From positions 1 through 64,000 of the forward strand of contig CADASN010000008.1 in the NCBI GenBank assembly GCA_902790635.1: a stretch of DNA of 64,000 nt. The letters run 5' to 3'. The position numbers and the translations under genes were made by a program. The notes beneath the pieces were generated by a model, which worked only from the letters and a program-made list of their open reading frames with translations, was not told the origin of the DNA and ran no database searches. The stretch comes from an uncultured Bacteroidia bacterium (GTDB lineage: Bacteria > Bacteroidota > Bacteroidia > Bacteroidales > UBA932). Shown piece after piece: positions 1 through 64,000 of this stretch (positions are counted from its first letter, which is position 1; each line of letters starts with the position of its first letter).

Positions 1-387
1 CGGAACGTTCACCTGCTTGGCGAGGAGGACGTGCTCGTTGGTCTGGGGCATCGGACCGTCAGTGGCGGCGACCACGAGGATCGCACCGTCCATCTGGGCA
101 GCACCGGTAACCATGTTCTTCACGTAGTCGGCGTGGCCCGGGCAATCGACATGCGCATAGTGACGATTGGCGGTCTGATACTCGACGTGAGCGGTGTTGA
201 TGGTGATACCACGCTCCTTCTCTTCGGGGGCGTTGTCGATCTGATCGAAGGACTTGATCTCGCTCAGACCCTTGGCAGCGAGCACCTTGGTGATAGCTGC
301 GGTCAGAGTGGTCTTGCCATGGTCAACGTGGCCGATCGTGCCGATGTTGACGTGCGGTTTATCCCGCTTGAAAACTTCTTTTGCCAT
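1..387 (-). CDS. tuf: Elongation factor Tu, N-terminal part (cut by window edge)
   Basis: The first 129 residues of EF-Tu, the GTPase that delivers aminoacyl-tRNA to the ribosome; the rest lies beyond the left edge. The G1 P-loop GHVDHGKT is at residues 19-26, the switch I stretch [12 protein letters not shown] at 59-70 and the G3 motif DCPGHADY at 81-88. The ATG at 387 gives the standard [16 protein letters not shown] start. It follows four tRNA genes on the same strand, as in the E. coli thrU-tyrU-glyT-thrT-tufB unit. A TAnnTTTG box 24 bp upstream suggests it also has its own promoter. Confidence 0.97.
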
Positions 388-411
388 AATATTACGTTTA
401 AAAGTTTGTTA

Positions 412-419
412 CAAAATTA
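412..419 (-). promoter_or_regulatory. Bacteroidetes -7 box (TAATTTTG) for tuf
   Basis: On the minus strand TAATTTTG matches the Bacteroidetes TAnnTTTG -7 consensus and lies 24 bp before the tuf ATG, in the gap after tRNA-Thr(GGT). Expected transcription start is about 405, giving a leader of about 18 nt. No clear -33 box is visible because the upstream side is the tRNA gene. Confidence 0.5.
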
Positions 420-444
420 AACCGGCTTTTAAAACCGGCTTTGG

Positions 445-516
<72 letters not shown>

Positions 517-523
517 ATTCGTG

Positions 524-595
524 AGCGGGGTAGGAGAATCGAACTCCCATTTCCAGCTTGGAAGGCTGGCATAATAGCCATTATACGAACCCCGC
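524..595 (-). tRNA. tRNA-Gly (anticodon TCC)
   Basis: A 72-nt cloverleaf with acceptor GCGGGGT/ACCCCGC, anticodon stem CCAGC/GCTGG around the loop CTTCCAA (anticodon TCC), and T-loop TTCGATT. No encoded CCA. Third of the four-tRNA array, matching glyT of the E. coli tufB operon. Confidence 0.95.
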
Positions 596-629
596 TTATG
601 GAAAAGTCGTTCGACCTGCTTCCGCTTGG

Positions 630-712
630 TGGGCAAGGATGGATTCGAACCACCGAAGGTGAAAACCAGCAGATTTACAGTCTGCCCCATTTGGCCACTC
701 TGGTACTTGCCC
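630..712 (-). tRNA. tRNA-Tyr (anticodon GTA)
   Basis: An 83-nt class II tRNA with a long variable arm. Acceptor GGGCAAG/CTTGCCC, anticodon stem GCAGA/TCTGC around CTGTAAA (anticodon GTA), T-loop TTCGAAT. Second in the array, matching tyrU of the E. coli tufB operon. Confidence 0.95.
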
Positions 713-736
713 GTTGTTTTTACATTGCAGATCGTG

Positions 737-810
737 AGCCGATGGAGGGAATCGAACCCACGACCTTGAGATTACAAATCACACGCTCTAGCCAACTGAG
801 CTACATCGGC
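737..810 (-). tRNA. tRNA-Thr (anticodon TGT)
   Basis: A 74-nt cloverleaf with acceptor GCCGATG/CATCGGC and T-loop TTCGATT. The loop TTTGTAA gives anticodon TGT. The anticodon stem TGTGA/TCTCA has a T-T mismatch at its central pair, unusual for a tRNA that otherwise looks intact. First of the four-tRNA array, and only 23 bp after the dxs stop codon, so dxs transcripts probably run into it. Confidence 0.92.
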
Positions 811-833
811 AATGTATTATTTCAAAGTAGGAA

Positions 834-2705
834 TTATTTCCTATTCTCAAAAACTTTTTGCAAACTTTTTTGTATTCCTGCGACATCCAGTCCGCAGGAC
901 GCATATTGCTCTGACTGTTTTGCTTGTCCAATGAAGCTGTCGGGGATGCCGATCCCTTCCAGAGGCGTCTGCAGGCCTTCCCTGGCCAGGAATTCGCTGA
1001 CGGCACCGAAGAGCCCTCCGGCCAGGCAGCCGTCCTCGACGGTGACCATGCGGGCATAGCGGCCGGCCAGCGTCCGGAGCAGGTCTTCGTCCAGCGGCTT
1101 GAGGAAGCGGACATCGCAGACGCCGACCCGTCCGGGCCAGGCTGCGGCCGCCTCCAGGGCCCGGTTCACGACGGGCCCGAGGCCGAGGATGACCACCTCG
1201 TCTCCTTCCTGCAGCATTTCGGCCTTGCCGACGGGCAGGGTGGTCGGCGCCGCATCGCGCCAGGGGCTGCCTTCGCCCATCCCGCGCGGGTACCTTATTA
1301 TAAAGGGGCCCGTGTCGTGCTTCCAGGCCGTGTACATCAGGCGCTTGAGGGTGACCTCGTCGCGCGGGGCGCTGACGATGGTCCCCGGAATGCTGCGGTA
1401 GGCCGCCAGGTCGAAGACGCCGTGGTGGGTGGCACCGTCTTCGCCGACCAGGCCGGCCCGGTCGAAGCAGAGTACGACCGGCAGGTGCTGGAGGGCGATG
1501 TCGTGGATGATCTGGTCGTACGCGCGCTGCGAGAAAGCGGAGTAGATGTTGCAGAACGGCTTCATCCCGCCGGCAGCAAGCCCGGCGGAGAAGGTCACGG
1601 CGTGCTCCTCCTCGATGCCTACGTCGAAGAATTGCTCCGGATGGCGGGCGGCCAGCCGGTGCATCCCGCAGCCCTGCGCCATCGCGGGGGTGATGCCGAC
1701 GACCGCGGGGTCCTGCTCCGCCAGTTCGCAGAGCACTTCGCCGAAGACGTCCTGGTAACGGTCGTAGGGGTGCGGGGCGTGGACGCGTTCGCCGGTCTCC
1801 GGATTGAAATGGCCGGGCGCGTGCCAGGTGACGGGATCCGCTTCCGCGGGAGCGTAGCCTTTCCCCTTGAGGGTGAAGCAGTGCAGCAGGCGCGGTCCCG
1901 GGAGCTCGTGCAGGCGGCGCAGCGTCTTGACGACTTCGTCGATGTCATTGCCGTCGATCGGACCGAAGTAGCGGAAGCCCAGCGATTCGAAGATGTGGCC
2001 CCCGGGTTTGCCGACGATCCAGGACTTGAAACCCCGGACCCAGCGCTGCAGGAAGTCGCGGAAGGCGTTCTCGCCCAGCCGGTCCCAGATCCATTTCTTG
2101 AAACGGTTGTAGGAGATGCTGGTCGTCATGCTCAGCAGGTGCTTGTGCAGGGCGCCCGTGTTGCCTTCGATGGACTGGTTGTTGTCGTTGAGGATGACGA
2201 GCAGGTCGGCATGGCTCTCGCCGGCGTTGTTGAGACCTTCATACGCAAGGCCGCCGGTCATGGCACCGTCGCCGATCAGGGCCACGACCTTCTCGCTGCG
2301 CCCCTGCATGCGGGCCGCTTCGGCCAGTCCCAGGGCGGCGGAGATGGAGGTCGAGGAGTGCCCGACCCCGAAGGCGTCGTAGGGGCTCTCGTCCCGGTTG
2401 GGGAATCCGCTGATGCCTCCTTTCGTGCGCATCGCGCGGAAGGCCTCCCGCCGTCCGGTCAGGATCTTGTGCGCGTAGGCCTGGTGGCCGACGTCGAACA
2501 CGAGTTTGTCGGAAGGGGCGTCAAAGACATAGTGCATGCCGACGATGAGCTCCACGGCCCCCAGGCTGGATGCCAGGTGTCCGGGATTGTTCGCACAGCA
2601 CTCGATGATATACTGCCGGAGTTCGGCGCACAGGGTGCGCAGCTGCGCCGGCGTGAAGCCTTTGATGTCGGCGGGAGTATGGATGGAGTCAAGCAGTTCG
2701 TACAT
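834..2705 (-). CDS. dxs: 1-deoxy-D-xylulose-5-phosphate synthase
   Basis: Condenses pyruvate and glyceraldehyde 3-phosphate to DXP, the first step of the MEP isoprenoid pathway, also feeding thiamine and pyridoxal synthesis. At 623 residues it has full family length. The thiamine-diphosphate motif starts with GDGAMT at 145-150 and ends with NDNNQS at 173-178; the transketolase pyrimidine-binding domain (with GIEEEHAVTFSAG) and C-terminal domain follow. The ATG at 2705 gives MYELLDSI. It lies 6 bp after an MFS transporter gene on the same strand and is the last protein gene before the tRNA array. Confidence 0.97.
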   Translation of the reverse strand: MYELLDSIHTPADIKGFTPAQLRTLCAELRQYIIECCANNPGHLASSLGAVELIVGMHYVFDAPSDKLVFDVGHQAYAHKILTGRREAFRAMRTKGGISGFPNRDESPYDAFGVGHSSTSISAALGLAEAARMQGRSEKVVALIGDGAMTGGLAYEGLNNAGESHADLLVILNDNNQSIEGNTGALHKHLLSMTTSISYNRFKKWIWDRLGENAFRDFLQRWVRGFKSWIVGKPGGHIFESLGFRYFGPIDGNDIDEVVKTLRRLHELPGPRLLHCFTLKGKGYAPAEADPVTWHAPGHFNPETGERVHAPHPYDRYQDVFGEVLCELAEQDPAVVGITPAMAQGCGMHRLAARHPEQFFDVGIEEEHAVTFSAGLAAGGMKPFCNIYSAFSQRAYDQIIHDIALQHLPVVLCFDRAGLVGEDGATHHGVFDLAAYRSIPGTIVSAPRDEVTLKRLMYTAWKHDTGPFIIRYPRGMGEGSPWRDAAPTTLPVGKAEMLQEGDEVVILGLGPVVNRALEAAAAWPGRVGVCDVRFLKPLDEDLLRTLAGRYARMVTVEDGCLAGGLFGAVSEFLAREGLQTPLEGIGIPDSFIGQAKQSEQYASCGLDVAGIQKSLQKVFENRK

Positions 2706-2711
2706 GGGTAA

Positions 2712-4076
2712 TCATAGTTTGTTGGGGGTGTCCAGCTGCAGTTCGGGATGCCGCTGCGCGGCACGGGCGAACAGGAGGGCGATCCCGACGGCGGCCACGC
2801 ACAGTCCCGAGAACATCAGCTCGACGGCGAAGGCGCCGCTTCGGGCGTCTGCGGCCCCGGTCCGGCCGAGGATCCCGCCCGCCAGCATCTTGAAGGCGAG
2901 CAGGCCCAGGTTCTGGACCCAATAGACCAGGGCAAATGTAGTGCCAAGCACCTTCTCGGGGACGATCTTGGGTACGGAAGGCCACAGCGCGGCGGGGACC
3001 AGCGAGTAGCCGAAGCCGAGCAGGACCATCGCCAGGTAGCCGAAGAAGGGGATGCCCTGGGGGGCGAATGTGAGCAGCAGGTGGGCGGCGAGGGCCAGCA
3101 GCGAGCCGAGCACCATCCAGCGGGTGCCCTGTCCGCGACGGTCCACCAGCAGGCCGAACAGCGGGGCGAATACGACCGTGGCGAACGGAAGCATCGAGAC
3201 CATCCACCCGGCCGTCTCCGCCGGGATGGCGAAACGCGGGATGAGGATGGCGCCGGCGAATTTCTTGAATGCGATGATACTGCTGTAGAACAGCACGCAG
3301 AGCAGGCTGACCAGCCAGAAGTTGCCGTTTTTCAGGATGCCGACTACATCGGCGAAGCGGAACGCGTCCTTGCCGTCATCCCCGACCTTTCTGCTGTCAT
3401 CCTGAGCGGAGCGAAGGATCTCCGCCCCCTTGTCGAAGCGTGCGTCCATCGCTACGAAAAGGGCCCAGAGGATCAATCCTGCGGCCATAAGGCCCAGGCC
3501 GAAGACGGCCGGCCGGGCGGTCTCCGCGAGGGTGTACACATGGCCGCTGTTCTCAACGACCAGGCGCGGCGAGAGCACGAGCGCCAGCGCGGTGCCCAGC
3601 CGGGCGATGGCCAGCTGGAGCCCCATCGCCAGGGCCATCGGCCCGTGGCGGAACCATTTCGCGATGGAGCGCGTCACAGCCGTCCCGGCAATCTCGCTGC
3701 CCAGTCCGAAGAACATGCATCCGACGTAGGCGATGCGCAGGGAACGCTCCGGCGGGAAGCCGGCCGTGATGGCGTAGAGGACGGTGGCGGCTCCTGCCGC
3801 CATCATCCCTACGAAGATGGATCCGGTCACCCGGACGCCCCACTTGTCGAGGAGCATGCCGCAGATGACCAGTCCGCCGAACACGCACAGGACGGAGTAG
3901 CCGCTGGCATAGAGCCCGTATCCCGCGGCATCCCAGCCCAGCTGGGTGCGGGCGGGATCTTCGAAGAGATACGAGATCGTCGAGAACATGTCGTCGAAGA
4001 AGTACGATGCGAACATCGGTACGACGAGACATGCCAGCGCGATCCAGCAACGGATCCGTGCGGATGGGGCGGTCAT
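2712..4076 (-). CDS. MFS transporter (first of a tandem paralogous pair)
   Basis: A 454-residue inner-membrane protein with about 12 hydrophobic helices and MFS loop motifs; substrate unknown. It is a paralogue of the protein encoded just upstream (4086-5453): both carry PAALWPSVPKI near residue 350-370, VYWVQN or IFWVQN just after it, and a similar ARFDK/SRFDK segment entering the central loop. The central cytoplasmic loop (about residues 215-245) contains EILRSAQDD, encoded by a dispersed 28-bp palindromic repeat, where the paralogue has an unrelated acidic stretch. The ATG at 4076 follows the paralogue's stop by 9 bp. Confidence 0.88.
   Translation of the reverse strand: MTAPSARIRCWIALACLVVPMFASYFFDDMFSTISYLFEDPARTQLGWDAAGYGLYASGYSVLCVFGGLVICGMLLDKWGVRVTGSIFVGMMAAGAATVLYAITAGFPPERSLRIAYVGCMFFGLGSEIAGTAVTRSIAKWFRHGPMALAMGLQLAIARLGTALALVLSPRLVVENSGHVYTLAETARPAVFGLGLMAAGLILWALFVAMDARFDKGAEILRSAQDDSRKVGDDGKDAFRFADVVGILKNGNFWLVSLLCVLFYSSIIAFKKFAGAILIPRFAIPAETAGWMVSMLPFATVVFAPLFGLLVDRRGQGTRWMVLGSLLALAAHLLLTFAPQGIPFFGYLAMVLLGFGYSLVPAALWPSVPKIVPEKVLGTTFALVYWVQNLGLLAFKMLAGGILGRTGAADARSGAFAVELMFSGLCVAAVGIALLFARAAQRHPELQLDTPNKL
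3396..3423 (-). repeat. 28-bp dispersed palindromic repeat in frame in an MFS gene
   Basis: On the minus strand the 28-mer runs from GGAGATCCTTCG to CTCAGGATGAC and encodes EILRSAQDD in the transporter's central loop. The arms ATCCT and AGGAT pair. A variant of the same length lies at 24226-24253 between genes, with both arms changed together (ATCCC/GGGAT). EILRSAQDD-type peptides from such repeats are known to me from many bacterial genomes; that is recollection, not a search. Confidence 0.75.
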
Positions 4077-4085
4077 CGGAAAGAC

Positions 4086-5453
4086 TTATTTCCGGATGTT
4101 CGGAAGCTCCAGGCCGTAGCCCTTCTTCTTGTCCTCTTTCTTGAGCAGGAAGCTGAAAATGAAGGCGAGGACGCCGAAGCTGGAGAAGACGAGCATCGGG
4201 ATGAAGTAGCCGCCGGTCGAGCCGCGCAGCGAGCCGATCAGCATCGGCACGAGGCAGAGGCCGATGTTCTGCACCCAGAAGATGAGGCAGTAGGCCGACC
4301 CGAGGATCTTCTCGTCAATGATCTTCGGGACGGAAGGCCAGAGCGCCGCCGGCACGAGCGAGAAGCTTACGCCGAGCACGACGATCAGCAGCACGGCCAG
4401 CCACTTGTACGGAGCCACCGGCAGCAGGAAGGCGAAGCACAGGTGGCAGACGATCATGATGACCGAGCCCGCCATCAGCATCGTGGCTCCCTTGCCCTTG
4501 TGATCCAGGAAGATACCCAGCATGGGGGTCAGGCACATGGCCAGGATGGGGAAGACGCTGAACAGGCGGGAGGCCGTGGCGGCGTCGATCTGCAGGGTCT
4601 CTTCCAGGAAATTGGGCGCATAGCGCTGGAACGGGAAGATGGCGCTGTAGTACAGCACGCACAGCAGGGCCACGATCCAGAACATCTTGCTCTTGAAGAT
4701 GGCGCCGAGGTCGCTCACGTGGAATTCGTCCTCCGGGGACTTCTCGTCCGTGGCCAGTCCGGCTGCGACCAGCTGCTTGTCGAAACGGGAGTCCATGAAG
4801 GAGAAGATGATGAAATTGAGCATGCCGATGCAGAGCAGCGCACCGCAGAAGCCCATCGGGGCCACGACGGAACCGCCGAACTTGGCGGAGATCAGCGGAG
4901 AGATCCACATGACGGCGAAGACACCCAGGCGCGCGATGGCCATCTCAAGCCCCATCGCAAGTGCCATCTCCTTGCCTTTGAACCACTTGGCGAGGACCTT
5001 GGAGACATTGGTCCCTTCCATCTCGCAGCCGCAGCCGAAGATCATGAAGCCCAGGGAGGCCATCTTGGCGCTGGCGGGCATCTCGACCCACCATGAGCCC
5101 AGCCATTGGGCGAACGAGGTGGTCTGGAACCAGTCGCTCACGCCGATGAACTTGATGGCGGCGCCGAAAACCATCAGGCCGGCCGACAGGATGCCGGAGA
5201 AGCGGACTCCGAGCTTGTCGAGGATGATGCCGGCGAGGATCAGGAAACCGCAGACGTTGAGGATGTATTCGGACGCGGCATATTTGCCGAAGACGCCGCT
5301 GCTCCAGCCGAGGTTGGTCTCGACGAGGGATTTGAGCGGGGACATCACGTCCACGAACATGTAGGCGAAGAACATCGTCAGGGCGACGAGGGCCAGGACG
5401 GTCCAGCGCGCCACCGGGTTGTCGTTCATCAACCGTTGAATCTTTTCAGACAT
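4086..5453 (-). CDS. MFS transporter (second of a tandem paralogous pair)
   Basis: A 455-residue inner-membrane MFS protein with about 12 hydrophobic helices; substrate unknown. It shares FSLVPAALWPSVPKI, the following IFWVQN segment, and EGTNVSKVLAKWFKGKEMALAMG (corresponding to a KWFRHGPMALAMG segment in the other copy) with its neighbour, showing a tandem duplication. The C-terminus is a basic KKEDKKKGY tail followed by a short hydrophilic end. The ATG at 5453 gives MSEKIQRLM. It lies 26 bp after ssb and 9 bp before its paralogue, so ssb, both transporters and dxs may be co-transcribed. Confidence 0.88.
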   Translation of the reverse strand: MSEKIQRLMNDNPVARWTVLALVALTMFFAYMFVDVMSPLKSLVETNLGWSSGVFGKYAASEYILNVCGFLILAGIILDKLGVRFSGILSAGLMVFGAAIKFIGVSDWFQTTSFAQWLGSWWVEMPASAKMASLGFMIFGCGCEMEGTNVSKVLAKWFKGKEMALAMGLEMAIARLGVFAVMWISPLISAKFGGSVVAPMGFCGALLCIGMLNFIIFSFMDSRFDKQLVAAGLATDEKSPEDEFHVSDLGAIFKSKMFWIVALLCVLYYSAIFPFQRYAPNFLEETLQIDAATASRLFSVFPILAMCLTPMLGIFLDHKGKGATMLMAGSVIMIVCHLCFAFLLPVAPYKWLAVLLIVVLGVSFSLVPAALWPSVPKIIDEKILGSAYCLIFWVQNIGLCLVPMLIGSLRGSTGGYFIPMLVFSSFGVLAFIFSFLLKKEDKKKGYGLELPNIRK

Positions 5454-5479
5454 GGTCTTTTCTGTTATTCGGAGAGAAA

Positions 5480-6034
5480 CTAGAAGGGCAGGTCGTCGGT
5501 CGAGCCGTCATCCACGGCGGGAGCTTCGGGAACCGCGGGGGCGGACTGCACCGGCTGGACCGGGGCGGCCGGACGCTGGTAACTCTGCTGGGGAGGCTGC
5601 TGGTAGCCGCCCTGGCGCTGGTAGGAGCCGCCTTGCTGGTAGCCTCCCTGCTGGTCGGACGGATAGGCGCTGCCGCCGTCGGCGTTGTCGCGGCGGCCCA
5701 GCAGCTGGAGAGTATCGACATTGATCTCGGTGGTGTACTTCTCCTGGCCGTTGCGGTCCGTGTATTTGCGGGTGCGGAGGCGTCCTTCGATATAGAGCTG
5801 GGTGCCTTTGCGGACGAAGCGCTCGCATACGTCGGCAGGCTGGCCCCAGGCGACGATGTTGTGCCATTCCGTATTCTCACGGGTCTCTCCGTTGCGGTCG
5901 CGGAAGCGCTCGGATGTGGCGAGGGTGAATGTTGCGACTTTCCGGCCTTGGGCGCCGGGATTGTTTCCTTCGAGGTAACGTACTTCGGGGTCTCTTCCAA
6001 CGTTACCGATCAGCATGACTTTGTTGAGTGACAT
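5480..6034 (-). CDS. ssb: Single-stranded DNA-binding protein
   Basis: Binds single-stranded DNA in replication, recombination and repair. The 184-residue protein has the OB-fold at residues 1-105 (MSLNKVMLIGNVGRDPEVRY, then TEWHNIVAWGQPADVCERF and YIEGRLRTRKY), a flexible tail rich in Gly, Gln and Pro (QQGGYQQGGSYQRQGGYQQP), and the acidic partner-binding tip DDLPF. The ATG at 6034 is the only sensible start. It diverges from aroK across about 80 bp; a weak TAAATTTT box lies just upstream on the minus strand. Confidence 0.97.
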   Translation of the reverse strand: MSLNKVMLIGNVGRDPEVRYLEGNNPGAQGRKVATFTLATSERFRDRNGETRENTEWHNIVAWGQPADVCERFVRKGTQLYIEGRLRTRKYTDRNGQEKYTTEINVDTLQLLGRRDNADGGSAYPSDQQGGYQQGGSYQRQGGYQQPPQQSYQRPAAPVQPVQSAPAVPEAPAVDDGSTDDLPF

Positions 6035-6085
6035 AATACATAAAATTTAGTTTGACAAGATAGGGATTTTTTCGCGGATTGCGCG

Positions 6086-6093
6086 TATCTTTG
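6086..6093 (+). promoter_or_regulatory. -7 box (TATCTTTG) for aroK
   Basis: TATCTTTG matches TAnnTTTG. A transcript starting about 6099 would exclude the in-frame TTG codons at 6079 and 6091 as starts and leave the GTG at 6115 with a leader of about 15 nt, which is why that start was chosen. Confidence 0.5.
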
Positions 6094-6114
6094 CTCACCA
6101 AGATTGTCAAAAAA

Positions 6115-6618
6115 GTGATTATTTCCCTGACCGGATTCATGGGCTGCGGCAAGAGCAGCACCGGGCGCGCACTGGCCGCCCGGCTGGGCGCCCGTTTCGT
6201 GGACCTGGACGCGGAGATCGTCGCGCGGGAAGGCCGCCTGATCCCGGAAATCTTCGCAGAAGGCGGGGAGGCCGCTTTCCGCGCCGTGGAGCTGGAGACG
6301 CTCCGCGCCGTGCTGGACGAGGCGGATGCGGCAGCAGGAGATATTGTCCTCGCCCTCGGCGGCGGCACGCTGACCGTCCCCGCTGCGCGGGAAATCATTC
6401 TGGCTGAAACGGAATGCGTCTTCCTGCGCACCCGCCTGGAGACCATCCGCGAGCGCCTGGGTGCCGCTGACGCGTCCCGTCCGCTCTTCGCCGACGCCGA
6501 GGCACTCTACAGCCGGCGGGAGCCCATCTATGCCCAGGCTCCCTTCGCCGTCGATACCGACGGAAAATCTCCCGCCGGCGTCGCCGACGAGATCATCGCC
6601 AAACTGAACTTGATGTAA
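6115..6618 (+). CDS. aroK: Shikimate kinase
   Basis: Phosphorylates shikimate with ATP, step five of the route to chorismate. The P-loop GFMGCGKS is at residues 7-14, DLDAEI follows (shikimate-binding Asp), then EGGEAAFRAVE and ALGGGTL, the usual kinase landmarks. No ATG is in frame before the P-loop; the GTG at 6115 gives 167 residues, a normal length, and sits correctly behind a promoter-like box, while upstream TTG codons would fall at or before the predicted transcript start. It converges on aroE, two steps of the same pathway end to end. Confidence 0.9.
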   Translation: MIISLTGFMGCGKSSTGRALAARLGARFVDLDAEIVAREGRLIPEIFAEGGEAAFRAVELETLRAVLDEADAAAGDIVLALGGGTLTVPAAREIILAETECVFLRTRLETIRERLGAADASRPLFADAEALYSRREPIYAQAPFAVDTDGKSPAGVADEIIAKLNLM

Positions 6619-6619
6619 G

Positions 6620-6709
6620 CACCTCGCCCGAAAAAGCGTGGTTTTCCGGGCGACCCCCGCCGATTTGGCTGGGGGTCGCCCGTTCAGGACGGGTAAAACG
6701 GGCGAGGTG
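6620..6709. other. Nested double hairpin between aroK and aroE
   Basis: The whole 95-bp gap between the two convergent genes is one nested palindrome. The outer stem CACCTCGCCCG (6620-6630) pairs with CGGGCGAGGTG (6699-6709); the inner stem CGGGCGACCCCC (6647-6658) pairs with GGGGGTCGCCCG (6671-6682) around a 12-nt loop. There is no clean T-tract, so it could be a bidirectional terminator of unusual form or a REP-like repeat. The two stems share the word CGGGCGA. Confidence 0.6.
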
Positions 6710-6713
6710 TGCG

Positions 6714-7376
6714 CTAATCTGCAAAGACGATCTGCATCGCGGCGGCATCCGGCTGTTCGCCCGTCATCAGGGCGTAACCGGTGACGGCCTGCATGAGCAG
6801 CCAGTCGGCGCCGGAGATATAGCCCGGATGGGCGGAGAGGCAGGGGTCCTTGTAGTTCGCTTCCAGCAGATGGGCGCAGGCGAGCCGGTCCGCGCCTTCG
6901 GCAAATCGCGGCAGGGTGTAGATGATGACGTCCGCCTGCACGCCGCCGGTGATCTCCGCATGGCGGTAGAGCCGCGTGTCCAGGCCGAGATCTTCGGCCG
7001 CGGCGAGGGCGGCCTTGCCGGCTCCGCCGAAGCCGATCACGGCTGCCGTGCGGCATCCGAGCGGCTCCAGGAGCGCCTTCACACCCAGATAATCAGAATT
7101 ATAGGCCCGGGTCCCATCCGGGGTCTTCACCACGAGGTTGGTCGCCCCGACCCGTTCGCACTCGGGGCTTCGCCAGTCCACCCGCGCAAAGGCGTCGCCT
7201 TTGAACGGGGCGGTGACATTGATGGCCTTGTACTCCGAGAGAAAGCGGGCCCAGGCTTCCTCGAAATCCGGGGTCTGGATGAGGTCGTAGGGGTATTTCC
7301 CGCCATAGGCGGCGGTGAACAGCGCGGGGCTGAGCGAGTGGGCGATCGGGTGCCCGATGAGTCCGAACCTATCCAT
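6714..7376 (-). CDS. aroE: Shikimate dehydrogenase
   Basis: Reduces 3-dehydroshikimate to shikimate with NADPH. The 220-residue protein starts MDRFGLIGHPIAHSLSP, the classic substrate-binding start, followed by INVTAPFKGDAF with the catalytic Lys, NSDYLGVKALL, and the nucleotide-binding GFGGAGKAA. It is about 40-50 residues shorter than most AroE proteins, mainly in the cofactor domain. The start overlaps the end of the rRNA methyltransferase gene by 8 bp, making a probable lysS-trmH-aroE transcript. It faces aroK. Confidence 0.93.
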   Translation of the reverse strand: MDRFGLIGHPIAHSLSPALFTAAYGGKYPYDLIQTPDFEEAWARFLSEYKAINVTAPFKGDAFARVDWRSPECERVGATNLVVKTPDGTRAYNSDYLGVKALLEPLGCRTAAVIGFGGAGKAALAAAEDLGLDTRLYRHAEITGGVQADVIIYTLPRFAEGADRLACAHLLEANYKDPCLSAHPGYISGADWLLMQAVTGYALMTGEQPDAAAMQIVFAD

Positions 7377-8301
7377 CCTGGCGCTGTCTGACGGCTTCGA
7401 AAAGCAGGATGGCGGCCGAGACGGACACGTTGAGCGAGTCCAGACGGCCGAGCATCGGGATGCGGATGTGGGCGTCGGCGGCTTCGCGCCAGACGGGCGT
7501 GAGGCCCGTGGCCTCGGTGCCCATCACGAGGGCGGTGCCGACGGTCATGTCGCAGTCGTAGTAGAGGGAGGAATCCTGCAGCTGCGCCGTCAGGATGCGG
7601 ATGCCGCGCGCCTTCAGGAAGGCGATGGCGTCGGCCGAACTGCACGCCACGCACGGAACCGTGAACACGGCGCCGATCGATGCGCGGATCAGGTTCGGGT
7701 TCCAGAGGTCGGTCAGCGGGTCGCACACCAGCACCGCATCGGCTCCCGCGGCGTCCGCGCTGCGCAGCACAGCCCCCAGATTCCCCGGCTTCTCGACGCT
7801 CTCCAGCACCATGACCAGCGGATTCTCCGGCAGCACGATATCCTCCAGCCGCCGCTCCGGCGTCCGCACCTCCGCAATGATCCCTTCCGTCCCTTCCCGC
7901 ATCGCAATCTTCCGATACACCTCCTCACTGACCTCAAACACTTTCGTCTGCGACGAAGCGGAGTCGGCAGCAGCCTCGCCAGACCGTAACCACCCTCGGT
8001 TCGATAGAGGGAGGGGCCCGCTGGCGGATGGCCGATTGGCAGAAAGTTTACTTTCGGACAAGCGGTCAGACGACAGTGGGAAGGGTCCGACGCAGTCGGA
8101 CGTCTGGCGAGGCTGGCTGCCGCGAAGCGAAGTGCAGACGAAAACGCTGTCAATCTCGAAGCCCGCGTCAATGCAATGCTGGAGCTCCCGCTGTCCTTCG
8201 ACCACGAAAAGACCGCGCTCGCGCCGCGCAGAAGACTTCTGCTGCAGCGCGAGGAGCGTCTTGATCTTCGGATTCGAAGGCGATGTGATGAGCTCCGGCA
8301 T
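7369..8301 (-). CDS. TrmH/SpoU family RNA 2'-O-methyltransferase with inserted repeat peptide
   Basis: A SPOUT-fold enzyme that methylates a 2'-OH in rRNA or tRNA using S-adenosylmethionine. The N-terminal substrate-binding domain (SPSNPKIKTLLALQQK, FVVEGQRE) is followed by the three SpoU motifs: EKPGNLGAVLRSADAAG, LVMGTEATGL and IPMLGRLDSLNVSVSAAI. Residues about 53-120, between SVFVCTS and VFEVSEEVY, are an extra stretch (GSQPRQTS, GPLPLSNRGWLRSGEAAA) encoded by a palindromic element at 7942-8143; homologues as I recall them have a short linker here. The frame stays open, so the protein is probably made. The exact target nucleotide is unknown. Confidence 0.93.
   Translation of the reverse strand: MPELITSPSNPKIKTLLALQQKSSARRERGLFVVEGQRELQHCIDAGFEIDSVFVCTSLRGSQPRQTSDCVGPFPLSSDRLSESKLSANRPSASGPLPLSNRGWLRSGEAAADSASSQTKVFEVSEEVYRKIAMREGTEGIIAEVRTPERRLEDIVLPENPLVMVLESVEKPGNLGAVLRSADAAGADAVLVCDPLTDLWNPNLIRASIGAVFTVPCVACSSADAIAFLKARGIRILTAQLQDSSLYYDCDMTVGTALVMGTEATGLTPVWREAADAHIRIPMLGRLDSLNVSVSAAILLFEAVRQRQDG
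7942..8143 (-). repeat. In-frame palindromic element, copy A (inside the TrmH gene)
   Basis: A 202-bp inverted-repeat element. The outer arms are TTTCGTCTGC (7942-7951) and GCAGACGAAA (8134-8143). The inner arms are GGCAGCAGCCTCGCCAGAC (7966-7984) and GTCTGGCGAGGCTGGCTGCC (8102-8121), complementary except for one inserted base. Sub-hairpins GTCCGAC/GTCGGAC and GAAAGT/ACTTTC lie inside. Read in the gene's sense it encodes GSQPRQTS ... GPLPLSNRGWLRSGEAAA. Copy B lies at 60228-60387 in a gene on the other strand, in the same orientation and frame relative to its host gene. Confidence 0.85.
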
Positions 8302-8314
8302 ACGAAGGACGGAC

Positions 8315-9853
8315 TTACTCGGCTTGTTCCTTGCTTTCCTTCTTCAGGACCTTCTCCGGCCGCATCTGCGGGAAGAAGAGCACGTCCTGGATGGTGGTCT
8401 GCCCGGTCATGAACATGGTCAGGCGGTCGATACCCATCCCGAGGCCGGAAGTCGGCGGCATGCCGTACTCGAGGGCGCGGACGAAGTCCATGTCGATATA
8501 CATCGCCTCGTCGTCACCCTTGCTCTTGAGCGCAGCCTGCTCCTCGAAGCGCTCCAGCTGGTCGATCGGGTCGTTCAGCTCGGAATAGGCGTTCGCCAGC
8601 TCCTTGCCGCAAACGAAGAGCTCGAAGCGCTCGGTGAGCGTCGGGTCGGTGCGGTGGCGCTTGGTCAGCGGGGACATCTCCACCGGATAATCGATGATGA
8701 AGGTCGGCTGGATCAGCTTGTCCTCGCAGTAGGTGCCGAAGATGGCGTCGATCAGCTTGCCCTTGCCCATGGAGGGCTCAATCTCCACGTTCAGTTTCTT
8801 GCAGGTGGCGCGCAGTTCGTCCTCGTCCATGCCCTTCACGTCCACGCCGGCGTACTCCTTGATGGCGTCGAGAATCGGGAGGCGGCGGTAGGTCCCGCCG
8901 AAATCGACCTCGTTCTCGCCGATCTTCACCTTCGTGGTGCCGTTCACCGCCAGGGAGATTTTCTCCAGCATGGTCTCCACGAATTTCATCATCCAGTTGT
9001 AGTCCTTGTAGGCCACATAGATCTCCATGCAGGTGAACTCCGGATTGTGGGTCTTGTCCATTCCCTCGTTGCGGAAGTCCTTCGCGAACTCATAGACCCC
9101 GCTGTAGCCGCCCACGATGAGGCGCTTGAGGTAAAGTTCGTTGGCGATGCGCAGGTAGAGCGGGATATCCAGCGCATTGTGATGCGTCACGAACGGACGC
9201 GCCGTCGCGCCGCCCGGGATGCCCTGCAGGATCGGCGTCTCGACCTCGAGGCAGCCGGCCGCATTGAAGTATTCGCGCATCGTCGCGATGATTTTGGCGC
9301 GCTTGACGAAAGTCTCCTTGACCTGCGGATTGACGATCAGGTCCACGTAGCGCTGCCGGTAGCGCAGCTCGGGATCCGTGAAGGCGTCGAAGACCTGTCC
9401 GTCCTGCTCCTTGACGATGGGCAGCACGCGCAGCGACTTGCTCAGGAGGGTGAGCTCCTTGGCGTGTACGCTGAGCTGGCCGGTCTGGGTGATGAAGGCA
9501 AAACCCTTGACGCCCACGATGTCGCCGATGTCCATGAGTTTCTTCCAGACGGTGTTGTACATCGTCTTGTCCTCGCCCGGGCAGATCTCGTCACGCTTGA
9601 CGTAGATCTGGATGCGGCCGGTCTCATCCTGGAGCTCGCCGAAAGAGGCGGCGCCCATGATCCGGCGGCTCATCAGGCGGCCGGCGATGCAGACGTCCTG
9701 CAGGTTGCCCTTCTCCGGGTCGTATTCTTTCAGGATCTGCTCCGCCGTGGCATTGACCGGATACTCGGCTGCCGGATACGGTTCGATCCCCAATTCCCTT
9801 AACTTCGCCAGCGATTCGCGGCGGATCAATTCTTGTTCGCTGTATTCTGCCAT
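8315..9853 (-). CDS. lysS: Lysyl-tRNA synthetase, class II
   Basis: Charges tRNA-Lys with lysine. The 512-residue protein has the N-terminal OB-fold anticodon-binding domain (residues about 60-170, [19 protein letters not shown]), class II motif 2 ([18 protein letters not shown]) and motif 3 ([11 protein letters not shown]) near the C-terminus. The ATG at 9853 follows a clear TATATTTG promoter box by 8 bp. The methyltransferase gene begins 13 bp after its stop. Confidence 0.97.
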
Positions 9854-9861
9854 AATGAGCG

Positions 9862-9869
9862 CAAATATA
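9862..9869 (-). promoter_or_regulatory. -7 box (TATATTTG) for lysS
   Basis: TATATTTG on the minus strand, 8 bp before the lysS ATG, with a TTG 22 bp further upstream that may act as the -33 element. The predicted leader is only a few nucleotides. It separates lysS from the reductase operon upstream. Confidence 0.6.
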
Positions 9870-9880
9870 CGAAAAATGAT

Positions 9881-10690
9881 TTATCTAATCGCAAGCAGTC
9901 GCTCCGTCTCCTCCCAGAGGCGGCGCTGCAGGACGGGGTCGCGGTAACCCTCGGGGATGGCGGTGACCCGTCTGCCGACGAAATAACGGTTCCGCTCCTG
10001 CGAGCCGAGGGCGGCCAGCGCGGGGACCGCACCTTGTTCCGGAGACTTGATGAACGGCCGGAACAGCACGTCCGCGAGCGGATCGAACCAGCGGCCCATC
10101 GTGATGATGCCGGAGTTGACGATGCCGGGATCGGCCAGGTTGACCCGCAATTGCGGGTGACGGCCGGCGAGTTCCAGCGAGCTCAGCAGCAGCGCCCGCT
10201 TGGCGCGCGCGTAGGTGCCCAGCTGCGAGAAATCCCGCTCCGCCGGGCAGAGGGCGGCTTCGTCCACCCGGACGAAACGGCAGGTCAGCGAGACCATGTT
10301 GACGACGCGGGCGTCCGGCTGCAGCGCCGGCAGCAGCTGCTGCGTGAGCAGAAACGGGGCGAAATAGTTGATGCTGAACGTGTTCTCTAGCCCGTCCGCG
10401 GTCAGCGCATAGTTCCGGCTGATGGCGCCGGCGTTGTTGAAAAGGGCCGAGACCGTGCCGGCTCCGAAACCTTGGGCAAAATCCCGGACGGAGGCCAGGG
10501 AGCAGAGGTCGAGCGGGCGTACTTCGAGGCGGGCTTGCGGCTGCTCCGCGAGGATCTGCCGGCGCAGCGAATCCGCCTTGTCCGCATTGCGGCAGGCCAG
10601 GACCAGCTCGCAGCCCCGGGCGGCGAGGCTCCGCGTGACGGCCGCGCCGATCCCGCCCGTGGCGCCGGTGATGATGATCTTACCGTTCAT
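9881..10690 (-). CDS. Short-chain dehydrogenase/reductase, fifth gene of the steroid-reductase-like operon
   Basis: A 269-residue NAD(P)-dependent oxidoreductase of the retinol-dehydrogenase-like SDR branch. TGATGGIG (8-15) binds the cofactor, NNAG is at 85-88, and the catalytic Ser134, Tyr160 and Lys164 (YARAK) are present. The start chosen is MNGKIIITG at 10690; a longer frame upstream only reads through the preceding gene. Its first 11 bp overlap the end of the PCMD gene. Context with a steroid 5-alpha-reductase and a flavin ene-reductase suggests a hydroxysteroid dehydrogenase, which is inference. Confidence 0.88.
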   Translation of the reverse strand: MNGKIIITGATGGIGAAVTRSLAARGCELVLACRNADKADSLRRQILAEQPQARLEVRPLDLCSLASVRDFAQGFGAGTVSALFNNAGAISRNYALTADGLENTFSINYFAPFLLTQQLLPALQPDARVVNMVSLTCRFVRVDEAALCPAERDFSQLGTYARAKRALLLSSLELAGRHPQLRVNLADPGIVNSGIITMGRWFDPLADVLFRPFIKSPEQGAVPALAALGSQERNRYFVGRRVTAIPEGYRDPVLQRRLWEETERLLAIR

Positions 10691-11636
10691 ATTCCAAGCG
10701 GAGATTGTCCACCCAGAGGGTGTTGCCGGGCTCGCCCGTGAATTCTTCGCTGCTGCCCGACGACAGCTGCAGGACCGCGTGGGTGACGGGCACATCGGCG
10801 GCCGCCCATTTCTCCTCCAGGATGGGCACGCGCTTGCCCTTGCTGTTGACCGTCCAGAGCGCGCGCTTGCCCTGGATCAGACCCATATAGGACTGGTAGC
10901 CGGGCATCTGCGAGGCATCTCCGTACCAGACGGGGATCCGGTGCCCCTTCACCCACCCCGGCGTGCTCCGGGAGATGCGGTAAAAGGCCGTGCCGACCCG
11001 CTCCGCGTGGACATTTCCCTGCTCGTCCTCCCAGCGGTGCTGGAGGATCAGCGTGACCTGGCAGGGATCCTTCCCCGGGAACTGCGTCACCCGGAAGGAA
11101 CTGGCGCGGGTCAGCATCCCGCTTGCCGGCAGCTCCGCCCGGTAGTCCAGCACGAGGGCCCTGGGGCGCTTCGTGAAAGGGATGCCCCAGTCCATGTTGG
11201 CGAAGGGATTCCTGGTCCCTGTGATCGGCTCGAAAAGCTTGCCCCAGTAGAGGGAGCCGGTGGCCAGCGCATTGATGTCCACGACGCCGGCGGCTTTGCA
11301 GGAAGTGAGGACGGTCGTCAGCTTGGCGCAGCGGCCGTCCGGCCCCTCGTCCGGTTCGACGGACAGGCTGGTCTTGGTGATGCCGGAGACCCGGGCGTAG
11401 GCGTTGGAGGAAGCCCAGGGCGTCTTGGCGTAATCGTAAGCGCGGTTCCCGTCGAAGACCTTGTCGGGGCCCACAACATACAGGGTCGTAGTCGCTCCGC
11501 CCAGGATGGCGGATTCCTTGATGTGGCGCACGGTCCAATGCTCGAAGTCCCCGAAGGGGATGGCTTCGTAGCGCTGGGCCGCCAGGGGCAGGACGCCTGC
11601 GAACAGCAGGCAGAGGCTTATTTGAATTTTGCCCAT
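10680..11636 (-). CDS. PCMD-domain exported protein
   Basis: A 318-residue protein with a signal peptide (MGKIQISLCLLFAGVLPLAA) and features of the PCMD (putative carbohydrate metabolism) domain: GDFEHWTV near the start and DWGIPFTKRPRALVLDY in the middle, followed by a beta-rich end closing with TLWVDNLRLEY. The function of this domain is unknown; it is found on secreted or surface proteins of Bacteroidetes. The start at 11636 is chosen because it begins the signal peptide. The gene overlaps the SDR gene before it by 19 bp and the one after it by 11 bp, so it belongs to the operon. Confidence 0.75.
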   Translation of the reverse strand: MGKIQISLCLLFAGVLPLAAQRYEAIPFGDFEHWTVRHIKESAILGGATTTLYVVGPDKVFDGNRAYDYAKTPWASSNAYARVSGITKTSLSVEPDEGPDGRCAKLTTVLTSCKAAGVVDINALATGSLYWGKLFEPITGTRNPFANMDWGIPFTKRPRALVLDYRAELPASGMLTRASSFRVTQFPGKDPCQVTLILQHRWEDEQGNVHAERVGTAFYRISRSTPGWVKGHRIPVWYGDASQMPGYQSYMGLIQGKRALWTVNSKGKRVPILEEKWAAADVPVTHAVLQLSSGSSEEFTGEPGNTLWVDNLRLEYER

Positions 11637-12376
11637 AGCTTGGCGATCAGGGGGCCGGGCAGCGCGGCGATCAGGGCCGGCAGCCAGATATTCATGCAGG
11701 AAGGGCTGAGGATACGGCGGCCGTGAAACAGGGCGCGCAGGGCCCTGCGGACCAGCCACTGCGGCGTGCGGATCAGACCGACGCGCACACCAAGGCGCAT
11801 CCATTTGTCACTCAAGCGGTACAGCGGCGTGGCGATGGCGGCGGGACAGACGGTGGTGACCCCCACGCCATAGGGCTTCATCTCGAAGGAGAACGAGCGG
11901 CCGAAGCTCTTCAGGTAGGCCTTCGTGGCGGAATAGATCGTGATGCCCGGCACGGGCAGCCGGGCGGCCATCGAAGAGACGTTGAGGATATAGCCGCCGC
12001 CCCGGGCCTTCATCTCCTGCCCGAAGAGCAGGCAGAGCCGGGTGACGGTCGTGACGTGCAGGTTGATCATGGCCTGGACGCGGTCCAGGTCTTCCAGCTG
12101 CAGTTCCTTGAAGAAGAACATCCCGGCGTCGTTGACCAGCACGTCCGGGTGGATGCCTTCCTGGCGGCACCAGTCGAAAAGCTCGTCCGCGGAATGTTCC
12201 CGGGCGAGGTCCTGGCAGCGGGTGCGGACGGTCACCGGCCCGGACAGGGCCTGCGCAGCCTCCGCGAGGGCCTGCTCCTGGTTGCTGACGAGCACCAGGT
12301 CACAACCCCGCCCGGCCAGTTGCCGGGCGAATTCCAGTCCCATCCCGGAACTTCCTCCCGTGATCAGTGCGACCAT
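11618..12376 (-). CDS. Short-chain dehydrogenase/reductase, third gene of the steroid-reductase-like operon
   Basis: A 252-residue SDR oxidoreductase. The cofactor motif TGGSSGMG is at 6-13, NDAG at 82-85, and the catalytic Ser134, Tyr148 and Lys152 (YSATK) are all present. The C-terminal part ends in a hydrophobic stretch (LPALIAALPGPLIAKLWAKF) that may bind the membrane. It overlaps the flavin reductase gene by 13 bp. In this operon it is a candidate 3-, 7- or other hydroxysteroid dehydrogenase; the substrate is inferred from neighbours only. Confidence 0.88.
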   Translation of the reverse strand: MVALITGGSSGMGLEFARQLAGRGCDLVLVSNQEQALAEAAQALSGPVTVRTRCQDLAREHSADELFDWCRQEGIHPDVLVNDAGMFFFKELQLEDLDRVQAMINLHVTTVTRLCLLFGQEMKARGGGYILNVSSMAARLPVPGITIYSATKAYLKSFGRSFSFEMKPYGVGVTTVCPAAIATPLYRLSDKWMRLGVRVGLIRTPQWLVRRALRALFHGRRILSPSCMNIWLPALIAALPGPLIAKLWAKFK

Positions 12377-13602
12377 CTTGCCTCCGCTTGATCGATTTCC
12401 CGGCGCAGGGCCGCCGGCAGTTCACCTGCGCAGCGGTTGCACTTCATCTCGAGGGTGTACATGCGTCCGATGCAGTAGTTGGAGTGGCGGCATTCGCTGC
12501 AGCTCTGCTCCCCGCTGCGGAGCTTGTTGATGAAATCCGTGTCGCGGATGAGCGCCCGCGCCATCTGGAGGGCTTCGAAGCCCGCATCCAGCACTTCCTC
12601 CATCCCGGCCCGGGAGACCATCCCACCCACGTACACCAGCGGAACGTGCAGGGCTTCGCGGAAATGCTTCGCCTCTTCGAGGAAATAGGCTTCGCGGTAC
12701 GGGACTGTCGGGATGATCATCCGGCCGCAGAGCCGGAGCATCGCCTTGAGCCACCAGAATTTCCGCATGTCCATGTAGTAGGCGAGCGTCCGGATGGGCA
12801 TCGCCCCGCGCATCACTTCCATCGGCGCCCGGCTCACGAAGCCGGCGGACAGCACGATGGCGTGCACCCCCAGGCGCTCCAGTTCGCGGGCCACCTCGAG
12901 GCACTCCTCCCGCTGCATGCCGCCGCGGAAACCGTCGTGCATGTTCATCTTGACCAGGACGCCCATGTCATCCCCTGCCGCCTCCATCACCCGGCGGATC
13001 ACCATCTGCATCACGCGCATCCGGTTCTCCAGTGAGCCGCCGAAGCGGTCCCGGCGGTGGTTGGTGTAGGGCGAGAGGAACTGGCTGATCAGGTAGCCGT
13101 GGCCGGCGTGGATCTCCACGCAGTCGAATCCGGCCTCCCGGGCCAGTTCCACGGCATGGCCGAAATCCTCGACCAGGGACAGGATCTCGTCTTCGCGCAT
13201 CTTGCGCACGAAGGTCGGGGAGTAGAGGTTGAAGCCGCCGGAAGCGCCCATGGGCATGCAGCCGCAGGTGGCGCGGTGCGTCATGTTGCCGCAATGTCCC
13301 AGCTGGATCGAGACCTTCGCGCCCTGCGCGTGGACGGCGTCGGTGATCTCCCGGAGGGCCGGGACGATCTCCTCGCGCATCCACAGCTGGCCGTCGAAGG
13401 ACAGGCCGCTCCGGTTCACGGAGGCGTAGGCCAGCGTCGTCATTCCGACACCGCCCCGGGCCACGGCCACATGGTAGTCCATCAGGTCCTGCGAGGGTTT
13501 GTTGCCGTAGGCCATGTTCTCGAAGGCAGCCGAGCGGATCACCCGGTTGCGCAGGGTGACGGGGCCGATGCGGACAGGTGTGAATATCTTCGAATTAATC
13601 AT
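12364..13602 (-). CDS. Old-Yellow-Enzyme family NADH:flavin oxidoreductase (candidate delta4-3-ketosteroid 5-beta-reductase)
   Basis: A 412-residue FMN-dependent TIM-barrel ene-reductase. It begins LFTPVRIG-like (IFTPVRIGPVTLRNRVIRSA), has the substrate/FMN signature HAGHGYLISQFLSPYTN and GGSLENR, and the phosphate site YVGGMV. After the barrel is a Cys cluster, CSECRHSNYC then CNRC, resembling but not matching the usual 4Fe-4S spacing of the 2,4-dienoyl-CoA reductase/BaiCD branch, and the C-terminal NAD(P)-binding domain of those long enzymes is missing. It sits 1 bp after a steroid 5-alpha-reductase gene; bile-acid-reducing Bacteroidales carry a similar pair, so a 5-beta-reductase role is plausible but unproven. 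Confidence 0.85.
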   Translation of the reverse strand: MINSKIFTPVRIGPVTLRNRVIRSAAFENMAYGNKPSQDLMDYHVAVARGGVGMTTLAYASVNRSGLSFDGQLWMREEIVPALREITDAVHAQGAKVSIQLGHCGNMTHRATCGCMPMGASGGFNLYSPTFVRKMREDEILSLVEDFGHAVELAREAGFDCVEIHAGHGYLISQFLSPYTNHRRDRFGGSLENRMRVMQMVIRRVMEAAGDDMGVLVKMNMHDGFRGGMQREECLEVARELERLGVHAIVLSAGFVSRAPMEVMRGAMPIRTLAYYMDMRKFWWLKAMLRLCGRMIIPTVPYREAYFLEEAKHFREALHVPLVYVGGMVSRAGMEEVLDAGFEALQMARALIRDTDFINKLRSGEQSCSECRHSNYCIGRMYTLEMKCNRCAGELPAALRREIDQAEARWSH

Positions 13603-13603
13603 A

Positions 13604-14374
13604 TCAATACAAGAAGGGAATCATGCGCTTGACTCTCCGGGTGTCCAGCTCGTCCGGGAACTCCCGGCTGTAAAGGTCGTAGATCCGCGCGGCGCGCGGG
13701 GCGAGGTTCGAGAAAGTCCACAGCGCAAAGACGGCGCCGGCCCAGGACCAGGTCAGGACGGCGAATCCCACCCATTCGACGAATTCCCCGAAATAATTGG
13801 CGCTCGTCACATAGCGGAACAGGCCCTCCTTCGGCAGGTAATGGGCCGTGTCGCCGGGCTTCCGCAGGTTGCGGATGATCGCGTCGGAAGTGATGTTGAC
13901 GACCATGCCGCCGAAGAATAGCACCGATCCCACGATGAACGGCAGGCTGGTCAGCCAGCCGGCCGGGTAGGCGTCCGCCGGGGAAAGGTAGAAGATCCAG
14001 CCCCCCTGCATGAAGGCATTGAGCGTATTGAACAGGGCGCCCATCAGCACGATGCTGAGCGGCATCCGGCTGCGGCCGCGGATCTGCAGGGGAAAAATGA
14101 AGGAACGGTGGAAATAATGCAGTTCGAACAGCAGCAGGAACACCAACCGTACGGGATCTTCCCGCCGGCCGGAGAACCACCAGAGCAGGAGCATCGCGAT
14201 GAAGACCGGCGCTTCCATGAGCATCCAGCCGAGGCGGTTGTCCACGGAGGGCCCCCACTGGGGGCCGTAGAATTTCCCGTAGCCGGCATCCACATGGAAA
14301 AGGCAGACGAACACCACGACGGCGATGACGGCCATGATCACGAGGAATAGATTGAACGCTTGGATAGAAAGCAT
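13604..14374 (-). CDS. 3-oxo-5-alpha-steroid 4-dehydrogenase (steroid 5-alpha-reductase) family membrane protein
   Basis: A 256-residue polytopic membrane protein of the SRD5A family, enzymes that reduce the delta4 bond of 3-keto steroids (or related enoyl groups) with NADPH. Family signs are ELHYFHRSFIFPLQIRG, a segment FMQGGWIFY, GMVVNITSDAIIRNLR, and the C-terminal YLPKEGLFRYVTSANYFGE with the conserved Asn-Tyr-Phe-Gly-Glu. The ATG at 14374 is used; a TTG two codons earlier is also in frame. A TATATTTG box ends 3 bp before this ATG, so the real start may lie slightly downstream. First gene of the five-gene operon. Confidence 0.88.
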   Translation of the reverse strand: MLSIQAFNLFLVIMAVIAVVVFVCLFHVDAGYGKFYGPQWGPSVDNRLGWMLMEAPVFIAMLLLWWFSGRREDPVRLVFLLLFELHYFHRSFIFPLQIRGRSRMPLSIVLMGALFNTLNAFMQGGWIFYLSPADAYPAGWLTSLPFIVGSVLFFGGMVVNITSDAIIRNLRKPGDTAHYLPKEGLFRYVTSANYFGEFVEWVGFAVLTWSWAGAVFALWTFSNLAPRAARIYDLYSREFPDELDTRRVKRMIPFLY

Positions 14375-14377
14375 TCC

Positions 14378-14385
14378 CAAATATA
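14378..14385 (-). promoter_or_regulatory. Possible -7 box (TATATTTG) for the 5-alpha-reductase operon
   Basis: A perfect TAnnTTTG match on the minus strand, but only 3 bp before the ATG at 14374; normal spacing would put the transcript start at or inside the first codon. Either the start codon is further in or the true promoter is elsewhere in the 87-bp gap shared with recJ. Confidence 0.35.
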
Positions 14386-14447
14386 GGATGTTTCCGGCAA
14401 TATTTGATCAATAAGGAGAAAAAACATAAAAAGACCGAAAATATTGT

Positions 14448-14455
14448 TATCTTTG
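14448..14455 (+). promoter_or_regulatory. -7 box (TATCTTTG) for recJ
   Basis: TATCTTTG lies 6 bp before the recJ ATG at 14462, so the message would be leaderless or nearly so. No clear -33 box at the standard distance. Confidence 0.5.
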
Positions 14456-14461
14456 TGTGAT

Positions 14462-16195
14462 ATGGCAAAAGAGTGTAAGTGGATCCTCAAAGAACCGGCC
14501 GATCCGGCGAAAGTCGAGCGGCTCGCAGCCGAGGTCGGCATCGACCGGGTGCTGGCCGAGTTGCTCGTCAAGCGGGGTGTCGAGACTTTCGAGGAGGCAC
14601 GTTCATTCTTCCGCCCGAACCTGGAAGCCCTGCACGATCCTTTCCTGATGAAGGACATGGACGTGGCCGTGGAGCGGCTGCACCGCGCTATCACCACCGG
14701 CGAGAAGATCCTGGTCTACGGGGACTACGATGTGGACGGCACGACGGCGGTGGCGCTGGTCTATTCCTTCATCTCGCGTTTCACGGAACAGGTGGATTTC
14801 TACATCCCGGATCGTTACGACGAAGGCTACGGCGTCTCCTTCAAGGGGATCGACTGGGCCGCTGACGGCGGCTTCGACCTGATCATCACGCTGGACTGCG
14901 GCATCAAGGCCGTGGACAAGGTGGAGTATGCGCGCAGCAAAGGACTGGAAGTGATCATCTGCGACCACCACCTCCCGGGCGAATCCCTTCCGGCCGCCGT
15001 GGCGGTGCTGGATCCCAAGCGGGAGGATTGCCACTATCCCTTCGACGACCTGTCCGGCTGCGGCGTGGGCTTCAAGCTGGTGCAGGCCTATTCCAAGCAG
15101 TTCGGCGTCCCCTTCGAGAGCCTGATCCCGCTGCTGGACCTGCTGGTGGTCAGCATCTCCTCCGACCTGGTCACGATGGTCGGGGAGAACAGGATCCTGG
15201 CGCATTTCGGTCTCAAGCAGCTCAACGAGCATCCCTGCAAGGGCCTGGCGGCGATGATTTCGCTCTCCAACCTGGAGCCCGGACACATCTCCATCGACGA
15301 CATCGTCTTCAAGATCGGCCCCCGGATCAATGCCGCCGGGCGCATGGAGTCCGGCCGGCTCGCGGTCGAGCTCCTCAAGGCCACCGACACGCAGACGGCG
15401 ATGATGATCGGAGAAAAGATCAACGAGAACAACAACGAGCGCAAGAATATCGACCGGGAGATCACCCAGGAAGCCCTGGAGATGGTCCAGTCCGGCAAAT
15501 GCCTCGCAAGCGAGAACGCGACCATCGTCTACAATCCCAAGTGGAGCAAAGGCGTGGTCGGTATCGTTGCCTCCCGCCTCGTGGAGGCGTACTACAAGCC
15601 GACCGTCGTGCTGACCAAGTCCAACGGCTTCGTGACCGGGTCGGCGCGCAGCATCACGGGTTTCGACCTGTACGAAGCCATCGAGAACTGCTCCGATCTC
15701 CTGGAGAACTTCGGCGGCCATGTCTATGCCGCCGGCCTCACCCTCAAGGAGGAGCATCTGGAGGAGTTCGCCCGCCGGATGGATTCCTTCATCGCCGGCA
15801 AGGTGACGGCTGAGATGCTGATCCCGATCGTCGAGGTGGACGCCAAGCTGGACTTCGCCCAGATCACGCCGAAATTCTCCCGCATCCTCAAGCAGTTCCA
15901 GCCTTTCGGCCCCGGCAACACCAACCCCATCTTCATGACGGAGAACGTCTATGACGCCGGTTCGGGCCGCAAGGTGGGCGGTGGCGGCGTACACCTCAAA
16001 CTGGACCTGATCCAGGAGTCCCAGCCCTACCACCAGATCCCTTCGATCGCCTTCAACATGGCGGATTACTACGACTACATCCGCGAAGGCAACCCGATCG
16101 ACGTGTGCTACGCCATCGTCGAGAACTACTACCGGGGCTCCGCCTCCATCCAGCTCCGCATCCGGGACATGCGGGAGCGGGAAGATATCCTGTAA
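14462..16195 (+). CDS. recJ: Single-stranded-DNA-specific exonuclease RecJ
   Basis: A 5'-3' exonuclease of recombination and mismatch repair. The 577-residue protein has the DHH-family metal motifs DYDVDGTT (88-95) and CDHHLPG (DHH at 168-170), the DHHA1 motif region GFVTGSARSI followed by NFGGHVYAAGL, and the C-terminal OB domain (FQPFGPGNTNP). The ATG at 14462 is chosen since the upstream in-frame TTG codons lie inside the promoter box. The next gene starts 2 bp after its stop. Confidence 0.97.
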   Translation: MAKECKWILKEPADPAKVERLAAEVGIDRVLAELLVKRGVETFEEARSFFRPNLEALHDPFLMKDMDVAVERLHRAITTGEKILVYGDYDVDGTTAVALVYSFISRFTEQVDFYIPDRYDEGYGVSFKGIDWAADGGFDLIITLDCGIKAVDKVEYARSKGLEVIICDHHLPGESLPAAVAVLDPKREDCHYPFDDLSGCGVGFKLVQAYSKQFGVPFESLIPLLDLLVVSISSDLVTMVGENRILAHFGLKQLNEHPCKGLAAMISLSNLEPGHISIDDIVFKIGPRINAAGRMESGRLAVELLKATDTQTAMMIGEKINENNNERKNIDREITQEALEMVQSGKCLASENATIVYNPKWSKGVVGIVASRLVEAYYKPTVVLTKSNGFVTGSARSITGFDLYEAIENCSDLLENFGGHVYAAGLTLKEEHLEEFARRMDSFIAGKVTAEMLIPIVEVDAKLDFAQITPKFSRILKQFQPFGPGNTNPIFMTENVYDAGSGRKVGGGGVHLKLDLIQESQPYHQIPSIAFNMADYYDYIREGNPIDVCYAIVENYYRGSASIQLRIRDMREREDIL

Positions 16196-16197
16196 AC

Positions 16198-16989
16198 ATG
16201 AAAGCCGGAAGCGCGACGGGCCGTTTCCTTCTCGGAGTCCTGCTGTCCTGCGGGCTCCTGGCCGTGCTGTTGTACCTCGGTCCGCTGCAGGATGGTCCGG
16301 GAGCGGAAACCGGTGGAAATTTCCTGTCCAAAGTCTATACGGAAGCCACGCCCGGCGACCTCATGGAGAAGACCCAGGACATCTGGGGCTGGGTGCTGGT
16401 GGGCCTGAACCTGACCGCCCTCGCGGGCTTTTTTGCCTGCCCCGTGAAGGGCGTGTCCGGCAAGAAAAAGCAAGCGGCCGGCCTGCGTCTGTTCTTCCCC
16501 GGCCTCTGCGGGACGCTGGTTCTGCTGGCCGTCCTGACCGTGCTGTGCGTGCCGGCCCTGCTGGCCGGATTCATCGAATTTCTCCGCATCAATCCCTTCC
16601 TGACGGTTGCGGGCCTGGTGCTGCTGGTGGCCCTGATGTACCTGCTCGGTTCCCGGAGCATCCCCCTTTTCCGCTCCGCGGAAGGGCTCGGAAACAATTT
16701 CCCGAAGGGCCTGCGCATCGCCGAAGGCATCCTGGTCGCCCTGTTTGCGGGCATCGCCCTGTTCTACGGCATCCGCACGATGCGCCTGTATCTGCTGCCG
16801 GTCGGCATCCTGCTCGCGCTGCTGCCGGGGACCCTGTGCGAATGGGCCCTGGCGAAGCGTCGCTCCGGCCTGCGGCTGATGTACCTGTGCATGCGTACAC
16901 TGCGCGGCATCGGCCTGGTCGCGTTCTGCCCGGTCACGGTCCCGATTCTGCTCTACGCCCTGTTCTCCGCTTCCGCATCCAAAGCCTGA
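16198..16989 (+). CDS. Hypothetical polytopic membrane protein
   Basis: A 263-residue protein I do not recognise. It begins with a hydrophobic segment (GRFLLGVLLSCGLLAVLLY) and has about seven predicted membrane helices, including a long one (LVLLAVLTVLCVPALLAGF) and a pair near the end (LLPVGILLALLPGTL and FCPVTVPILLYALF). It has no catalytic motif I can name. It starts 2 bp after recJ and ends at a bidirectional terminator, so it is co-transcribed with recJ. Confidence 0.7.
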   Translation: MKAGSATGRFLLGVLLSCGLLAVLLYLGPLQDGPGAETGGNFLSKVYTEATPGDLMEKTQDIWGWVLVGLNLTALAGFFACPVKGVSGKKKQAAGLRLFFPGLCGTLVLLAVLTVLCVPALLAGFIEFLRINPFLTVAGLVLLVALMYLLGSRSIPLFRSAEGLGNNFPKGLRIAEGILVALFAGIALFYGIRTMRLYLLPVGILLALLPGTLCEWALAKRRSGLRLMYLCMRTLRGIGLVAFCPVTVPILLYALFSASASKA

Positions 16990-17039
16990 CCCGGGTTCTG
17001 CCGGTTTCCCGCGGCAGGCGGTCCTGCCGGATCCTTACA

Positions 17040-17071
17040 AAAACGCCTCCTGCGATTGCTGGAGGCGTTTT
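17040..17071. terminator. Bidirectional terminator between the recJ unit and parC
   Basis: AAAACGCCTCC (17040-17050) and GGAGGCGTTTT (17061-17071) form an 11-bp stem around a 10-nt loop, with A-rich and T-rich ends on both strands. It lies between convergent genes ending at 16989 and 17076. Confidence 0.85.
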
Positions 17072-17075
17072 GCGT

Positions 17076-19853
17076 TTAGAACAGCGTCGGTTCGTCGAAG
17101 AGTCCGCCGGGGAAGTCGGGGACTTCGTCGAGGTTGGCAGACGGGGATTCCGGGTCTTCGCCCGTCATGACGACAGGTTCGTCCGACGTGACGGCCGGTG
17201 CTTCCGGGTAGTCGGAGCCCGGCGATGCCGGGGATTCGGGGGAATCGTCCCCCGATGCGTCCACCACCGGATCCTCTTCTTGTTCGTCAGGAATCGGCTC
17301 GATGAAGCGGACGCTCTTGACTTCGCCCCGCTCGGCGCACTTCTTGCCCTTGGCGGCGATGCCCTTCTTGGCGATCCATTCCTCGGCGTTCACCGGCTCC
17401 GGTTCCTTGTCGTCGAGTTTCCAGACGATCTCGTACTGCGGATGCCTGTCCCCGCTGATGTCCACCAGGTAGGACTTCGGGGCATCGGAGATGAAGCTGA
17501 CCGGGGTGTTGTCGCTCAGCACGAAAGAGAAACGCTTGACATAGAAGCTCTTGACAGCGCCGTCCCAGTAGAGGACGGTGAAAGTCTTGTCCGGGTCGAA
17601 CTTCTCGATGAAGAGGACGTCGCCCTGGTACTTGTTGACCAGGTCGAAGGAGGTCGTGTAGAAGGTGCCGTTCTTGAAGACGGCGAGGACCTTGTCACCC
17701 TCTTCGAACTGGCCGAGGTAGAGACCGTGTCCGTCTTCGTTGAGCTTCTGGATGTCGCTGTCGTACCAGATGTCCTTGCCGGCGATCGTGCTAACGCCCT
17801 TGCTCCGGAGCGTGATGCGGCTGATGACGTTCTTGCTCACGAGGTTGCCGCGGGCCGTCTTGCTCTTGATGGCCAGGGTGGAGAAATCGTACTCGAAACT
17901 GGTCTTCTTGAGCTTCGGCTTGGGCCTCAGCTGCACGCGCACGGTCTCGGCTTCGCCGTTGTGGTTGGCCGTGAACCAGACGATCGTGGAGCCGGGCATC
18001 CCGGTCGTGATGTCGTATTCCTTGTCGCGGGTCACGGACGTGATGGCGAAGCGCTTGGCGTAGTAGATGGAGGTCTTGCCTTCGCGGTAGATCACGTTGT
18101 AGATGGTCCGGGTATCCCCGCGGTTGAAGAGCCCCACGTAGAGCAGGTCCTTGCCGAAGAAGGCCTTGTCCTCGACCTTGGTGATGCGGTACTTGCCGTC
18201 CTTGCCGATGACGATGATTTCGGAGAGGTCGGAGCAGTCGCAGATGAATTCACCGCCGTCATCGCGCTTGAGGCCGATGCCGACGAAACCTTCGGCCAGG
18301 TTGGCCTGGAGCTTGGCGTTGTTGTTGACCACCTTGGTGGCCGCAATGGTCTCGAATCCGGTGAGTTCGGTGCGGCGCGGATAGTCCTTGCCGTATTTCT
18401 TCTTGAGTCCCTTGAACCAGTCGATGGTGTAGCGGTCGATGTGCTCGATGTGGTCGCGCACGACGGCCATCTGGTCCTCCAGGGCGAGGATCTTCTCGTC
18501 AATCGCCTTGGTGTCGAACTTGGAGATCTTGCGGACCGGCTTCTCCACGAGCTTGAGGATGTCGTCCAGCACGATCTCGCGGTGGAAGAGGTCCTGGTAC
18601 ATCTTCATCTGGGTGAAGATGTCCTGGATCTGGGTGTCCCAGTCTTTCTGGTCCTGCTCGAGGACCTTGTAGATACGGTTCTCGAAGAAGATGCGCTCCA
18701 GCGAGCTGTAGTGCCAGTCGGCCTCCAGTTCGTCCAGCTTGATCTGAAGCTCCTGCAGCAGCAGGTCGCGGGTGTGGTAGGTCCCGTATTCGAGGATCTC
18801 GTTGACTGTGACGAAGACCGGCTTGTCGTCCCGGATCACGCAGGCGTTGGGGGCGATGTTGATCTCGCAGTCCGTGAAGGCATAGAGTGCGTCGATGGTC
18901 TTGTCCGGGGAGACGTCGTTGGGCAGGTGGATGAGGATCTCGACCTTGTCGGTGGTCATGTCCTCGATCTTCTTGATTTTGATCTTGCCCTTGTCCTTGG
19001 CCCGGAGAACGGAGTCGATCAGGTCCTTGGTGTATTTCCCGTAAGGGATCTCGGTGATGGCGATCGTGTTCTTGTCGATCTTCTCGATCCGGGCGCGGAC
19101 CTTGACGCTGCCGCCCCGCTTGCCGGCCATGTACTTGCTGCAGTCGGCGAAGCCGCCCGTCGGGAAATCGGGGTAGATCTCATAGGGCCTGCCCTCGAGG
19201 ATGGCGACGGAGGCGTCCAGCAGTTCGTTGAAGTTGTGGGGAAGGATCTTGGAGGCCAGGCCCACGCCGATGCCTTCCGTGCCTTGCGCCAGCAGCAACG
19301 GGAAACGGACCGGGAGCTCGGTCGGCTCCTGGTTGCGCCCGTCATAGGAGTTCATCCAGTGGGTGACCTTCGGATCGAACACCACCTCCTTGGCGAATTT
19401 GCTGAGCCGGGCCTCGATGTAACGGGGTGCGGCGTTGGAATCGCCGGTGAGGATGTTGCCCCAGTTGCCCTGGCAGTCCACCGTGAATCCTTTCTGGCCC
19501 AGCTGGACGAGGGCGCCGAGGATGGACTGGTCACCGTGGGGGTGGTACTGCATCGCCTGGCCGACGATGTTGGCCACCTTGGTGTAGGCTCCGTCGTCCA
19601 TCCGGTACATGGCGTGCAGCACGCGGCGCTGCACGGGCTTGAGCCCGTCCACGATGTGGGGGACGGCCCGGTGCAGGATCACGTAGGAGGCATAGTCCAG
19701 GTACCAGTCCTTGAACATGCCGGAGAGCTTGAACTTGCGTGCGTCACTCCCCAGCAGCTTGTCGTACCGGTTCGATGACTCGCCCTCTTCTTCGATGACC
19801 TTGTCGTCGTCCTCGATGATATCGTCCGGAGTGATGATGTTCTCTTCTTCCAT
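17076..19853 (-). CDS. parC: DNA topoisomerase IV subunit A (ParC/GyrA family)
   Basis: The DNA-cutting subunit of a type IIA topoisomerase. The 925-residue protein has the N-terminal winged-helix region (ILHRAVPHIVDGLKPVQRRV), the GDQSILGALVQLGQ segment, and the catalytic Tyr in NAAPRYIEARLSKF. A long C-terminal domain of repeated beta elements wraps DNA, and the final 130 residues are acidic and Pro/Ser-rich (DASGDDSPESPASPGSDYPE). The missing GyrA-box and the operon favour ParC over GyrA. Last gene of the exbB operon; it starts 3 bp after era. Confidence 0.9.
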   Translation of the reverse strand: MEEENIITPDDIIEDDDKVIEEEGESSNRYDKLLGSDARKFKLSGMFKDWYLDYASYVILHRAVPHIVDGLKPVQRRVLHAMYRMDDGAYTKVANIVGQAMQYHPHGDQSILGALVQLGQKGFTVDCQGNWGNILTGDSNAAPRYIEARLSKFAKEVVFDPKVTHWMNSYDGRNQEPTELPVRFPLLLAQGTEGIGVGLASKILPHNFNELLDASVAILEGRPYEIYPDFPTGGFADCSKYMAGKRGGSVKVRARIEKIDKNTIAITEIPYGKYTKDLIDSVLRAKDKGKIKIKKIEDMTTDKVEILIHLPNDVSPDKTIDALYAFTDCEINIAPNACVIRDDKPVFVTVNEILEYGTYHTRDLLLQELQIKLDELEADWHYSSLERIFFENRIYKVLEQDQKDWDTQIQDIFTQMKMYQDLFHREIVLDDILKLVEKPVRKISKFDTKAIDEKILALEDQMAVVRDHIEHIDRYTIDWFKGLKKKYGKDYPRRTELTGFETIAATKVVNNNAKLQANLAEGFVGIGLKRDDGGEFICDCSDLSEIIVIGKDGKYRITKVEDKAFFGKDLLYVGLFNRGDTRTIYNVIYREGKTSIYYAKRFAITSVTRDKEYDITTGMPGSTIVWFTANHNGEAETVRVQLRPKPKLKKTSFEYDFSTLAIKSKTARGNLVSKNVISRITLRSKGVSTIAGKDIWYDSDIQKLNEDGHGLYLGQFEEGDKVLAVFKNGTFYTTSFDLVNKYQGDVLFIEKFDPDKTFTVLYWDGAVKSFYVKRFSFVLSDNTPVSFISDAPKSYLVDISGDRHPQYEIVWKLDDKEPEPVNAEEWIAKKGIAAKGKKCAERGEVKSVRFIEPIPDEQEEDPVVDASGDDSPESPASPGSDYPEAPAVTSDEPVVMTGEDPESPSANLDEVPDFPGGLFDEPTLF

Positions 19854-19856
19854 AGT

Positions 19857-20738
19857 CTATTCTTCGTAGCCGAATTTTCTGAGTTCCCGCTTGCTTTCCC
19901 GCCAGTCGGGATCCACTTTGACGTAGATCTGCAGGAAGACCTTCTTCTGGAAGAAGTCTTCCATGTCGAGGCGGGCCTGCGTGCCGACTTTCTTGAGCGC
20001 GGCGCCCTGCCGCCCGATGACGATGCCTTTCTGCGACTCGCGCATCACGTAGATGACCGCGCTGATGTCGTAGCGCTCCGCGCCCTCCTTGAAGGATTCG
20101 ATCCCGACCTCGCAGGAGTAGGGGATCTCATCCTTGTAGTTGAGCAGGATCTTCTCGCGGATGATTTCCGATGCGAAAAAGCGGAGGTTCTTGTCCGTGA
20201 AGGCATCCTTGTCGAACCACGGCGGGCATTCGGGCAGCCGTTCGACGACGGCGTTCAGGATGCTCTCCAGGTTGAAACGCTCCTGCGCCGACGCCGGGAT
20301 GACCGTCGCGGCGGGGAGCTTCTCCTGCCAGTAATCGATCAGCCCGACTACGCGGGGCTGGTCGCTGAGGTCGATTTTGTTGATGACCACGATGACGGGG
20401 CATTCGATCCGGGAGAGTTTCTCCACGTATTCGCTGTTCTTGTCAGGGGTCTCCACCGTGTCCGTCACGTAGAGGATGATGTCGGCATCCCCGATCGCGC
20501 CGTCCACGAAATTCATCATGTTCTGCTGCAGGCGGTAATTGGGCTTGAGGATGCCCGGCGTGTCCGAATAGACGATCTGCCAGTCATCCCCGTTGACGAT
20601 ACCCATGATGCGGTGCCGCGTGGTCTGTGCCTTGGCGGTTACGATGGAGAGCTTCTCGCCCACCAGCGCATTCATCAGCGTGGATTTCCCGACGTTCGGG
20701 TTGCCGATGATGTTGACAAAGCCGGAACGGTGCGCCAT
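19857..20738 (-). CDS. era: GTPase Era
   Basis: A ribosome-assembly GTPase that binds the 3' end of 16S rRNA. In 293 residues it has G1 GNPNVGKST (12-20), G3 DTPG, G4 NKID, and a C-terminal KH domain with IVIGRQGAALKKVG. The start codon overlaps the stop of the pseudouridine synthase gene by one base. Confidence 0.97.
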   Translation of the reverse strand: MAHRSGFVNIIGNPNVGKSTLMNALVGEKLSIVTAKAQTTRHRIMGIVNGDDWQIVYSDTPGILKPNYRLQQNMMNFVDGAIGDADIILYVTDTVETPDKNSEYVEKLSRIECPVIVVINKIDLSDQPRVVGLIDYWQEKLPAATVIPASAQERFNLESILNAVVERLPECPPWFDKDAFTDKNLRFFASEIIREKILLNYKDEIPYSCEVGIESFKEGAERYDISAVIYVMRESQKGIVIGRQGAALKKVGTQARLDMEDFFQKKVFLQIYVKVDPDWRESKRELRKFGYEE

Positions 20739-22144
20739 TATACGTATGCCCCCATTTTCAGAATGTTGGTCTCACCCTCGGTGAGGTAGCGCCATTCGCC
20801 TTTCTTCAGGCCCTTTTTGGTGAGGCCTGCGAAATAGACGCGGTCCAGCGCCTTGACATTGTAGCCAAGGGTTTCGAAGATGCGGCGCACGATGCGGTTC
20901 TTGCCGGAGTGGATCTCGATGCCGAGTTTGCGCTTGTCCTTCTCGTCGATGTATTCGAGTTCGTCGGCCTTGATCTCGCCGTCGGTCAGTTCGACACCTT
21001 CCAGGATCCGCTGGAAGTCCTCCTGGGACAGGGGACGGTCGAGTGCGACCTGGTAGATCTTCTTCTTATCGTAGGACGGGTGCGTGAGCCGTTCGGCGAT
21101 CTCGCCGTCGTTGGTCAGCATCAGCACGCCGGTCGTGTTCTTGTCCAGCCGGCCCACCGGATAGACGCGGGTGGGGCAGTTCTTCACGAGGTCCACGACG
21201 GTCTTCTCGGCATGCGGATCGCTGGCCGTGGTGACATAGCCCTTGGGCTTGTTCATCACGATATAGACTTTCTCTTCGCCTTTGAGGCGCTCGCCGTTGA
21301 AACGGATGTCGTCCGTGAAGATGTTGACCTTCGTGCCCAGTTCGGTCACGACTTCGCCGTTCACGGTCACGACACCGGCCTGGATGAGGGTGTCCGCCTC
21401 GCGCCGGGAGCAGACGCCGGAGTTGGCGATGAATTTATTGAGACGCACGGTGTTCTGGATCGGAGTCGGATCCGGAGCGTCCAGTCCTTCGCTGCCGTTC
21501 ACGACAGGACGGCGGCTGATCATGCGGTTGATGCCTTCGGAGGATTCACGGGTGAAATTGGGCTTGCGGCCCGGCTTCTTCGGTCCGCGGGGCTTTCCGG
21601 GACCCGCCGGCTTGCGCGGCCCTGCGCTGCGGCCTTCGCCGTAGGGGCGCTGGGGACGGCCTTCGCCATAGCTGCGTCCTTCGCCGTAGCTGCGGTGCTC
21701 GCCGCCGGTGCTCCGGCCTTCGCCGTAAGGACGCTGCGGACGGCCCTCGCCGTACGGGCGGTTTTCTCCGTAGGAGCGACCCTCCCCGTAGGGACGGCGT
21801 TCGCCGTAATCGGAGCGGTGTGCGCCGCCGTAATTGCCGGTCCGGTGCTCCCCGCCGCTGCGGCGGTCGCTGAAACCGTGATTGTCCCGGTCGCCGTAGC
21901 TGCGGCGCTCGCGGTCGCCGTAGCCGCCCCGGTTCTCACCGTAGGGGCGCTGCGGACGGCCCTCTCCGTAGGGACGGCGTTCGCCGTAATCGGAACGGTA
22001 AGCGCCTGCGTGATTGCTGACCCTCTCTTCGCCATTTTCGCTTCTGCGCGCGCCGGGCGTGTATTCTACTTTTTCGGAACGGGGATGTTCCCCTGCGTTT
22101 TTCCGGGGTCTAAGTTTTCGGCCTTCTTTAGTAAACTGATCCAT
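20738..22144 (-). CDS. S4-domain pseudouridine synthase (RsuA/RluB family) with long repeat-rich N-terminus
   Basis: Isomerises a uridine in rRNA. The C-terminal half holds the S4 domain (VRLNKFIANSGVCSRREADT), the family catalytic motif GRLDKNTTGVLMLTNDGE with its Asp, and the end domain (KNRIVRRIFETLGY). Residues about 40-195 are a low-complexity extension built from SYGEGR, RPYGEGRPQRPYGE and DYGERRPYGE units, then a KPAGPGKPRGPKKPG stretch. Such Arg/Gly/Tyr-rich tails are known on Bacteroidetes RluB homologues and may bind RNA. It lies 2 bp after the TonB-like gene. Confidence 0.93.
   Translation of the reverse strand: MDQFTKEGRKLRPRKNAGEHPRSEKVEYTPGARRSENGEERVSNHAGAYRSDYGERRPYGEGRPQRPYGENRGGYGDRERRSYGDRDNHGFSDRRSGGEHRTGNYGGAHRSDYGERRPYGEGRSYGENRPYGEGRPQRPYGEGRSTGGEHRSYGEGRSYGEGRPQRPYGEGRSAGPRKPAGPGKPRGPKKPGRKPNFTRESSEGINRMISRRPVVNGSEGLDAPDPTPIQNTVRLNKFIANSGVCSRREADTLIQAGVVTVNGEVVTELGTKVNIFTDDIRFNGERLKGEEKVYIVMNKPKGYVTTASDPHAEKTVVDLVKNCPTRVYPVGRLDKNTTGVLMLTNDGEIAERLTHPSYDKKKIYQVALDRPLSQEDFQRILEGVELTDGEIKADELEYIDEKDKRKLGIEIHSGKNRIVRRIFETLGYNVKALDRVYFAGLTKKGLKKGEWRYLTEGETNILKMGAYV
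21560..22020 (-). repeat. Imperfect tandem repeats encoding RPYGEGR units
   Basis: The region codes for repeated SYGEGR/RPYGEGRPQRPYGE/SDYGERRPYGEGR blocks in the pseudouridine synthase N-terminus. The DNA units are near-identical, with words such as CGCCGTAGGGGCG recurring on the plus strand, so copy number is likely to vary between strains. Confidence 0.75.
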
Positions 22145-22146
22145 TA

Positions 22147-22929
22147 CTACTTGAGATTAAAGAAATAGGTAATCGTGCCCTCCTGCATGGCAGGCGCGTC
22201 CGCACTCATGTTGAAGTGCGTTTCCATCGCGGCTTTGCGCGCCGCCGCATAGAGGGTCTTGTCCAAAACGGTGGTACCGTCGCCTCCCGGCACGGCCTTG
22301 ACTACGTTGCCGTAGTTGTCCACCCAGATATCCACTACTACAATGCCGCTTTCCTGCACGTTGTAGACCGGCCGCGGGATGTTGCCCACGGTGTTGCGGC
22401 CTTTGACGTGCGCATTCGGCTTGCCGTCGGTACGTCCGCTGTCGGTATTGCCCCGGGTCTGCCCGGCCTTGAAGGTATCGGAACCTTCGGTGGCGGCATG
22501 GCCGGCGGTGAGGGAGGTGTCCTTCCGGGCCATCCCGGGGAAAGCGGCACGCGGATCCAGCGCTGGCTCATCCGGTTCCGGAGCGGGGACATCGACGTCG
22601 CCGACGGGGTCCGGCTTCGTCCGGGGGGTCATGTTCTCCCTGTCCGCCTCGGTGGGGGATTCGCTTTTCTGAGCCAGTTCAACAGGCTGCTCGGGATCGG
22701 TCTCGTCCGCGAGCGGCTCCCGCCCTTCCGGCTGCTGCGTGATGAGCGCAGGCTCCTCTTCGCTGAAGTCAATCAGCATGCTTTGCTCCTGGGGCGGGGG
22801 ATAAAGATACTTCAGACCGGAGAAAGAGACCAGCACGAAGGCGCAGGCATGCAGGAACACCGTCATCAGGATGCCGGTGACCGTGGCGTTGCGCTCGCGC
22901 TTCTGTCTGATTATCTGGTCGTTTTTCAT
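22147..22929 (-). CDS. TonB-like energy-transducing protein
   Basis: A 260-residue inner-membrane protein with one N-terminal helix (residues about 18-40), a long Pro/Glu-rich periplasmic spacer (PVGDVDVPAPEPDEPALDPR), and a short C-terminal domain (VVVDIWVDNYGNVVKAVPGG, then AARKAAMETHFN and GTITYFFNLK) of the TonB/TolA C-terminal type. It links proton motive force, via ExbB/ExbD, to outer-membrane transport or Tol-Pal-like functions. Third gene after exbB and exbD. Confidence 0.85.
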   Translation of the reverse strand: MKNDQIIRQKRERNATVTGILMTVFLHACAFVLVSFSGLKYLYPPPQEQSMLIDFSEEEPALITQQPEGREPLADETDPEQPVELAQKSESPTEADRENMTPRTKPDPVGDVDVPAPEPDEPALDPRAAFPGMARKDTSLTAGHAATEGSDTFKAGQTRGNTDSGRTDGKPNAHVKGRNTVGNIPRPVYNVQESGIVVVDIWVDNYGNVVKAVPGGDGTTVLDKTLYAAARKAAMETHFNMSADAPAMQEGTITYFFNLK

Positions 22930-22935
22930 AAAGAA

Positions 22936-23346
22936 CTACTCTGGCTGCGTGGCCAGGATGACTTTGTAATGATTGCGCTTGGCGATGTTCATCACCTGCA
23001 CGATCTCACCGATCGGCACGCTCTCATCGGAAAAGATGGAGAAGGTAGGATCCTCCTCGGTCTGGAGCAGTCCTACCAGCTCGTCCTCCACTTCGGAGAA
23101 AGCCACGGGCTCCTGAGCGCCGTTGATGTGGTAGGTATAGCGGTCTTCTCCCCAGTCTTTGATGGAGACGCTGACCGTGGCCTTCGCGCCCACCTGTCCC
23201 GTGCTCTTCGGCAGGAGGAGCTTGAGGGCGTTGGGGTTGACCAGGGTGGAGGTCACCAGGAAGAAGATGAGCAGCAGGAACACGATGTCCGTCATCGAGG
23301 ACATCGCGATGTTCGGGTCTGCCTTGGTGAAACGTCTGAGGGCCAT
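22936..23346 (-). CDS. exbD: ExbD/TolR family biopolymer transport protein
   Basis: A 136-residue inner-membrane protein with one N-terminal helix (MTDIVFLLLIFFLVTSTLV, including the proton-handling Asp) and a periplasmic domain. It forms the proton channel with ExbB. The start at 23346 (MALRRFTKADPNIAMSS) is chosen; an upstream extension only reads into exbB. It begins 1 bp after the exbB stop. Confidence 0.93.
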   Translation of the reverse strand: MALRRFTKADPNIAMSSMTDIVFLLLIFFLVTSTLVNPNALKLLLPKSTGQVGAKATVSVSIKDWGEDRYTYHINGAQEPVAFSEVEDELVGLLQTEEDPTFSIFSDESVPIGEIVQVMNIAKRNHYKVILATQPE

Positions 23347-23347
23347 C

Positions 23348-24043
23348 TTATTCGGTTTTGGGAGCCTCCCCGGCGTCGCCGAGCACATCGAGGAACTTGA
23401 TGGTCGCGTTCTCCATGCTGTAGACCAGCGAGGAGATGCGGGCCGTCAGGAAATTGTAGCCGAAATAGGCGAGGATACCGACGATCAGACCGCCGACCGT
23501 GGTGATCATGGCGGTGTAGATGCCGCTGGAGAGCAGGGTGATGTCGATGTTGTTGCCGGCGTTGGACATGTTGAAGAATGCCTGGACCATGCCGATCACC
23601 GTGCCGAGGAAGCCGATCATCGGGGCGCCGCCGGCGATGGTGGCGAGGTAGGGAAGTCCTTTCTCCAGCCGGGCGACCTCGACGTTGCCGACATTCTCGA
23701 TGGCGGCCTGGATGTCCGTGGCAGGCTTGCCGATCCGGACGAGGCCGGCCTCGACCATGCGGGCGACCGGTGCATCGTATTTGCTGCAGAGCGTCCGGGC
23801 GGACTTGATCTTGCCGTCGTGGACGTAGTCGCGGATGTCATTCATGAAGTCCTTGTCGATCTTGCCCGCCTTGCGGATGATCCACCATTTCTTGCCGAAG
23901 ATGTAGATGGCGATGATCGAAAGGGCGAGGAGGACCCACATCAGCGGACCGCCCTTGGCGGCCATTTCAATGAGGGAATAGGACATCTCCTGCTGCACGG
24001 GAACAGCCTGCGCGATGTCGGTCTGGAGAAGCATGTACAACAT
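23348..24043 (-). CDS. exbB: ExbB/TolQ/MotA family proton channel protein
   Basis: A 231-residue inner-membrane protein with three helices: LMWVLLALSIIAIYIFGKKW, then AGGAPMIGFLGTVIGMVQAF and TTVGGLIVGILAYFGYNF, the last two being the classic MotA/TolQ/ExbB channel signature. It powers the TonB-like protein encoded two genes on. The start at 24043 lies downstream of a TATATTTG promoter box and gives a leader of about 50 nt. First of six genes (exbB-exbD-tonB-like-pseudouridine synthase-era-parC) with gaps of 1-6 bp or overlaps. Confidence 0.93.
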   Translation of the reverse strand: MLYMLLQTDIAQAVPVQQEMSYSLIEMAAKGGPLMWVLLALSIIAIYIFGKKWWIIRKAGKIDKDFMNDIRDYVHDGKIKSARTLCSKYDAPVARMVEAGLVRIGKPATDIQAAIENVGNVEVARLEKGLPYLATIAGGAPMIGFLGTVIGMVQAFFNMSNAGNNIDITLLSSGIYTAMITTVGGLIVGILAYFGYNFLTARISSLVYSMENATIKFLDVLGDAGEAPKTE

Positions 24044-24101
24044 ATTCAGGTGTTTGGTTACCAACAATTGCAAAAAATCTGCCCATTAAGGCATAATCGT
24101 A

Positions 24102-24109
24102 CAAATATA
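24102..24109 (-). promoter_or_regulatory. -7 box (TATATTTG) for the exbB operon
   Basis: A perfect TAnnTTTG match 58 bp before the exbB start, in the only non-coding gap ahead of the six-gene operon. The T-rich TTTC about 20 bp upstream is a weak candidate for the -33 element. Confidence 0.6.
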
Positions 24110-24161
24110 CGGATTAATTACGAGAAATCGCATGCCCGCGCACGTAAATCGTGCATATAGC

Positions 24162-24186
24162 AAAAATCCCGGCTCGACGAGCCGGG
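24162..24186 (-). terminator. Rho-independent terminator after the small exported-protein gene
   Basis: Read on the minus strand, CCCGGCTCG, one base, then CGAGCCGGG is followed by ATTTTTGC. It lies about 95 bp after the stop of the gene at 24282-24692 and before the exbB promoter, so it should end the Bat-operon transcript. Confidence 0.75.
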
Positions 24187-24192
24187 CACCAG

Positions 24193-24253
24193 CCCTGCCG
24201 GCGCCGCTGAGCGCTGGCAGGGGGAGGAGATCCCTCGACAAGCTCGGGATGAC
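24193..24253 (+). repeat. Intergenic composite repeat with a 28-bp repeat variant
   Basis: The 208-bp gap between exbB and the next gene holds a hairpin (CCCTGCC 24193-24199 with GGCAGGG 24216-24222) followed at 24226-24253 by a 28-mer from GGAGATCCCTCG to CTCGGGATGAC. This is the same length and frame as the repeat in the MFS gene at 3396-3423, with stem arms changed as a pair (ATCCC/GGGAT instead of ATCCT/AGGAT). A further GGGATGACGGG follows at about 24268-24278. Confidence 0.7.
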
Positions 24254-24281
24254 AAGGAGTCAAGCCCGGGATGACGGGAGG

Positions 24282-24692
24282 CTAGCGCGGGCCGGGGCCG
24301 CCGGGGCCGCCGCCGAAGGCTGCGCGGCGGGCCTGCTCCTCTTCAGTCCATTTCTTGAACTGCTCCTCGGTGAGGATGGCCTTGAGCTTCTTCTGCTGCT
24401 CCTCGCGCCGCTTCTCCATGTCCTTACGCATCGCCTCGAAGTCGCCGTTCATCATCGAGCCATCTTCCATCCGCTTCATCATCGCTTCCATCTCCTCCTT
24501 GAAGAGGGCTTCCACCTTGACATACTGTTCGTCCGTCAGCTTGACGGACTCTTTCATCTGGTCTGCCCGCATTTTTGCGATCTGGGCCGGATCCGGCATC
24601 TGCCCGCCGAAGCCGCCGGGCTGCGCCTTCAGGGCAAACGCTCCCGCCAGGAGCATTCCGCCCACCATGAGAATTTTGATAAGCTTATTCAT
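24282..24692 (-). CDS. Small exported helical protein (Spy/CpxP- or DUF4890-like)
   Basis: A 136-residue protein with a signal peptide (MNKLIKILMVGGMLLAGAFA, cleavage near ALKA-Q), then helices rich in Met, Glu and Lys with LTDEQYVKVEALFKEEMEAM and LKAILTEEQFKKWTEEE. This LT(D/E)EQ pattern recurs in Spy/CpxP-type periplasmic chaperone-like proteins and related Bacteroidetes families; a firm family call is not possible by eye. It ends in a Gly/Pro tail (GGGPGGPGPR). It lies 74 bp after the Bat operon on the same strand. Confidence 0.75.
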   Translation of the reverse strand: MNKLIKILMVGGMLLAGAFALKAQPGGFGGQMPDPAQIAKMRADQMKESVKLTDEQYVKVEALFKEEMEAMMKRMEDGSMMNGDFEAMRKDMEKRREEQQKKLKAILTEEQFKKWTEEEQARRAAFGGGPGGPGPR

Positions 24693-24766
24693 ACATCAAT
24701 GGATTTGTATGGGATAGAGATAGACAATTCTAATGCCAGTGGATATAATATCTGCGTCAATTCGTT

Positions 24767-27385
24767 TTAGATAACGTCCAAATCAGCCTCTGGCAACCAG
24801 CCCTGCCGTCCGTCGGCCAACTCGATATTGCGCCATTCGCCGACGCTGTCGAGAACCTTGACCTTCGTGCCCTCGTGCAGGACGAAGAGGTCCTTGGCCG
24901 AGTCGCGGCCCGGCGAGCTCTGCACCGTGGTCACGGGACGCGTGACGATGGCACCGTCGGCCTTGTGATAGTCCGTCCGCTGCCAGAAGGCGAAGTCCAG
25001 GCAGAGCAGCGCGATCACGAGCGCGACGATCCCGCAGATGAAACCGGTCTTGCGCGCAGCGACGCTGCGCCCGAGCAGGAAGAGGAGCACGCAGCCCAGC
25101 GCGGCGGCGAACAGGAGCAGGAACAGCGTCGCCCAGGTGTCGGACGGCAGCAGCCAGCAGATCTTGCGGCCCCAGACTTCCAGGAAGAATTCCGGCACAG
25201 CCTCGATCTTGTCCTGGACAAAGCCCTGTGCGAACTCCAGATTGAAGCGGGCGTCCGAGTAGGAAGGATCCAGCTTCAGGGCACGCTCGTAGTTCAGGAT
25301 CGCGTGGGCGAGGTCGTCCTGCTTGAAGCAGGCATTGCCCAGGTTGTAGTAGAGCTCCGGCGATTCGATGCCGAGTTCCCGGATGGCGGACCAGGCACCG
25401 GCGGCGCCGGCCCAGTCGCCGTCCGTAAAGGCTGTCACGCCGGCCGTCCACAGGGAGTCGGCGGCATGCTGCTGCGCCGAGACGGCCTGTGCCGGCAGCA
25501 GCAGGAGCAGCGCGAGCAGGGCAGCCGCCCCGCCGGCGGGCTTGCGGGGTCTTCTCATGTTCTCATCAATGGCGGAAATCACGGAGACCGCCTTCTCGTA
25601 GTGCGTATTCATGGCCTCGTGGCCGGAATCAGGTGCGTACCGGGCATATTCGCAGGCATCCAGCAGGGCGATGAAGTCGGCGGTCAGCGCTTCTCCGGCT
25701 CCCTGCCCGACCAGCCGGGCGGAGATGTTCTCCTTGCTCATGTCGGCGGCATCCATGTTGAGCTTGTCCGAGACGAAGCCGAGCAACGCGCGGTGCAGCT
25801 CTTCGTAGAAAGCCGTGTAGAGGTTGCCTTTGAGGAAAGTTCCGGCCTGCGCGAGCCGCTTGCGCGCCATCTTGGTGGCGCCACGGTTCTTGCTGCCGGC
25901 GACGTCGGCCCGCCGGGCGGCGAGTCCGCGCAGCGCGAAATAGAGCGCCGCGGCCAGGGCGGCCAGCAGGATCGTCAGGATCCAGAATGCCGGGGAGCCG
26001 GCGAAGAAATGTCCTACGGATGCGAAGGTGCCCGGCTTCGTGGAGATGAAGCGGATGTCGCTTCCTACGTCGCGCACGTCCTTGCGGTTCACGCCCTGGA
26101 TGACCTGTCCGGCGTCCGGGGTCCCCGTGTCCGCCCCCTTGCCGACCCGGATCTCCAGGGGCTGGCTCTTGAGGGTCACGTACTTGCGTGAGGAGATGTC
26201 GAAATAGCTGTATTCCACCGGGCCGAGTACGAAGTCGCCGTGGCTGCGGGGGATGAAGGGGTACTCGAACACCTTGCCTCCGGACACATCGGAAGTCTTG
26301 ACGTCATAGACTTCGAAATCCGGCGGGAAAGAGACCTTGGGAGCTTCCAGGAGCGAGATGTTGCCGGTGCCGGTCACGGTGACGCGCAGCGAGGCGGCGT
26401 CGTGCGTCTTGAGGGAATCACGGGTCAGGGCGGCGCTCATCTTGAAGGAGCCGACCCCGCCTCCGAACGAGGCGGGAGCCCCGCCCGGGAGGGCGCTGAC
26501 GTGGATCGTCACGGGCTGGGTGGTGACGCGCTTGCGGATGGTCTGGTAGTCGTCCTGGAAGAAACTGTCGAAGATGCTTCCGGTGGAAGGGCGCTGCGTG
26601 CGGATGTTGACCAGGCAGACCAGCTCCGCTCCGTCGATGGTGATGTCGCCGGCTTTCTGCGGCACGAGGTTCCAGCTCCGCAGGACGGCGGCGTTGTAGA
26701 TCATCTCTCCCACGCTCTCGCGGTGGAACTGGATGTTGGTTGGCGCCTGGATCTCCTGGCTCCAGAAACCGTTGAAAGTCGGGAACTTGGCATCTTCGAA
26801 ACCGGCGATATTGACCCGCTGGTAGAGCTTGAGCGTGGCCGTGATGGTCTCGCCGACCATCGCGTTGCGCTTGCTGAAGGACAGGCGCAGGAACATGTCG
26901 TCGGCGGACACGGTTCCGGTCTGCGCCGAACCCTGGCTGCCGCCCTGTCCCTGGGAGGACTGCCCCTGCGATCCCTGGGAACCTTGTGAAGCGGCCGCCG
27001 CGCCGTCGCTGACGACCTCGATGGTCGGGCGCGACGAAGTCAGGCGCTCCTTGTCCACGGTGGCCTCGGCGGCGTTCAACTGGAAACGGCCGGTGTTCTT
27101 GGGGAGCAGCACGTAGGTGTAGGTGGTCTGCGAGGAGCGGGTGGTCTTGCCGTTGATGATGCTGACCGAGGAGGAGGAGCCTCTCTGCGGCCCCCAGACC
27201 AGCTGGAAATCGTTGCCGGGCTCCCAATTGAATTCGGAAGGTGCCTTGTCGCCGCTGATGATGAAGGTCAGGTTGAACTGCTCGTTCAAGCCCACGAGGT
27301 TGGGCGCCTGGACCTTGATGGTGGCCTGGGCGAGGGCGGGCAGGGTGCAGAGCACTGCCGCGAAGAATGCCAAAAATCTTTTCAT
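24767..27385 (-). CDS. batD: BatD-BatE fusion protein
   Basis: An 872-residue envelope protein that joins two normally separate Bat (Bacteroides aerotolerance) proteins. Residues 1-609 are BatD: signal peptide, beta-rich oxygen-tolerance repeats (PNLVGLNEQFNLTF), a Gly/Ser/Gln stretch, a membrane helix, and the end ending YEKAVSVISAIDEN. Residues 610-872 are BatE: a retained signal-like helix (MRRPRKPAGGAAALLALLLL), TPRs (ELYYNLGNACFKQDDLAHAI), two membrane helices and an SH3-like end (KVLDSVGEWRNIELADGRQG). The ATG at 27385 overlaps the batC stop by one base; an in-frame TTG just upstream is not needed. Confidence 0.88.
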   Translation of the reverse strand: MKRFLAFFAAVLCTLPALAQATIKVQAPNLVGLNEQFNLTFIISGDKAPSEFNWEPGNDFQLVWGPQRGSSSSVSIINGKTTRSSQTTYTYVLLPKNTGRFQLNAAEATVDKERLTSSRPTIEVVSDGAAAASQGSQGSQGQSSQGQGGSQGSAQTGTVSADDMFLRLSFSKRNAMVGETITATLKLYQRVNIAGFEDAKFPTFNGFWSQEIQAPTNIQFHRESVGEMIYNAAVLRSWNLVPQKAGDITIDGAELVCLVNIRTQRPSTGSIFDSFFQDDYQTIRKRVTTQPVTIHVSALPGGAPASFGGGVGSFKMSAALTRDSLKTHDAASLRVTVTGTGNISLLEAPKVSFPPDFEVYDVKTSDVSGGKVFEYPFIPRSHGDFVLGPVEYSYFDISSRKYVTLKSQPLEIRVGKGADTGTPDAGQVIQGVNRKDVRDVGSDIRFISTKPGTFASVGHFFAGSPAFWILTILLAALAAALYFALRGLAARRADVAGSKNRGATKMARKRLAQAGTFLKGNLYTAFYEELHRALLGFVSDKLNMDAADMSKENISARLVGQGAGEALTADFIALLDACEYARYAPDSGHEAMNTHYEKAVSVISAIDENMRRPRKPAGGAAALLALLLLLPAQAVSAQQHAADSLWTAGVTAFTDGDWAGAAGAWSAIRELGIESPELYYNLGNACFKQDDLAHAILNYERALKLDPSYSDARFNLEFAQGFVQDKIEAVPEFFLEVWGRKICWLLPSDTWATLFLLLFAAALGCVLLFLLGRSVAARKTGFICGIVALVIALLCLDFAFWQRTDYHKADGAIVTRPVTTVQSSPGRDSAKDLFVLHEGTKVKVLDSVGEWRNIELADGRQGWLPEADLDVI

Positions 27386-28128
27386 CACCAATTCTTTTCT
27401 TTCTGCCTGGATTTGAGCAGGGCTGCTTTTTCCTTGTTCACCTTGTCCTGGGTCTCTTTCTCCTTGGCCTGGATGGCACGGAGCATCTGCTGGGCCTGCT
27501 GGGGCGAGATCTGCGGCTGCTGATCCTGTTGCTGCTGCTGGTCCTGGTTCTGCTGGTCTTGATCCTGATTCTGCTGCTGGTTCTGGTCCTGCTGCTGATC
27601 CTGGTTCTGATCCTGCTTGTCTTGATTCTGGTTGTTTTGATCCTGGTTCTGGTCTTGCTGCTGGTCTTGTTGCTGCTGGTTGTTGTCGCCATTCCCACCG
27701 CCATTCTGCTGGTTCTCCAGCATCTTTTTGGCATAGATGTAGTTCTCCTTGGCGTCCAGGTCGGCCGGATCGCGCAGCAGCGCTTGCCTGAAATCATTCA
27801 CGGCCGTCTGCCAGTCCTTCTGCTGCAGGGCGATGTCTCCGGCATTGTAGTAGTACCGGGCGGGGAGATTCTCCTGCTCCTTGACGCTCTCCAGCGCCTT
27901 GGCGGCGCCGGCGTAGTCCTGCTGGCGGTAGAGTGCGGAAGCCAGGTTGTACTGGGCGTGGAGGGAGGTGGAGTCCTTGACCGCCGCCTTGCGGTAGTCG
28001 ATCTCCGCTTCCTTGAAGTTTCCCTTGGAGAATTTCCGGTTGCCGGCGCGTACGTCGTGCCTGTCTGCCTGGGCGAAGCCCGGCAGCGCGCAGAGTATCA
28101 GCAACAACGGGATCAGATATCGTTTCAT
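27385..28128 (-). CDS. batC: BatC, tetratricopeptide protein with Gln/Asn/Asp-rich tail
   Basis: A 247-residue exported protein of the Bat operon. A signal peptide (MKRYLIPLLLILCALPGFA) is followed by TPRs (residues about 25-130, including DSTSLHAQYNLASALYRQQD and RYYYNAGDIALQQKDWQTAV), then about 65 residues made almost only of Gln, Asn, Asp and Lys, and a final charged helix. TPRs should bind BatA/BatB or BatD. It overlaps batB by 4 bp (ATGA) and batD/E by 1 bp. Confidence 0.9.
   Translation of the reverse strand: MKRYLIPLLLILCALPGFAQADRHDVRAGNRKFSKGNFKEAEIDYRKAAVKDSTSLHAQYNLASALYRQQDYAGAAKALESVKEQENLPARYYYNAGDIALQQKDWQTAVNDFRQALLRDPADLDAKENYIYAKKMLENQQNGGGNGDNNQQQQDQQQDQNQDQNNQNQDKQDQNQDQQQDQNQQQNQDQDQQNQDQQQQQDQQPQISPQQAQQMLRAIQAKEKETQDKVNKEKAALLKSRQKEKNW
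27505..27705 (-). repeat. Low-complexity CAG/GAC/AAC triplet tract in batC
   Basis: About 200 bp built of CAG, CAA, GAC and AAC codons encodes a Gln/Asp/Asn stretch. The plus strand shows runs such as TGCTGCTGCTGGTCCTGG. Such a tract is prone to slippage and in-frame length change. Confidence 0.7.
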
Positions 28129-29126
28129 TCGAACAACCTCCTCTTGGACTTGCGCTCGCCGATCAGCATCTCCAGGACGAAGAAGAAGAGCGCAGCGGCA
28201 AAGAAATACATATACTGTTCGTCATATTCCTCGAAGACGACCGAGTTGAAGCGCTCGTCCTCAAGCTTGCGGATCTCTTCGAGGATCGGGTTGAGACCGA
28301 ACTCTTCGTTGCCGGCATGGACATAGGCCCCGTTGCCGACGGAGGCGATCCGCTTGAGTGTCTCCTCGTCCAGCCGGGTCACGACGATGTTGCCTTCGCT
28401 GTCCTTCATCAGGTCGCCGTCCTTGGGGATCGGCTGGCCCCGCAGGGAACCGACGCCGATGGTGTAGATCCGGATGCCGGTCTCTGCCACCTGCCGGGCG
28501 GCGTCCACCGGATCGTCTTCGTGGTTCTCACCGTCGGTGATGACGATGATCGCGCGGCTCTTCTCGCTCTGGGTGCTGAAACTTTTGGCAGCGGTCAGGA
28601 TGGCATCCCCGATGGCCGTACCCTGGATGGGCACGGACTGGGTGTCGATGGAACCGAGGAACATCTTGGCGGACACATAGTCCGTCGTGATCGGCAGCTG
28701 GACGAAAGAACTGCCGGCAAAGATGATCAGGCCGATGCGGTCGCCCTGGAGCCGGTCCACGATGCGGGAGATGGCCAGTTTGGCCCGCGAGAGGCGGTCC
28801 GGGGAGTAGTCCTGTGCCAGCATCGAGTTGGACACGTCCAGGCAGATCATGATCTCGGCGCCCTTGGTCTCGCGTTCCACCAGTTTGGCGCCGATGAGCG
28901 GCCGGGACAGACCGATTGCGAAGCAGGCGAAACCGATGGTGAAAAGCACGGTCCGCCACCAGCCTTTCGCGCCGGACCAGGAAGGCATCAGCGCGCGGAC
29001 CAGCGTCTCGTCGCCGAAGCGGCGCACGCGTTCGCGGCGCAGGCGGCGGAGCAGGGCGTACCCGAGCAGGATCACGGGCACGAGCAGCAGCAGCCAGAGG
29101 AACAGGGGTCGGGCAAAGTACAGCAT
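28125..29126 (-). CDS. batB: BatB, von Willebrand factor A domain membrane protein
   Basis: A 333-residue inner-membrane protein with two N-terminal helices, then a VWA domain whose metal site (MIDAS) begins DVSNSMLAQD and includes GTAIGDAI (Thr) and ITDGENHEDD (Asp), and a final helix (FFAAALFFFVLEMLIGER). BatA and BatB are thought to form a membrane complex needed for stress or oxygen tolerance in Bacteroides and for survival of related spirochaetes; the mechanism is not known. The start overlaps the batA stop by one base. Confidence 0.92.
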   Translation of the reverse strand: MLYFARPLFLWLLLLVPVILLGYALLRRLRRERVRRFGDETLVRALMPSWSGAKGWWRTVLFTIGFACFAIGLSRPLIGAKLVERETKGAEIMICLDVSNSMLAQDYSPDRLSRAKLAISRIVDRLQGDRIGLIIFAGSSFVQLPITTDYVSAKMFLGSIDTQSVPIQGTAIGDAILTAAKSFSTQSEKSRAIIVITDGENHEDDPVDAARQVAETGIRIYTIGVGSLRGQPIPKDGDLMKDSEGNIVVTRLDEETLKRIASVGNGAYVHAGNEEFGLNPILEEIRKLEDERFNSVVFEEYDEQYMYFFAAALFFFVLEMLIGERKSKRRLFE

Positions 29127-30109
29127 TACGGCATCCTCCTGATCAAGATTCCCAACAAAAGTTCGAGCAGCAGGCAGATGAGTGCCGCCACGCCGAAGCG
29201 CCCGAACAGTTCCTTATAGACGGGGAAGCTGTCCACGGACGTGCGCGCTTTCTCCATCTTGTTGATCTCGGAGTAGATCTCCGCGAGCTTGGTGTTGTCG
29301 GTGGCCCGGAAATACCGGCCGCCAGTGGTGCTGGCGATGCCCTGGAGCAGCTCCTCGTCGATTTCCACGGGGACTTTCTGGATCTCCACGCCCCAGGGGG
29401 TCATCACCGGATAGGGGGCCATCCCGTTGGCTCCCACCCCGATCGTATAGACGCGGACGCCGTAGGTCTTGGCGATCTCGGCCGCCGTCTGGGGGGCCAC
29501 CTCGCCGCTGTTGTTGACGCCGTCCGTCAGCAGGATCACCACCCGGCTGGGTGCATCGGAATCCATCATCCGGGCGACGGCGGTCGCGAGTCCGTTGCCG
29601 ATGGCGGTACCGTCCTCGATCAGGTCCGTCTGGACTTCCTTCATCAGGTTGATGAGCGTGGCGCGGTCCGTCGTCAGCGGGCACTGCGTGTAGCTCTCGC
29701 CCGCGAACACCACGATGCCCATCCGGTCGGAAGGCCGCTGGGCGATGAATTCGATGGCGATGTCCTTGGCTGCACTGATGCGGTCCGGGGTGAAGTCGCG
29801 GGCCAGCATACTGGTTGACACGTCCATCGCGAAGATGATGTCGATGCCTTCGGAGTCGATTTTCTCGATCTCGGTGGACGAACGCGGCCGCGCGAGGGCC
29901 ACGATGATCAGGCAGAGCGCCGCCGTGCGCAGCACGAAGGGGAGGTGACGCAGCACAGCCAGGGGCGAGCGGCCGCCCTGCAGCCAGGGCGCGGCGGTGG
30001 AGACGCGCAGGTGCGGCCTCCGTTCGGCCAGCTCCCGGTAAACGTAGAGCCCGGCCAGCAGCAGCGGCACGGCCAGCAGCCAGAGGAGTGCGGGATACTC
30101 AAAGTTCAT
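29126..30109 (-). CDS. batA: BatA, von Willebrand factor A domain membrane protein
   Basis: A 327-residue paralogue of BatB. Two N-terminal helices are followed by a VWA domain with the MIDAS motif DVSTSMLARD, then GTAIGNGL and LTDGVNNSGE, and a C-terminal helix. The start at 30109 (MNFEYPALLWLLAVPLLLAG) is preferred over an earlier in-frame codon because it begins the membrane helix. The start overlaps the preceding gene by 11 bp. Confidence 0.92.
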   Translation of the reverse strand: MNFEYPALLWLLAVPLLLAGLYVYRELAERRPHLRVSTAAPWLQGGRSPLAVLRHLPFVLRTAALCLIIVALARPRSSTEIEKIDSEGIDIIFAMDVSTSMLARDFTPDRISAAKDIAIEFIAQRPSDRMGIVVFAGESYTQCPLTTDRATLINLMKEVQTDLIEDGTAIGNGLATAVARMMDSDAPSRVVILLTDGVNNSGEVAPQTAAEIAKTYGVRVYTIGVGANGMAPYPVMTPWGVEIQKVPVEIDEELLQGIASTTGGRYFRATDNTKLAEIYSEINKMEKARTSVDSFPVYKELFGRFGVAALICLLLELLLGILIRRMP

Positions 30110-31064
30110 GCTCGCCCTTCTGCTCCTCCTCAAGCACGGTCTGGTAGGTGGAAGTCACGAAGCGGACCGCCGTGGGCAGCGCCCGGGCGTTCTCTTCCTC
30201 GGAAGCGACGTGCTTCGCGAACTTGACGAAATCGGCACACTCGAAGACGCCGCGCGTCTCTTCGCGGAGCTCCTCCGGCAGGTCTTCCGCCTGCTTGAGC
30301 GCAGCGAAAAGCTCGGCCGTCGTCATCTCCGGCGCGTCGATGCCGAAGCGGTCCTCGATGTAGTTTTTGAGGGCATCGGTGATGCCCGAATAGAAGGCTT
30401 TCTGCTTGTCCGGCGCCCAGAATCTGTCACCACGCCACTTGTCCAGTTCCCGCAGAGCCACGATATAGGCGGGATCCTTCTTCGCGGTTTCTCCGCCGCC
30501 CTGCGCCCGGCGGCGCCGGATCAGCCAGACCAGCAGCACCGCCAGGCCGGCGAGCAGCAGCGCACCGCCGATCCAGGGGAGCATCTCCCGGAAGGTGAGT
30601 GGATAGCGGAGCTGGCCCTTGATGTCGTGGATCTCGAACGTGGCTGTGTCCACGGGCATCGTCTTCACCTCCATCTGCAGGGCCTCGAACAGCAGCGTGT
30701 CTTTCCCGTTGCGGAGCACGGGGATGGGCGGCAGGTGGTAGGTGCCTTCCTCGAAGGGAGCCAGGACGATGCTGCCCCGGATGTTGTAGAGTTCAGCACG
30801 GTCCTTGCGGCCGGGCTGGCGGACGCGCAGGGTGGCGAGCGTATCGAGCTGCCAGCTGCGGACCAGGGTCAGGGTGTCGTTGGAGGCTTCCCGCAGGTCG
30901 GGAAGCGCGAGGGTGGTCCCGGCCGGCACGCTGTCCAGCTGGAACCCGTATTCGATCTGGTCGGCAATCAGGATGGAATCCCTGGGCTGCAACTGCCTGA
31001 GCCAGGCCTTCCCGGCCGGGACCACCTGCAGCATCGCCGCCAATATGAGCATCAACAATTTCAT
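30099..31064 (-). CDS. Bat-operon membrane protein (DUF4381-like)
   Basis: A 321-residue protein with a signal-like N-terminus (MKLLMLILAAMLQVVPA), a beta-rich periplasmic part (residues about 30-160), one membrane helix (MLPWIGGALLLAGLAVLLVW), and a cytoplasmic helical domain (PAYIVALRELDKWRGDRFW, then NYIEDRFGIDAPEMTTAELF). This layout matches the unnamed protein always found between the DUF58 protein and BatA in Bacteroidetes. The cytoplasmic part resembles the DUF4381/BatD-end region. It overlaps both neighbours (ATGA with the DUF58 gene). Confidence 0.8.
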   Translation of the reverse strand: MKLLMLILAAMLQVVPAGKAWLRQLQPRDSILIADQIEYGFQLDSVPAGTTLALPDLREASNDTLTLVRSWQLDTLATLRVRQPGRKDRAELYNIRGSIVLAPFEEGTYHLPPIPVLRNGKDTLLFEALQMEVKTMPVDTATFEIHDIKGQLRYPLTFREMLPWIGGALLLAGLAVLLVWLIRRRRAQGGGETAKKDPAYIVALRELDKWRGDRFWAPDKQKAFYSGITDALKNYIEDRFGIDAPEMTTAELFAALKQAEDLPEELREETRGVFECADFVKFAKHVASEEENARALPTAVRFVTSTYQTVLEEEQKGEHEL

Positions 31065-31943
31065 CTCTGTCCGAAGAGGGCCATCAGGCCCTTCACATAG
31101 TCGGCGTCGGTGGCGATGTCCACGTGGTCGACCTGGTATTTGTTCAGCAGGCTCGTTTCGCGGGCCGAGAGGGTGGTGAACCAGCGCTCATAGGCGGCGC
31201 GGACCTTGCGGCTGTCGGTGTCGATCCAGGCGCCGCGCCCGCTCTCGCTGTCCTTGATGTGCACCAGTCCCACGGCCGGCAGGGCACGCTCCCGGGGGTC
31301 GTGTACCTTGATGACGCTGAGGTCGTGGCGGTTCACCGCCACCTTGAGCGCTTCTTCGTAGCGCGGATGCCCCTCGGCGTCGGCATCCAGCATGTCGCTC
31401 AGCAGGAAGGCGGTGCACTTCTTCTTGATCGCATTGGTCAGGAACTTGAGTGCGGCGCCGATGTCCGTCCCGTCGGAGGCGGGCTGGAGCTCCAGCATCT
31501 CGCGGATGATGTGCAGCAGGTGCGAGCGGCCCTTTCCCGGCGGGATGAATTTCTCAACGCGGTCGGAAAAGAAGAGCGCGCCCACCTTGTCGTTGTTGAG
31601 AATGGCGCTGAAGGACAGCACGGCCGCGATCTCGGCGATGCGCTCCCGCTTGGTCTGTCCGGCGGTGCCGAAAAGTCCGGAGCGGCTGACATCCACGAGC
31701 AGGACGACCGTGAGCTCGCGCTCCTCCTCGAAGATCTTGACATACGGTGCGCGGAGACGGGCGGTGACGTTCCAGTCCATCGAACGGACGTCGTCTCCCC
31801 ACTGGTACTCCCGCACCTCGCTGAAGGCCATGCCGCGGCCCTTGAAGGCCGAATGGTACTCGCCTGCGAAGATCTGGTGGGAGAGCGCCTTGGTCTTGAT
31901 CTCGATCTTCCTGACTTTCTTCAGGAGCTCGGTCGCACCGGTA

Positions 31944-31963
<20 letters not shown>
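31061..31963 (-). CDS. DUF58 domain protein of the MoxR-Bat operon
   Basis: A 300-residue protein with a VWA-like DUF58 domain: the signature GRGMAFSEVREYQWGDDVRS and MDWNVTARL followed by a MIDAS-type LLVDVSRSGLFG. DUF58 proteins are partners of MoxR ATPases, whose activity they probably direct. The ATG at 31963 overlaps the end of moxR by 20 bp; no other good start lies nearby. Confidence 0.92.
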
Positions 31964-32936
<973 letters not shown>

Positions 32937-32945
32937 ATAATTCTT

Positions 32946-32953
32946 TAATTTTG
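32946..32953 (+). promoter_or_regulatory. -7 box (TAATTTTG) for truA
   Basis: TAATTTTG fits TAnnTTTG and ends 9 bp before the truA ATG, implying a leader of only a few bases. It fills the 26-bp gap shared with the divergent moxR gene, for which no matching box is visible. Confidence 0.5.
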
Positions 32954-32962
32954 CAGTCAGTT

Positions 32963-33796
32963 ATGCGCTATTCCATCAAGCTTTCCTATCGCGGTGCGGA
33001 TTTCTGCGGCTGGCAGGTCCAGCCGGATGCCCCCAGCGTCCAGCAGACGCTCGAAAAGGCCCTGTCCACCCTGCTGCATGCTCCCGTGGGCGTGACCGGC
33101 GCCGGCCGGACCGATACGGGCGTTAATGCAATCGGCTACATCGCTCATTTCGACGCAGCCGAGGGGCTTGATACGCGCCAATTATGCTACAAATTAAATG
33201 CCATTCTGCCCCGTTCCGTGGTGATTCACGGGATCGCTCCCGCGGCAGCCGGATTCCATGCGCGCTTCGATGCGGTGCAGCGCGAATATATCTATTTTTT
33301 GCACAGGTGTAAGGACCCCTTCGTGGAGGACCACTCCTATCTGTACACCTTTCCGGACGTGGATTTCGCGGCGATGAACGAAGCTGCACAGGCGCTTCTG
33401 GGGCAGCATGATTTCCGTTGTTTCGAGAAGACCGGGGCGGATTCGAAGACCTCCATCTGCACGGTGACGCAGGCGGGCTGGCACCGCTACACGCCCACGC
33501 ACCTGCAGCTCACCGGCCGGGAGGGCGGAGACGATTACTGGTATTTCCGCATCGCTGCCGACCGCTTCCTGCGCAACATGGTGCGTGCCGTGGTGGGGAC
33601 CCTGCTCGAGGTCGGCCGCGGCAAGCGCACGGTCGAAGCGTTCCGGTCGCTGGTCCTCCCCGCAGACTACGAGAGTTCCGTGCGCGGCGGGGATGCGGAG
33701 GCGAAGGGGGTGAAAAGCATTTCGCCCGCGATGCGATGCAATGCGGGCGAATCCGTTCCCGGCCACGCGCTCTTCCTCAGTTCCGTACGGTATTGA
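32963..33796 (+). CDS. truA: tRNA pseudouridine(38-40) synthase TruA
   Basis: Converts uridines 38-40 of tRNA anticodon stems to pseudouridine. The 277-residue protein has SYRGADFCGWQVQP, the catalytic Asp in GAGRTDTGVNAIG, and the RNA-binding FLRNMVRAVVGTL. The end reads AGESVPGHALFLSSVRY as in the family, but about 25 residues (SSVRGGDAEAKGVKSISPAM) sit before it in place of the usual short linker; a 9-bp palindrome lies in this DNA. The ATG at 32963 is used, not an in-frame TTG at 32951 inside the promoter box. Confidence 0.95.
   Translation: MRYSIKLSYRGADFCGWQVQPDAPSVQQTLEKALSTLLHAPVGVTGAGRTDTGVNAIGYIAHFDAAEGLDTRQLCYKLNAILPRSVVIHGIAPAAAGFHARFDAVQREYIYFLHRCKDPFVEDHSYLYTFPDVDFAAMNEAAQALLGQHDFRCFEKTGADSKTSICTVTQAGWHRYTPTHLQLTGREGGDDYWYFRIAADRFLRNMVRAVVGTLLEVGRGKRTVEAFRSLVLPADYESSVRGGDAEAKGVKSISPAMRCNAGESVPGHALFLSSVRY
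33721..33751 (+). repeat. Palindrome in the truA 3' end
   Basis: TTCGCCCGC (33721-33729) and GCGGGCGAA (33743-33751) form a perfect 9-bp stem around a 13-nt loop that itself repeats ATGC. It falls inside the coding frame within a stretch that other TruA proteins, as I recall them, lack. Confidence 0.6.
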
Positions 33797-33829
33797 TCCG
33801 CGGGGTGGCCGCGCTGTTCCGGGCCGGGG

Positions 33830-35002
33830 CTACCTGTCCGTTTTCGGGCGCTGCTTGTCCGGCTTGGACTGGGGCCTGAGGCCGTTGTAGTATCTGAGGA
33901 AGTTGATGATGCGGACGAGTTTCGATTGTTTCTCTTCCTTCCGCATCTCGCTGGCCTGCTGTTGCAGCAGGGCCGTTTCCGTCGAGATGGTATCCTTCGG
34001 GGCATTCATGCCGAAGGAGAGGGTGGCGCCCGTACTGCTGATGTCGATCGTAGCCGGTGCACCCATGATCAGGGGCAGGTTTACGTCTCCGTGGCCCGCC
34101 GGGAAGCCGCAGAGGACCGGGATGCCGAGGTCTTTGAGGTAGGAGCAGATCATCTCTTCGACGCTGCCGTAGTCCAGGTTGGCCTTGCAGTCGGTGAACT
34201 CCCCGAGGATGACACCCCGGCAGCGGTCGAATACACCGTTGAGGAGCAGGGCGTTGATCAGGCGGTCGATGTGGCTCATGTCCTCCTCCACTTCTTCGAT
34301 GAAGAGCAGGATGTCTTGGCCCAGGGTGGCATCGGCGTCCGTGCCCAGGATGGGCGTGAAGGTGCACAGATTGCCGCCGACCAGCGTCCCCGTGGCGTGT
34401 CCGGGCCGGTTGAGGGGATGCGCCGGCAGGACGTATTCGGGGATGGTGCCGTTGAGGATGTCACGCAAGAGCGTGTTCGTGTATCCGGCGCCCTGCGATT
34501 TGGCCATGAGCGAACACATGGTCCCGTGAATGCTCATCACCCCTGCACGAGTCTCCATCCCGTGCAGGGTGGTGATGTCGCTGAAGCCGATCATCCATTT
34601 GGGATGGGCGGAGATGTCCTGCAGGGGCAGCATCGTGGTCAGCTGGATGGTGCCGTACCCTCCCCGGTTGCACAGGATGGCCTTGATGTCGGGATCCCGG
34701 AGCGCCCATTCGAGGTCGGACAGGCGCTCCTCGGGCGTGCCGGCGTATTTCCCCAGGTACTCTTTCCCCACGTTGGGCCCCACGACCGGCTCGAAGCCCC
34801 ATTCGCGGAGGATCTGCGAGGCGGCCTCCACATTCTCCATCGGCGTGCTGTAGGATGGAGAGATGAGGGCGATCCTGTCTCCTTTCTGCAGGAAGGGAGG
34901 CTGGATGCAGTGCAGGGAAAGCGTTTGTCTGTCCATGGGTTCTTGTGTGCAGGATGGCAGGAGGGCGAGCGCCAGCAGGCCTGCCAGGACGTGCTTTCTC
35001 AT
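33830..35002 (-). CDS. Peptidase S66 (LD-carboxypeptidase / MccF-like) lipoprotein
   Basis: A 390-residue serine peptidase of the LdcA/MccF family, which trims L,D-bonds in peptidoglycan peptides or clears microcin-like conjugates. The lipobox ALLPSC near residue 18 predicts a lipoprotein. Family signs are KGDRIALISPS, LCNRGGYGT, the nucleophile region GFSDITTLHG, GNLCTFTPILGT, the Glu in FIEEVEE, and the His in GFPAGHGDVNLPL. The C-terminus adds a basic tail. It overlaps the macroglobulin gene by 4 bp (ATGA), so they are co-expressed. Confidence 0.92.
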   Translation of the reverse strand: MRKHVLAGLLALALLPSCTQEPMDRQTLSLHCIQPPFLQKGDRIALISPSYSTPMENVEAASQILREWGFEPVVGPNVGKEYLGKYAGTPEERLSDLEWALRDPDIKAILCNRGGYGTIQLTTMLPLQDISAHPKWMIGFSDITTLHGMETRAGVMSIHGTMCSLMAKSQGAGYTNTLLRDILNGTIPEYVLPAHPLNRPGHATGTLVGGNLCTFTPILGTDADATLGQDILLFIEEVEEDMSHIDRLINALLLNGVFDRCRGVILGEFTDCKANLDYGSVEEMICSYLKDLGIPVLCGFPAGHGDVNLPLIMGAPATIDISSTGATLSFGMNAPKDTISTETALLQQQASEMRKEEKQSKLVRIINFLRYYNGLRPQSKPDKQRPKTDR

Positions 35003-38000
35003 TGCTTGCTTTGCTGTTCCGCAGGGGCCACGACAAAGGCGGGATGCCCGTCATCGTTCGCACGGTAGTGCGGGGCGTAGAGCGATTCGATTACCGGGAC
35101 GGGACTCTGGAAGCGTCCTTCCTGGGTCACGAAGTACTCTTCGGTCAGCGTGGTGTTCTCCTCGGGATAGCTGTCGAACCAGAACTCCGTCCGGTCGGCG
35201 AGAACGCTGCGGTAACCCTGCGGGCTGAAGCTCACCCAGCCGGTGATGGAGATCGGACGGCCGGACCAGCCGTAGCGTCCGGAGAGCTGCTGGACCGGAC
35301 GGAAGGCGGCGGGACGCGGGGCGGTCAGGCGGACAAAGCTGCGGTTCTCCTCGTTCCAGATCCGGTAGGTGGCCACGACCTTGTCCCCCACGTGCAGCAC
35401 GTCACCGTCGGCGAGCGGTTTGCCGTCGCGGGTGAAGCTGCGGGAGAGGGTGAAGCCGTTGCCTGCCGCCTTGATCTGCTGGAACGGGAGGGTGGTCGTG
35501 GCGCTCAGTGCGAGGACCTTGGTCTGCAGGGTCTCTTCGGTGCCGTGCAGCACGCTGTTGATGGCCTGGATGTAGGCCGGATCGTCCTCCCAATGCTGGG
35601 TCTCTTTCTGCACCATGATCCAGAGGCGGATGCCTTCGGCGACTTCGTCGTGGCCGCAGGCGGTCAGCAGGTCGCAGATCAGGGAGTGGGCGTAGAGCTC
35701 ACTCTCGAGCAGGCCGCGCCAGGGCATCACGGCATTCGGGTAATAGATGCCGCCGCTGCGGTGCGGTTCGGCATACTGGAGCAGGGATTCGACGTCCTTG
35801 TCCAGCGACTTGGCGAGCCGGCTCTTGGCGAAGAGGGAGATGCCCCAGGCGCGGGCCAGGGACGCCCCTCGCTCGTTCTCCAGCAGGGCGCGGAGGGTCT
35901 TCATCCGGCGGGCCTTGGCGAAGACCATGCCGTTGAGGCCGCGCTTGGCGCCCGGGACGAGATATTCCTTGGTCTCTTTCTTGAATTCGCGGACATTCTT
36001 GAGTCCCGCGTTGTAGGTGGAGAAAGCGACTTCGGGGAAGCGGGCACGGAGGTGCAGGTACTGGGCGAGGCTGAGTCCGCCGCACCAGAACGGCCGCTTC
36101 CGGTCGCCGAAGAAGTCCTTGTCGAGATACTTGACTGCTTCCGGGATGGCATCGGCGATCTCCTTCGGGCAGGCTTCGCCCATGTCAGCGAGCCTTTCGA
36201 GCAGGGTGGCAGTGAGTACCGGGGAGGAACTCATCCCGGGGAACCAGCCGAAGCCGCCGTCGCCGTTCTTGCAGTCCAGGATCTTCTTGACCATGTCGGC
36301 GCGCTGCTCTGCGGTAGCAGCTGAGCCCTTGGCGCCGGGCAGTCCGTCGATCAGGTAGTTGGCGTACAGCGCCTCGCTCTGGTCGAGCAGGTTCTCGCAG
36401 TAGGGGATCACCTTGTCCGGGATGGCTTCTTCGATCATCTGCAGGATGGAGATTTCCCGGAGGGCGGCTTCCGTGCCCGGGACGTTGATGAACAGGCCGC
36501 GCAGCTCGGCGAGGAGGGCGTCGCGGTCAGCCCCGGTGCGGAGGATTGCGGAGTGGGCTTCGGTGATCGTCTGGACGGCGGGGGAGACCGGCATCGTCAC
36601 GAAGACGGCGTCGGAGCCGTAGTCGGAGTTGTCTGCGGTGAAGCTGACGAGCATGCCGAGGTCGGCGAGCCGGGGTGCGGAGATCTCACAGCTGTAGTCG
36701 GCGGAGCCGTTGGCCGGGACCGTCACTTTCCTGCCCTGGTCGGAGACCACGGGCGCGGTCTTGTAGTCCTTGCCGTTCAGGAACTTGACGCCGATGCGTC
36801 CGGAGATGGGGATGCCCTTGCTGTTGGATACGGTCACGCGGGCCACGTAGCGGTCGCCTTCATAGAGGAACTGCGGCTGCACGACGGCTACCTTGACCGG
36901 CAGGGTCACGACCATCTCCTGGCGGAGCGTCTCGTTGTGGAAGTCTTTGTCGTGCGCGAAGAGCTGCACATAGTAGGTGGAAAGCTTGTCGGCGGTGGTG
37001 AAGCTGAAGGTCACCACGCCGTCCTTGTCGGAGCGCAGGAACGGCTCCCAGGCAATCGTGTTGGCGAAGTTCTCGCGGACGGCGATCTCCTCGTCCGGCT
37101 GCTCTTCGACAGCGGCTTCTTCCGCCGCGTAATCGGCAACCTCCCGCTCCGCCATCATCATGGGAGCGTCTTCGAGGACCATGTCGTTCCGGATGGCGCC
37201 GGCGGCGGAAGCCTTGCTGAGCCTCCTGCCTGCAGCGCGGGTACTGCTGAACACTTCCCTTTCGTAGGCGCTGGATTCGTCCGCACCGAGCGTCGGGCGG
37301 TACTCCACGGACGGGAGGGACCTGTTCTCCGGCAGGACACTGCTCCAGACATTGCGCTGGATGGTCTCCGTGCTCTTGTCGAAGATGGTGGCTGCCACTT
37401 CCGTGCCCGCTGCGGTGCGGATGGTGAAGCTGTAGTCATGGTGCGGGGCCGTCGTGTCCAGGAAGCGGCTGAAACTCAGCGGGAGCTCGAAGCGGGCTTT
37501 CGGCTTGAAGGAAGTGACGGTGTAGGTGTAGGAGCGCTGGTCGTGGAACCAGAACACCTTGAGGCTCAGGTTCTCGGGATAGTCTGCCTTGCGCGCGAAG
37601 CGGATGATCTTCAGGGAGCCTTCCTGGGCGCGGACACCGCGCAGGCGCTCAATGCGCTTCTCGAGGAGGCGGTTGCCGTCGCCGTAGAGCTCGACCACGA
37701 TCCATGTGGCGCCCTGGGTGGCACCGACCTGCAGCGCGATGCTGTTGCCGTCATCCGCAATCTCCTTGAAGAAGCAGCGGGCGTCCAGGTCCAGGGCCGT
37801 GTCGGCGTCGGTGGCCTTGACGATCTCGTGGCTGACCTTGTCCTCGTAGGCGTCGCCCTTGTCGCTCTTGGCAGAGGCGACGGCTTCGATGGTGTATTGG
37901 CCGGAAGGGAAACGGGAGAGGTCGATGGGGGTGACTTCCCCGTTGGGGGCCGTGCCGGACAAGACCGTCTTGCCCTCGTGCAGGACCTTGTATTCGATCT

Positions 38001-40203
38001 TGAGGCCGGGGTGCTGCAGGGTCTCGCCGAAGCCGATCCGGAAGAGGACCCGGGCGACATCTTCGCCGACGATGGAACCGCCGCCGTAAGAGTCCTTGAC
38101 CTCGAAGCGGCCGGAGACCTTGTTCTGGACGGAGACCTGCACCGGCAGGGAGGAGGATACGTTCACGGTCTTGTGGAATTCCAGCGTCTCGCCCGTCGCG
38201 TCCGTGACGCGGACGGTGACCACCAGGCTGTGATTGCCGTAGCGGAACTCCGGCGCCTTGAAGCGGATTCCGAAGTCTCCGCCGGCGGCCAGCTCCAGGT
38301 CGCCCTGGGAAAGGACTTTCTCGTCGGAGTATGCGTCGATGACCGAGTAAATGGCGGTGGCGGTGCCGAGGTTGTGGCCGGAATAACTGCGGATGTTGCC
38401 TTCGACGAGGACGTTGTCATCCGGGAGATAGAAGCGGTCGCTCCGCTTCCAGGTAAGCTCGAAGGTGGGCAGGACGAATTCGTCCGCACGGACCTGCGTG
38501 GAAGCGATCTCGCGGGAGTCCTCTTTGACCCGGATCGTGTACATGCCGCCGCGTTCGCCTTTCTTGAGGACGAAAGCGCCGGCGGCGGAGCCGAAGTTGT
38601 TCGTGGTCAGGTCCTGCGCATCAATCTCCTTGCCGGTCGGATCGGTGAGCGTGACATGCAGCCGGACCCCCTCGGGACGGGTCGCGTACTCGTACGTACC
38701 TTCGTAGAGCAGGACCTTGTAGTGTACGGTCTCGTCGGGATTGAAGGCACCACGGTCGGTGATGATCATGGCGTGGTGCCGGTCCGGATTCTCGTTGCTG
38801 ATGGCCTTCCGGGTCTCGTGGAAGAAGTTGTGGCGCATGGAGGCGCGGACACGGCCGTCCATCCGGGCGACGGCCTGGAGTTTCAGTCCCCAGCGGGTCT
38901 TCTCGAGATGCCGGGCGAAGGATTCCGGCAGGTAGGTGAAGCCGTCGGGCTGGAACCCCGAGAGCTGTTCGAGCAGCTTGTCATTTTCGTCATACAGGAA
39001 GATGTCGCAGCTCTTCACGGGCTCGCCCGTCAGGTAGTCGGCGACGAAGACCCCATAGCCGTCGAGATCGCGCTTGGTCGCGATGGAAAGGGTGTATTTC
39101 TGGTAATTACTCTCCGTCTCCACCTTGCCGTAGGAGCATTTGAGGTTGTAGGTCTTGTCCTCCAGGTCGGGCATCTTGAGGGTGAGGGTGTCCCGGAGGT
39201 AGAAACTCCTGGCCGGATTGTCCACGGTCGTATTCCACACGTCCTTCTTGCCGTCCAGGATGCGGACCTTGACGGAGGGGAGGTTGCGCACCACGAAGCG
39301 GGCGACGCCTTTCTCGACCGTCACGTCGAGTTCCTGGGCGGTCAGGGTCTTGATGATGTCGTCAGCGTTGTCGCAGCATTTGGCGATGACACTTTCGTCG
39401 CCCTGGAACTTCTTGCGGTCGGCGATGAAGGTCTGGCAGTCATCGGCCAGCTGGCGGTATTGCTCCGGGGTGCCGCGGTCATAGCTGAGCTTGCTCTGGC
39501 GGCGGCTCAGCAGGTAGTCGCGCCCGAGCAGCGAGACGGCCTGCCCGGCGTGTGCTTCGATGTAGGCGGGCATCTCCTCCTCGGCCGTACCGGAGTACTT
39601 GCGGGTGATATCCTGGTATTCGATGAAAGCGTCGAAGGGATAGCGCCCGGCGAAATGCTCCTGGATGGCTTCGTGGATGCTGCTGTCCTGATAGCTGCCG
39701 TACAGGCTCCACAGGGCATATTCGTAGTCGTTCTTGACGAAGTAGGTCAGGGCGTCCTCGAATTTGAAGGAGAAATCGTAGAATTCAGGATTGTAGGACT
39801 TGAGCATGCGCTCCTTCTGCTCCGTGATATAGGCGAGCAGGCCGGCGGCTTCACCGGAGCTTTTCCGGTTGAAGAAGACGGCGACGGGCTCCCCGTTCTT
39901 TTCGATGTCTTCGTTGGCTTGCCGGACCAGCTCTTCACGCAGCTTCCAGTTGGTGCTGGAACGGGCCTGGACATATTTCCAGCACGCATCATAATAGTCC
40001 CAGGCGAGGTGCTGGGCAGCGGCTTCCTTTTTGATCTGAACCAGAATGTCTGCCTGGTCTTTGGGCTTGTCTGCATCGACGGCCTTTTCGTATGCCGCCC
40101 AGAGTTTGGTCAAGGAATGGCCGTTGTCATCCTTGGCGCAGGCGCTGAAAGGGAGGGTCATGAGCGTAATGAGTGTCAGTGTTAATAATTTAAGTGTTTT
40201 CAT
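34999..40203 (-). CDS. Alpha-2-macroglobulin-like protein, thioester motif not found
   Basis: A 1734-residue exported protein with a signal peptide (MKTLKLLTLTLITLMTLPFS, then AC, a possible lipidation Cys). The middle contains MG-type beta domains (GAFNPDETVHYKVLLYEGTY; REIASTQVRADEFVLPTFEL), the bait-like region and an A2M segment (TVTFSFTTADKLSTYYVQLF), then a helical toroid (FGWFPGMSSSPVLTATLLER). The usual CxEQ thioester is replaced by PYCENLLDQSE. Bacterial family members are thought to trap proteases in the periplasm; those without thioester may act otherwise. It lies between folC and a peptidase S66 gene. Confidence 0.9.
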   Translation of the reverse strand: MKTLKLLTLTLITLMTLPFSACAKDDNGHSLTKLWAAYEKAVDADKPKDQADILVQIKKEAAAQHLAWDYYDACWKYVQARSSTNWKLREELVRQANEDIEKNGEPVAVFFNRKSSGEAAGLLAYITEQKERMLKSYNPEFYDFSFKFEDALTYFVKNDYEYALWSLYGSYQDSSIHEAIQEHFAGRYPFDAFIEYQDITRKYSGTAEEEMPAYIEAHAGQAVSLLGRDYLLSRRQSKLSYDRGTPEQYRQLADDCQTFIADRKKFQGDESVIAKCCDNADDIIKTLTAQELDVTVEKGVARFVVRNLPSVKVRILDGKKDVWNTTVDNPARSFYLRDTLTLKMPDLEDKTYNLKCSYGKVETESNYQKYTLSIATKRDLDGYGVFVADYLTGEPVKSCDIFLYDENDKLLEQLSGFQPDGFTYLPESFARHLEKTRWGLKLQAVARMDGRVRASMRHNFFHETRKAISNENPDRHHAMIITDRGAFNPDETVHYKVLLYEGTYEYATRPEGVRLHVTLTDPTGKEIDAQDLTTNNFGSAAGAFVLKKGERGGMYTIRVKEDSREIASTQVRADEFVLPTFELTWKRSDRFYLPDDNVLVEGNIRSYSGHNLGTATAIYSVIDAYSDEKVLSQGDLELAAGGDFGIRFKAPEFRYGNHSLVVTVRVTDATGETLEFHKTVNVSSSLPVQVSVQNKVSGRFEVKDSYGGGSIVGEDVARVLFRIGFGETLQHPGLKIEYKVLHEGKTVLSGTAPNGEVTPIDLSRFPSGQYTIEAVASAKSDKGDAYEDKVSHEIVKATDADTALDLDARCFFKEIADDGNSIALQVGATQGATWIVVELYGDGNRLLEKRIERLRGVRAQEGSLKIIRFARKADYPENLSLKVFWFHDQRSYTYTVTSFKPKARFELPLSFSRFLDTTAPHHDYSFTIRTAAGTEVAATIFDKSTETIQRNVWSSVLPENRSLPSVEYRPTLGADESSAYEREVFSSTRAAGRRLSKASAAGAIRNDMVLEDAPMMMAEREVADYAAEEAAVEEQPDEEIAVRENFANTIAWEPFLRSDKDGVVTFSFTTADKLSTYYVQLFAHDKDFHNETLRQEMVVTLPVKVAVVQPQFLYEGDRYVARVTVSNSKGIPISGRIGVKFLNGKDYKTAPVVSDQGRKVTVPANGSADYSCEISAPRLADLGMLVSFTADNSDYGSDAVFVTMPVSPAVQTITEAHSAILRTGADRDALLAELRGLFINVPGTEAALREISILQMIEEAIPDKVIPYCENLLDQSEALYANYLIDGLPGAKGSAATAEQRADMVKKILDCKNGDGGFGWFPGMSSSPVLTATLLERLADMGEACPKEIADAIPEAVKYLDKDFFGDRKRPFWCGGLSLAQYLHLRARFPEVAFSTYNAGLKNVREFKKETKEYLVPGAKRGLNGMVFAKARRMKTLRALLENERGASLARAWGISLFAKSRLAKSLDKDVESLLQYAEPHRSGGIYYPNAVMPWRGLLESELYAHSLICDLLTACGHDEVAEGIRLWIMVQKETQHWEDDPAYIQAINSVLHGTEETLQTKVLALSATTTLPFQQIKAAGNGFTLSRSFTRDGKPLADGDVLHVGDKVVATYRIWNEENRSFVRLTAPRPAAFRPVQQLSGRYGWSGRPISITGWVSFSPQGYRSVLADRTEFWFDSYPEENTTLTEEYFVTQEGRFQSPVPVIESLYAPHYRANDDGHPAFVVAPAEQQSKQ

Positions 40204-40213
40204 AAGGCAAGTG

Positions 40214-41455
40214 TCATTCGGGGTCAAACAATCCGATGGCTTCTGCTACAACAAAATTGCTGCCACCGATATATAAGATGCTTCCGGGAATGCTTTTCGC
40301 TGCATCAAGTGCTTGTCTCACACCGTCTTCGACACTGTCGCAGGGGGTGCAGTCCAGTCCCTGCAGGCGGGCTGCCAGCGCCTGTGCGGGCAGGGCGCGC
40401 TCGCCGCGGGGCGCGACGGCGAAATATTTCGCCTCCGGCGGCATCATCGGCCGGATGCCGTCCAGGTCCTTGTCGGCCATGATGCCGAACACAATCACCA
40501 GCGGGCGTCCACTCTCGCGGAGCCGCCGGAAATTGATCTCCAGGGCAGGCGGGTTGTGACCGATGTCGCAGATGACTTCCGGGTCTGCCTGCAGGCGCTC
40601 CCACCGGCCGCGAAGGCCGGTCCGCGCTGCCGTATGGACGATGGCCTCGCGGCACTGTCCGGACACGCTGATCCCGAGCAGGTCGAACGCGGCCAGGGCC
40701 GTGCGGAGGTTGGCTTCCTGGCAAGGCCCCGCGAGGTCGGTTGCAAAGGGCTCCACGTCGAAGTCTTCGGCGAAGAACAGGGGGCAGGGAAGCGCCGCGG
40801 CACGCGCCTCGAAGACCGGGGCGGTCTCTTCGTCGTACTGCCCGCAGAGGGCCGGGACGCCGGGCTTGAAGATGCCGGCTTTCTCGCCGGCGATGGCGGC
40901 GCGGGTGTCGCCGAGCAGCGCGCAGTGGTCCAGCCCGATGCTGGTCACGACGGCCAGCTCCGGGGTCAGGATGTTGGTGCTGTCCAGCCGGCCGCCGAGG
41001 CCGACCTCGATGACGGCGATATCGACCTGCTCCTCGGCGAACCAGAGGAAGGCGAGGCCGGTGGTGATCTCGAAGAAAGAGAGCCCGTCGAACTCCCGCT
41101 CCGCCAGGAAGCAGAAGACGGCCTCTTTCGGGATCATCGACCAGCCGTCGGGCCCGACCAGTTTGATCCGCTCCCGGAAATCCGTCAGGTGGGGCGAAGT
41201 GTAGAGCCCCACGCGGAGACCGGTCGCGGCCAGGCCCGCCGCCAGCATCGAACTGACGGATCCCTTGCCGTTGGTGCCGGCCACGTGGATGGAGCGGAAT
41301 CCGCGGGAAGGATGCCCCAGCGCTTCGTCGAAGCGCAGCATTCCTTCCAGCCCGGGCTTGTAGGCCCCGGCACTGAATCCCGTGTTCTGGACGGACGGAT
41401 GCCGGGCGTACAAGTCCCCGAGCATCCGCTTATAATCATCTTCCGAATAAATCAT
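40214..41455 (-). CDS. folC: Folylpolyglutamate synthase / dihydrofolate synthase
   Basis: Adds glutamate to folates (and to dihydropteroate in bifunctional members). The 413-residue Mur-ligase-like protein has the P-loop HVAGTNGKGSVSSM, TSPHLTDFRERI, EVGLGGRLDSTN, and GLDHCALLG, followed by the C-terminal domain with ICDIGHNPPALEINF. The ATG at 41455 (MIYSEDDYKRML) is chosen over earlier in-frame codons because it lies 15 bp after a TAAATTTG box. It is 10 bp ahead of the macroglobulin gene. Confidence 0.96.
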   Translation of the reverse strand: MIYSEDDYKRMLGDLYARHPSVQNTGFSAGAYKPGLEGMLRFDEALGHPSRGFRSIHVAGTNGKGSVSSMLAAGLAATGLRVGLYTSPHLTDFRERIKLVGPDGWSMIPKEAVFCFLAEREFDGLSFFEITTGLAFLWFAEEQVDIAVIEVGLGGRLDSTNILTPELAVVTSIGLDHCALLGDTRAAIAGEKAGIFKPGVPALCGQYDEETAPVFEARAAALPCPLFFAEDFDVEPFATDLAGPCQEANLRTALAAFDLLGISVSGQCREAIVHTAARTGLRGRWERLQADPEVICDIGHNPPALEINFRRLRESGRPLVIVFGIMADKDLDGIRPMMPPEAKYFAVAPRGERALPAQALAARLQGLDCTPCDSVEDGVRQALDAAKSIPGSILYIGGSNFVVAEAIGLFDPE

Positions 41456-41470
41456 AGTTGCAACTGAATC

Positions 41471-41478
41471 CAAATTTA
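41471..41478 (-). promoter_or_regulatory. -7 box (TAAATTTG) for folC
   Basis: A perfect TAnnTTTG match on the minus strand, 15 bp before the folC ATG. On the plus strand a one-mismatch box TAAATTTA lies at 41481-41488 for the divergent gene at 41505, so the two promoters sit side by side in the 49-bp gap. Confidence 0.55.
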
Positions 41479-41504
41479 ACTAAATTTACACGCTTTTACA
41501 TCTT

Positions 41505-42632
41505 ATGGCGGAAAAAAATTCAGCATTGCACGCAATCTACGTCATCGACGGAGTCCAGCAGGAGTTCACCCCTGCCCAGCTTCTGGATGCCGTGACGGAA
41601 GCCGGCGGGAAGCATCCTTACGCCGGTCCCGCCGAGATGCGGGCGGTGGACGAATCCCTGGATCCGGTCTTCCGCGGGGTCACGCTCGACCCGGAGGCGG
41701 TCGACGCCTATCTGCAGGCGGTTCTGGAGCAGGAGAAACGGCTCCCGCCGGCCGCGGCGGACATCTATACGCGCATCCGGATCGCCTCCGCGCTGATCGA
41801 TACCGTGTGGCGTTCCGGACATTTCCGGCTCGGAGACTTGCGGCTGGACGCCACCTGGCGCTGGGATGAGTCCCCCGTGGGGGCGCGGGCGGCCTTCTAT
41901 GCCTCCGTGCGCGCGGCCGCCGACTATGTGGATGCCCTGGGGCTCAAATTCAGCGGATACCGCTATTCCCGGACGGCGGGGCCGTCGGGACTGACGATCC
42001 GGACCCGGCTTTCCCGGGAGGCTGAAGAAGAGGAATTCACGTTTGTCAGCGAACCGTTCCGCTCCGAGAATCCCGTACTCGGCGCGCGGCGGGGCTGCTC
42101 CCCGGTGCTGGCGCCCGATCCGCAGAGCTGGGTGGTCTACATTCCTTTCGATACTTCCGACTACCGTCTGGGCGGCTCCCTGCTTGCGCAGGTACTCGGC
42201 CTGGGCGGAGGCCCTGCCCCGCAGGTCTCGGATGCGGACTATTTCCAGGATTGCTTCGAGGTGGTCCGGGAGCTGGTCGAAGACGGGATCCTGCTGTCCG
42301 GGGCGACGGTGGGAGAGGGTGGTCTGCTGCGCACCATACGCCGGATGGCGACGGAGTGCGGGCTGACCGTGGACGTGTCCGACGTGATGCGCGCCTTCCA
42401 GGAGCAGGACCCGGTGCGGATCCTGTTTTCCGAGGTGCCCGGAGTCGTGGTGCAGATCAACGACGCCGACTTTGATTATCTGGATGCGGAGCTGCTGCTG
42501 CAGGATGTCGCGTTCTTCCCGCTGGGCCATCCTGTCCCCGGGACGACAGACATCCGCGTCAAGGCCTCCGCCAAATCCGGCATACAAACCATTTTGGAAT
42601 CCCTGATGCAGAATGCAGAAGGGGAAGACTGA
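41505..42632 (+). CDS. PurM/PurL (AIR synthase)-related protein of unknown role
   Basis: A 375-residue protein without a sure family call. Its second half resembles the C-terminal domain of AIR synthase/FGAM synthase proteins: DYFQDCFEVVRELVEDGILL, GEGGLLRTIRRMATECGLTV, and PVRILFSEVPGVVVQINDAD followed by FFPLGHPVPG. The first half (residues 1-140) includes KFSGYRYSRTAGPSGLTIRT further on but lacks the ATP-binding signature of PurM/PurL. It may be a scaffold or a divergent enzyme of purine or phosphate metabolism. It lies 14 bp before the PhoH gene. Confidence 0.6.
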   Translation: MAEKNSALHAIYVIDGVQQEFTPAQLLDAVTEAGGKHPYAGPAEMRAVDESLDPVFRGVTLDPEAVDAYLQAVLEQEKRLPPAAADIYTRIRIASALIDTVWRSGHFRLGDLRLDATWRWDESPVGARAAFYASVRAAADYVDALGLKFSGYRYSRTAGPSGLTIRTRLSREAEEEEFTFVSEPFRSENPVLGARRGCSPVLAPDPQSWVVYIPFDTSDYRLGGSLLAQVLGLGGGPAPQVSDADYFQDCFEVVRELVEDGILLSGATVGEGGLLRTIRRMATECGLTVDVSDVMRAFQEQDPVRILFSEVPGVVVQINDADFDYLDAELLLQDVAFFPLGHPVPGTTDIRVKASAKSGIQTILESLMQNAEGED

Positions 42633-42646
42633 CACTGAAACTGAAT

Positions 42647-43987
42647 ATGGGCAAACCCAAGATCTTCGTGCTTGATACCAATATCATCCTGCACGATCAC
42701 AAAGCCATCCGCAAATTCCGGGACAACAACCTCGTGATCCCGGTCGCGGTGATCGAAGAGATTGACAAGTTCAAGAAAGGTACCGACACGCTGTCCTACA
42801 ACGCGCGCGGTTTCATGCGCGACCTGGACCGGATCACCGCCGGCAAGAACTTCGGCAAGGGCGGACTCCCGATCGGCAAGAACCTCGGCTGGATCAAGGT
42901 CGAGCCCAACCATCCTTTCGACGAGGAGCATGCCGATTTCTTCAAGGATGACATCCCGGACCACCGCATCCTCGCGACGGCGATGTGGGTGCGCGACTTC
43001 AATCCGGGCACTTTCGTGGCGCTCGTGACCAAGGACATCAATCTCAGGATGAAGGCCAAGGCCATCGGGATGGAGGTCCAGGACTACCTGACCGACCGGG
43101 TCCAGGAGGATCGGCTCGAGGAGGCCCAGCGCGAGGTGCAGGCGATGGAGGTGGACGGCGACGTGCTGCAGGAGCTGGCCTACGGCCCGGACAAGTCGGT
43201 GGACTGGGAGCGTGTGCTGAAAGTGCATCCGCAGCCCAACCAGATGTTCCGCTTCAACTGGAAGGGCGACCGCGACGACGTGGTCTGCGCCCGCTATGAT
43301 GCGCCCCGCGACCGGATCGTGCTGGTCAAGAACCGGGAAGCCTATGGCATCCGTCCGCGCAACGACGAGCAGAAGTTTGCGCTCGATGCGCTGCTCAATC
43401 CCCAGGTGGAGCTGGTCTCCCTGACGGGCGGCGCCGGCACGGGCAAGACGCTGCTGGCCCTGGCAGCGGCGCTGGCCCAGGAGCATGACTATGAGCAGAT
43501 CTACCTGTCGCGGCCGACGGTGGTGCTCGGGAATCAGGACCTGGGATACCTCCCCGGCGACCAGAAGCAGAAGATGAGCCCTTTCCTCCAGCCCCTGATG
43601 GACAACCTCAACGTGATCAAGCACCAGTTCCGCCCGACGTCCAAGGAAGCCCAGCGGATCGACAGCATGCTGACCCAGGAGAAATTGATCATCGAGCCCC
43701 TGGCCTACATCCGCGGCCGGAGCCTGGGCAAATGCTTCTTCATCATCGATGAGGCGCAGAACCTGACCCCGCACGAGATGAAGACCATCATCACCCGCGC
43801 CGGAGAGGGTACCAAAATGGTCTTCACGGGCGATATCTTCCAGATCGACCAGCCCTACCTGGACCAGTGGTCCAACGGTTTGACCCACTTGGGCGAGAAG
43901 ATGTACGGGCAGTCGATCTTCCAGCACGTATTCCTGCGCAAGGGCGAGCGGAGCGAACTTTCCGAACTCGCTGCAAAATTGCTATAA
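42647..43987 (+). CDS. PIN-PhoH fusion protein (YlaK-type)
   Basis: A 446-residue protein joining an N-terminal PIN ribonuclease domain (FVLDTNIILHD, then VIPVAVIEEIDKFK and DHRILATA with the metal-binding Asp/Glu residues) to a PhoH ATPase with Walker A GGAGTGKT (261-268) and Walker B FFIIDEAQNLTPHEMKT. Such PhoH2/YlaK proteins are reported to be RNA helicases with RNase activity. It follows the PurM-like gene by 14 bp and precedes ppdK. Confidence 0.93.
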   Translation: MGKPKIFVLDTNIILHDHKAIRKFRDNNLVIPVAVIEEIDKFKKGTDTLSYNARGFMRDLDRITAGKNFGKGGLPIGKNLGWIKVEPNHPFDEEHADFFKDDIPDHRILATAMWVRDFNPGTFVALVTKDINLRMKAKAIGMEVQDYLTDRVQEDRLEEAQREVQAMEVDGDVLQELAYGPDKSVDWERVLKVHPQPNQMFRFNWKGDRDDVVCARYDAPRDRIVLVKNREAYGIRPRNDEQKFALDALLNPQVELVSLTGGAGTGKTLLALAAALAQEHDYEQIYLSRPTVVLGNQDLGYLPGDQKQKMSPFLQPLMDNLNVIKHQFRPTSKEAQRIDSMLTQEKLIIEPLAYIRGRSLGKCFFIIDEAQNLTPHEMKTIITRAGEGTKMVFTGDIFQIDQPYLDQWSNGLTHLGEKMYGQSIFQHVFLRKGERSELSELAAKLL

Positions 43988-44043
43988 TGAGATTTTTATC
44001 GTAAATTCGCGGCGCGAAAACTAACTTACTATACCTAATATCT

Positions 44044-46770
44044 ATGTTCGAAATGAAAAAACGTGTCTATCGCTTCGGCGGCAAGACGGCCGAAGGCGAT
44101 GGATCCATGCGTGAACTTCTCGGTGGCAAGGGAGCGAACCTCGCCGAGATGAGCAAACTCGGGATGCCGGTTCCGGCCGGTTTCACCATCACGACCGAGT
44201 GCTGTGCTGAGTACTATCAGCTGGGCGGCGGCTACACCGAAGAACTCAAAATGGAGGTCCGCGGCGCCCTGAACGCGACGGAAGCCCTGATGGGCAAGAA
44301 ATTCGGCGATCCCAACGATCCGCTTCTCGTGAGTTGCCGCTCCGGTGCCCGCAGCTCGATGCCGGGTATGATGGATACCATCCTGAACATCGGTCTGTGC
44401 TCCGCCACCATCCCGGGCATGATCAAGAAGACCGGCAATCCGCGTTTCGTGTATGACGCTTACCGCCGTCTCATCATGATGTATTCCGACGTCGTGATGG
44501 AGAAGGCCGAGGGTATCGAGCCCGCCGACGGCCAGGGCATCCGCCAGCAGCTGGACCGGATGATGGCCGAACTGAAAGAGAAGAAGGGCTATGCGTCCGA
44601 TACCGACATCACGGCCGACGAGCTCAAGGAACTCTGCGACAAGTTCAAGAAGAAGGTCAAGGAAGTGCTCGGCGTCGAATTCCCCGACACTCCGCAGGAC
44701 CAGCTCTGGGGCTCCATCGGCGGCGTCTTCAAGTCCTGGAACGGCAAGCGTGCCATCGCTTACCGCCGCATCGAGAAGATTCCCGATGACTGGGGCACGG
44801 CCGTCAATGTCCAGTCCATGGTCTTCGGCAACATGGGCAACACCTCCGCCACTGGCGTCGCCTTCTCCCGCAACCCTGCGACGGGCGACAACCGTTTCTA
44901 CGGCGAGTGGCTGATCAACGCCCAGGGCGAGGACGTGGTTGCGGGTATCCGCACCCCGAACCCGCTCAACGAAGCCACCAAGAACGACCACAACCGCAAG
45001 CTTCAGTCCCTCGAAGTCGCGATGCCTGAGGTCTATGCTGAGCTCGACGGCATCCGCAAGCGCCTGGAGAACCACTTCCACGACATGCAGGACATCGAGT
45101 TCACCATCCAGGAGGGTTCCCTCTGGATGCTCCAGTGCCGGGTCGGCAAGCGTACCGGCATGGCCGCCCTGCAGATGTCGATGGACATGCTCGAGGAGGG
45201 CATGATTGACGAGAAGACCGCCGTGATGCGCGTCACCCCGTCCCAGCTCGACGAAGTCCTCCACCCGATCCTCAACCCGGTCTCCGAGAAGGAAGCCAAG
45301 GTCGTGGCCAAGGGTCTGCCCGCTTCTCCGGGCGGCGCCGTGGGTGCCATCGTCTTTACTTCCGAGGCTGCCATGGAAGCTGCCGCTGCCGGCAAGAAGA
45401 CCATCCTCGTCCGCGAGGAGACTTCCCCGGAGGACATCCAGGGCATGCGTGCTTCCGCCGGTATCCTGACCACCCGCGGCGGCATGACCTCCCACGCGGC
45501 CCTCGTGGCCCGCGGCTGGGGCAAGTGCTGCATCGTCGGCTGCGAGTCCATGAAGATCAACCTCGAGGCCAAGACCCTCACCTTCGCGGATGACAAGAAG
45601 GTTTACAAAGAAGGCGACTGGCTGTCCCTCAATGGTTCCAAGGGTCTCGTCTATGCCAAGCAGATCGAGATGATGGACGCCAGCGAGAACCCGACCTTCC
45701 TCAAGTTCATGAACATTGTCGACAAGTATCGCCGCCTGGGTGTCCGCACCAACGCCGACACGCCGGAGGATGCCCAGAAGGCCCTCGATTTCGGCGCCGA
45801 AGGCATCGGCCTCTTCCGTATCGAGCACATGTTCTACGGCAAGAACTCCGAGACGCCGCTCGCCAAGCTGCGCAAGATGATCCTCTGCACCACCGACCGT
45901 GAGCGCAAGGACGCGCTGGCCGAGTTGGAGCCGTTCATCAAGGCTTCCGTCAAGAGCACCCTCAAGGTGATGGACGGCAAGCCGGTCGTGTTCCGTCTGC
46001 TTGACCCGCCGCTCCACGAGTTCGTCCCGACGACCAAGGAAAAGACCGCCGAGGTCGCCAAGGAGCTGGGTATCAGCGCTGCTGAGGTGACCCGCCGTGG
46101 TGAGAACCTGCATGAGGTCAACCCGATGATGGGTCTGCGCGGCGTGCGTCTGCACGTGGCCTACCCGCTCATCGCCGAGACGCAGTACCGCGCCATCTTC
46201 TCCGCTGTGGCCGAACTGACCCGCGAGGGCTTCCACCCGCAGCCCGAGATCATGATCCCGGTCACGGTGTCCGCCCGCGAGCTGGGCTTCCAGCGCGCCA
46301 TCTGCGAGCGCATCAAGGTCGAAGTCGAGGTGCACAACGAGATGATCATCCCCTACAAGTTCGGTACGATGATCGAGATCCCGCGCGCTGCCCTGACCGG
46401 TGACCGCATGGCCCGTACCGCCGAGTTCTTCTCCTTCGGTACCAATGACCTGACCCAGATGACCTTCGGCTTCTCCCGCGACGACGTGGGTACCTTCATG
46501 GGCAACTACCTCGGCCACAAGATCCTCGACGCCGACCCGTTCCAGACCATCGACACCAAGGCTGTCGGCAAGCTGGTCGAGATCGGTATCCAGGGTGGCC
46601 GTGCCCGCAGGCCGGACCTCAAGTGCGGCGTCTGCGGCGAGCATGGCGGCGATCCCGACTCCATCGCGTTCTTCAACAAGATCGGTGTCGACTACGTCAG
46701 CTGCTCCCCGTTCCGCGTGCCGATCGCCCGCCTCGCTGCCGCGCAGGCCGCGATCAACCAGACGGCGTAA
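44044..46770 (+). CDS. ppdK: Pyruvate, phosphate dikinase
   Basis: Interconverts pyruvate, ATP and phosphate with phosphoenolpyruvate, AMP and pyrophosphate, working in PEP synthesis or in pyrophosphate-linked glycolysis. The 908-residue protein has the N-terminal ATP-grasp (RFGGKTAEGDGSMRELLGGK), the phospho-His in TTRGGMTSHAALVARG (His484), and the PEP-binding barrel (GLRGVRLH, FGTNDLTQMTFGFSRDD) with the catalytic Cys near 862 (CGVCGEHGGDP). Codon use is notably more C-rich and even than neighbours, which fits high expression. It ends at a strong bidirectional terminator. Confidence 0.97.
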   Translation: MFEMKKRVYRFGGKTAEGDGSMRELLGGKGANLAEMSKLGMPVPAGFTITTECCAEYYQLGGGYTEELKMEVRGALNATEALMGKKFGDPNDPLLVSCRSGARSSMPGMMDTILNIGLCSATIPGMIKKTGNPRFVYDAYRRLIMMYSDVVMEKAEGIEPADGQGIRQQLDRMMAELKEKKGYASDTDITADELKELCDKFKKKVKEVLGVEFPDTPQDQLWGSIGGVFKSWNGKRAIAYRRIEKIPDDWGTAVNVQSMVFGNMGNTSATGVAFSRNPATGDNRFYGEWLINAQGEDVVAGIRTPNPLNEATKNDHNRKLQSLEVAMPEVYAELDGIRKRLENHFHDMQDIEFTIQEGSLWMLQCRVGKRTGMAALQMSMDMLEEGMIDEKTAVMRVTPSQLDEVLHPILNPVSEKEAKVVAKGLPASPGGAVGAIVFTSEAAMEAAAAGKKTILVREETSPEDIQGMRASAGILTTRGGMTSHAALVARGWGKCCIVGCESMKINLEAKTLTFADDKKVYKEGDWLSLNGSKGLVYAKQIEMMDASENPTFLKFMNIVDKYRRLGVRTNADTPEDAQKALDFGAEGIGLFRIEHMFYGKNSETPLAKLRKMILCTTDRERKDALAELEPFIKASVKSTLKVMDGKPVVFRLLDPPLHEFVPTTKEKTAEVAKELGISAAEVTRRGENLHEVNPMMGLRGVRLHVAYPLIAETQYRAIFSAVAELTREGFHPQPEIMIPVTVSARELGFQRAICERIKVEVEVHNEMIIPYKFGTMIEIPRAALTGDRMARTAEFFSFGTNDLTQMTFGFSRDDVGTFMGNYLGHKILDADPFQTIDTKAVGKLVEIGIQGGRARRPDLKCGVCGEHGGDPDSIAFFNKIGVDYVSCSPFRVPIARLAAAQAAINQTA

Positions 46771-46785
46771 GCTGCTTTGTTCTGA

Positions 46786-46827
46786 AAAAGAGAATCCCCG
46801 GTGCAATTGAGCACCGGGGATTCTTTC
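46786..46827. terminator. Bidirectional terminator between ppdK and the aldo/keto reductase
   Basis: A perfect 13-bp stem, GAATCCCCGGTGC (46792-46804) with GCACCGGGGATTC (46811-46823), loop AATTGA, A-rich before and T-rich after. It serves both convergent genes. Confidence 0.88.
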
Positions 46828-48001
46828 ATTTCTGCTCCGCGAGGCGGTTACGCTGCTCGCAGATCTCCGACCATTTGGGGTATTGGTCGTAGAGGGCGGC
46901 GAGGTCGGCGAGGATGTCGGGAATGGAGATGCCTTGCGGACAGACTTGCGTGCAGGCATGGCACTGCAGGCAGGCGTGGGGGCGCTTTTCCTCCGGCAAC
47001 TGCTCCAACCGCATCATCGGCGTGAAGGAGAACTGCATCTTGAGGTCGTTGTACTCGGCGATCAGGCCCGGGATGTCCAGCTCCGCGGGGCAGCCCGCGC
47101 AGCAATAGCGGCACGCGGTGCAGGGAACGGAATCCTTCATGCTTTCGGCGATCTCTCCGAGGATCCCGCGCTCGCTTTCGCCGAGCGGATCGGGCCGGTC
47201 GAAGGTGGCCACGTTGTCCGCCATCTGCTCCAGGTTGGACATGCCGCTCAGCACCACCGTCACGCCCGGGATGTCCTGCAGCCAGCGGAGAGCCCAGGAG
47301 GAGGCGCTGGCGCCGGGGCGGAGAGCCTGCAGGCGCGTCTCGGCGGCTTCGCCGGGGTGGGAGAGCTTTCCGCCGCGCAGCGGTTCCATGACGATGACAG
47401 GCAGCCCCCGTCCGTTCAGGAGCTCCATCTTGCGACGGGCGTCCTGCAGGGTCCAGTCCAGGTAGTTGAGCTGGATCTGCACGAATTCGGCTACTTCGCC
47501 GTAGGGACCGTCCAGGATCTTCTCCAGGTTGTCCGCCGTGGCGTGGCAGGAGAAGCCAAGGTGCCTGATCCTGCCCTCTTCCCGCATCCGGACGAAGTAG
47601 TCCAGCATGCCCCAGCGGGGGTTCATATAGTCGTCGAGGCTGTTCTCGCAGATGTTGTGGAAGAGGTAGAAATCGAAATAATCGACGCCGCATTTTTCCA
47701 GCTGGCGCGAGAAAGTGCCTGCCGGATCGAAACGGCGCTGGTGCTGGTGCCCGGGGTATTTGTCCGCAAGCATCCATTTCTCGCGGGGATGGCGCGCGAG
47801 CGCCTCGCCCAGCACGACTTCCGACAGGCCGTCGTGATAAGGGAATGCGGTGTCGAAATAATTGATGCCGTGCGCGATGGCGTAATCCACCATCCGGAAG
47901 ACGGCATCCCGGTCAATGGACTTGTCGGGAAGCAGCGGCAGGCGCATCGCCCCGAAGCCCAGGGTGGACAGTTCCCGTTCTTGGAAAGGATGGTATATCA
48001 T
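46826..48001 (-). CDS. Aldo/keto reductase with C-terminal 4Fe-4S domain
   Basis: A 391-residue oxidoreductase. The N-terminal TIM barrel has GFGAMRLP, the catalytic Asp and Tyr region INYFDTAFPYHDG, Lys in MLADKYPG, and HLGFSCHAT. The C-terminus has two clusters, CTACRYCCAGCP and CLQCHACTQVCPQG, for iron-sulfur binding. Such AKR-ferredoxin proteins are common in anaerobes; substrates are mostly unknown. The start codon ATG ATA TAC CAT lies inside a 101-bp direct repeat: its ATGA is shared with the stop of a DUF389 3' fragment, showing it once followed DUF389 directly. Confidence 0.9.
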   Translation of the reverse strand: MIYHPFQERELSTLGFGAMRLPLLPDKSIDRDAVFRMVDYAIAHGINYFDTAFPYHDGLSEVVLGEALARHPREKWMLADKYPGHQHQRRFDPAGTFSRQLEKCGVDYFDFYLFHNICENSLDDYMNPRWGMLDYFVRMREEGRIRHLGFSCHATADNLEKILDGPYGEVAEFVQIQLNYLDWTLQDARRKMELLNGRGLPVIVMEPLRGGKLSHPGEAAETRLQALRPGASASSWALRWLQDIPGVTVVLSGMSNLEQMADNVATFDRPDPLGESERGILGEIAESMKDSVPCTACRYCCAGCPAELDIPGLIAEYNDLKMQFSFTPMMRLEQLPEEKRPHACLQCHACTQVCPQGISIPDILADLAALYDQYPKWSEICEQRNRLAEQK

Positions 48002-48090
48002 TTCTTCGGGCTGTTGACAATCACCTCTACCTGTTCCACGCCGAGCCGGGCGGTCAGCCAGTTCCGGATGCGGATGCGGTCCGCCTCCTT
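47990..48090. repeat. Direct repeat, left copy (island boundary)
   Basis: 101 bp matching 50875-50975 with four mismatches, all within the first 30 bp, and then 74 identical bases. It contains the last 30 codons plus stop of DUF389 and the first four codons of the aldo/keto reductase. The two copies bound the two-gene island at 48091-50874. Confidence 0.92.
47998..48090 (-). pseudogene. 3' fragment of the DUF389 gene
   Basis: Thirty codons and a stop: ADRIRIRNWLTARLGVEQVE then VIVNSPKK, against VIANSSKK in the intact gene ending at 50883. It has no start and is the remnant of the original DUF389 end, separated from its gene by an inserted island. Its TGA overlaps the aldo/keto reductase ATG. 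Confidence 0.88.
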
Positions 48091-48118
48091 CTTCGACCCT
48101 GCGGTTACGCTACCTCGC

Positions 48119-48655
48119 TTATTTCCGCAAACGGACAATCCTCACGGGCCGGTTCGGGAGTTTTGGGTATAGACAACAAAAAAATTTCGATGAGGGCATG
48201 GCATCTTGAGTATAAAGAACCCCTGGCCTTTCAAAATCCTTGCGATTGCCCTCCTGGACGTAGAGCGTTATGACAGAAATGCCGACAATAATCCGTTGAT
48301 TGGTTTCACAAATTACCCGCGGATAAGGAGCATATAGGTGACCTGCCACAAGAGAATAATGTTCGAAGTCAATTCCCGGCCATTGAAGGATAGTACCGTC
48401 CTCCCAAACGAGGTCTTGCAAAAGAGACTTATCGTTAATGACGAAGGCAAAATTGTCCCCGGAGTATCCCATTCTTTTAGCAAGTGCCCCGATTAGGTCA
48501 AAACTAACGTCCATCGGTCTTCCACTATCATCAGAAAAGAATACGGGAACGAGCGCAGCTTCGTTATTCTCATCGAAAATGCTCTCAAATTTAGTGCAAC
48601 TAGACAGAAGAAGCACGCTAACAGTAATGGTAGTAAGTAATGCAAGCGTTTTCAT
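48119..48655 (-). CDS. Island lipoprotein, unknown function
   Basis: A 178-residue protein with a lipobox (LALLTTITVSVLLLSSC, Cys at about residue 20). The rest, with FDENNEAALVPVFFSDDSGR and DFEHYSLVAGHLYAPYPR, is not a family I recognise. The DNA is clearly more AT-rich than the surrounding genome, as is the protease gene directly before it; the two are separated by no spare base, so they form one unit. A secreted partner or inhibitor of the protease is possible but only a guess. Confidence 0.75.
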   Translation of the reverse strand: MKTLALLTTITVSVLLLSSCTKFESIFDENNEAALVPVFFSDDSGRPMDVSFDLIGALAKRMGYSGDNFAFVINDKSLLQDLVWEDGTILQWPGIDFEHYSLVAGHLYAPYPRVICETNQRIIVGISVITLYVQEGNRKDFERPGVLYTQDAMPSSKFFCCLYPKLPNRPVRIVRLRK

Positions 48656-50833
48656 TTATTCGTCCAAAATATAAATATACAATCTGCGGCGAGAGGCATT
48701 GGGAACAGTCGAATCGGGGAGATATCGCACGTAAAAGTCACCATCTCCAAAAGAGAAGGTTTCAAAATTAGTAGGATTCGGAGTATCCATTGCTGCTGCA
48801 ATTCTCAGATCTCCCGGGCAATCACTACAGCGGGCATAAAACTCAAGATAGATGCTTGAAATAGGTGATCCAGGAGCTGCAAACAATTGGGATCCACGGT
48901 ATAAAGGATAGCCAACCATATGGCCGCCACCTTCAATGGGTTCCATGCTTTCAGAAAACAAAGTCACCACAGTTCCCCCGATAGTGCCATAAAGTTCAAA
49001 TGAAACTTCATCAATGTAATAAGACGAATTATTCGTAATTGTAACATCTATCCCAGAAAGAGCATCCATGATATTTTGTTGATGATACTGTGATGCGACA
49101 CTCAATGCTCCATAGGCATTGACAATGCCATATCCGACTTGATCACATCTTTTACCGGAAGGATACTGGTAGTCTGTGATATATGTGTATCCAGAAGGCC
49201 GGGTCGCACTCCTTTCCATTGCGCGCTTGACCTGACCCTTGTCAAGGTCCGGATAATTGGAGAGAATCAACGCCGCAACACCGGCTACGTGTGGAGCCGC
49301 GGAAGATGTCCCGTTAAATATCTTTGTGTATGCTTTATCTGCAAGATCTGTGGTTGTGGATGAGGTGTTGTACCCGTTGTCCCCTTGACGATCTGTTGTA
49401 TATATGAAGACACCCGGAGCAACCACGTCCAGTGTTGGTCCGTAATTGCTGCTCCACGATTCTCCGTCCGGACTCGAAAGATTCTTTCGTTTTCCATCGT
49501 AAGAGATAGCACCTACAGCAATCACATCGCCGAGATAGCCAGGATATGCGACATTATTATTATCATTGTTAGGTGTGTTTCCAGAGGAGAAGACCACAAC
49601 ACAACCTTTTCCATTCCGACCTAATGTGGCCGCATTGTGAATCGCTGATGTAAGCAAAGAACATTCCGCACCTCCTCCCCAAGAGCAATTTATTACATCA
49701 GCCCCATGCGTCCTCGCCCAGTTGAAGCCTTTTATGGCAGCAGGAAGGTAAATCTCTTCTCCATTGCTAATGGGATTGTAAAACCCAACTCGGATAGGCA
49801 TTATCTTGCACCCGGGAGCTACGCCGCTGATACCTATTGCATTATCTTTAACGGCGCCGATAATACCTGCAACCGCTGTTCCATGGCCTGCCAGACTCTC
49901 CATAGGTGCACCACCATAAACATGGACTGTGTCCACAGCATCGTAACCGGTAACCAAATTGGCAGACAAATCCGGATGGGTCAGTTCAACGCCATTATCT
50001 AAAACCGCCACAATGATATCACTACTACCCTCCGTGATTGCCCACGCCGACTCAGTATTAATGTCGAATCCGGATGTCCCGGAACCATTCTGCCCTGTGT
50101 TCTTCAACCCCCATTGATTGACATAATAGGTGTCATTGGATGCCGACGCGCCGAACCAAAAGAACCCAGGAGATGTGAACTCAAACCACCCTGTCTCATA
50201 AAAAATCGCAGAAAGTTGCATCGTTCCATAGTCTGAATCCTTCGGCCTGCGGACAAAGTAGATCCCTTCGTCAAATCCATCGTAACAAACAACTTTGCAG
50301 CCGAATTCTTGAGCCATTTTCTTCAACGAGGAATATGCGGAACGCCCCCGAAGTTTTACCGAGAATTCATCGGAGACCGACGACAAATGATGTTCGTCGT
50401 TCCCATACATATAGGACACATACTTTACTCCCTGGATGACCAGTAATTCTTCGATCTGGTCTTCAGGGAATTCACCTCCTGACGCTGTTTGTAGGATAAG
50501 TAGATTATATGCGTTGTCTTCTGCCCAGTTCTCGGATAGAGTTGGATTCCATACCTTCCAGCAGGATACATTGTTAAGCTCTTGGATAAACTCCCGGCGT
50601 TCCTGTGTACCTGTAAAACACACAAGAAGGAGGTCTCTGCGTTCTTTCAGAAAGATTTGTTCATCGAAGTAGTAGTAATAGGGGCCAGGGTCATCCACCC
50701 CTTTCGTTTTCAGATGATCTTCTTGTGCAACACTGGGTTGTTGCTGTTGATCTTCTGTCAGATCCAATACAGAGCATCCTAAAGCCAACAATAGGATCGG
50801 GAGAACAAAATGAAGTGCGCTGTGTTTTTGCAT
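48656..50833 (-). CDS. Subtilisin-like serine protease (S8), predicted lipoprotein
   Basis: A 725-residue surface protease. The signal ends in a lipobox (LPILLLALGC). After a propeptide-like region (to about residue 235) the S8 catalytic domain shows Asp in VAVLDNGVELTHPDL, His in GHGTAVAGIIGA, the oxyanion-hole Asn in VVVFSSGNTPNN, and Ser in NGTSSAAPHVAGVAAL. A beta-rich C-terminal part (residues about 600-725) ends RRRLYIYILDE. Base composition is lower in GC than the flanks, and it lies inside the direct-repeat island with a lipoprotein gene. Confidence 0.93.
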   Translation of the reverse strand: MQKHSALHFVLPILLLALGCSVLDLTEDQQQQPSVAQEDHLKTKGVDDPGPYYYYFDEQIFLKERRDLLLVCFTGTQERREFIQELNNVSCWKVWNPTLSENWAEDNAYNLLILQTASGGEFPEDQIEELLVIQGVKYVSYMYGNDEHHLSSVSDEFSVKLRGRSAYSSLKKMAQEFGCKVVCYDGFDEGIYFVRRPKDSDYGTMQLSAIFYETGWFEFTSPGFFWFGASASNDTYYVNQWGLKNTGQNGSGTSGFDINTESAWAITEGSSDIIVAVLDNGVELTHPDLSANLVTGYDAVDTVHVYGGAPMESLAGHGTAVAGIIGAVKDNAIGISGVAPGCKIMPIRVGFYNPISNGEEIYLPAAIKGFNWARTHGADVINCSWGGGAECSLLTSAIHNAATLGRNGKGCVVVFSSGNTPNNDNNNVAYPGYLGDVIAVGAISYDGKRKNLSSPDGESWSSNYGPTLDVVAPGVFIYTTDRQGDNGYNTSSTTTDLADKAYTKIFNGTSSAAPHVAGVAALILSNYPDLDKGQVKRAMERSATRPSGYTYITDYQYPSGKRCDQVGYGIVNAYGALSVASQYHQQNIMDALSGIDVTITNNSSYYIDEVSFELYGTIGGTVVTLFSESMEPIEGGGHMVGYPLYRGSQLFAAPGSPISSIYLEFYARCSDCPGDLRIAAAMDTPNPTNFETFSFGDGDFYVRYLPDSTVPNASRRRLYIYILDE

Positions 50834-50874
50834 ATTCTTTTCTCTATACTATAACGGTTAACGCTAAAAAAAGT

Positions 50875-50975
50875 ATGGTATATCATTTCTTTGAGCTGTT
50901 AGCAATCACCTCTACCTGTTCCACGCCGAGCCGGGCGGTCAGCCAGTTCCGGATGCGGATGCGGTCCGCCTCCTT
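50875..50975. repeat. Direct repeat, right copy (end of intact DUF389 gene)
   Basis: Matches 47990-48090. It supplies the present 3' end of the DUF389 gene and 8 bp beyond the stop that match the first codons of the aldo/keto reductase, which are not used here. This is what would be expected if an element carrying a copy of the target's 3' end had inserted there. Confidence 0.92.
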
Positions 50976-52232
50976 GACCGGCAGGGCGCTCTGGATGATG
51001 GCCACGATCGTCTCCCGACTCTCGCCGCTGACGGCATCGACGCGTTCGCCGCGGGTCAGGGTGACGCTCTGGATGCCCTCATACTGGGCGGCCATCTCCC
51101 GGGCGATCAACGCCGAAGGGAGCTGCGAGTTCTTGTATTGCTGCAGCTCTCCGGAGAGTTCCGTGATCTTGGCTTCGAGTTCTTCGACCTGGCGGTTGTG
51201 GCTGTCGATGATCCCGCGGATGAGTTCGGACTCGGTCATCATCTCATACTGGAAGGCGGCGTCTTCGTGGATGGAGATCTGGCTGCGGACGATGCCGGCA
51301 GCTTCGGCCTGCTGGTAGAGCCGTTCGCGGGCGAGGTCTTCCATCTTCTCGCCGGCCATGAAGATCTCGATGGTGGGAGGGTCCGCCTCAAGATCGATCT
51401 TGTAGTCATAGATATAGCTCTTGCCGAGGTTCTTGTTCTGCTCCACGATGCGCTGGACGCTGCGTTCGAAGTTGTTGTCCCGGATCATCTCGATGCCGGA
51501 CAGCACGCTCGGGACGAGCAGGGCGAGGATGATGACGGCACTCCAGCGGGCGGAACGCCGGCGGAGGGTGGCGTCGGCTTCAAAAGCCAGGGGGAAGTGG
51601 AGATATTTGACCGTGACGACGGTGGCCAGGGCGATGAAAACGCTGTTGATGAGGAAAAGGTAGAACGCGCCCAGGATGAAGCGCAGCTCCAGGTGGGCGA
51701 TGCCGTAGCCGACGGTACAGAGCGGCGGCATCAGGGCGGTGGCGATGGCCACGCCCGGAATCACCGTGCCGCCCCGCTCCTTGCGGGAATTCTCCAGGAT
51801 GCCGGCAAAACCGCCGAACAGGGCGATCAGCACATCGTAGAGGGTGGGGTTGGTACGGGCCAGCAGTTCCGTCTGCTTCTCCAGGTGCAGCGGCGAGATC
51901 AGGTAAAAGAGCGAAGACGCGACGATGCTGATCAGGACCATCACGATGAAGTTCTTGAGCGACTCCTTGACCAGGGTCGTGTCATTGGTGCCCAGGCCGA
52001 GGCCGAACCCGAGGATCGGGCCCATCACCGGGGAAATGAGCATCGCACCGATAATGACCGGGATGGAGTTGAGGTTGAGCCCCACCGAAGCGATGACGAT
52101 GGCGCAGGCCAGGATGAAGACATTGGGACCGCGGAATGCGATGCCACTCTGGATGCGGACGGCAGCAGCTTTCACATCCACATGGTCTTTCATGTTGACC
52201 AGCGACTTGAAGAAATAAGAGACCTTGTTCAT
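50883..52232 (-). CDS. DUF389 family membrane protein
   Basis: A 449-residue inner-membrane protein of the DUF389 (TIGR00341) family, role unknown. About six helices include NVFILACAIVIASVGLNLNS then PVIIGAMLISPVMGPILGFG, the family signature. The C-terminal half has a coiled-coil-like stretch (NRQVEELEAKITELSGELQQ). The start at 52232 (MNKVSYFFKSLVN) is chosen; reading on upstream would only run antisense through the next gene. Its last 31 codons come from the right-hand direct repeat. Confidence 0.9.
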   Translation of the reverse strand: MNKVSYFFKSLVNMKDHVDVKAAAVRIQSGIAFRGPNVFILACAIVIASVGLNLNSIPVIIGAMLISPVMGPILGFGLGLGTNDTTLVKESLKNFIVMVLISIVASSLFYLISPLHLEKQTELLARTNPTLYDVLIALFGGFAGILENSRKERGGTVIPGVAIATALMPPLCTVGYGIAHLELRFILGAFYLFLINSVFIALATVVTVKYLHFPLAFEADATLRRRSARWSAVIILALLVPSVLSGIEMIRDNNFERSVQRIVEQNKNLGKSYIYDYKIDLEADPPTIEIFMAGEKMEDLARERLYQQAEAAGIVRSQISIHEDAAFQYEMMTESELIRGIIDSHNRQVEELEAKITELSGELQQYKNSQLPSALIAREMAAQYEGIQSVTLTRGERVDAVSGESRETIVAIIQSALPVKEADRIRIRNWLTARLGVEQVEVIANSSKK

Positions 52233-52333
52233 TCCGTTCAAACCACTTCTCGAACCACAAATATAAAGAAAAAAATAACTGCTCCAAATGGACGATGACT
52301 GGATGACGCGCTTATGATATGCCCATTTTTCGT

Positions 52334-52341
52334 TATATTTG
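52334..52341 (+). promoter_or_regulatory. -7 box (TATATTTG) for the SGNH hydrolase pair
   Basis: A perfect TAnnTTTG match ending 20 bp before the ATG at 52362, in the 129-bp gap between divergent genes. Confidence 0.6.
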
Positions 52342-52361
52342 TACAACGATAACAAACCGAT

Positions 52362-53069
52362 ATGCTCAGACGAATCGTACTCCTGTCGCTGGCGCTCTGC
52401 TGTGCGCTTCCCCTGTGCGGCCAGATGGCCGACAGGGCTGTCTATCTGGATGACCTGAAGGTCCAGCTGGGGGCCAGGTGGCCGGACAACAAGACGGTCA
52501 ATGTCGTCTTCCACGGTCACAGCGTCCCGGCGGGCTATGCCCGGACGCCCGTGGTGAATACCCTGCACGCTTATCCGCACCTGACGCTCTGCGGCTTGAA
52601 AGAGCGCTATCCCAACGCCGTGATCAACGTCATCACGACGGCGATCGGCGGTGAGCAGTCGGAGCAGGGTGCGGCACGCTTCGAAGCGGAAGTGCTGACT
52701 CACCGGCCGGACGTGCTGCTCATCGATTATGCGCTCAACGACAGGACGATCGGCCTGGAGCGGAGCGAAAAGGCCTGGCGGCAGATGATCGAGGCAGCGC
52801 TCGCCCGCGGCGTGAAAGTCATCCTGCTCACGCCGACCCCGGACCTGAGCGAGGATATCCTCGCGGAAGGGGGGCGTCTGGCAGCGCACGCGGATCTGAT
52901 CCGCCGCCTGGCGGCGGAATACCATGTCGGCCTCGCGGACGTGTACAAGGCGTTCCGTGCGAGGGCCCTGGCGGGGGAAAACATCTCCCTGTATATGAGC
53001 CAGGTCAACCATCCCAACGCCTTGGGCCACAGCGTTGCAGCGGCCGAGATCCTGCCCTGGTTCTTCTAA
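52362..53069 (+). CDS. SGNH/GDSL hydrolase, exported
   Basis: A 235-residue esterase-like protein with a signal peptide (LRRIVLLSLALCCALPLCG). The nucleophile block reads VFHGHSVPAG (GHS in place of GDS), the oxyanion blocks are TAIGGEQSEQG and IDYALNDRT, and the catalytic Asp/His block is QVNHPNALGHSV. It may remove acetyl groups from a polysaccharide. It is followed after 49 bp by a second SGNH gene. Confidence 0.88.
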   Translation: MLRRIVLLSLALCCALPLCGQMADRAVYLDDLKVQLGARWPDNKTVNVVFHGHSVPAGYARTPVVNTLHAYPHLTLCGLKERYPNAVINVITTAIGGEQSEQGAARFEAEVLTHRPDVLLIDYALNDRTIGLERSEKAWRQMIEAALARGVKVILLTPTPDLSEDILAEGGRLAAHADLIRRLAAEYHVGLADVYKAFRARALAGENISLYMSQVNHPNALGHSVAAAEILPWFF

Positions 53070-53118
53070 CCGCACCGGCCGGCCCGTCCCCTTTTCCTGC
53101 TTCCAAACCATCAACGAT

Positions 53119-53841
53119 ATGAGAACCACCCTCACCCTTCTACTCGTAGCGGCCGCCCTGGCACTGCCGCTCACCGCCCAGGCGCAGGAGCGCCTCCACC
53201 GCATGTCCGATCCCGCTTTCCAGGCTCCGGAGCACATCCGTGATGCTTCGTTGTATGGCAAGACGCTGGTCATCTTCGGCGACAGCTATGTCCAGAATCA
53301 TGTCCGTCCCATCGAGGAGACCTGGCACTACAAGCTGGCAGCCAAGTACAACATGGAATACCGCAACTTCGGCTGGAACGGCAACTGCGTAGCTTACGAC
53401 CGTACGGCGGAGAACTTCGGCCCGGCGATGTATGAGCGCTACAAAGTCCTGCCCGAACATGCGGACTATGTGATCGTCTGTGCCGGCCACAACGATGCGA
53501 CCCGGATGATGTACAGCGGCGAGGGGACGGATGTCTTCCGCGAGAAGTTGAAAGTCCTCTGCGAGGCGCTGATCCACAAGTATCCCGGCGCCAAGCTCTG
53601 CTTTGTCACACCCTGGGCGGTGCCGCGCCCGATGTTCCCGGAGATGACCGCTGTCCTGCTGGAGGTCTGCGGCTCCTACAGCATCCCGGTCTTTGACGCC
53701 ACCCGCAACAGCGGCATCTATGTGATGGACGAGAACTTCCGCTCCATCTATTTCCAGTCAGCCGGCGATACGGCGCATCTCAATGCGGCCGGCCACGATC
53801 TCTTCATGCCCAAGATGGAGCATTTCCTTCTGGGACTCTGA
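53119..53841 (+). CDS. SGNH/GDSL hydrolase, exported (second)
   Basis: A 240-residue esterase-like protein with a signal peptide (MRTTLTLLLVAAALALPLTA). Block I is VIFGDSYVQNH, then FGWNGNCVAYD, VCAGHNDAT, and the Asp/His block SAGDTAHLNAAGHDLF. A different subfamily from the preceding protein. The start at 53119 begins the signal peptide; the frame extends upstream only into the previous gene. It converges with the methionine-sulfoxide reductase gene 3 bp away. Confidence 0.88.
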   Translation: MRTTLTLLLVAAALALPLTAQAQERLHRMSDPAFQAPEHIRDASLYGKTLVIFGDSYVQNHVRPIEETWHYKLAAKYNMEYRNFGWNGNCVAYDRTAENFGPAMYERYKVLPEHADYVIVCAGHNDATRMMYSGEGTDVFREKLKVLCEALIHKYPGAKLCFVTPWAVPRPMFPEMTAVLLEVCGSYSIPVFDATRNSGIYVMDENFRSIYFQSAGDTAHLNAAGHDLFMPKMEHFLLGL

Positions 53842-53844
53842 TTC

Positions 53845-54285
53845 TTACACCAGCGCGGCGATGCGCTCCAGCCAGCAGCGGTCGGTCTCGTCGAACGTGG
53901 CCAGCTCGCGGCTGTCGATATCCAGCACGGCCGTGACCGTCCCGTCCCGCAGGAGCGGGACGACGATCTCGCTGCGGGATTCGCTGGAGCAGGCAATGTG
54001 GCCCGGGAACTCCTCCACGTCGGGTACGACGACGGTCTCCGCCCGCTGCCAGGAGGTCCCGCAGACACCCCGCCCCCGGGCGATCCGGGTGCAGGCCACC
54101 GGCCCCTGGAAGGGCCCCAGGACCAATTCGTTGTCGCATACGCGGTAGAATCCCGTCCACCAGAAACCCATCTCGCGGTGCAGCAGCGCCGCGAGGTTGG
54201 CCATCCGGGCGATTCCGTCCGGCTCGCCTGCAAGCAGGGACTCGGCCTGCGCGAGCAGGGTCCGGTATTTTTCTTCTTTTTCCAT
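53845..54285 (-). CDS. msrC: Free methionine-(R)-sulfoxide reductase (GAF domain)
   Basis: Reduces free methionine-R-sulfoxide. The 146-residue GAF-domain protein has the three redox cysteines at 65, 75 and 99, spacing 10 and 24, identical to that of the E. coli enzyme (84/94/118), in the contexts VACTRIARGRGVCGTSW and GHIACSSESRSEIVVP. A stand-alone gene between two convergent or divergent neighbours. Confidence 0.95.
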   Translation of the reverse strand: MEKEEKYRTLLAQAESLLAGEPDGIARMANLAALLHREMGFWWTGFYRVCDNELVLGPFQGPVACTRIARGRGVCGTSWQRAETVVVPDVEEFPGHIACSSESRSEIVVPLLRDGTVTAVLDIDSRELATFDETDRCWLERIAALV

Positions 54286-54378
54286 CTTATTAATCTTTGA
54301 TTATTCTTTTTGCTATTCTCTTCCGCCGAAGATAATAATTCTTCGCGGGATCGCTGGCAGAAAAAGAAGCGTTTTTAT

Positions 54379-54386
54379 TATATTTG
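54379..54386 (+). promoter_or_regulatory. -7 box (TATATTTG) for the sugar-use cluster
   Basis: A perfect TAnnTTTG match 18 bp before the GH106 ATG at 54405. It is the only promoter-like box before the next four same-strand genes. Confidence 0.6.
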
Positions 54387-54404
54387 ACTAAAAATGATAG
54401 GCTA

Positions 54405-56729
54405 ATGAAAACACGGGGACCTTTTTTTACCACCTTGAAAATGCTAAATGGTCTGGTGATCAGCATCTTATGTATCACACTGACCAACTGTACGCCTCGC
54501 GCGGAGAAAGAATTGATGGCTGCTTTCGAGAACCCGCCGCAGACGGCCAAACCCGTGATTATCTGGCAATGGATGGACGGCTGGGTGACGAAGGAGGGGA
54601 TCACTCATGACCTGGAGGCATTTGCCGCTGCCGGTCTCGGCGGAGTGCAGAATTTCCAGGTGGGCGGCCCTGCGCAGACGGATTTCGTGCGCGAGGGTTG
54701 CACCATCGGTTCGCCCGAGTGGCAGGAGCTGATGCGCTTCGCCATGCAGGAATGCGCTCGGCTGGGCCTGACTTTCGGCACGCACAACTGCCCTGGCTGG
54801 TCGTCGAGCGCCTACCCGGACGTGACGCCTGAATATTCGATGCTGGAGCTGGTCTGGACGCAGACGCGCCTGCCGGCTGGGAAGCGCAGCGTCCGTCTCC
54901 CGCAGCCGCAGGAGCGCCTGGGCTTCTACCGCGACATCTGCGTGCTGGCCTTGCCTGCCGGGCAGGAAATCTCCGAGGGCATGGTGGACCTGAGCACGGC
55001 CATGAAGCCGGACGGTACCCTGTCCTGGGACGGGGGCGGATCGGCGTGGGATATCTATCGCTTCGGTTACACGACGCTGAACAAGCGGGACGACAGCACC
55101 TCGCCCCGCTCCGGTGCGGGCCTGGAGTGCGACAAGATGAGCCGGGAGGCCGTGAAGCGCTTCTGGGACGGCTACCCGACGATGATCCTGAATCTGGCCG
55201 GCGACCTGGCCGGGAAGACCCTGGTCAATTTCGAAATCGACAGCTATGAGCAGAAGAGCCAGAGTTGGACGCCGCTGATGGAGCAGGAGTTCGAAGCCCG
55301 GCGCGGCTATCGCCTGCGTCAGTGGCTGCCCGTGCTGGCCGGACGGACGTTGGAGAGCGCGGAGCGCAGCGCACAGTTCCTGACGGACTGGAAGGCCACC
55401 ATCGAGGACCTGTTCGCGGAGAACTACTACGCCTATATGTCCGAGCTCGTGAAGCAGACCCCTGGCATGCGCCTGCTGATCCAGCCCTACGGCGAACCGC
55501 TCGATCCGGAGAAAGTGGTCACGCAGGATGAGGACTTCATCATCTGCGGCGAGTTCTGGACCAACCCTTCCGACTGGGGCGGGCGCAGCATTTACCAGAT
55601 GTCCGACCTGGCGCACAAGCTGGGCCGCCGCGAGGTCTACGCCGAAGGCTTCACCTGCTGGCCGCTCAATGCCTGGGAGGACGATCCGAACAGCCTGAAG
55701 GTCATCGCGGACCGGGTGTTCTGCGTCGGCATCAACCGCCTGATGCTCCACGCCGGGGCCGCCAATCCCTGGCCGTGGGCCGAACCCGGGATGACCTTCG
55801 GCAAATGGGGCACGCAGTTCACGCCCGGCAACACCTGGTGGAAGGCCGGCGGCGCGCGGGAGCTCTACCGCTATTTCGCGCAGTGCCAGGCCCTGCTGCA
55901 GCGCGGCGACTTCGTGGACAACTGCATCGAAGGAGACCTGTGGTGGATGCACCGCCGCGAGGGCGACATCGACATCTGGTTCCTCTCCAACCAGACGGAT
56001 GCCCCGATGGCCGTGCAGCAGGCATTTGCCCAGGGACTGCAGCTGGACGCACACGGATCCGAGTTTGTCGTCACGAAGGCCGGCAAGCGCCTGCCCGTCA
56101 CGCTGCATCCCGGCGGTGTCCGCTCCGCGTTCGCATCCTCCGGCAGCACGCCGCTTGACGGCGCCTGGACGGTGGATTTCCCCGAAGGGGCCGGGGCACC
56201 AGCTCAAATCGTGCTCGACACGCTGACTGACTGGAAGGAACATACCGAGCCCGGCGTGCGGTATTTCTCCGGCACGGCGACCTACCACAAGAGCTTCCAG
56301 TACCACAAGGAGGGCGGCCGCGTCTGGCTGGACCTCGGCGAGGTGCAGAACATGGCGCAGGTGACGCTCAACGGCCGCGAGCTCGGCATCCTCTGGCATG
56401 CTCCCTTCTCCGTGGACGTGACGGATGCGCTGCATGACGGCGACAACGAACTGGAAATCCGTGTCACGAACCTCTGGGTCAACCGGATGATCGGTGACGA
56501 ATTCGAGCCGGACGACGTGGTCTGGGGAGAGCCTGCGCGCTATGGCTATGCCCCGGGCAGTCCGCTCATCGGGAGCACGATGAAGGAGGTCCCGGAGTGG
56601 CTGGAGAAGAACCAGCCCCGCCCCTCGCAGGGCCGGCACGCCGTCATCAGCTACAAGTTCTTCAGCCAGTACGCCCCGCTGCACCCCTCCGGCCTGCTCG
56701 GCCCGGTGGTGCTGACTCACGGCAGGTAA
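54405..56729 (+). CDS. GH106-like glycoside hydrolase (alpha-L-rhamnosidase family)
   Basis: A 774-residue secreted or lipid-anchored enzyme (signal with LTNC at about residue 28). The start of the mature part, IIWQWMDGWVTKEGITHDLE, followed by AFAAAGLGGVQNFQ, is the GH106 signature; later segments FGTHNCPGWSSSAYPDV, NFEIDSYEQKSQSW and AEGFTCWPLNAWEDDP hold the likely acidic residues. The C-terminal 120 residues form a GH2-like jelly-roll (ELEIRVTNLWVNRMIGDEFE). Substrate is likely a rhamnose-containing glycan. It heads a four-gene plus-strand cluster. Confidence 0.87.
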   Translation: MKTRGPFFTTLKMLNGLVISILCITLTNCTPRAEKELMAAFENPPQTAKPVIIWQWMDGWVTKEGITHDLEAFAAAGLGGVQNFQVGGPAQTDFVREGCTIGSPEWQELMRFAMQECARLGLTFGTHNCPGWSSSAYPDVTPEYSMLELVWTQTRLPAGKRSVRLPQPQERLGFYRDICVLALPAGQEISEGMVDLSTAMKPDGTLSWDGGGSAWDIYRFGYTTLNKRDDSTSPRSGAGLECDKMSREAVKRFWDGYPTMILNLAGDLAGKTLVNFEIDSYEQKSQSWTPLMEQEFEARRGYRLRQWLPVLAGRTLESAERSAQFLTDWKATIEDLFAENYYAYMSELVKQTPGMRLLIQPYGEPLDPEKVVTQDEDFIICGEFWTNPSDWGGRSIYQMSDLAHKLGRREVYAEGFTCWPLNAWEDDPNSLKVIADRVFCVGINRLMLHAGAANPWPWAEPGMTFGKWGTQFTPGNTWWKAGGARELYRYFAQCQALLQRGDFVDNCIEGDLWWMHRREGDIDIWFLSNQTDAPMAVQQAFAQGLQLDAHGSEFVVTKAGKRLPVTLHPGGVRSAFASSGSTPLDGAWTVDFPEGAGAPAQIVLDTLTDWKEHTEPGVRYFSGTATYHKSFQYHKEGGRVWLDLGEVQNMAQVTLNGRELGILWHAPFSVDVTDALHDGDNELEIRVTNLWVNRMIGDEFEPDDVVWGEPARYGYAPGSPLIGSTMKEVPEWLEKNQPRPSQGRHAVISYKFFSQYAPLHPSGLLGPVVLTHGR

Positions 56730-56762
56730 AAGAAAAAGTAACATTGCACAAAACCACGGATT

Positions 56763-58136
56763 ATGACCGGATCATACAACAAGGGATTCATTTATTTCAT
56801 CTGCCTCGTGTCGGCGATGGGCGGCCTGCTGTTCGGCTACGACTGGGTCGTGATCGGCGGGGCGGTCAAGTTTTACGAACAATTCTTCGGCCTGGGCGGG
56901 AACCCGGTCCTGCAGGGCATCGCCACGAGCGCAGCCCTGGTAGGCTGCATGGTGGGCGCGCTGACGGCGGGTGCGCTGGCGGACCGCTATGGCCGCAAGC
57001 CGCTCCTGATGGTCGCGGCCGTGCTTTTCACGGTCAGTGCCATCGCCACGGGCCTGTTCAATGACTTCTGGCTCTTCTGCATCGCGCGCCTCGTGGGCGG
57101 TGTGGGGATCGGCCTCGCGTCGGCCATCTCGCCGATGTACATTGCCGAAGTGTCGCCTTCGGACGTGCGCGGACGGCTGGTGAGCCTCAACCAGATGACC
57201 ATCGTGCTGGGCATCCTGGCGGCGCAGGTTGCGAACTGGGCGATCGCCCGGCCGGATGTCGGCGGACAGATCGATCCGTGGAATATCGAGATGGGCTGGC
57301 GCTGGATGTTCTGGGCGGAGACCGTCCCTGCGGCCGCTTTCCTTGTCCTGTCCTTCTTCATCCCGGAGAGTCCGCGCTGGACGGCGCTCAATGACCGCGT
57401 CGCGCAGGCGCGTTCCGTCCTTTCCCGCGTAGGCGGGGAGGCTTACGCCGAAGGCGAACTGGCGGCCATCGCCGCTTCCGTGGCAGACGCCCCGGAGAGC
57501 AAGGCCGGCCTGAAGGAGCTTTTCCGCAAACGCTACGCGCGGGTCCTGGCGCTCGGCATCATCATCGCCGTCTTCCAGCAGTGGTGCGGCACCAACGTGA
57601 TCTTCATCTACGCGCAGGAGGTCTTCGCCGGAGCGGGCTACACGGTCAGCGAGGCCTTCCTCAATATCATCGTGACGGGCATTGCGAACGTCATCTTCAC
57701 GATCCTGGCCCTGCAGGTCGTGGACCGCTGGGGCCGGCGCAAGCTGATGCTGCTGGGTTCGGGCGGACTCGCCCTGATCTATCTGGTCATGGGCCTGTGC
57801 TTCCGCGCGGGTGTGACGGGCATCGTGATGGTGCTGCTGACGGTGGCGGCCATCGCTTGCTATGCGATGACGCTGGCCCCCGTGACCTGGGTGCTCCTGT
57901 CGGAGATCTTCCCCAACCGCGTGCGCGGTATCGCGATGGCGGTCTGCACCTTTGCCCTGTGGGTGGGCAGCTGCACGCTGACCTTCGCCTTCCCGTCGAT
58001 GAACGCGGCACTGGGCTGCAGCGGCAGTTTCCTGATCTATGCCGCCATCTGCCTGTGCGGCTTCCTGTATTTCCTCAAGGCCTGTCCGGAGACCAAGGGC
58101 AAGAGCCTTGAACAACTTGAAAATGAATTGCAGTAA
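56763..58136 (+). CDS. Sugar porter family MFS transporter
   Basis: A 457-residue, 12-helix inner-membrane proton/sugar symporter. Family signatures are GGLLFGYDWVVIGGA in the first helix, ADRYGRKPLLM, the ISPMYIAEVSPSDVRGRLV motif, PESPRW before the central loop, and DRWGRRKLML. The context with GH106 and GH35 enzymes suggests rhamnose, galactose or a related sugar, but the sequence does not fix it. It lies 33 bp after the GH106 gene and 1 bp before the DUF5107 gene. Confidence 0.93.
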   Translation: MTGSYNKGFIYFICLVSAMGGLLFGYDWVVIGGAVKFYEQFFGLGGNPVLQGIATSAALVGCMVGALTAGALADRYGRKPLLMVAAVLFTVSAIATGLFNDFWLFCIARLVGGVGIGLASAISPMYIAEVSPSDVRGRLVSLNQMTIVLGILAAQVANWAIARPDVGGQIDPWNIEMGWRWMFWAETVPAAAFLVLSFFIPESPRWTALNDRVAQARSVLSRVGGEAYAEGELAAIAASVADAPESKAGLKELFRKRYARVLALGIIIAVFQQWCGTNVIFIYAQEVFAGAGYTVSEAFLNIIVTGIANVIFTILALQVVDRWGRRKLMLLGSGGLALIYLVMGLCFRAGVTGIVMVLLTVAAIACYAMTLAPVTWVLLSEIFPNRVRGIAMAVCTFALWVGSCTLTFAFPSMNAALGCSGSFLIYAAICLCGFLYFLKACPETKGKSLEQLENELQ

Positions 58137-58137
58137 G

Positions 58138-61100
58138 ATGGTCAAAGCCTGGAGAGAAACGGTCGTCATCCCGACCTATGAGGCCGGAGCGCCGGAGAAG
58201 AATCCGATTTTCCTGGAGAAACGCGTCTATCAGGGGAGCAGCGGCGTGGTCTATCCCTATCCCGTGATCGAGTCCATTGCGGACGAGAAACACGACAAGG
58301 CCTACCAGGCCGTCTGGCTGGAGAACGAGTATATCAAAGTCATGATCCTGCCGGAGCTTGGCGGACGCGTGCAGATGGCCTACGACAAGATCGCGCAGCG
58401 GCATTTCATCTACTACAACCAGGTGATCAAGCCGGCCCTGGTGGGTCTGGCGGGCCCCTGGATCAGCGGCGGCATCGAGTTCAACTGGCCGCAGCACCAC
58501 CGCCCGAGCACCTTCATGCCCGTGGACTGCACGATCGAGGAGCATCCGGACGGGAGCGTCACGGTGTGGTGCAACGAGATGGAGCGGATGTTCCACCAGC
58601 GTGCCCAGGCAGGCTTCACGCTGCGTCCCGGCTGCGCGTACCTGGAGATCCGCGGCATCCTCTCGAACCGGTCCGAACTGCCCCAGACCTTCCTGTGGTG
58701 GGCCAATCCGGCGGTGCACGTGAACGATGCCTACCAGAGCGTCTTTCCGCCGGACGTGAATGCCGTGTTCGACCACGGCAAGCGGGCGGTGAGCACTTTC
58801 CCCATCGCCACGGGGGTCTATTACAAGATGGACTACAGCGCCGGGGTGGACATCTCCAACTACAAGAACATCTACGTGCCGACTTCCTACATGATCGCCA
58901 AGTCGAAATATGATTTCGAGGGCGGCTACGAGAATGATACGCACGGCGGCATGCTGCACGTGGCGGACCACCGCTTCGCGCCGGGCAAGAAGCAGTGGAC
59001 CTGGGGGAACGGCGATTTCGGCCGCGCCTGGGACCGCAACCTCACCGACGAGGACGGCCCGTACATCGAACTGATGGCGGGCGTCTATACGGAGAACCAG
59101 CCGGATTTCAGCTGGCTGATGCCGGGCGAGGAGAAGTCATTCGTGCAGTATTTCTTCCCCTACCGGGAGCTGGGCGTCGTGAAGAACGCTTCCCGGGACG
59201 TGGTGCTCAACCTCGACCCTGCCGGTGCGGATGCGGCCCGCATCCGTGTGTTCACGACCTCACGTCAGGATCTGCGCATCGCGCTGACGGGTCCGGACGG
59301 GGCGGTGCTTTTCGAGCGCCAGCTCGTCCTGGGGCCGGAGCAGGTCTTCGACGAGACCGTGCCGACCGGCGGCGTGCCCTACGGGCAGCTGACGCTGCAG
59401 GCCGGGTCGCTGAGCTGGCATCCGGAGCCCGCCGACAGCGAGATCCCGCCGGCAGCGGAGGCGGCCCTGCGGCCGGAAGAGATCGCCACTTGCGAGCAGC
59501 TTTACCTCACGGGACTGCATCTGGAGCAGTACCGCCACGCGACCTGGAGTGCCAGGGATTACTATGAAGAAGCGCTGCGCCGCGATCCGCTCGATGTGCG
59601 CAACAACAACGCCCTGGGACTGTGGTACCTGCGCCGCGGACGCTTCGCACTGGCGGAGCCGTATCTCCGGACGGCCGTGAAGGTGCTGCAGAAGCGCAAT
59701 CTGAACCCTTACGACGGCGAGCCGCTCTACAACCTGGCGCTCTGCCTGCGGTATCAGGGATGCCTGTCCGAGGCCTATGACTGGTTCTGCAAGGCCGCAT
59801 GGAATGCCGCGTGGCAGGAACCGGCCTACCTGGCTTGCGCCCGCATCAGCTGTAGGGAAGGCCGCTGGGAGGACGCGCTCGGCGAGCTGGACCACGCCTT
59901 GTGGCGCGGCTGGCACAACCACCAGGCCCGCGCGCTCAAGGCTGCCGTGCTGCGCCGCCTGGGCCGCACGGACGAGGCTTCCGCCCTGATCGGCGAGTCG
60001 ATCGCGATCGACAAATTCAACTTCGGCTGCCTCTGGGTGCGTTGCCTGATGACGGGCAAGGGGCAGGATGCTTTCGCGCAGCTGATGCGCGGCGAGCCGG
60101 AGAACTACGACGAGATTGCGCTCGATTTCTGCGCCGCGGGCCTGTACGTCGAAGCCGACGCCCTCTGGGCCTTCGGCTCTTCGCGTCAGGCGCTCAGTGA
60201 GATGTCCTGCTACTACTGGAACTATTATCGTTCCTCCGCTCCGTCGCTTTGCGGCAGCCAGCCTCGCCAGACTTCCGGCTTCGCCGGACCCCTCCCGCCG
60301 CAAGGCGGCGGGCCCCTCCCTCTTACGAGCCGAGGGTGGCTACGGTCTGGCGAGGCTGCTGCCGTCGTCGCTCCACCGGAGGAACGACGGATTGCTTTCC
60401 CGAACCGCCTGGAGGCCATCGAGGTGCTGGGTGCGGCGGACGAAAAGGACGCGCGGGCGGCATGGCTGCTGGGCAACCTCTGGTACGACAAGCGCCAGTA
60501 CGAACCCGCAGAGGCCTGCTGGGAGCGCGCCGTAGCGGCGGATCCGGATTTCCCGGGCGCCTGGCGCTGCCTCGCACTCGTGCGCTACAACAAGCGCCGC
60601 GACATCCCCGGCGCCCTCGCCGCGATGGAGCGCGCCTACGCCCTCGACGAGTCCGACGCCCGCATCCTGATGGAGCTCGACCAGCTCTACAAAAAACTGG
60701 ACTACCCGGCGCAGGAGCGGCTGGACCGCCTGCAGGCCCATAGTGCGCAGGTGGAGAGCCGCGACGACCTGGTGCTCGAAGAGATCACCCTTCTCAACGA
60801 CCTCGGCCGCTATGAGGAGGCGCGGGAAAAGCTTGACGCCCACCGCTTCCATCCGTGGGAGGGTGGCGAAGGCAAGGTTCCGGCCCAGTACCAGCGCTGC
60901 CGCGTGGAAATGGCGAAGCGGGCGATGTCTGAAAAGCGCTGGGCGGACGCCATTGCGCTGCTGGAAGAGTGCCTCATCTACCCGGAGCATCTCGGCGAAG
61001 GGAAACTCTACGGGGCGCAGGAGCAGGATTTCCATTACTATCTGGGTTGCGCCTGGCAGGGTGCAGGCGATGCTTCAAAGGCCCGCGCTTGCTGGGAGCA

Positions 61101-61407
61101 GGGAGCCCGGGGCGACCTCAAGCCCGTGCCGGCGCTCTACTACAACGACGCCAAGCCCGAGAAGATTTATTACCAAGGCCTTTCCCTCGCAGCGCTGGGG
61201 CGCCGGGAGGAGGCGGAAGCCAAGTTCCGGATGCTGCTGGACTACGGCCGGGAGCATCGCGATGACGACGTGGTGATGGACTATTTCGCCGTATCCCTGC
61301 CCGATCTCGCCATCTGGGACGAAGACCTCAAGCTGCGCAATATTGCCCACTGCGACCTGATGGCCCGGCTGGGCCGGGAAGGGCTGGATTTGTTGGAAAA
61401 AGCTTAA
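58138..61407 (+). CDS. DUF5107 and tetratricopeptide protein with inserted repeat peptide
   Basis: A 1089-residue protein with no signal peptide. The N-terminal DUF5107 domain (residues about 30-330, with VMILPELGGRVQMAYDK and GPWISGGIEFNWPQHHRPST) is galactose-mutarotase-like and common in sugar clusters. Residues about 470-1060 carry TPR-like repeats (LYNLALCLRYQGCLSEAYDW; AAWLLGNLWYDKRQYEPAEA). Residues about 697-750, between CYYWNYYRS and PNRLEAIEVL, are encoded by palindromic element copy B and share GSQPRQTS and RGWLRSGEAAA with the TrmH protein. The ATG at 58138 follows the porter gene stop by 1 bp. Confidence 0.9.
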   Translation: MVKAWRETVVIPTYEAGAPEKNPIFLEKRVYQGSSGVVYPYPVIESIADEKHDKAYQAVWLENEYIKVMILPELGGRVQMAYDKIAQRHFIYYNQVIKPALVGLAGPWISGGIEFNWPQHHRPSTFMPVDCTIEEHPDGSVTVWCNEMERMFHQRAQAGFTLRPGCAYLEIRGILSNRSELPQTFLWWANPAVHVNDAYQSVFPPDVNAVFDHGKRAVSTFPIATGVYYKMDYSAGVDISNYKNIYVPTSYMIAKSKYDFEGGYENDTHGGMLHVADHRFAPGKKQWTWGNGDFGRAWDRNLTDEDGPYIELMAGVYTENQPDFSWLMPGEEKSFVQYFFPYRELGVVKNASRDVVLNLDPAGADAARIRVFTTSRQDLRIALTGPDGAVLFERQLVLGPEQVFDETVPTGGVPYGQLTLQAGSLSWHPEPADSEIPPAAEAALRPEEIATCEQLYLTGLHLEQYRHATWSARDYYEEALRRDPLDVRNNNALGLWYLRRGRFALAEPYLRTAVKVLQKRNLNPYDGEPLYNLALCLRYQGCLSEAYDWFCKAAWNAAWQEPAYLACARISCREGRWEDALGELDHALWRGWHNHQARALKAAVLRRLGRTDEASALIGESIAIDKFNFGCLWVRCLMTGKGQDAFAQLMRGEPENYDEIALDFCAAGLYVEADALWAFGSSRQALSEMSCYYWNYYRSSAPSLCGSQPRQTSGFAGPLPPQGGGPLPLTSRGWLRSGEAAAVVAPPEERRIAFPNRLEAIEVLGAADEKDARAAWLLGNLWYDKRQYEPAEACWERAVAADPDFPGAWRCLALVRYNKRRDIPGALAAMERAYALDESDARILMELDQLYKKLDYPAQERLDRLQAHSAQVESRDDLVLEEITLLNDLGRYEEAREKLDAHRFHPWEGGEGKVPAQYQRCRVEMAKRAMSEKRWADAIALLEECLIYPEHLGEGKLYGAQEQDFHYYLGCAWQGAGDASKARACWEQGARGDLKPVPALYYNDAKPEKIYYQGLSLAALGRREEAEAKFRMLLDYGREHRDDDVVMDYFAVSLPDLAIWDEDLKLRNIAHCDLMARLGREGLDLLEKA
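60228..60387 (+). repeat. In-frame palindromic element, copy B (inside the DUF5107 gene)
   Basis: A 160-bp inverted-repeat element. Outer arms TCGTTCCTCCG (60228-60238) and CGGAGGAACGA (60377-60387); inner core from GGCAGCCAGCCTCGCCAGAC (60253-60272) to GTCTGGCGAGGCTGCTGCC (60345-60363). Sub-hairpins TCCGGC/GCCGGA and CCGCC/GGCGG lie inside. Its coded peptide (GSQPRQTS ... GPLPLTSRGWLRSGEAAA) matches copy A at 7942-8143. The outer arms differ from those of copy A but still pair. Confidence 0.85.
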
Positions 61408-61418
61408 TTAACGATTTT

Positions 61419-63536
61419 ATGCGTCACGGTTTCCTCTTTCTGTTGTTTCTCTCCACCCTGCTTTCCGCTGCCGAACCTTTCAAGTTCGGAACGGCCGTCC
61501 GGCCGGACGGCCAGACCCTCTATGTGGACGGTACGGGTATCCTGCTGAACGGTGAATATGTCCTTCCCGTGATGGGCGAGATCCATTTCAGCCGCGTCCC
61601 GGAGCAGGACTGGCGGCGGGAGATCCGCAAGATGCAGGCCGGCGGCATCGACATCGCCGCCTGCTATATCTTCTGGAACCATCATGAGGCCGCGGAAGGA
61701 CAGATCGACTGGAGCGGCAACCGCAACCTGCGGGAGTTCCTGGAGATCTGCCGCGACTGCGACATGAAGGTCGTGCTGCGCGTGGGGCCGTTCTGCCACG
61801 GCGAAGTGTATCTCGGCGGCATCCCGGAGTGGGTGGTGGACAAGGCCTTGGCGGATCCGGAGCAGTACAGGCTCCGCTCCACGGCCCCCGGCTTCATCGA
61901 GGCCATTTCCCGTTTCTACGATGCCATCGGGGCGCAGGCGGAGGGATTGCTCTGGAAGGACGGCGGTCCGGTGATCGGCGTGCAGGTGGACAACGAGAGC
62001 AGCGGCCCGTGGCCGTATTTCGCCGCGCTCAAGCGGGCGATCATCGCTGCCGGGATGGATGTGCCGTTCTACACGCGTACGGGCTGGCCGCAGATGGAGG
62101 GCCCGGCGGTGTTCGGGGAGATCCTGCCGCTCTACGGAGACTACGCCGACGGCTTCTGGGACCGGGAACTCACCGAGATGCCCGGCGCTTACCGGGCGGC
62201 ATTCCGTTTCCGGGACAGCCGCCTGTCGGCGGTCATCGCGACCGAGGTGTTCGGCACGGACCAGAGCACGGAGATGAAAGCCGAGGACCGGGCGTACCCT
62301 TACCTGACCTGCGAGCTCGGCGGGGGGATGATGCCTTCCTATCACCGCAGGATCCATATCTTCGACCGGGACGCCCTGGCGCTGGCCATCTGCAAGCTGG
62401 GGTCGGGCAGCAATCTGCCGGGCTACTACATGTACCACGGCGGGACGAACCCTTATTGTGCGGAGCACTCGATGGCGGAGTTCCAGGCATCCAAGTACAC
62501 CGACTGGAACGACATGCCCCACATGACGTATGATTTCCAGGCGCCGCTTGGCGAAATGGGGCAACCCAACCAGTCCTACCATTATCTCCGCCTGCTGCAC
62601 CAGATGCTTCGCGACTGGGGCGGGGAACTGGCTCCGCTGCGTCCGGAGATCGCGGATGCCGGGCGGGACGGTCTGCGCACAGCGACACGCAGCGACGGCG
62701 GCAAAGGCTTCGTCTTTGTCAACAACTATGAGCGCCTGGCTGCCCTGGGCGAGAAGCGCTGGACCTTCTGCGGGCAGGAACTGACCGTGCCGGAGGGGGC
62801 GAGTTTCTGCTTCCCTTTTGGGCTGGATTTCAGGAAATTGCATATTGACTGGGCCACGGTGCAGCCCTTCTGCAAGCTGCGCCGGGCACTGTATTTTACA
62901 GCCGTCGAAGGGATCGAGCCCGTCCTCAAGCTCAACGGAAAGGAATACCGCCCCCGGCTGGACAAACCCTTCCGCGTGAAGGGAGTCAAGATCGTCGTGA
63001 TGAGCCCGGCGCGGGCCCTGCAGGCCTACAAGGTCTCCGACCGGAAAGTCCGCTTCAGCGAAGGCATTCTTTACCGGAACGGTCGTCGCCTCGTCGAGGA
63101 GCGCTGGGAAAGCGGTGCGCCGGTGGAGCTGGAGGCGCTGGCCCCTGCCGGCCCCGTTAGGTCCATTTCCCTGGGCAAGCAAGGCGTGGCGGAGCAGCCT
63201 GCGGAGGCGGATTTTGACGCCGCGGCTGTCTGGAAGATCCGCCTTCCGGAACTTCCGGAGCCGGAGGACTGGTTCCTGGAGATCGACTACGACGGTGACG
63301 TGGCCCGCGTCTATGCGGACGGCCGCCTGGTCGAGGATAATTTCTGGAACGGGCGCAAGATGCTTGTGCGGGTCAGCGACCTGGCCGGCAAGGACGCGGA
63401 GCTGCGCATCCTGCCCCTGCGCAAAGATGCTCCCATCTACCTGCAGCCCGGCCAGCGTGCCGTGCTGGACGCTGCTCCCGGCGAGACGCTGCTCGCCCTG
63501 CGCGGCGTCCGGCTGTTGCACCGGGTTACAAAATAG
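61419..63536 (+). CDS. GH35 beta-galactosidase-like glycoside hydrolase
   Basis: A 705-residue secreted enzyme with a signal peptide (MRHGFLFLLFLSTLLSAA). GH35 motifs: PVMGEIHFSRVPEQDW, CYIFWNHHEAAEGQIDW, VVLRVGPFCHGE, and VIGVQVDNES (the acid/base Glu in DNE), followed by CELGGGMMPSYHRR, where the nucleophile Glu is expected. The final 150 residues form a beta-sandwich with LEIDYDGDVARVYADGRLV. It probably removes terminal beta-linked galactose. It lies 11 bp after the DUF5107 gene. Confidence 0.9.
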   Translation: MRHGFLFLLFLSTLLSAAEPFKFGTAVRPDGQTLYVDGTGILLNGEYVLPVMGEIHFSRVPEQDWRREIRKMQAGGIDIAACYIFWNHHEAAEGQIDWSGNRNLREFLEICRDCDMKVVLRVGPFCHGEVYLGGIPEWVVDKALADPEQYRLRSTAPGFIEAISRFYDAIGAQAEGLLWKDGGPVIGVQVDNESSGPWPYFAALKRAIIAAGMDVPFYTRTGWPQMEGPAVFGEILPLYGDYADGFWDRELTEMPGAYRAAFRFRDSRLSAVIATEVFGTDQSTEMKAEDRAYPYLTCELGGGMMPSYHRRIHIFDRDALALAICKLGSGSNLPGYYMYHGGTNPYCAEHSMAEFQASKYTDWNDMPHMTYDFQAPLGEMGQPNQSYHYLRLLHQMLRDWGGELAPLRPEIADAGRDGLRTATRSDGGKGFVFVNNYERLAALGEKRWTFCGQELTVPEGASFCFPFGLDFRKLHIDWATVQPFCKLRRALYFTAVEGIEPVLKLNGKEYRPRLDKPFRVKGVKIVVMSPARALQAYKVSDRKVRFSEGILYRNGRRLVEERWESGAPVELEALAPAGPVRSISLGKQGVAEQPAEADFDAAAVWKIRLPELPEPEDWFLEIDYDGDVARVYADGRLVEDNFWNGRKMLVRVSDLAGKDAELRILPLRKDAPIYLQPGQRAVLDAAPGETLLALRGVRLLHRVTK

Positions 63537-63542
63537 GCCCTG

Positions 63543-64000
63543 TCAGGGCCGGAAGTCCGGCTCCACGTAGTTCTGCAGGCTCCCGCAGACGGCGGCGGAG
63601 AAGCGCATCGCCGTGGGGACGAGCAGCCCCCAGTCGGCTTCGGAGAGCCGCCGGAGCCTTTCCCGGGTGAAGCCTTGCCGGAGGATACCATAGAGGATCC
63701 CGGCGTTGAAATTGTCCCCGGCGCCGATGGTGGAGAGCACCTGCGCGACCGGCGCGGTCGGGAAAACGGCGTGCACGCCTGGCGAGAAGACTTCCGCCGG
63801 CTGTGCGCCTTTCGTGCAGATGTAGTTGGGGCAGCGCGGGGCGATGTGCTCCCGGTACACCCGGGCGGGATCCGGGTCGCCCCAGAGGTTCTCGATATCC
63901 TCGTCCGATGCGCGGACGATGTCGCACAAGGCGATGTTTTCCTCGACCGTGCGGGAATCGGCCGGATGGTTCTTCCGGAAATTGATGTCGTAGTAGATGA
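63543..64000 (-). CDS. PfkB family carbohydrate kinase, C-terminal part (cut by window edge)
   Basis: The last 151 residues of a ribokinase/fructokinase-type sugar kinase; the N-terminus lies beyond the right edge. It reads YYDINFRKNH (substrate-side), then GADPARV-like text and KGAQPAEVF, and the family signature STIGAGDNFNAGILYG, in which the Asp of GAGD is the catalytic base. It converges on the GH35 gene with 6 bp between stops, and suggests that a released sugar is phosphorylated by its product. Confidence 0.9.
   Translation of the reverse strand, partial: IYYDINFRKNHPADSRTVEENIALCDIVRASDEDIENLWGDPDPARVYREHIAPRCPNYICTKGAQPAEVFSPGVHAVFPTAPVAQVLSTIGAGDNFNAGILYGILRQGFTRERLRRLSEADWGLLVPTAMRFSAAVCGSLQNYVEPDFRP

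Follow-up and report, generated by a model that had tools for sequence, protein, structure and literature searches.

A Dispersed REP-like Palindromic Element with a Conserved Tip and Copy-Specific Stem Arms Lies in Frame within Genes of Bacteroidales

Introduction

A TrmH/SpoU-family methyltransferase gene in the 64-kb stretch of Bacteroidales DNA analysed here (the window) carries a long inverted repeat in frame between its two domains, which raises the question of how such a palindrome entered the gene and what keeps its arms complementary. A preliminary description of the locus compared the repeat with Rickettsia palindromic elements (RPEs), and named entry in a translatable frame as a phenomenon of Rickettsia that was not familiar from Bacteroidota. 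In-frame intragenic palindromes are not confined to Rickettsia. GTAG and CGTC repeats have been reported inside genes of several species, including those for UvrD/Rep helicase and DNA polymerase I (PMC3733652), and in-frame REP insertions were found inside tnpAREP genes of a subclass that is abundant in Cyanobacteria and Bacteroidetes (PMC6006769). Bacteroidetes RAYT subclasses were described with GTAG REPs or atypical structures (PMC6006769), and the available text of the other survey names Bacteroidetes for CGTC repeats, not for GTAG repeats (PMC3733652).

The Element in Two Genes of the Window

The methyltransferase gene (7369..8301, minus strand) is an open reading frame of 310 aa including the insert, which lies between the Pfam matches MRM3-like_sub_bind (residues 10-63) and SpoU_methylase (residues 162-301). 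The insert (copy 1; 7942..8143, minus strand), supported by its arms, its fold and a match to R1, the covariance model of the tip (7982-8096, minus strand, E 7.2e-11), is a nested inverted repeat of 202 bp that adds about 67 codons in frame, with its core strand on the coding strand. The outer arms are complementary at 10/10 positions: the arm that is 5' in coding orientation, TTTCGTCTGC (8134..8143, minus strand), was placed by sequence and homologues, and the 3' arm, GCAGACGAAA (7942..7951, minus strand), is its perfect inverted copy. The inner arms, of 20 nt on the 5' side (8102..8121, minus strand) and 19 nt on the 3' side (7966..7984, minus strand), differ by one extra base and pair perfectly over 14 nt. 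A conserved REP-like tip hairpin, termed hairpin C below, was located by BLAST match and sequence at 7984..8026 (minus strand), and its tag here is GTAA instead of GTAG. With DNA parameters, the 202-nt single strand is predicted to fold at -67.2 kcal/mol, versus -37.3 kcal/mol (sd 3.25) for 200 dinucleotide shuffles, 0/200 of which were as stable (z -9.2). The FVC codons, kept widely in TrmH homologues, fall in the 5' outer arm TTTCGTCTGC, and the relative L114 has GCAGGCGAAA in place of the GCAGACGAAA found here, one change short of perfect pairing.

Copy 2 (60244..60372, plus strand), found by BLAST, sequence and an R1 match (60278-60347, plus strand, E 9.8e-19), lies in frame, and in the same orientation to coding as copy 1, in a gene for a large TPR protein of 1122 aa including the insert (58039..61407, plus strand), with Pfam TPR matches flanking it on both sides. 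The tip model matches exactly two places in the window, namely these two copies. They have their inner arms in common; the outer ten bases differ between them, yet are matched within each copy. One relative of the TPR gene lacks the peptide and another has only half of it: L223 keeps the left arm and the first hairpin, the rest of the element is missing, and the frame is open. The outer left arm of the TPR gene aligns, with differences, to host sequence in L223. Thus, three statements of the preliminary description are borne out: an inverted repeat with these arms, an insertion into the TrmH gene that brings neither stop codon nor frameshift, and the same element in an unrelated gene of the window.

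A Dispersed Family with a Conserved Tip

When the 202-bp copy was used as a BLAST query, 10 matches were obtained in its own genome, with two elements giving two each, and a 74-nt tip query gave 16 matches (E up to 10), with E below 1e-3 for 14. The covariance model, built from 35 tips, found 23 matches in the same genome, up to 46 per genome, and matches in 51/61 genomes searched within the window's genus. Across the order, at a stricter threshold, it matched 5/393 genomes drawn, the own genome being one of the five. Three genomes from other families of the order (G326, G476 and G506) have 3-9 matches each, which suggests horizontal transfer or patchy retention. A scan of a named genome collection for exact cores, with a 34-nt degenerate core pattern, yielded 86 copies in 85 contig stretches; among the best 80 of the 85, all titles are Bacteroidales or Bacteroidia, and many refer to rumen or other gut samples. 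Carriage by phages was considered and rejected, with 0 exact-core matches in viral_contigs.

The preliminary description treated the element as a fixed sequence of 202 bp or 156 bp, and this has to be given up. What is conserved is a tip of three hairpins that caps a long stem; the stem arms differ among copies and match within a copy, stem and hairpin lengths vary, and the distance from arm to arm is mostly 104-181 bp. The copy-specific stem, absent from that description, is the most unusual part of the element. On the core strand, the tip reads hairpin A (often TCCGGCTTCGCCGGA, or of the CTTCGCTTCGC type), CCCCTCCC, the variable hairpin B, GGGCCCCTCCC, hairpin C and CTACG. Read as its reverse complement, hairpin C in most cases starts with GTAG directly before a stem, the mark by which GTAG REPs are described (PMC3733652, PMC6006769); among 15 own-genome copies read, nine have GTAG, one has GTGG, and five have neither (L001 with GTAA, L008, the second copy of L009, L017 and L018). 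All 86 exact-core copies carry GTAG because the search pattern required it. Hairpin C alone fits the 20-40 bp of a GTAG REP, for which the whole element is too long. In L101, L080, L063 and L100, hairpin B takes a longer form that includes an additional GAAGACAAGTCTTC-like hairpin. An autonomous long form with distant arms was also considered and rejected, as copies that lack close arms had no convincing distant partner.

Host Genes and Homologues without the Peptide

Many copies are intragenic, with the core in either orientation, and intergenic copies occur too. An automatic list gave a spanning frame for 41/101 copies, six copies being cut off; it includes spurious frames, such as opposite ones in L001 and L018, and the number of real hosts should not be read from it. 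Pfam was run on 20 host proteins picked, not at random, from the copies with spanning frames, and in 19/20 the matches lie on both sides of the insert or are split around it; in the L108 protein, only one side is matched. The 19 comprise TrmH, TPR, RibF, an RNase R-like RNB protein, an FAD-dependent protein (two elements), UvrD, an ABC transporter, GH9-deacetylase (two), ALDH, GH3 (two), IspH, KsgA, a metallo-beta-lactamase fold protein, TrmO, a class III aminotransferase, PurD and PolA. Where one family has two stretches, the Pfam table gives only the better one, and splitting of a domain was deduced from it; for ALDH and IspH, it was seen directly in a residue-by-residue comparison with solved structures. 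The ALDH of L034 has 44 residues where structure 6k0z has four. In L009, on the own contig C1, two elements in opposite orientations lie close together in frame in one gene for an FAD-dependent protein. The copies L061, L062, L067 and L107 are located right after a stop codon.

Two checks put forward in the preliminary description, a search for further copies and a search for homologues without the peptide, gave positive results; the former led to the dispersed family outlined above, and the latter succeeded for the TrmH, GH3, GH9-deacetylase and TPR genes. In the TrmH alignment of 29 relatives, three of them cut before the linker, six (L130, L135 and L138-L141) have short linkers without the peptide, which is shared by the orthologues L113 and L114. 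GH3 proteins of G020, G083 and G093 lack it, with query residues 253 and 294 abutting without a gap. For the GH9-deacetylase gene, 0/20 loci of relatives listed have the peptide, L202 with a broken frame being among them. Element-free sites were also found between genes (L096/L069 and L102/L041).

Both the TrmH linker and the GH3 linker are hot spots where other species have different palindromic inserts, in both orientations. At the GH3 site, the core runs in coding orientation in L236-L239 and in the opposite one in L240 and L242, as it does in the variant copies L241, L243, L244 and L246 by reading the letters. Sister GH3 genes with different element variants have flanks that are 93% (L237/L243) and 96% (L239/L254) identical. 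A flip of the element in place is plausible in the GH3 gene, and turnover by re-insertion competes with it. Because related elements replace one another fast at this linker, re-insertion may account for part of the differences between orthologous copies. L254 itself, with flanks 96% identical to L239, holds part of one element beside a different variant, which suggests rapid turnover. At the TrmH linker, L117, L132 and L134 carry other in-frame repeats, tandem APRDDNNEG and those of the VIPSxxEES / CHSERSEES type, and hence this linker accepts several unrelated repeat families.

Matching of the Stem Arms and Pairing in the Tip

We scored the arms of the 76/86 copies with full flanks, and found that the best match between left and right arm had a median score of 19.5 within a copy versus 8 for swapped partners. 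Arm families share inner sequence (e.g., CAGGCTCTGGCAGTCCAGAC), and the outer bases are copy-specific, match over 8-11 bases or more in many copies, and can overlap host codons. In an apparent orthologue of the own L006 host gene, the element of G015 has outer bases that differ from those of L006. That the arms derive from the target in every copy was considered and rejected: in L096/L069 and L102/L041, the empty site lacks the arms, and host capture of arm sequence is therefore not general. No direct target duplication was noticed, by eye, in these two empty-site pairs.

Comparison of orthologous copies revealed changes on both sides of the stem. The left arm of L088 is the exact inverse of its own right arm, whereas in the orthologue L028 that arm is imperfect, as is usual; this is the one clear case of clustered arm-to-arm conversion. 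Concerted two-sided changes were found in L039/L055 and in L061/L062/L067/L107. Ten of 16 orthologous pairs were kept for counting, and they showed 9 concerted versus 11 broken base pairs; a concerted/broken ratio of 0.03 would be expected if the arms changed independently at the mean flank divergence (17%). The other six (L077/L108, L101/L104, L029/L071, L038/L063, L028/L088 and L031/L036) were dropped because their flanks were too dissimilar, their orientations opposite or their arms not in register. All 16 comparisons together, in which pairs share sequences, gave 18 concerted and 32 broken, with G-T in 7/32 of the latter. In L031/L036, the whole stem of 27-34 nt differs at the same site in two species and is largely palindromic in each, and neither arm could be singled out as the template.

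The tip was analysed in the alignment of 35 tips, which are related sequences, and whose search pattern constrained part of hairpin C and not hairpin B. There, 64 cells had changed on both sides of a pair and 0 had a one-sided change to another standard pair, versus at most 9 two-sided changes in controls with slid partners; 88.5% of the cells were paired, versus at most 54% with partners slid. Hairpin C has one position that is unpaired throughout. Five of the variable pairs account for 63 two-sided changes, with no G-T or T-G on the modelled strand. The remaining one, pair 26-42, is A-C in 20/35 copies, A-T in 14 and G-C in 1, and A-C is G-T on the other strand. A wobble-type intermediate is thus not absent everywhere, and the A-C pair counts against the reading that we prefer below. 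Overall, the pattern suits DNA hairpins or template-directed correction more than an RNA under selection, and is short of proof.

RAYT-like Transposases

A RAYT profile (A2) built from 16 sequences matched in 48/51 element-bearing versus 2/10 element-free genomes (Fisher p 2.3e-6, a value that ignores kinship), and the plain Pfam Y1 model matched in 44/51 and 1/10, respectively. In the own genome, which is 83% complete, neither a Y1 transposase nor a RAYT-like gene was found. In the genus, two distinct-looking types of Y1_Tnp protein of about 300 aa occur, several per genome (L172-L191).

Around the transposase genes, 20 Y1_Tnp loci gave 0 elements at E up to 1, and ten further RAYT loci gave none but one weak partial match at the edge (L218, E 0.0012). 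In G015, an element lies 0.85 kb from a RAYT gene, on one side only and inside the neighbouring gene. The two genes there (L256:1160-2191 and L256:2326-3276) are adjacent, the element-bearing one being the apparent L006-host orthologue mentioned above. This neighbourhood probably reflects gene order rather than a REPtron. A RAYT gene with the element as its flanks was looked for as well, and none among the RAYT genes examined has an element on both sides.

Relation to Known Repeats

GTAG REPs and REPINs with their RAYT transposases resemble the element in the short GTAG hairpin, the dispersed copies and the in-frame intragenic copies (PMC3733652, PMC6006769), and RAYT-like proteins are frequent in the genus that bears it. 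Unlike those repeats, the element is a compound hairpin, in most copies 104-181 bp long and with a copy-specific stem, and none of the RAYT genes examined is flanked by it. The likeness to RPEs, proposed in the preliminary description, holds for the way of working: palindromic DNA lies in a translatable frame within many unrelated genes, in frame in 19/20 of the chosen hosts. It does not extend to membership. R. conorii RPE sequences end in CGTC (Di Nocera 2013, PMC3733652), whereas the usual tag here is GTAG; the phylum is another one, and the stem here is variable with a conserved tip. The element works like RPEs and is not one of them.

Two further systems share features of the stem. Homogenised arms and inverted spacers are among the reported products of template switching in coding DNA (PMC8604942), and the process has been described as creating and repairing perfect stems (PMC8794818). 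Such quasipalindromes are alike in their homogenised arms, and perhaps in inverted spacers, within genes; in the available text the inverted repeats are not described as mobile, whereas here a dispersed element supplies the hairpin repeatedly. Long inverted repeats within functional coding sequence are also known from the mitochondria of Nematomorpha (PMC6649704), but both arms there encode conserved protein regions and the available text invokes no mobile element. We found no description of the element, or of GTAG palindromes in Bacteroidales genes, in the open-access literature, most of the subscription literature lying outside the search. The kind of repeat is already known, and the element is a new, unusual form of it.

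Origin of the Element and Rival Explanations

We consider it probable that the element is a dispersed, non-autonomous REP-like element that is mobilised by RAYT-type enzymes, is tolerated in protein linkers, and has its arms homogenised by template switching at replication. On the opposite strand, hairpin C is usually a GTAG stem-loop of the type that REP-associated HUH transposases (RAYT/TnpAREP) recognise, and the co-occurrence with RAYT genes suggests that such an enzyme mobilises the element, most likely in the form of single-stranded DNA. Copies usually leave at least one frame open, and those landing in linkers or loops may survive as an extra peptide. After insertion, the arms may be kept or made complementary by template switching (quasipalindrome correction); homogenisation of this kind would explain why arms differ among copies and match within a copy, and why outer arms can take in host codons. 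A bolder version is a self-palindromising mobile element, in which only the tip is inherited and replication through the hairpin copies one arm, including adjacent host codons, onto the other again and again. We regard this version as possible, with the doubts outweighing the support; if it is true, the host gene builds the stem of the element, and the linkers of many housekeeping enzymes are being remodelled.

The family is of interest in several respects. It offers many natural in-frame insertions in conserved enzymes (UvrD, PolA, PurD, IspH, KsgA, an RNB-domain RNase and the TrmH family), and element-free homologues of some hosts make the tolerance and the cost of insertion measurable. If template switching writes the stems, the family serves as a naturally occurring assay of this kind of mutation in bacteria; it would also help to separate compensatory change at the DNA level from that at the RNA level, which bears on covariation as evidence for structured RNA.

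Template switching is an economical cause of arm matching, and selection for the hairpin is its main rival. The stem could be kept by selection on a structured RNA, such as a terminator, an mRNA stabiliser or a regulatory hairpin, with arm matching as ordinary compensatory evolution. The very stable fold of copy 1, the four copies right after a stop codon, and the A-C pair, which would be G-U if the other strand were transcribed, agree with this explanation, and selection for a hairpin could yield the concerted changes as well. Nevertheless, we hold it to be unlikely. The common view is that compensatory change proceeds by way of G-U (PMC8794818), and the five other variable pairs have no such intermediate on the modelled strand; many copies lie in coding sequence in either orientation with no common RNA role apparent. 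A search of five loci also gave no Rfam match at E up to 0.1, which argues against a known RNA family.

The long inverted repeats at the ends, with inner arms that are common within element subfamilies, would suit a MITE, non-autonomous and dependent on a conventional transposase. The arms would then be its terminal repeats, and the outer arms palindromes that arose by chance or already stood at preferred targets. In such an element the terminal inverted repeats should be conserved, whereas here the ends vary between copies while the tip is conserved, and target duplication was not noticed by eye at the two empty-site pairs. We rate this origin as rather improbable. That the peptide is a conserved functional extension, with no insertion at all, seems very improbable. 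It is in frame and common to some orthologues (TrmH L113 and L114; the GH3 set), but unrelated genes, with the core in both orientations, and intergenic regions contain DNA related to it, the solved ALDH structure has four residues at the place of the insert, and the reading is refuted by the element-free homologues of TrmH, GH9-deacetylase and GH3. An artefact of metagenome assembly or binning is hardly credible: the exact-core titles, among the matches listed, are MAGs or uncultured-bacterium assemblies, but orthologous copies at the same site, with flanks about 80-90% identical, occur in separately named assemblies.
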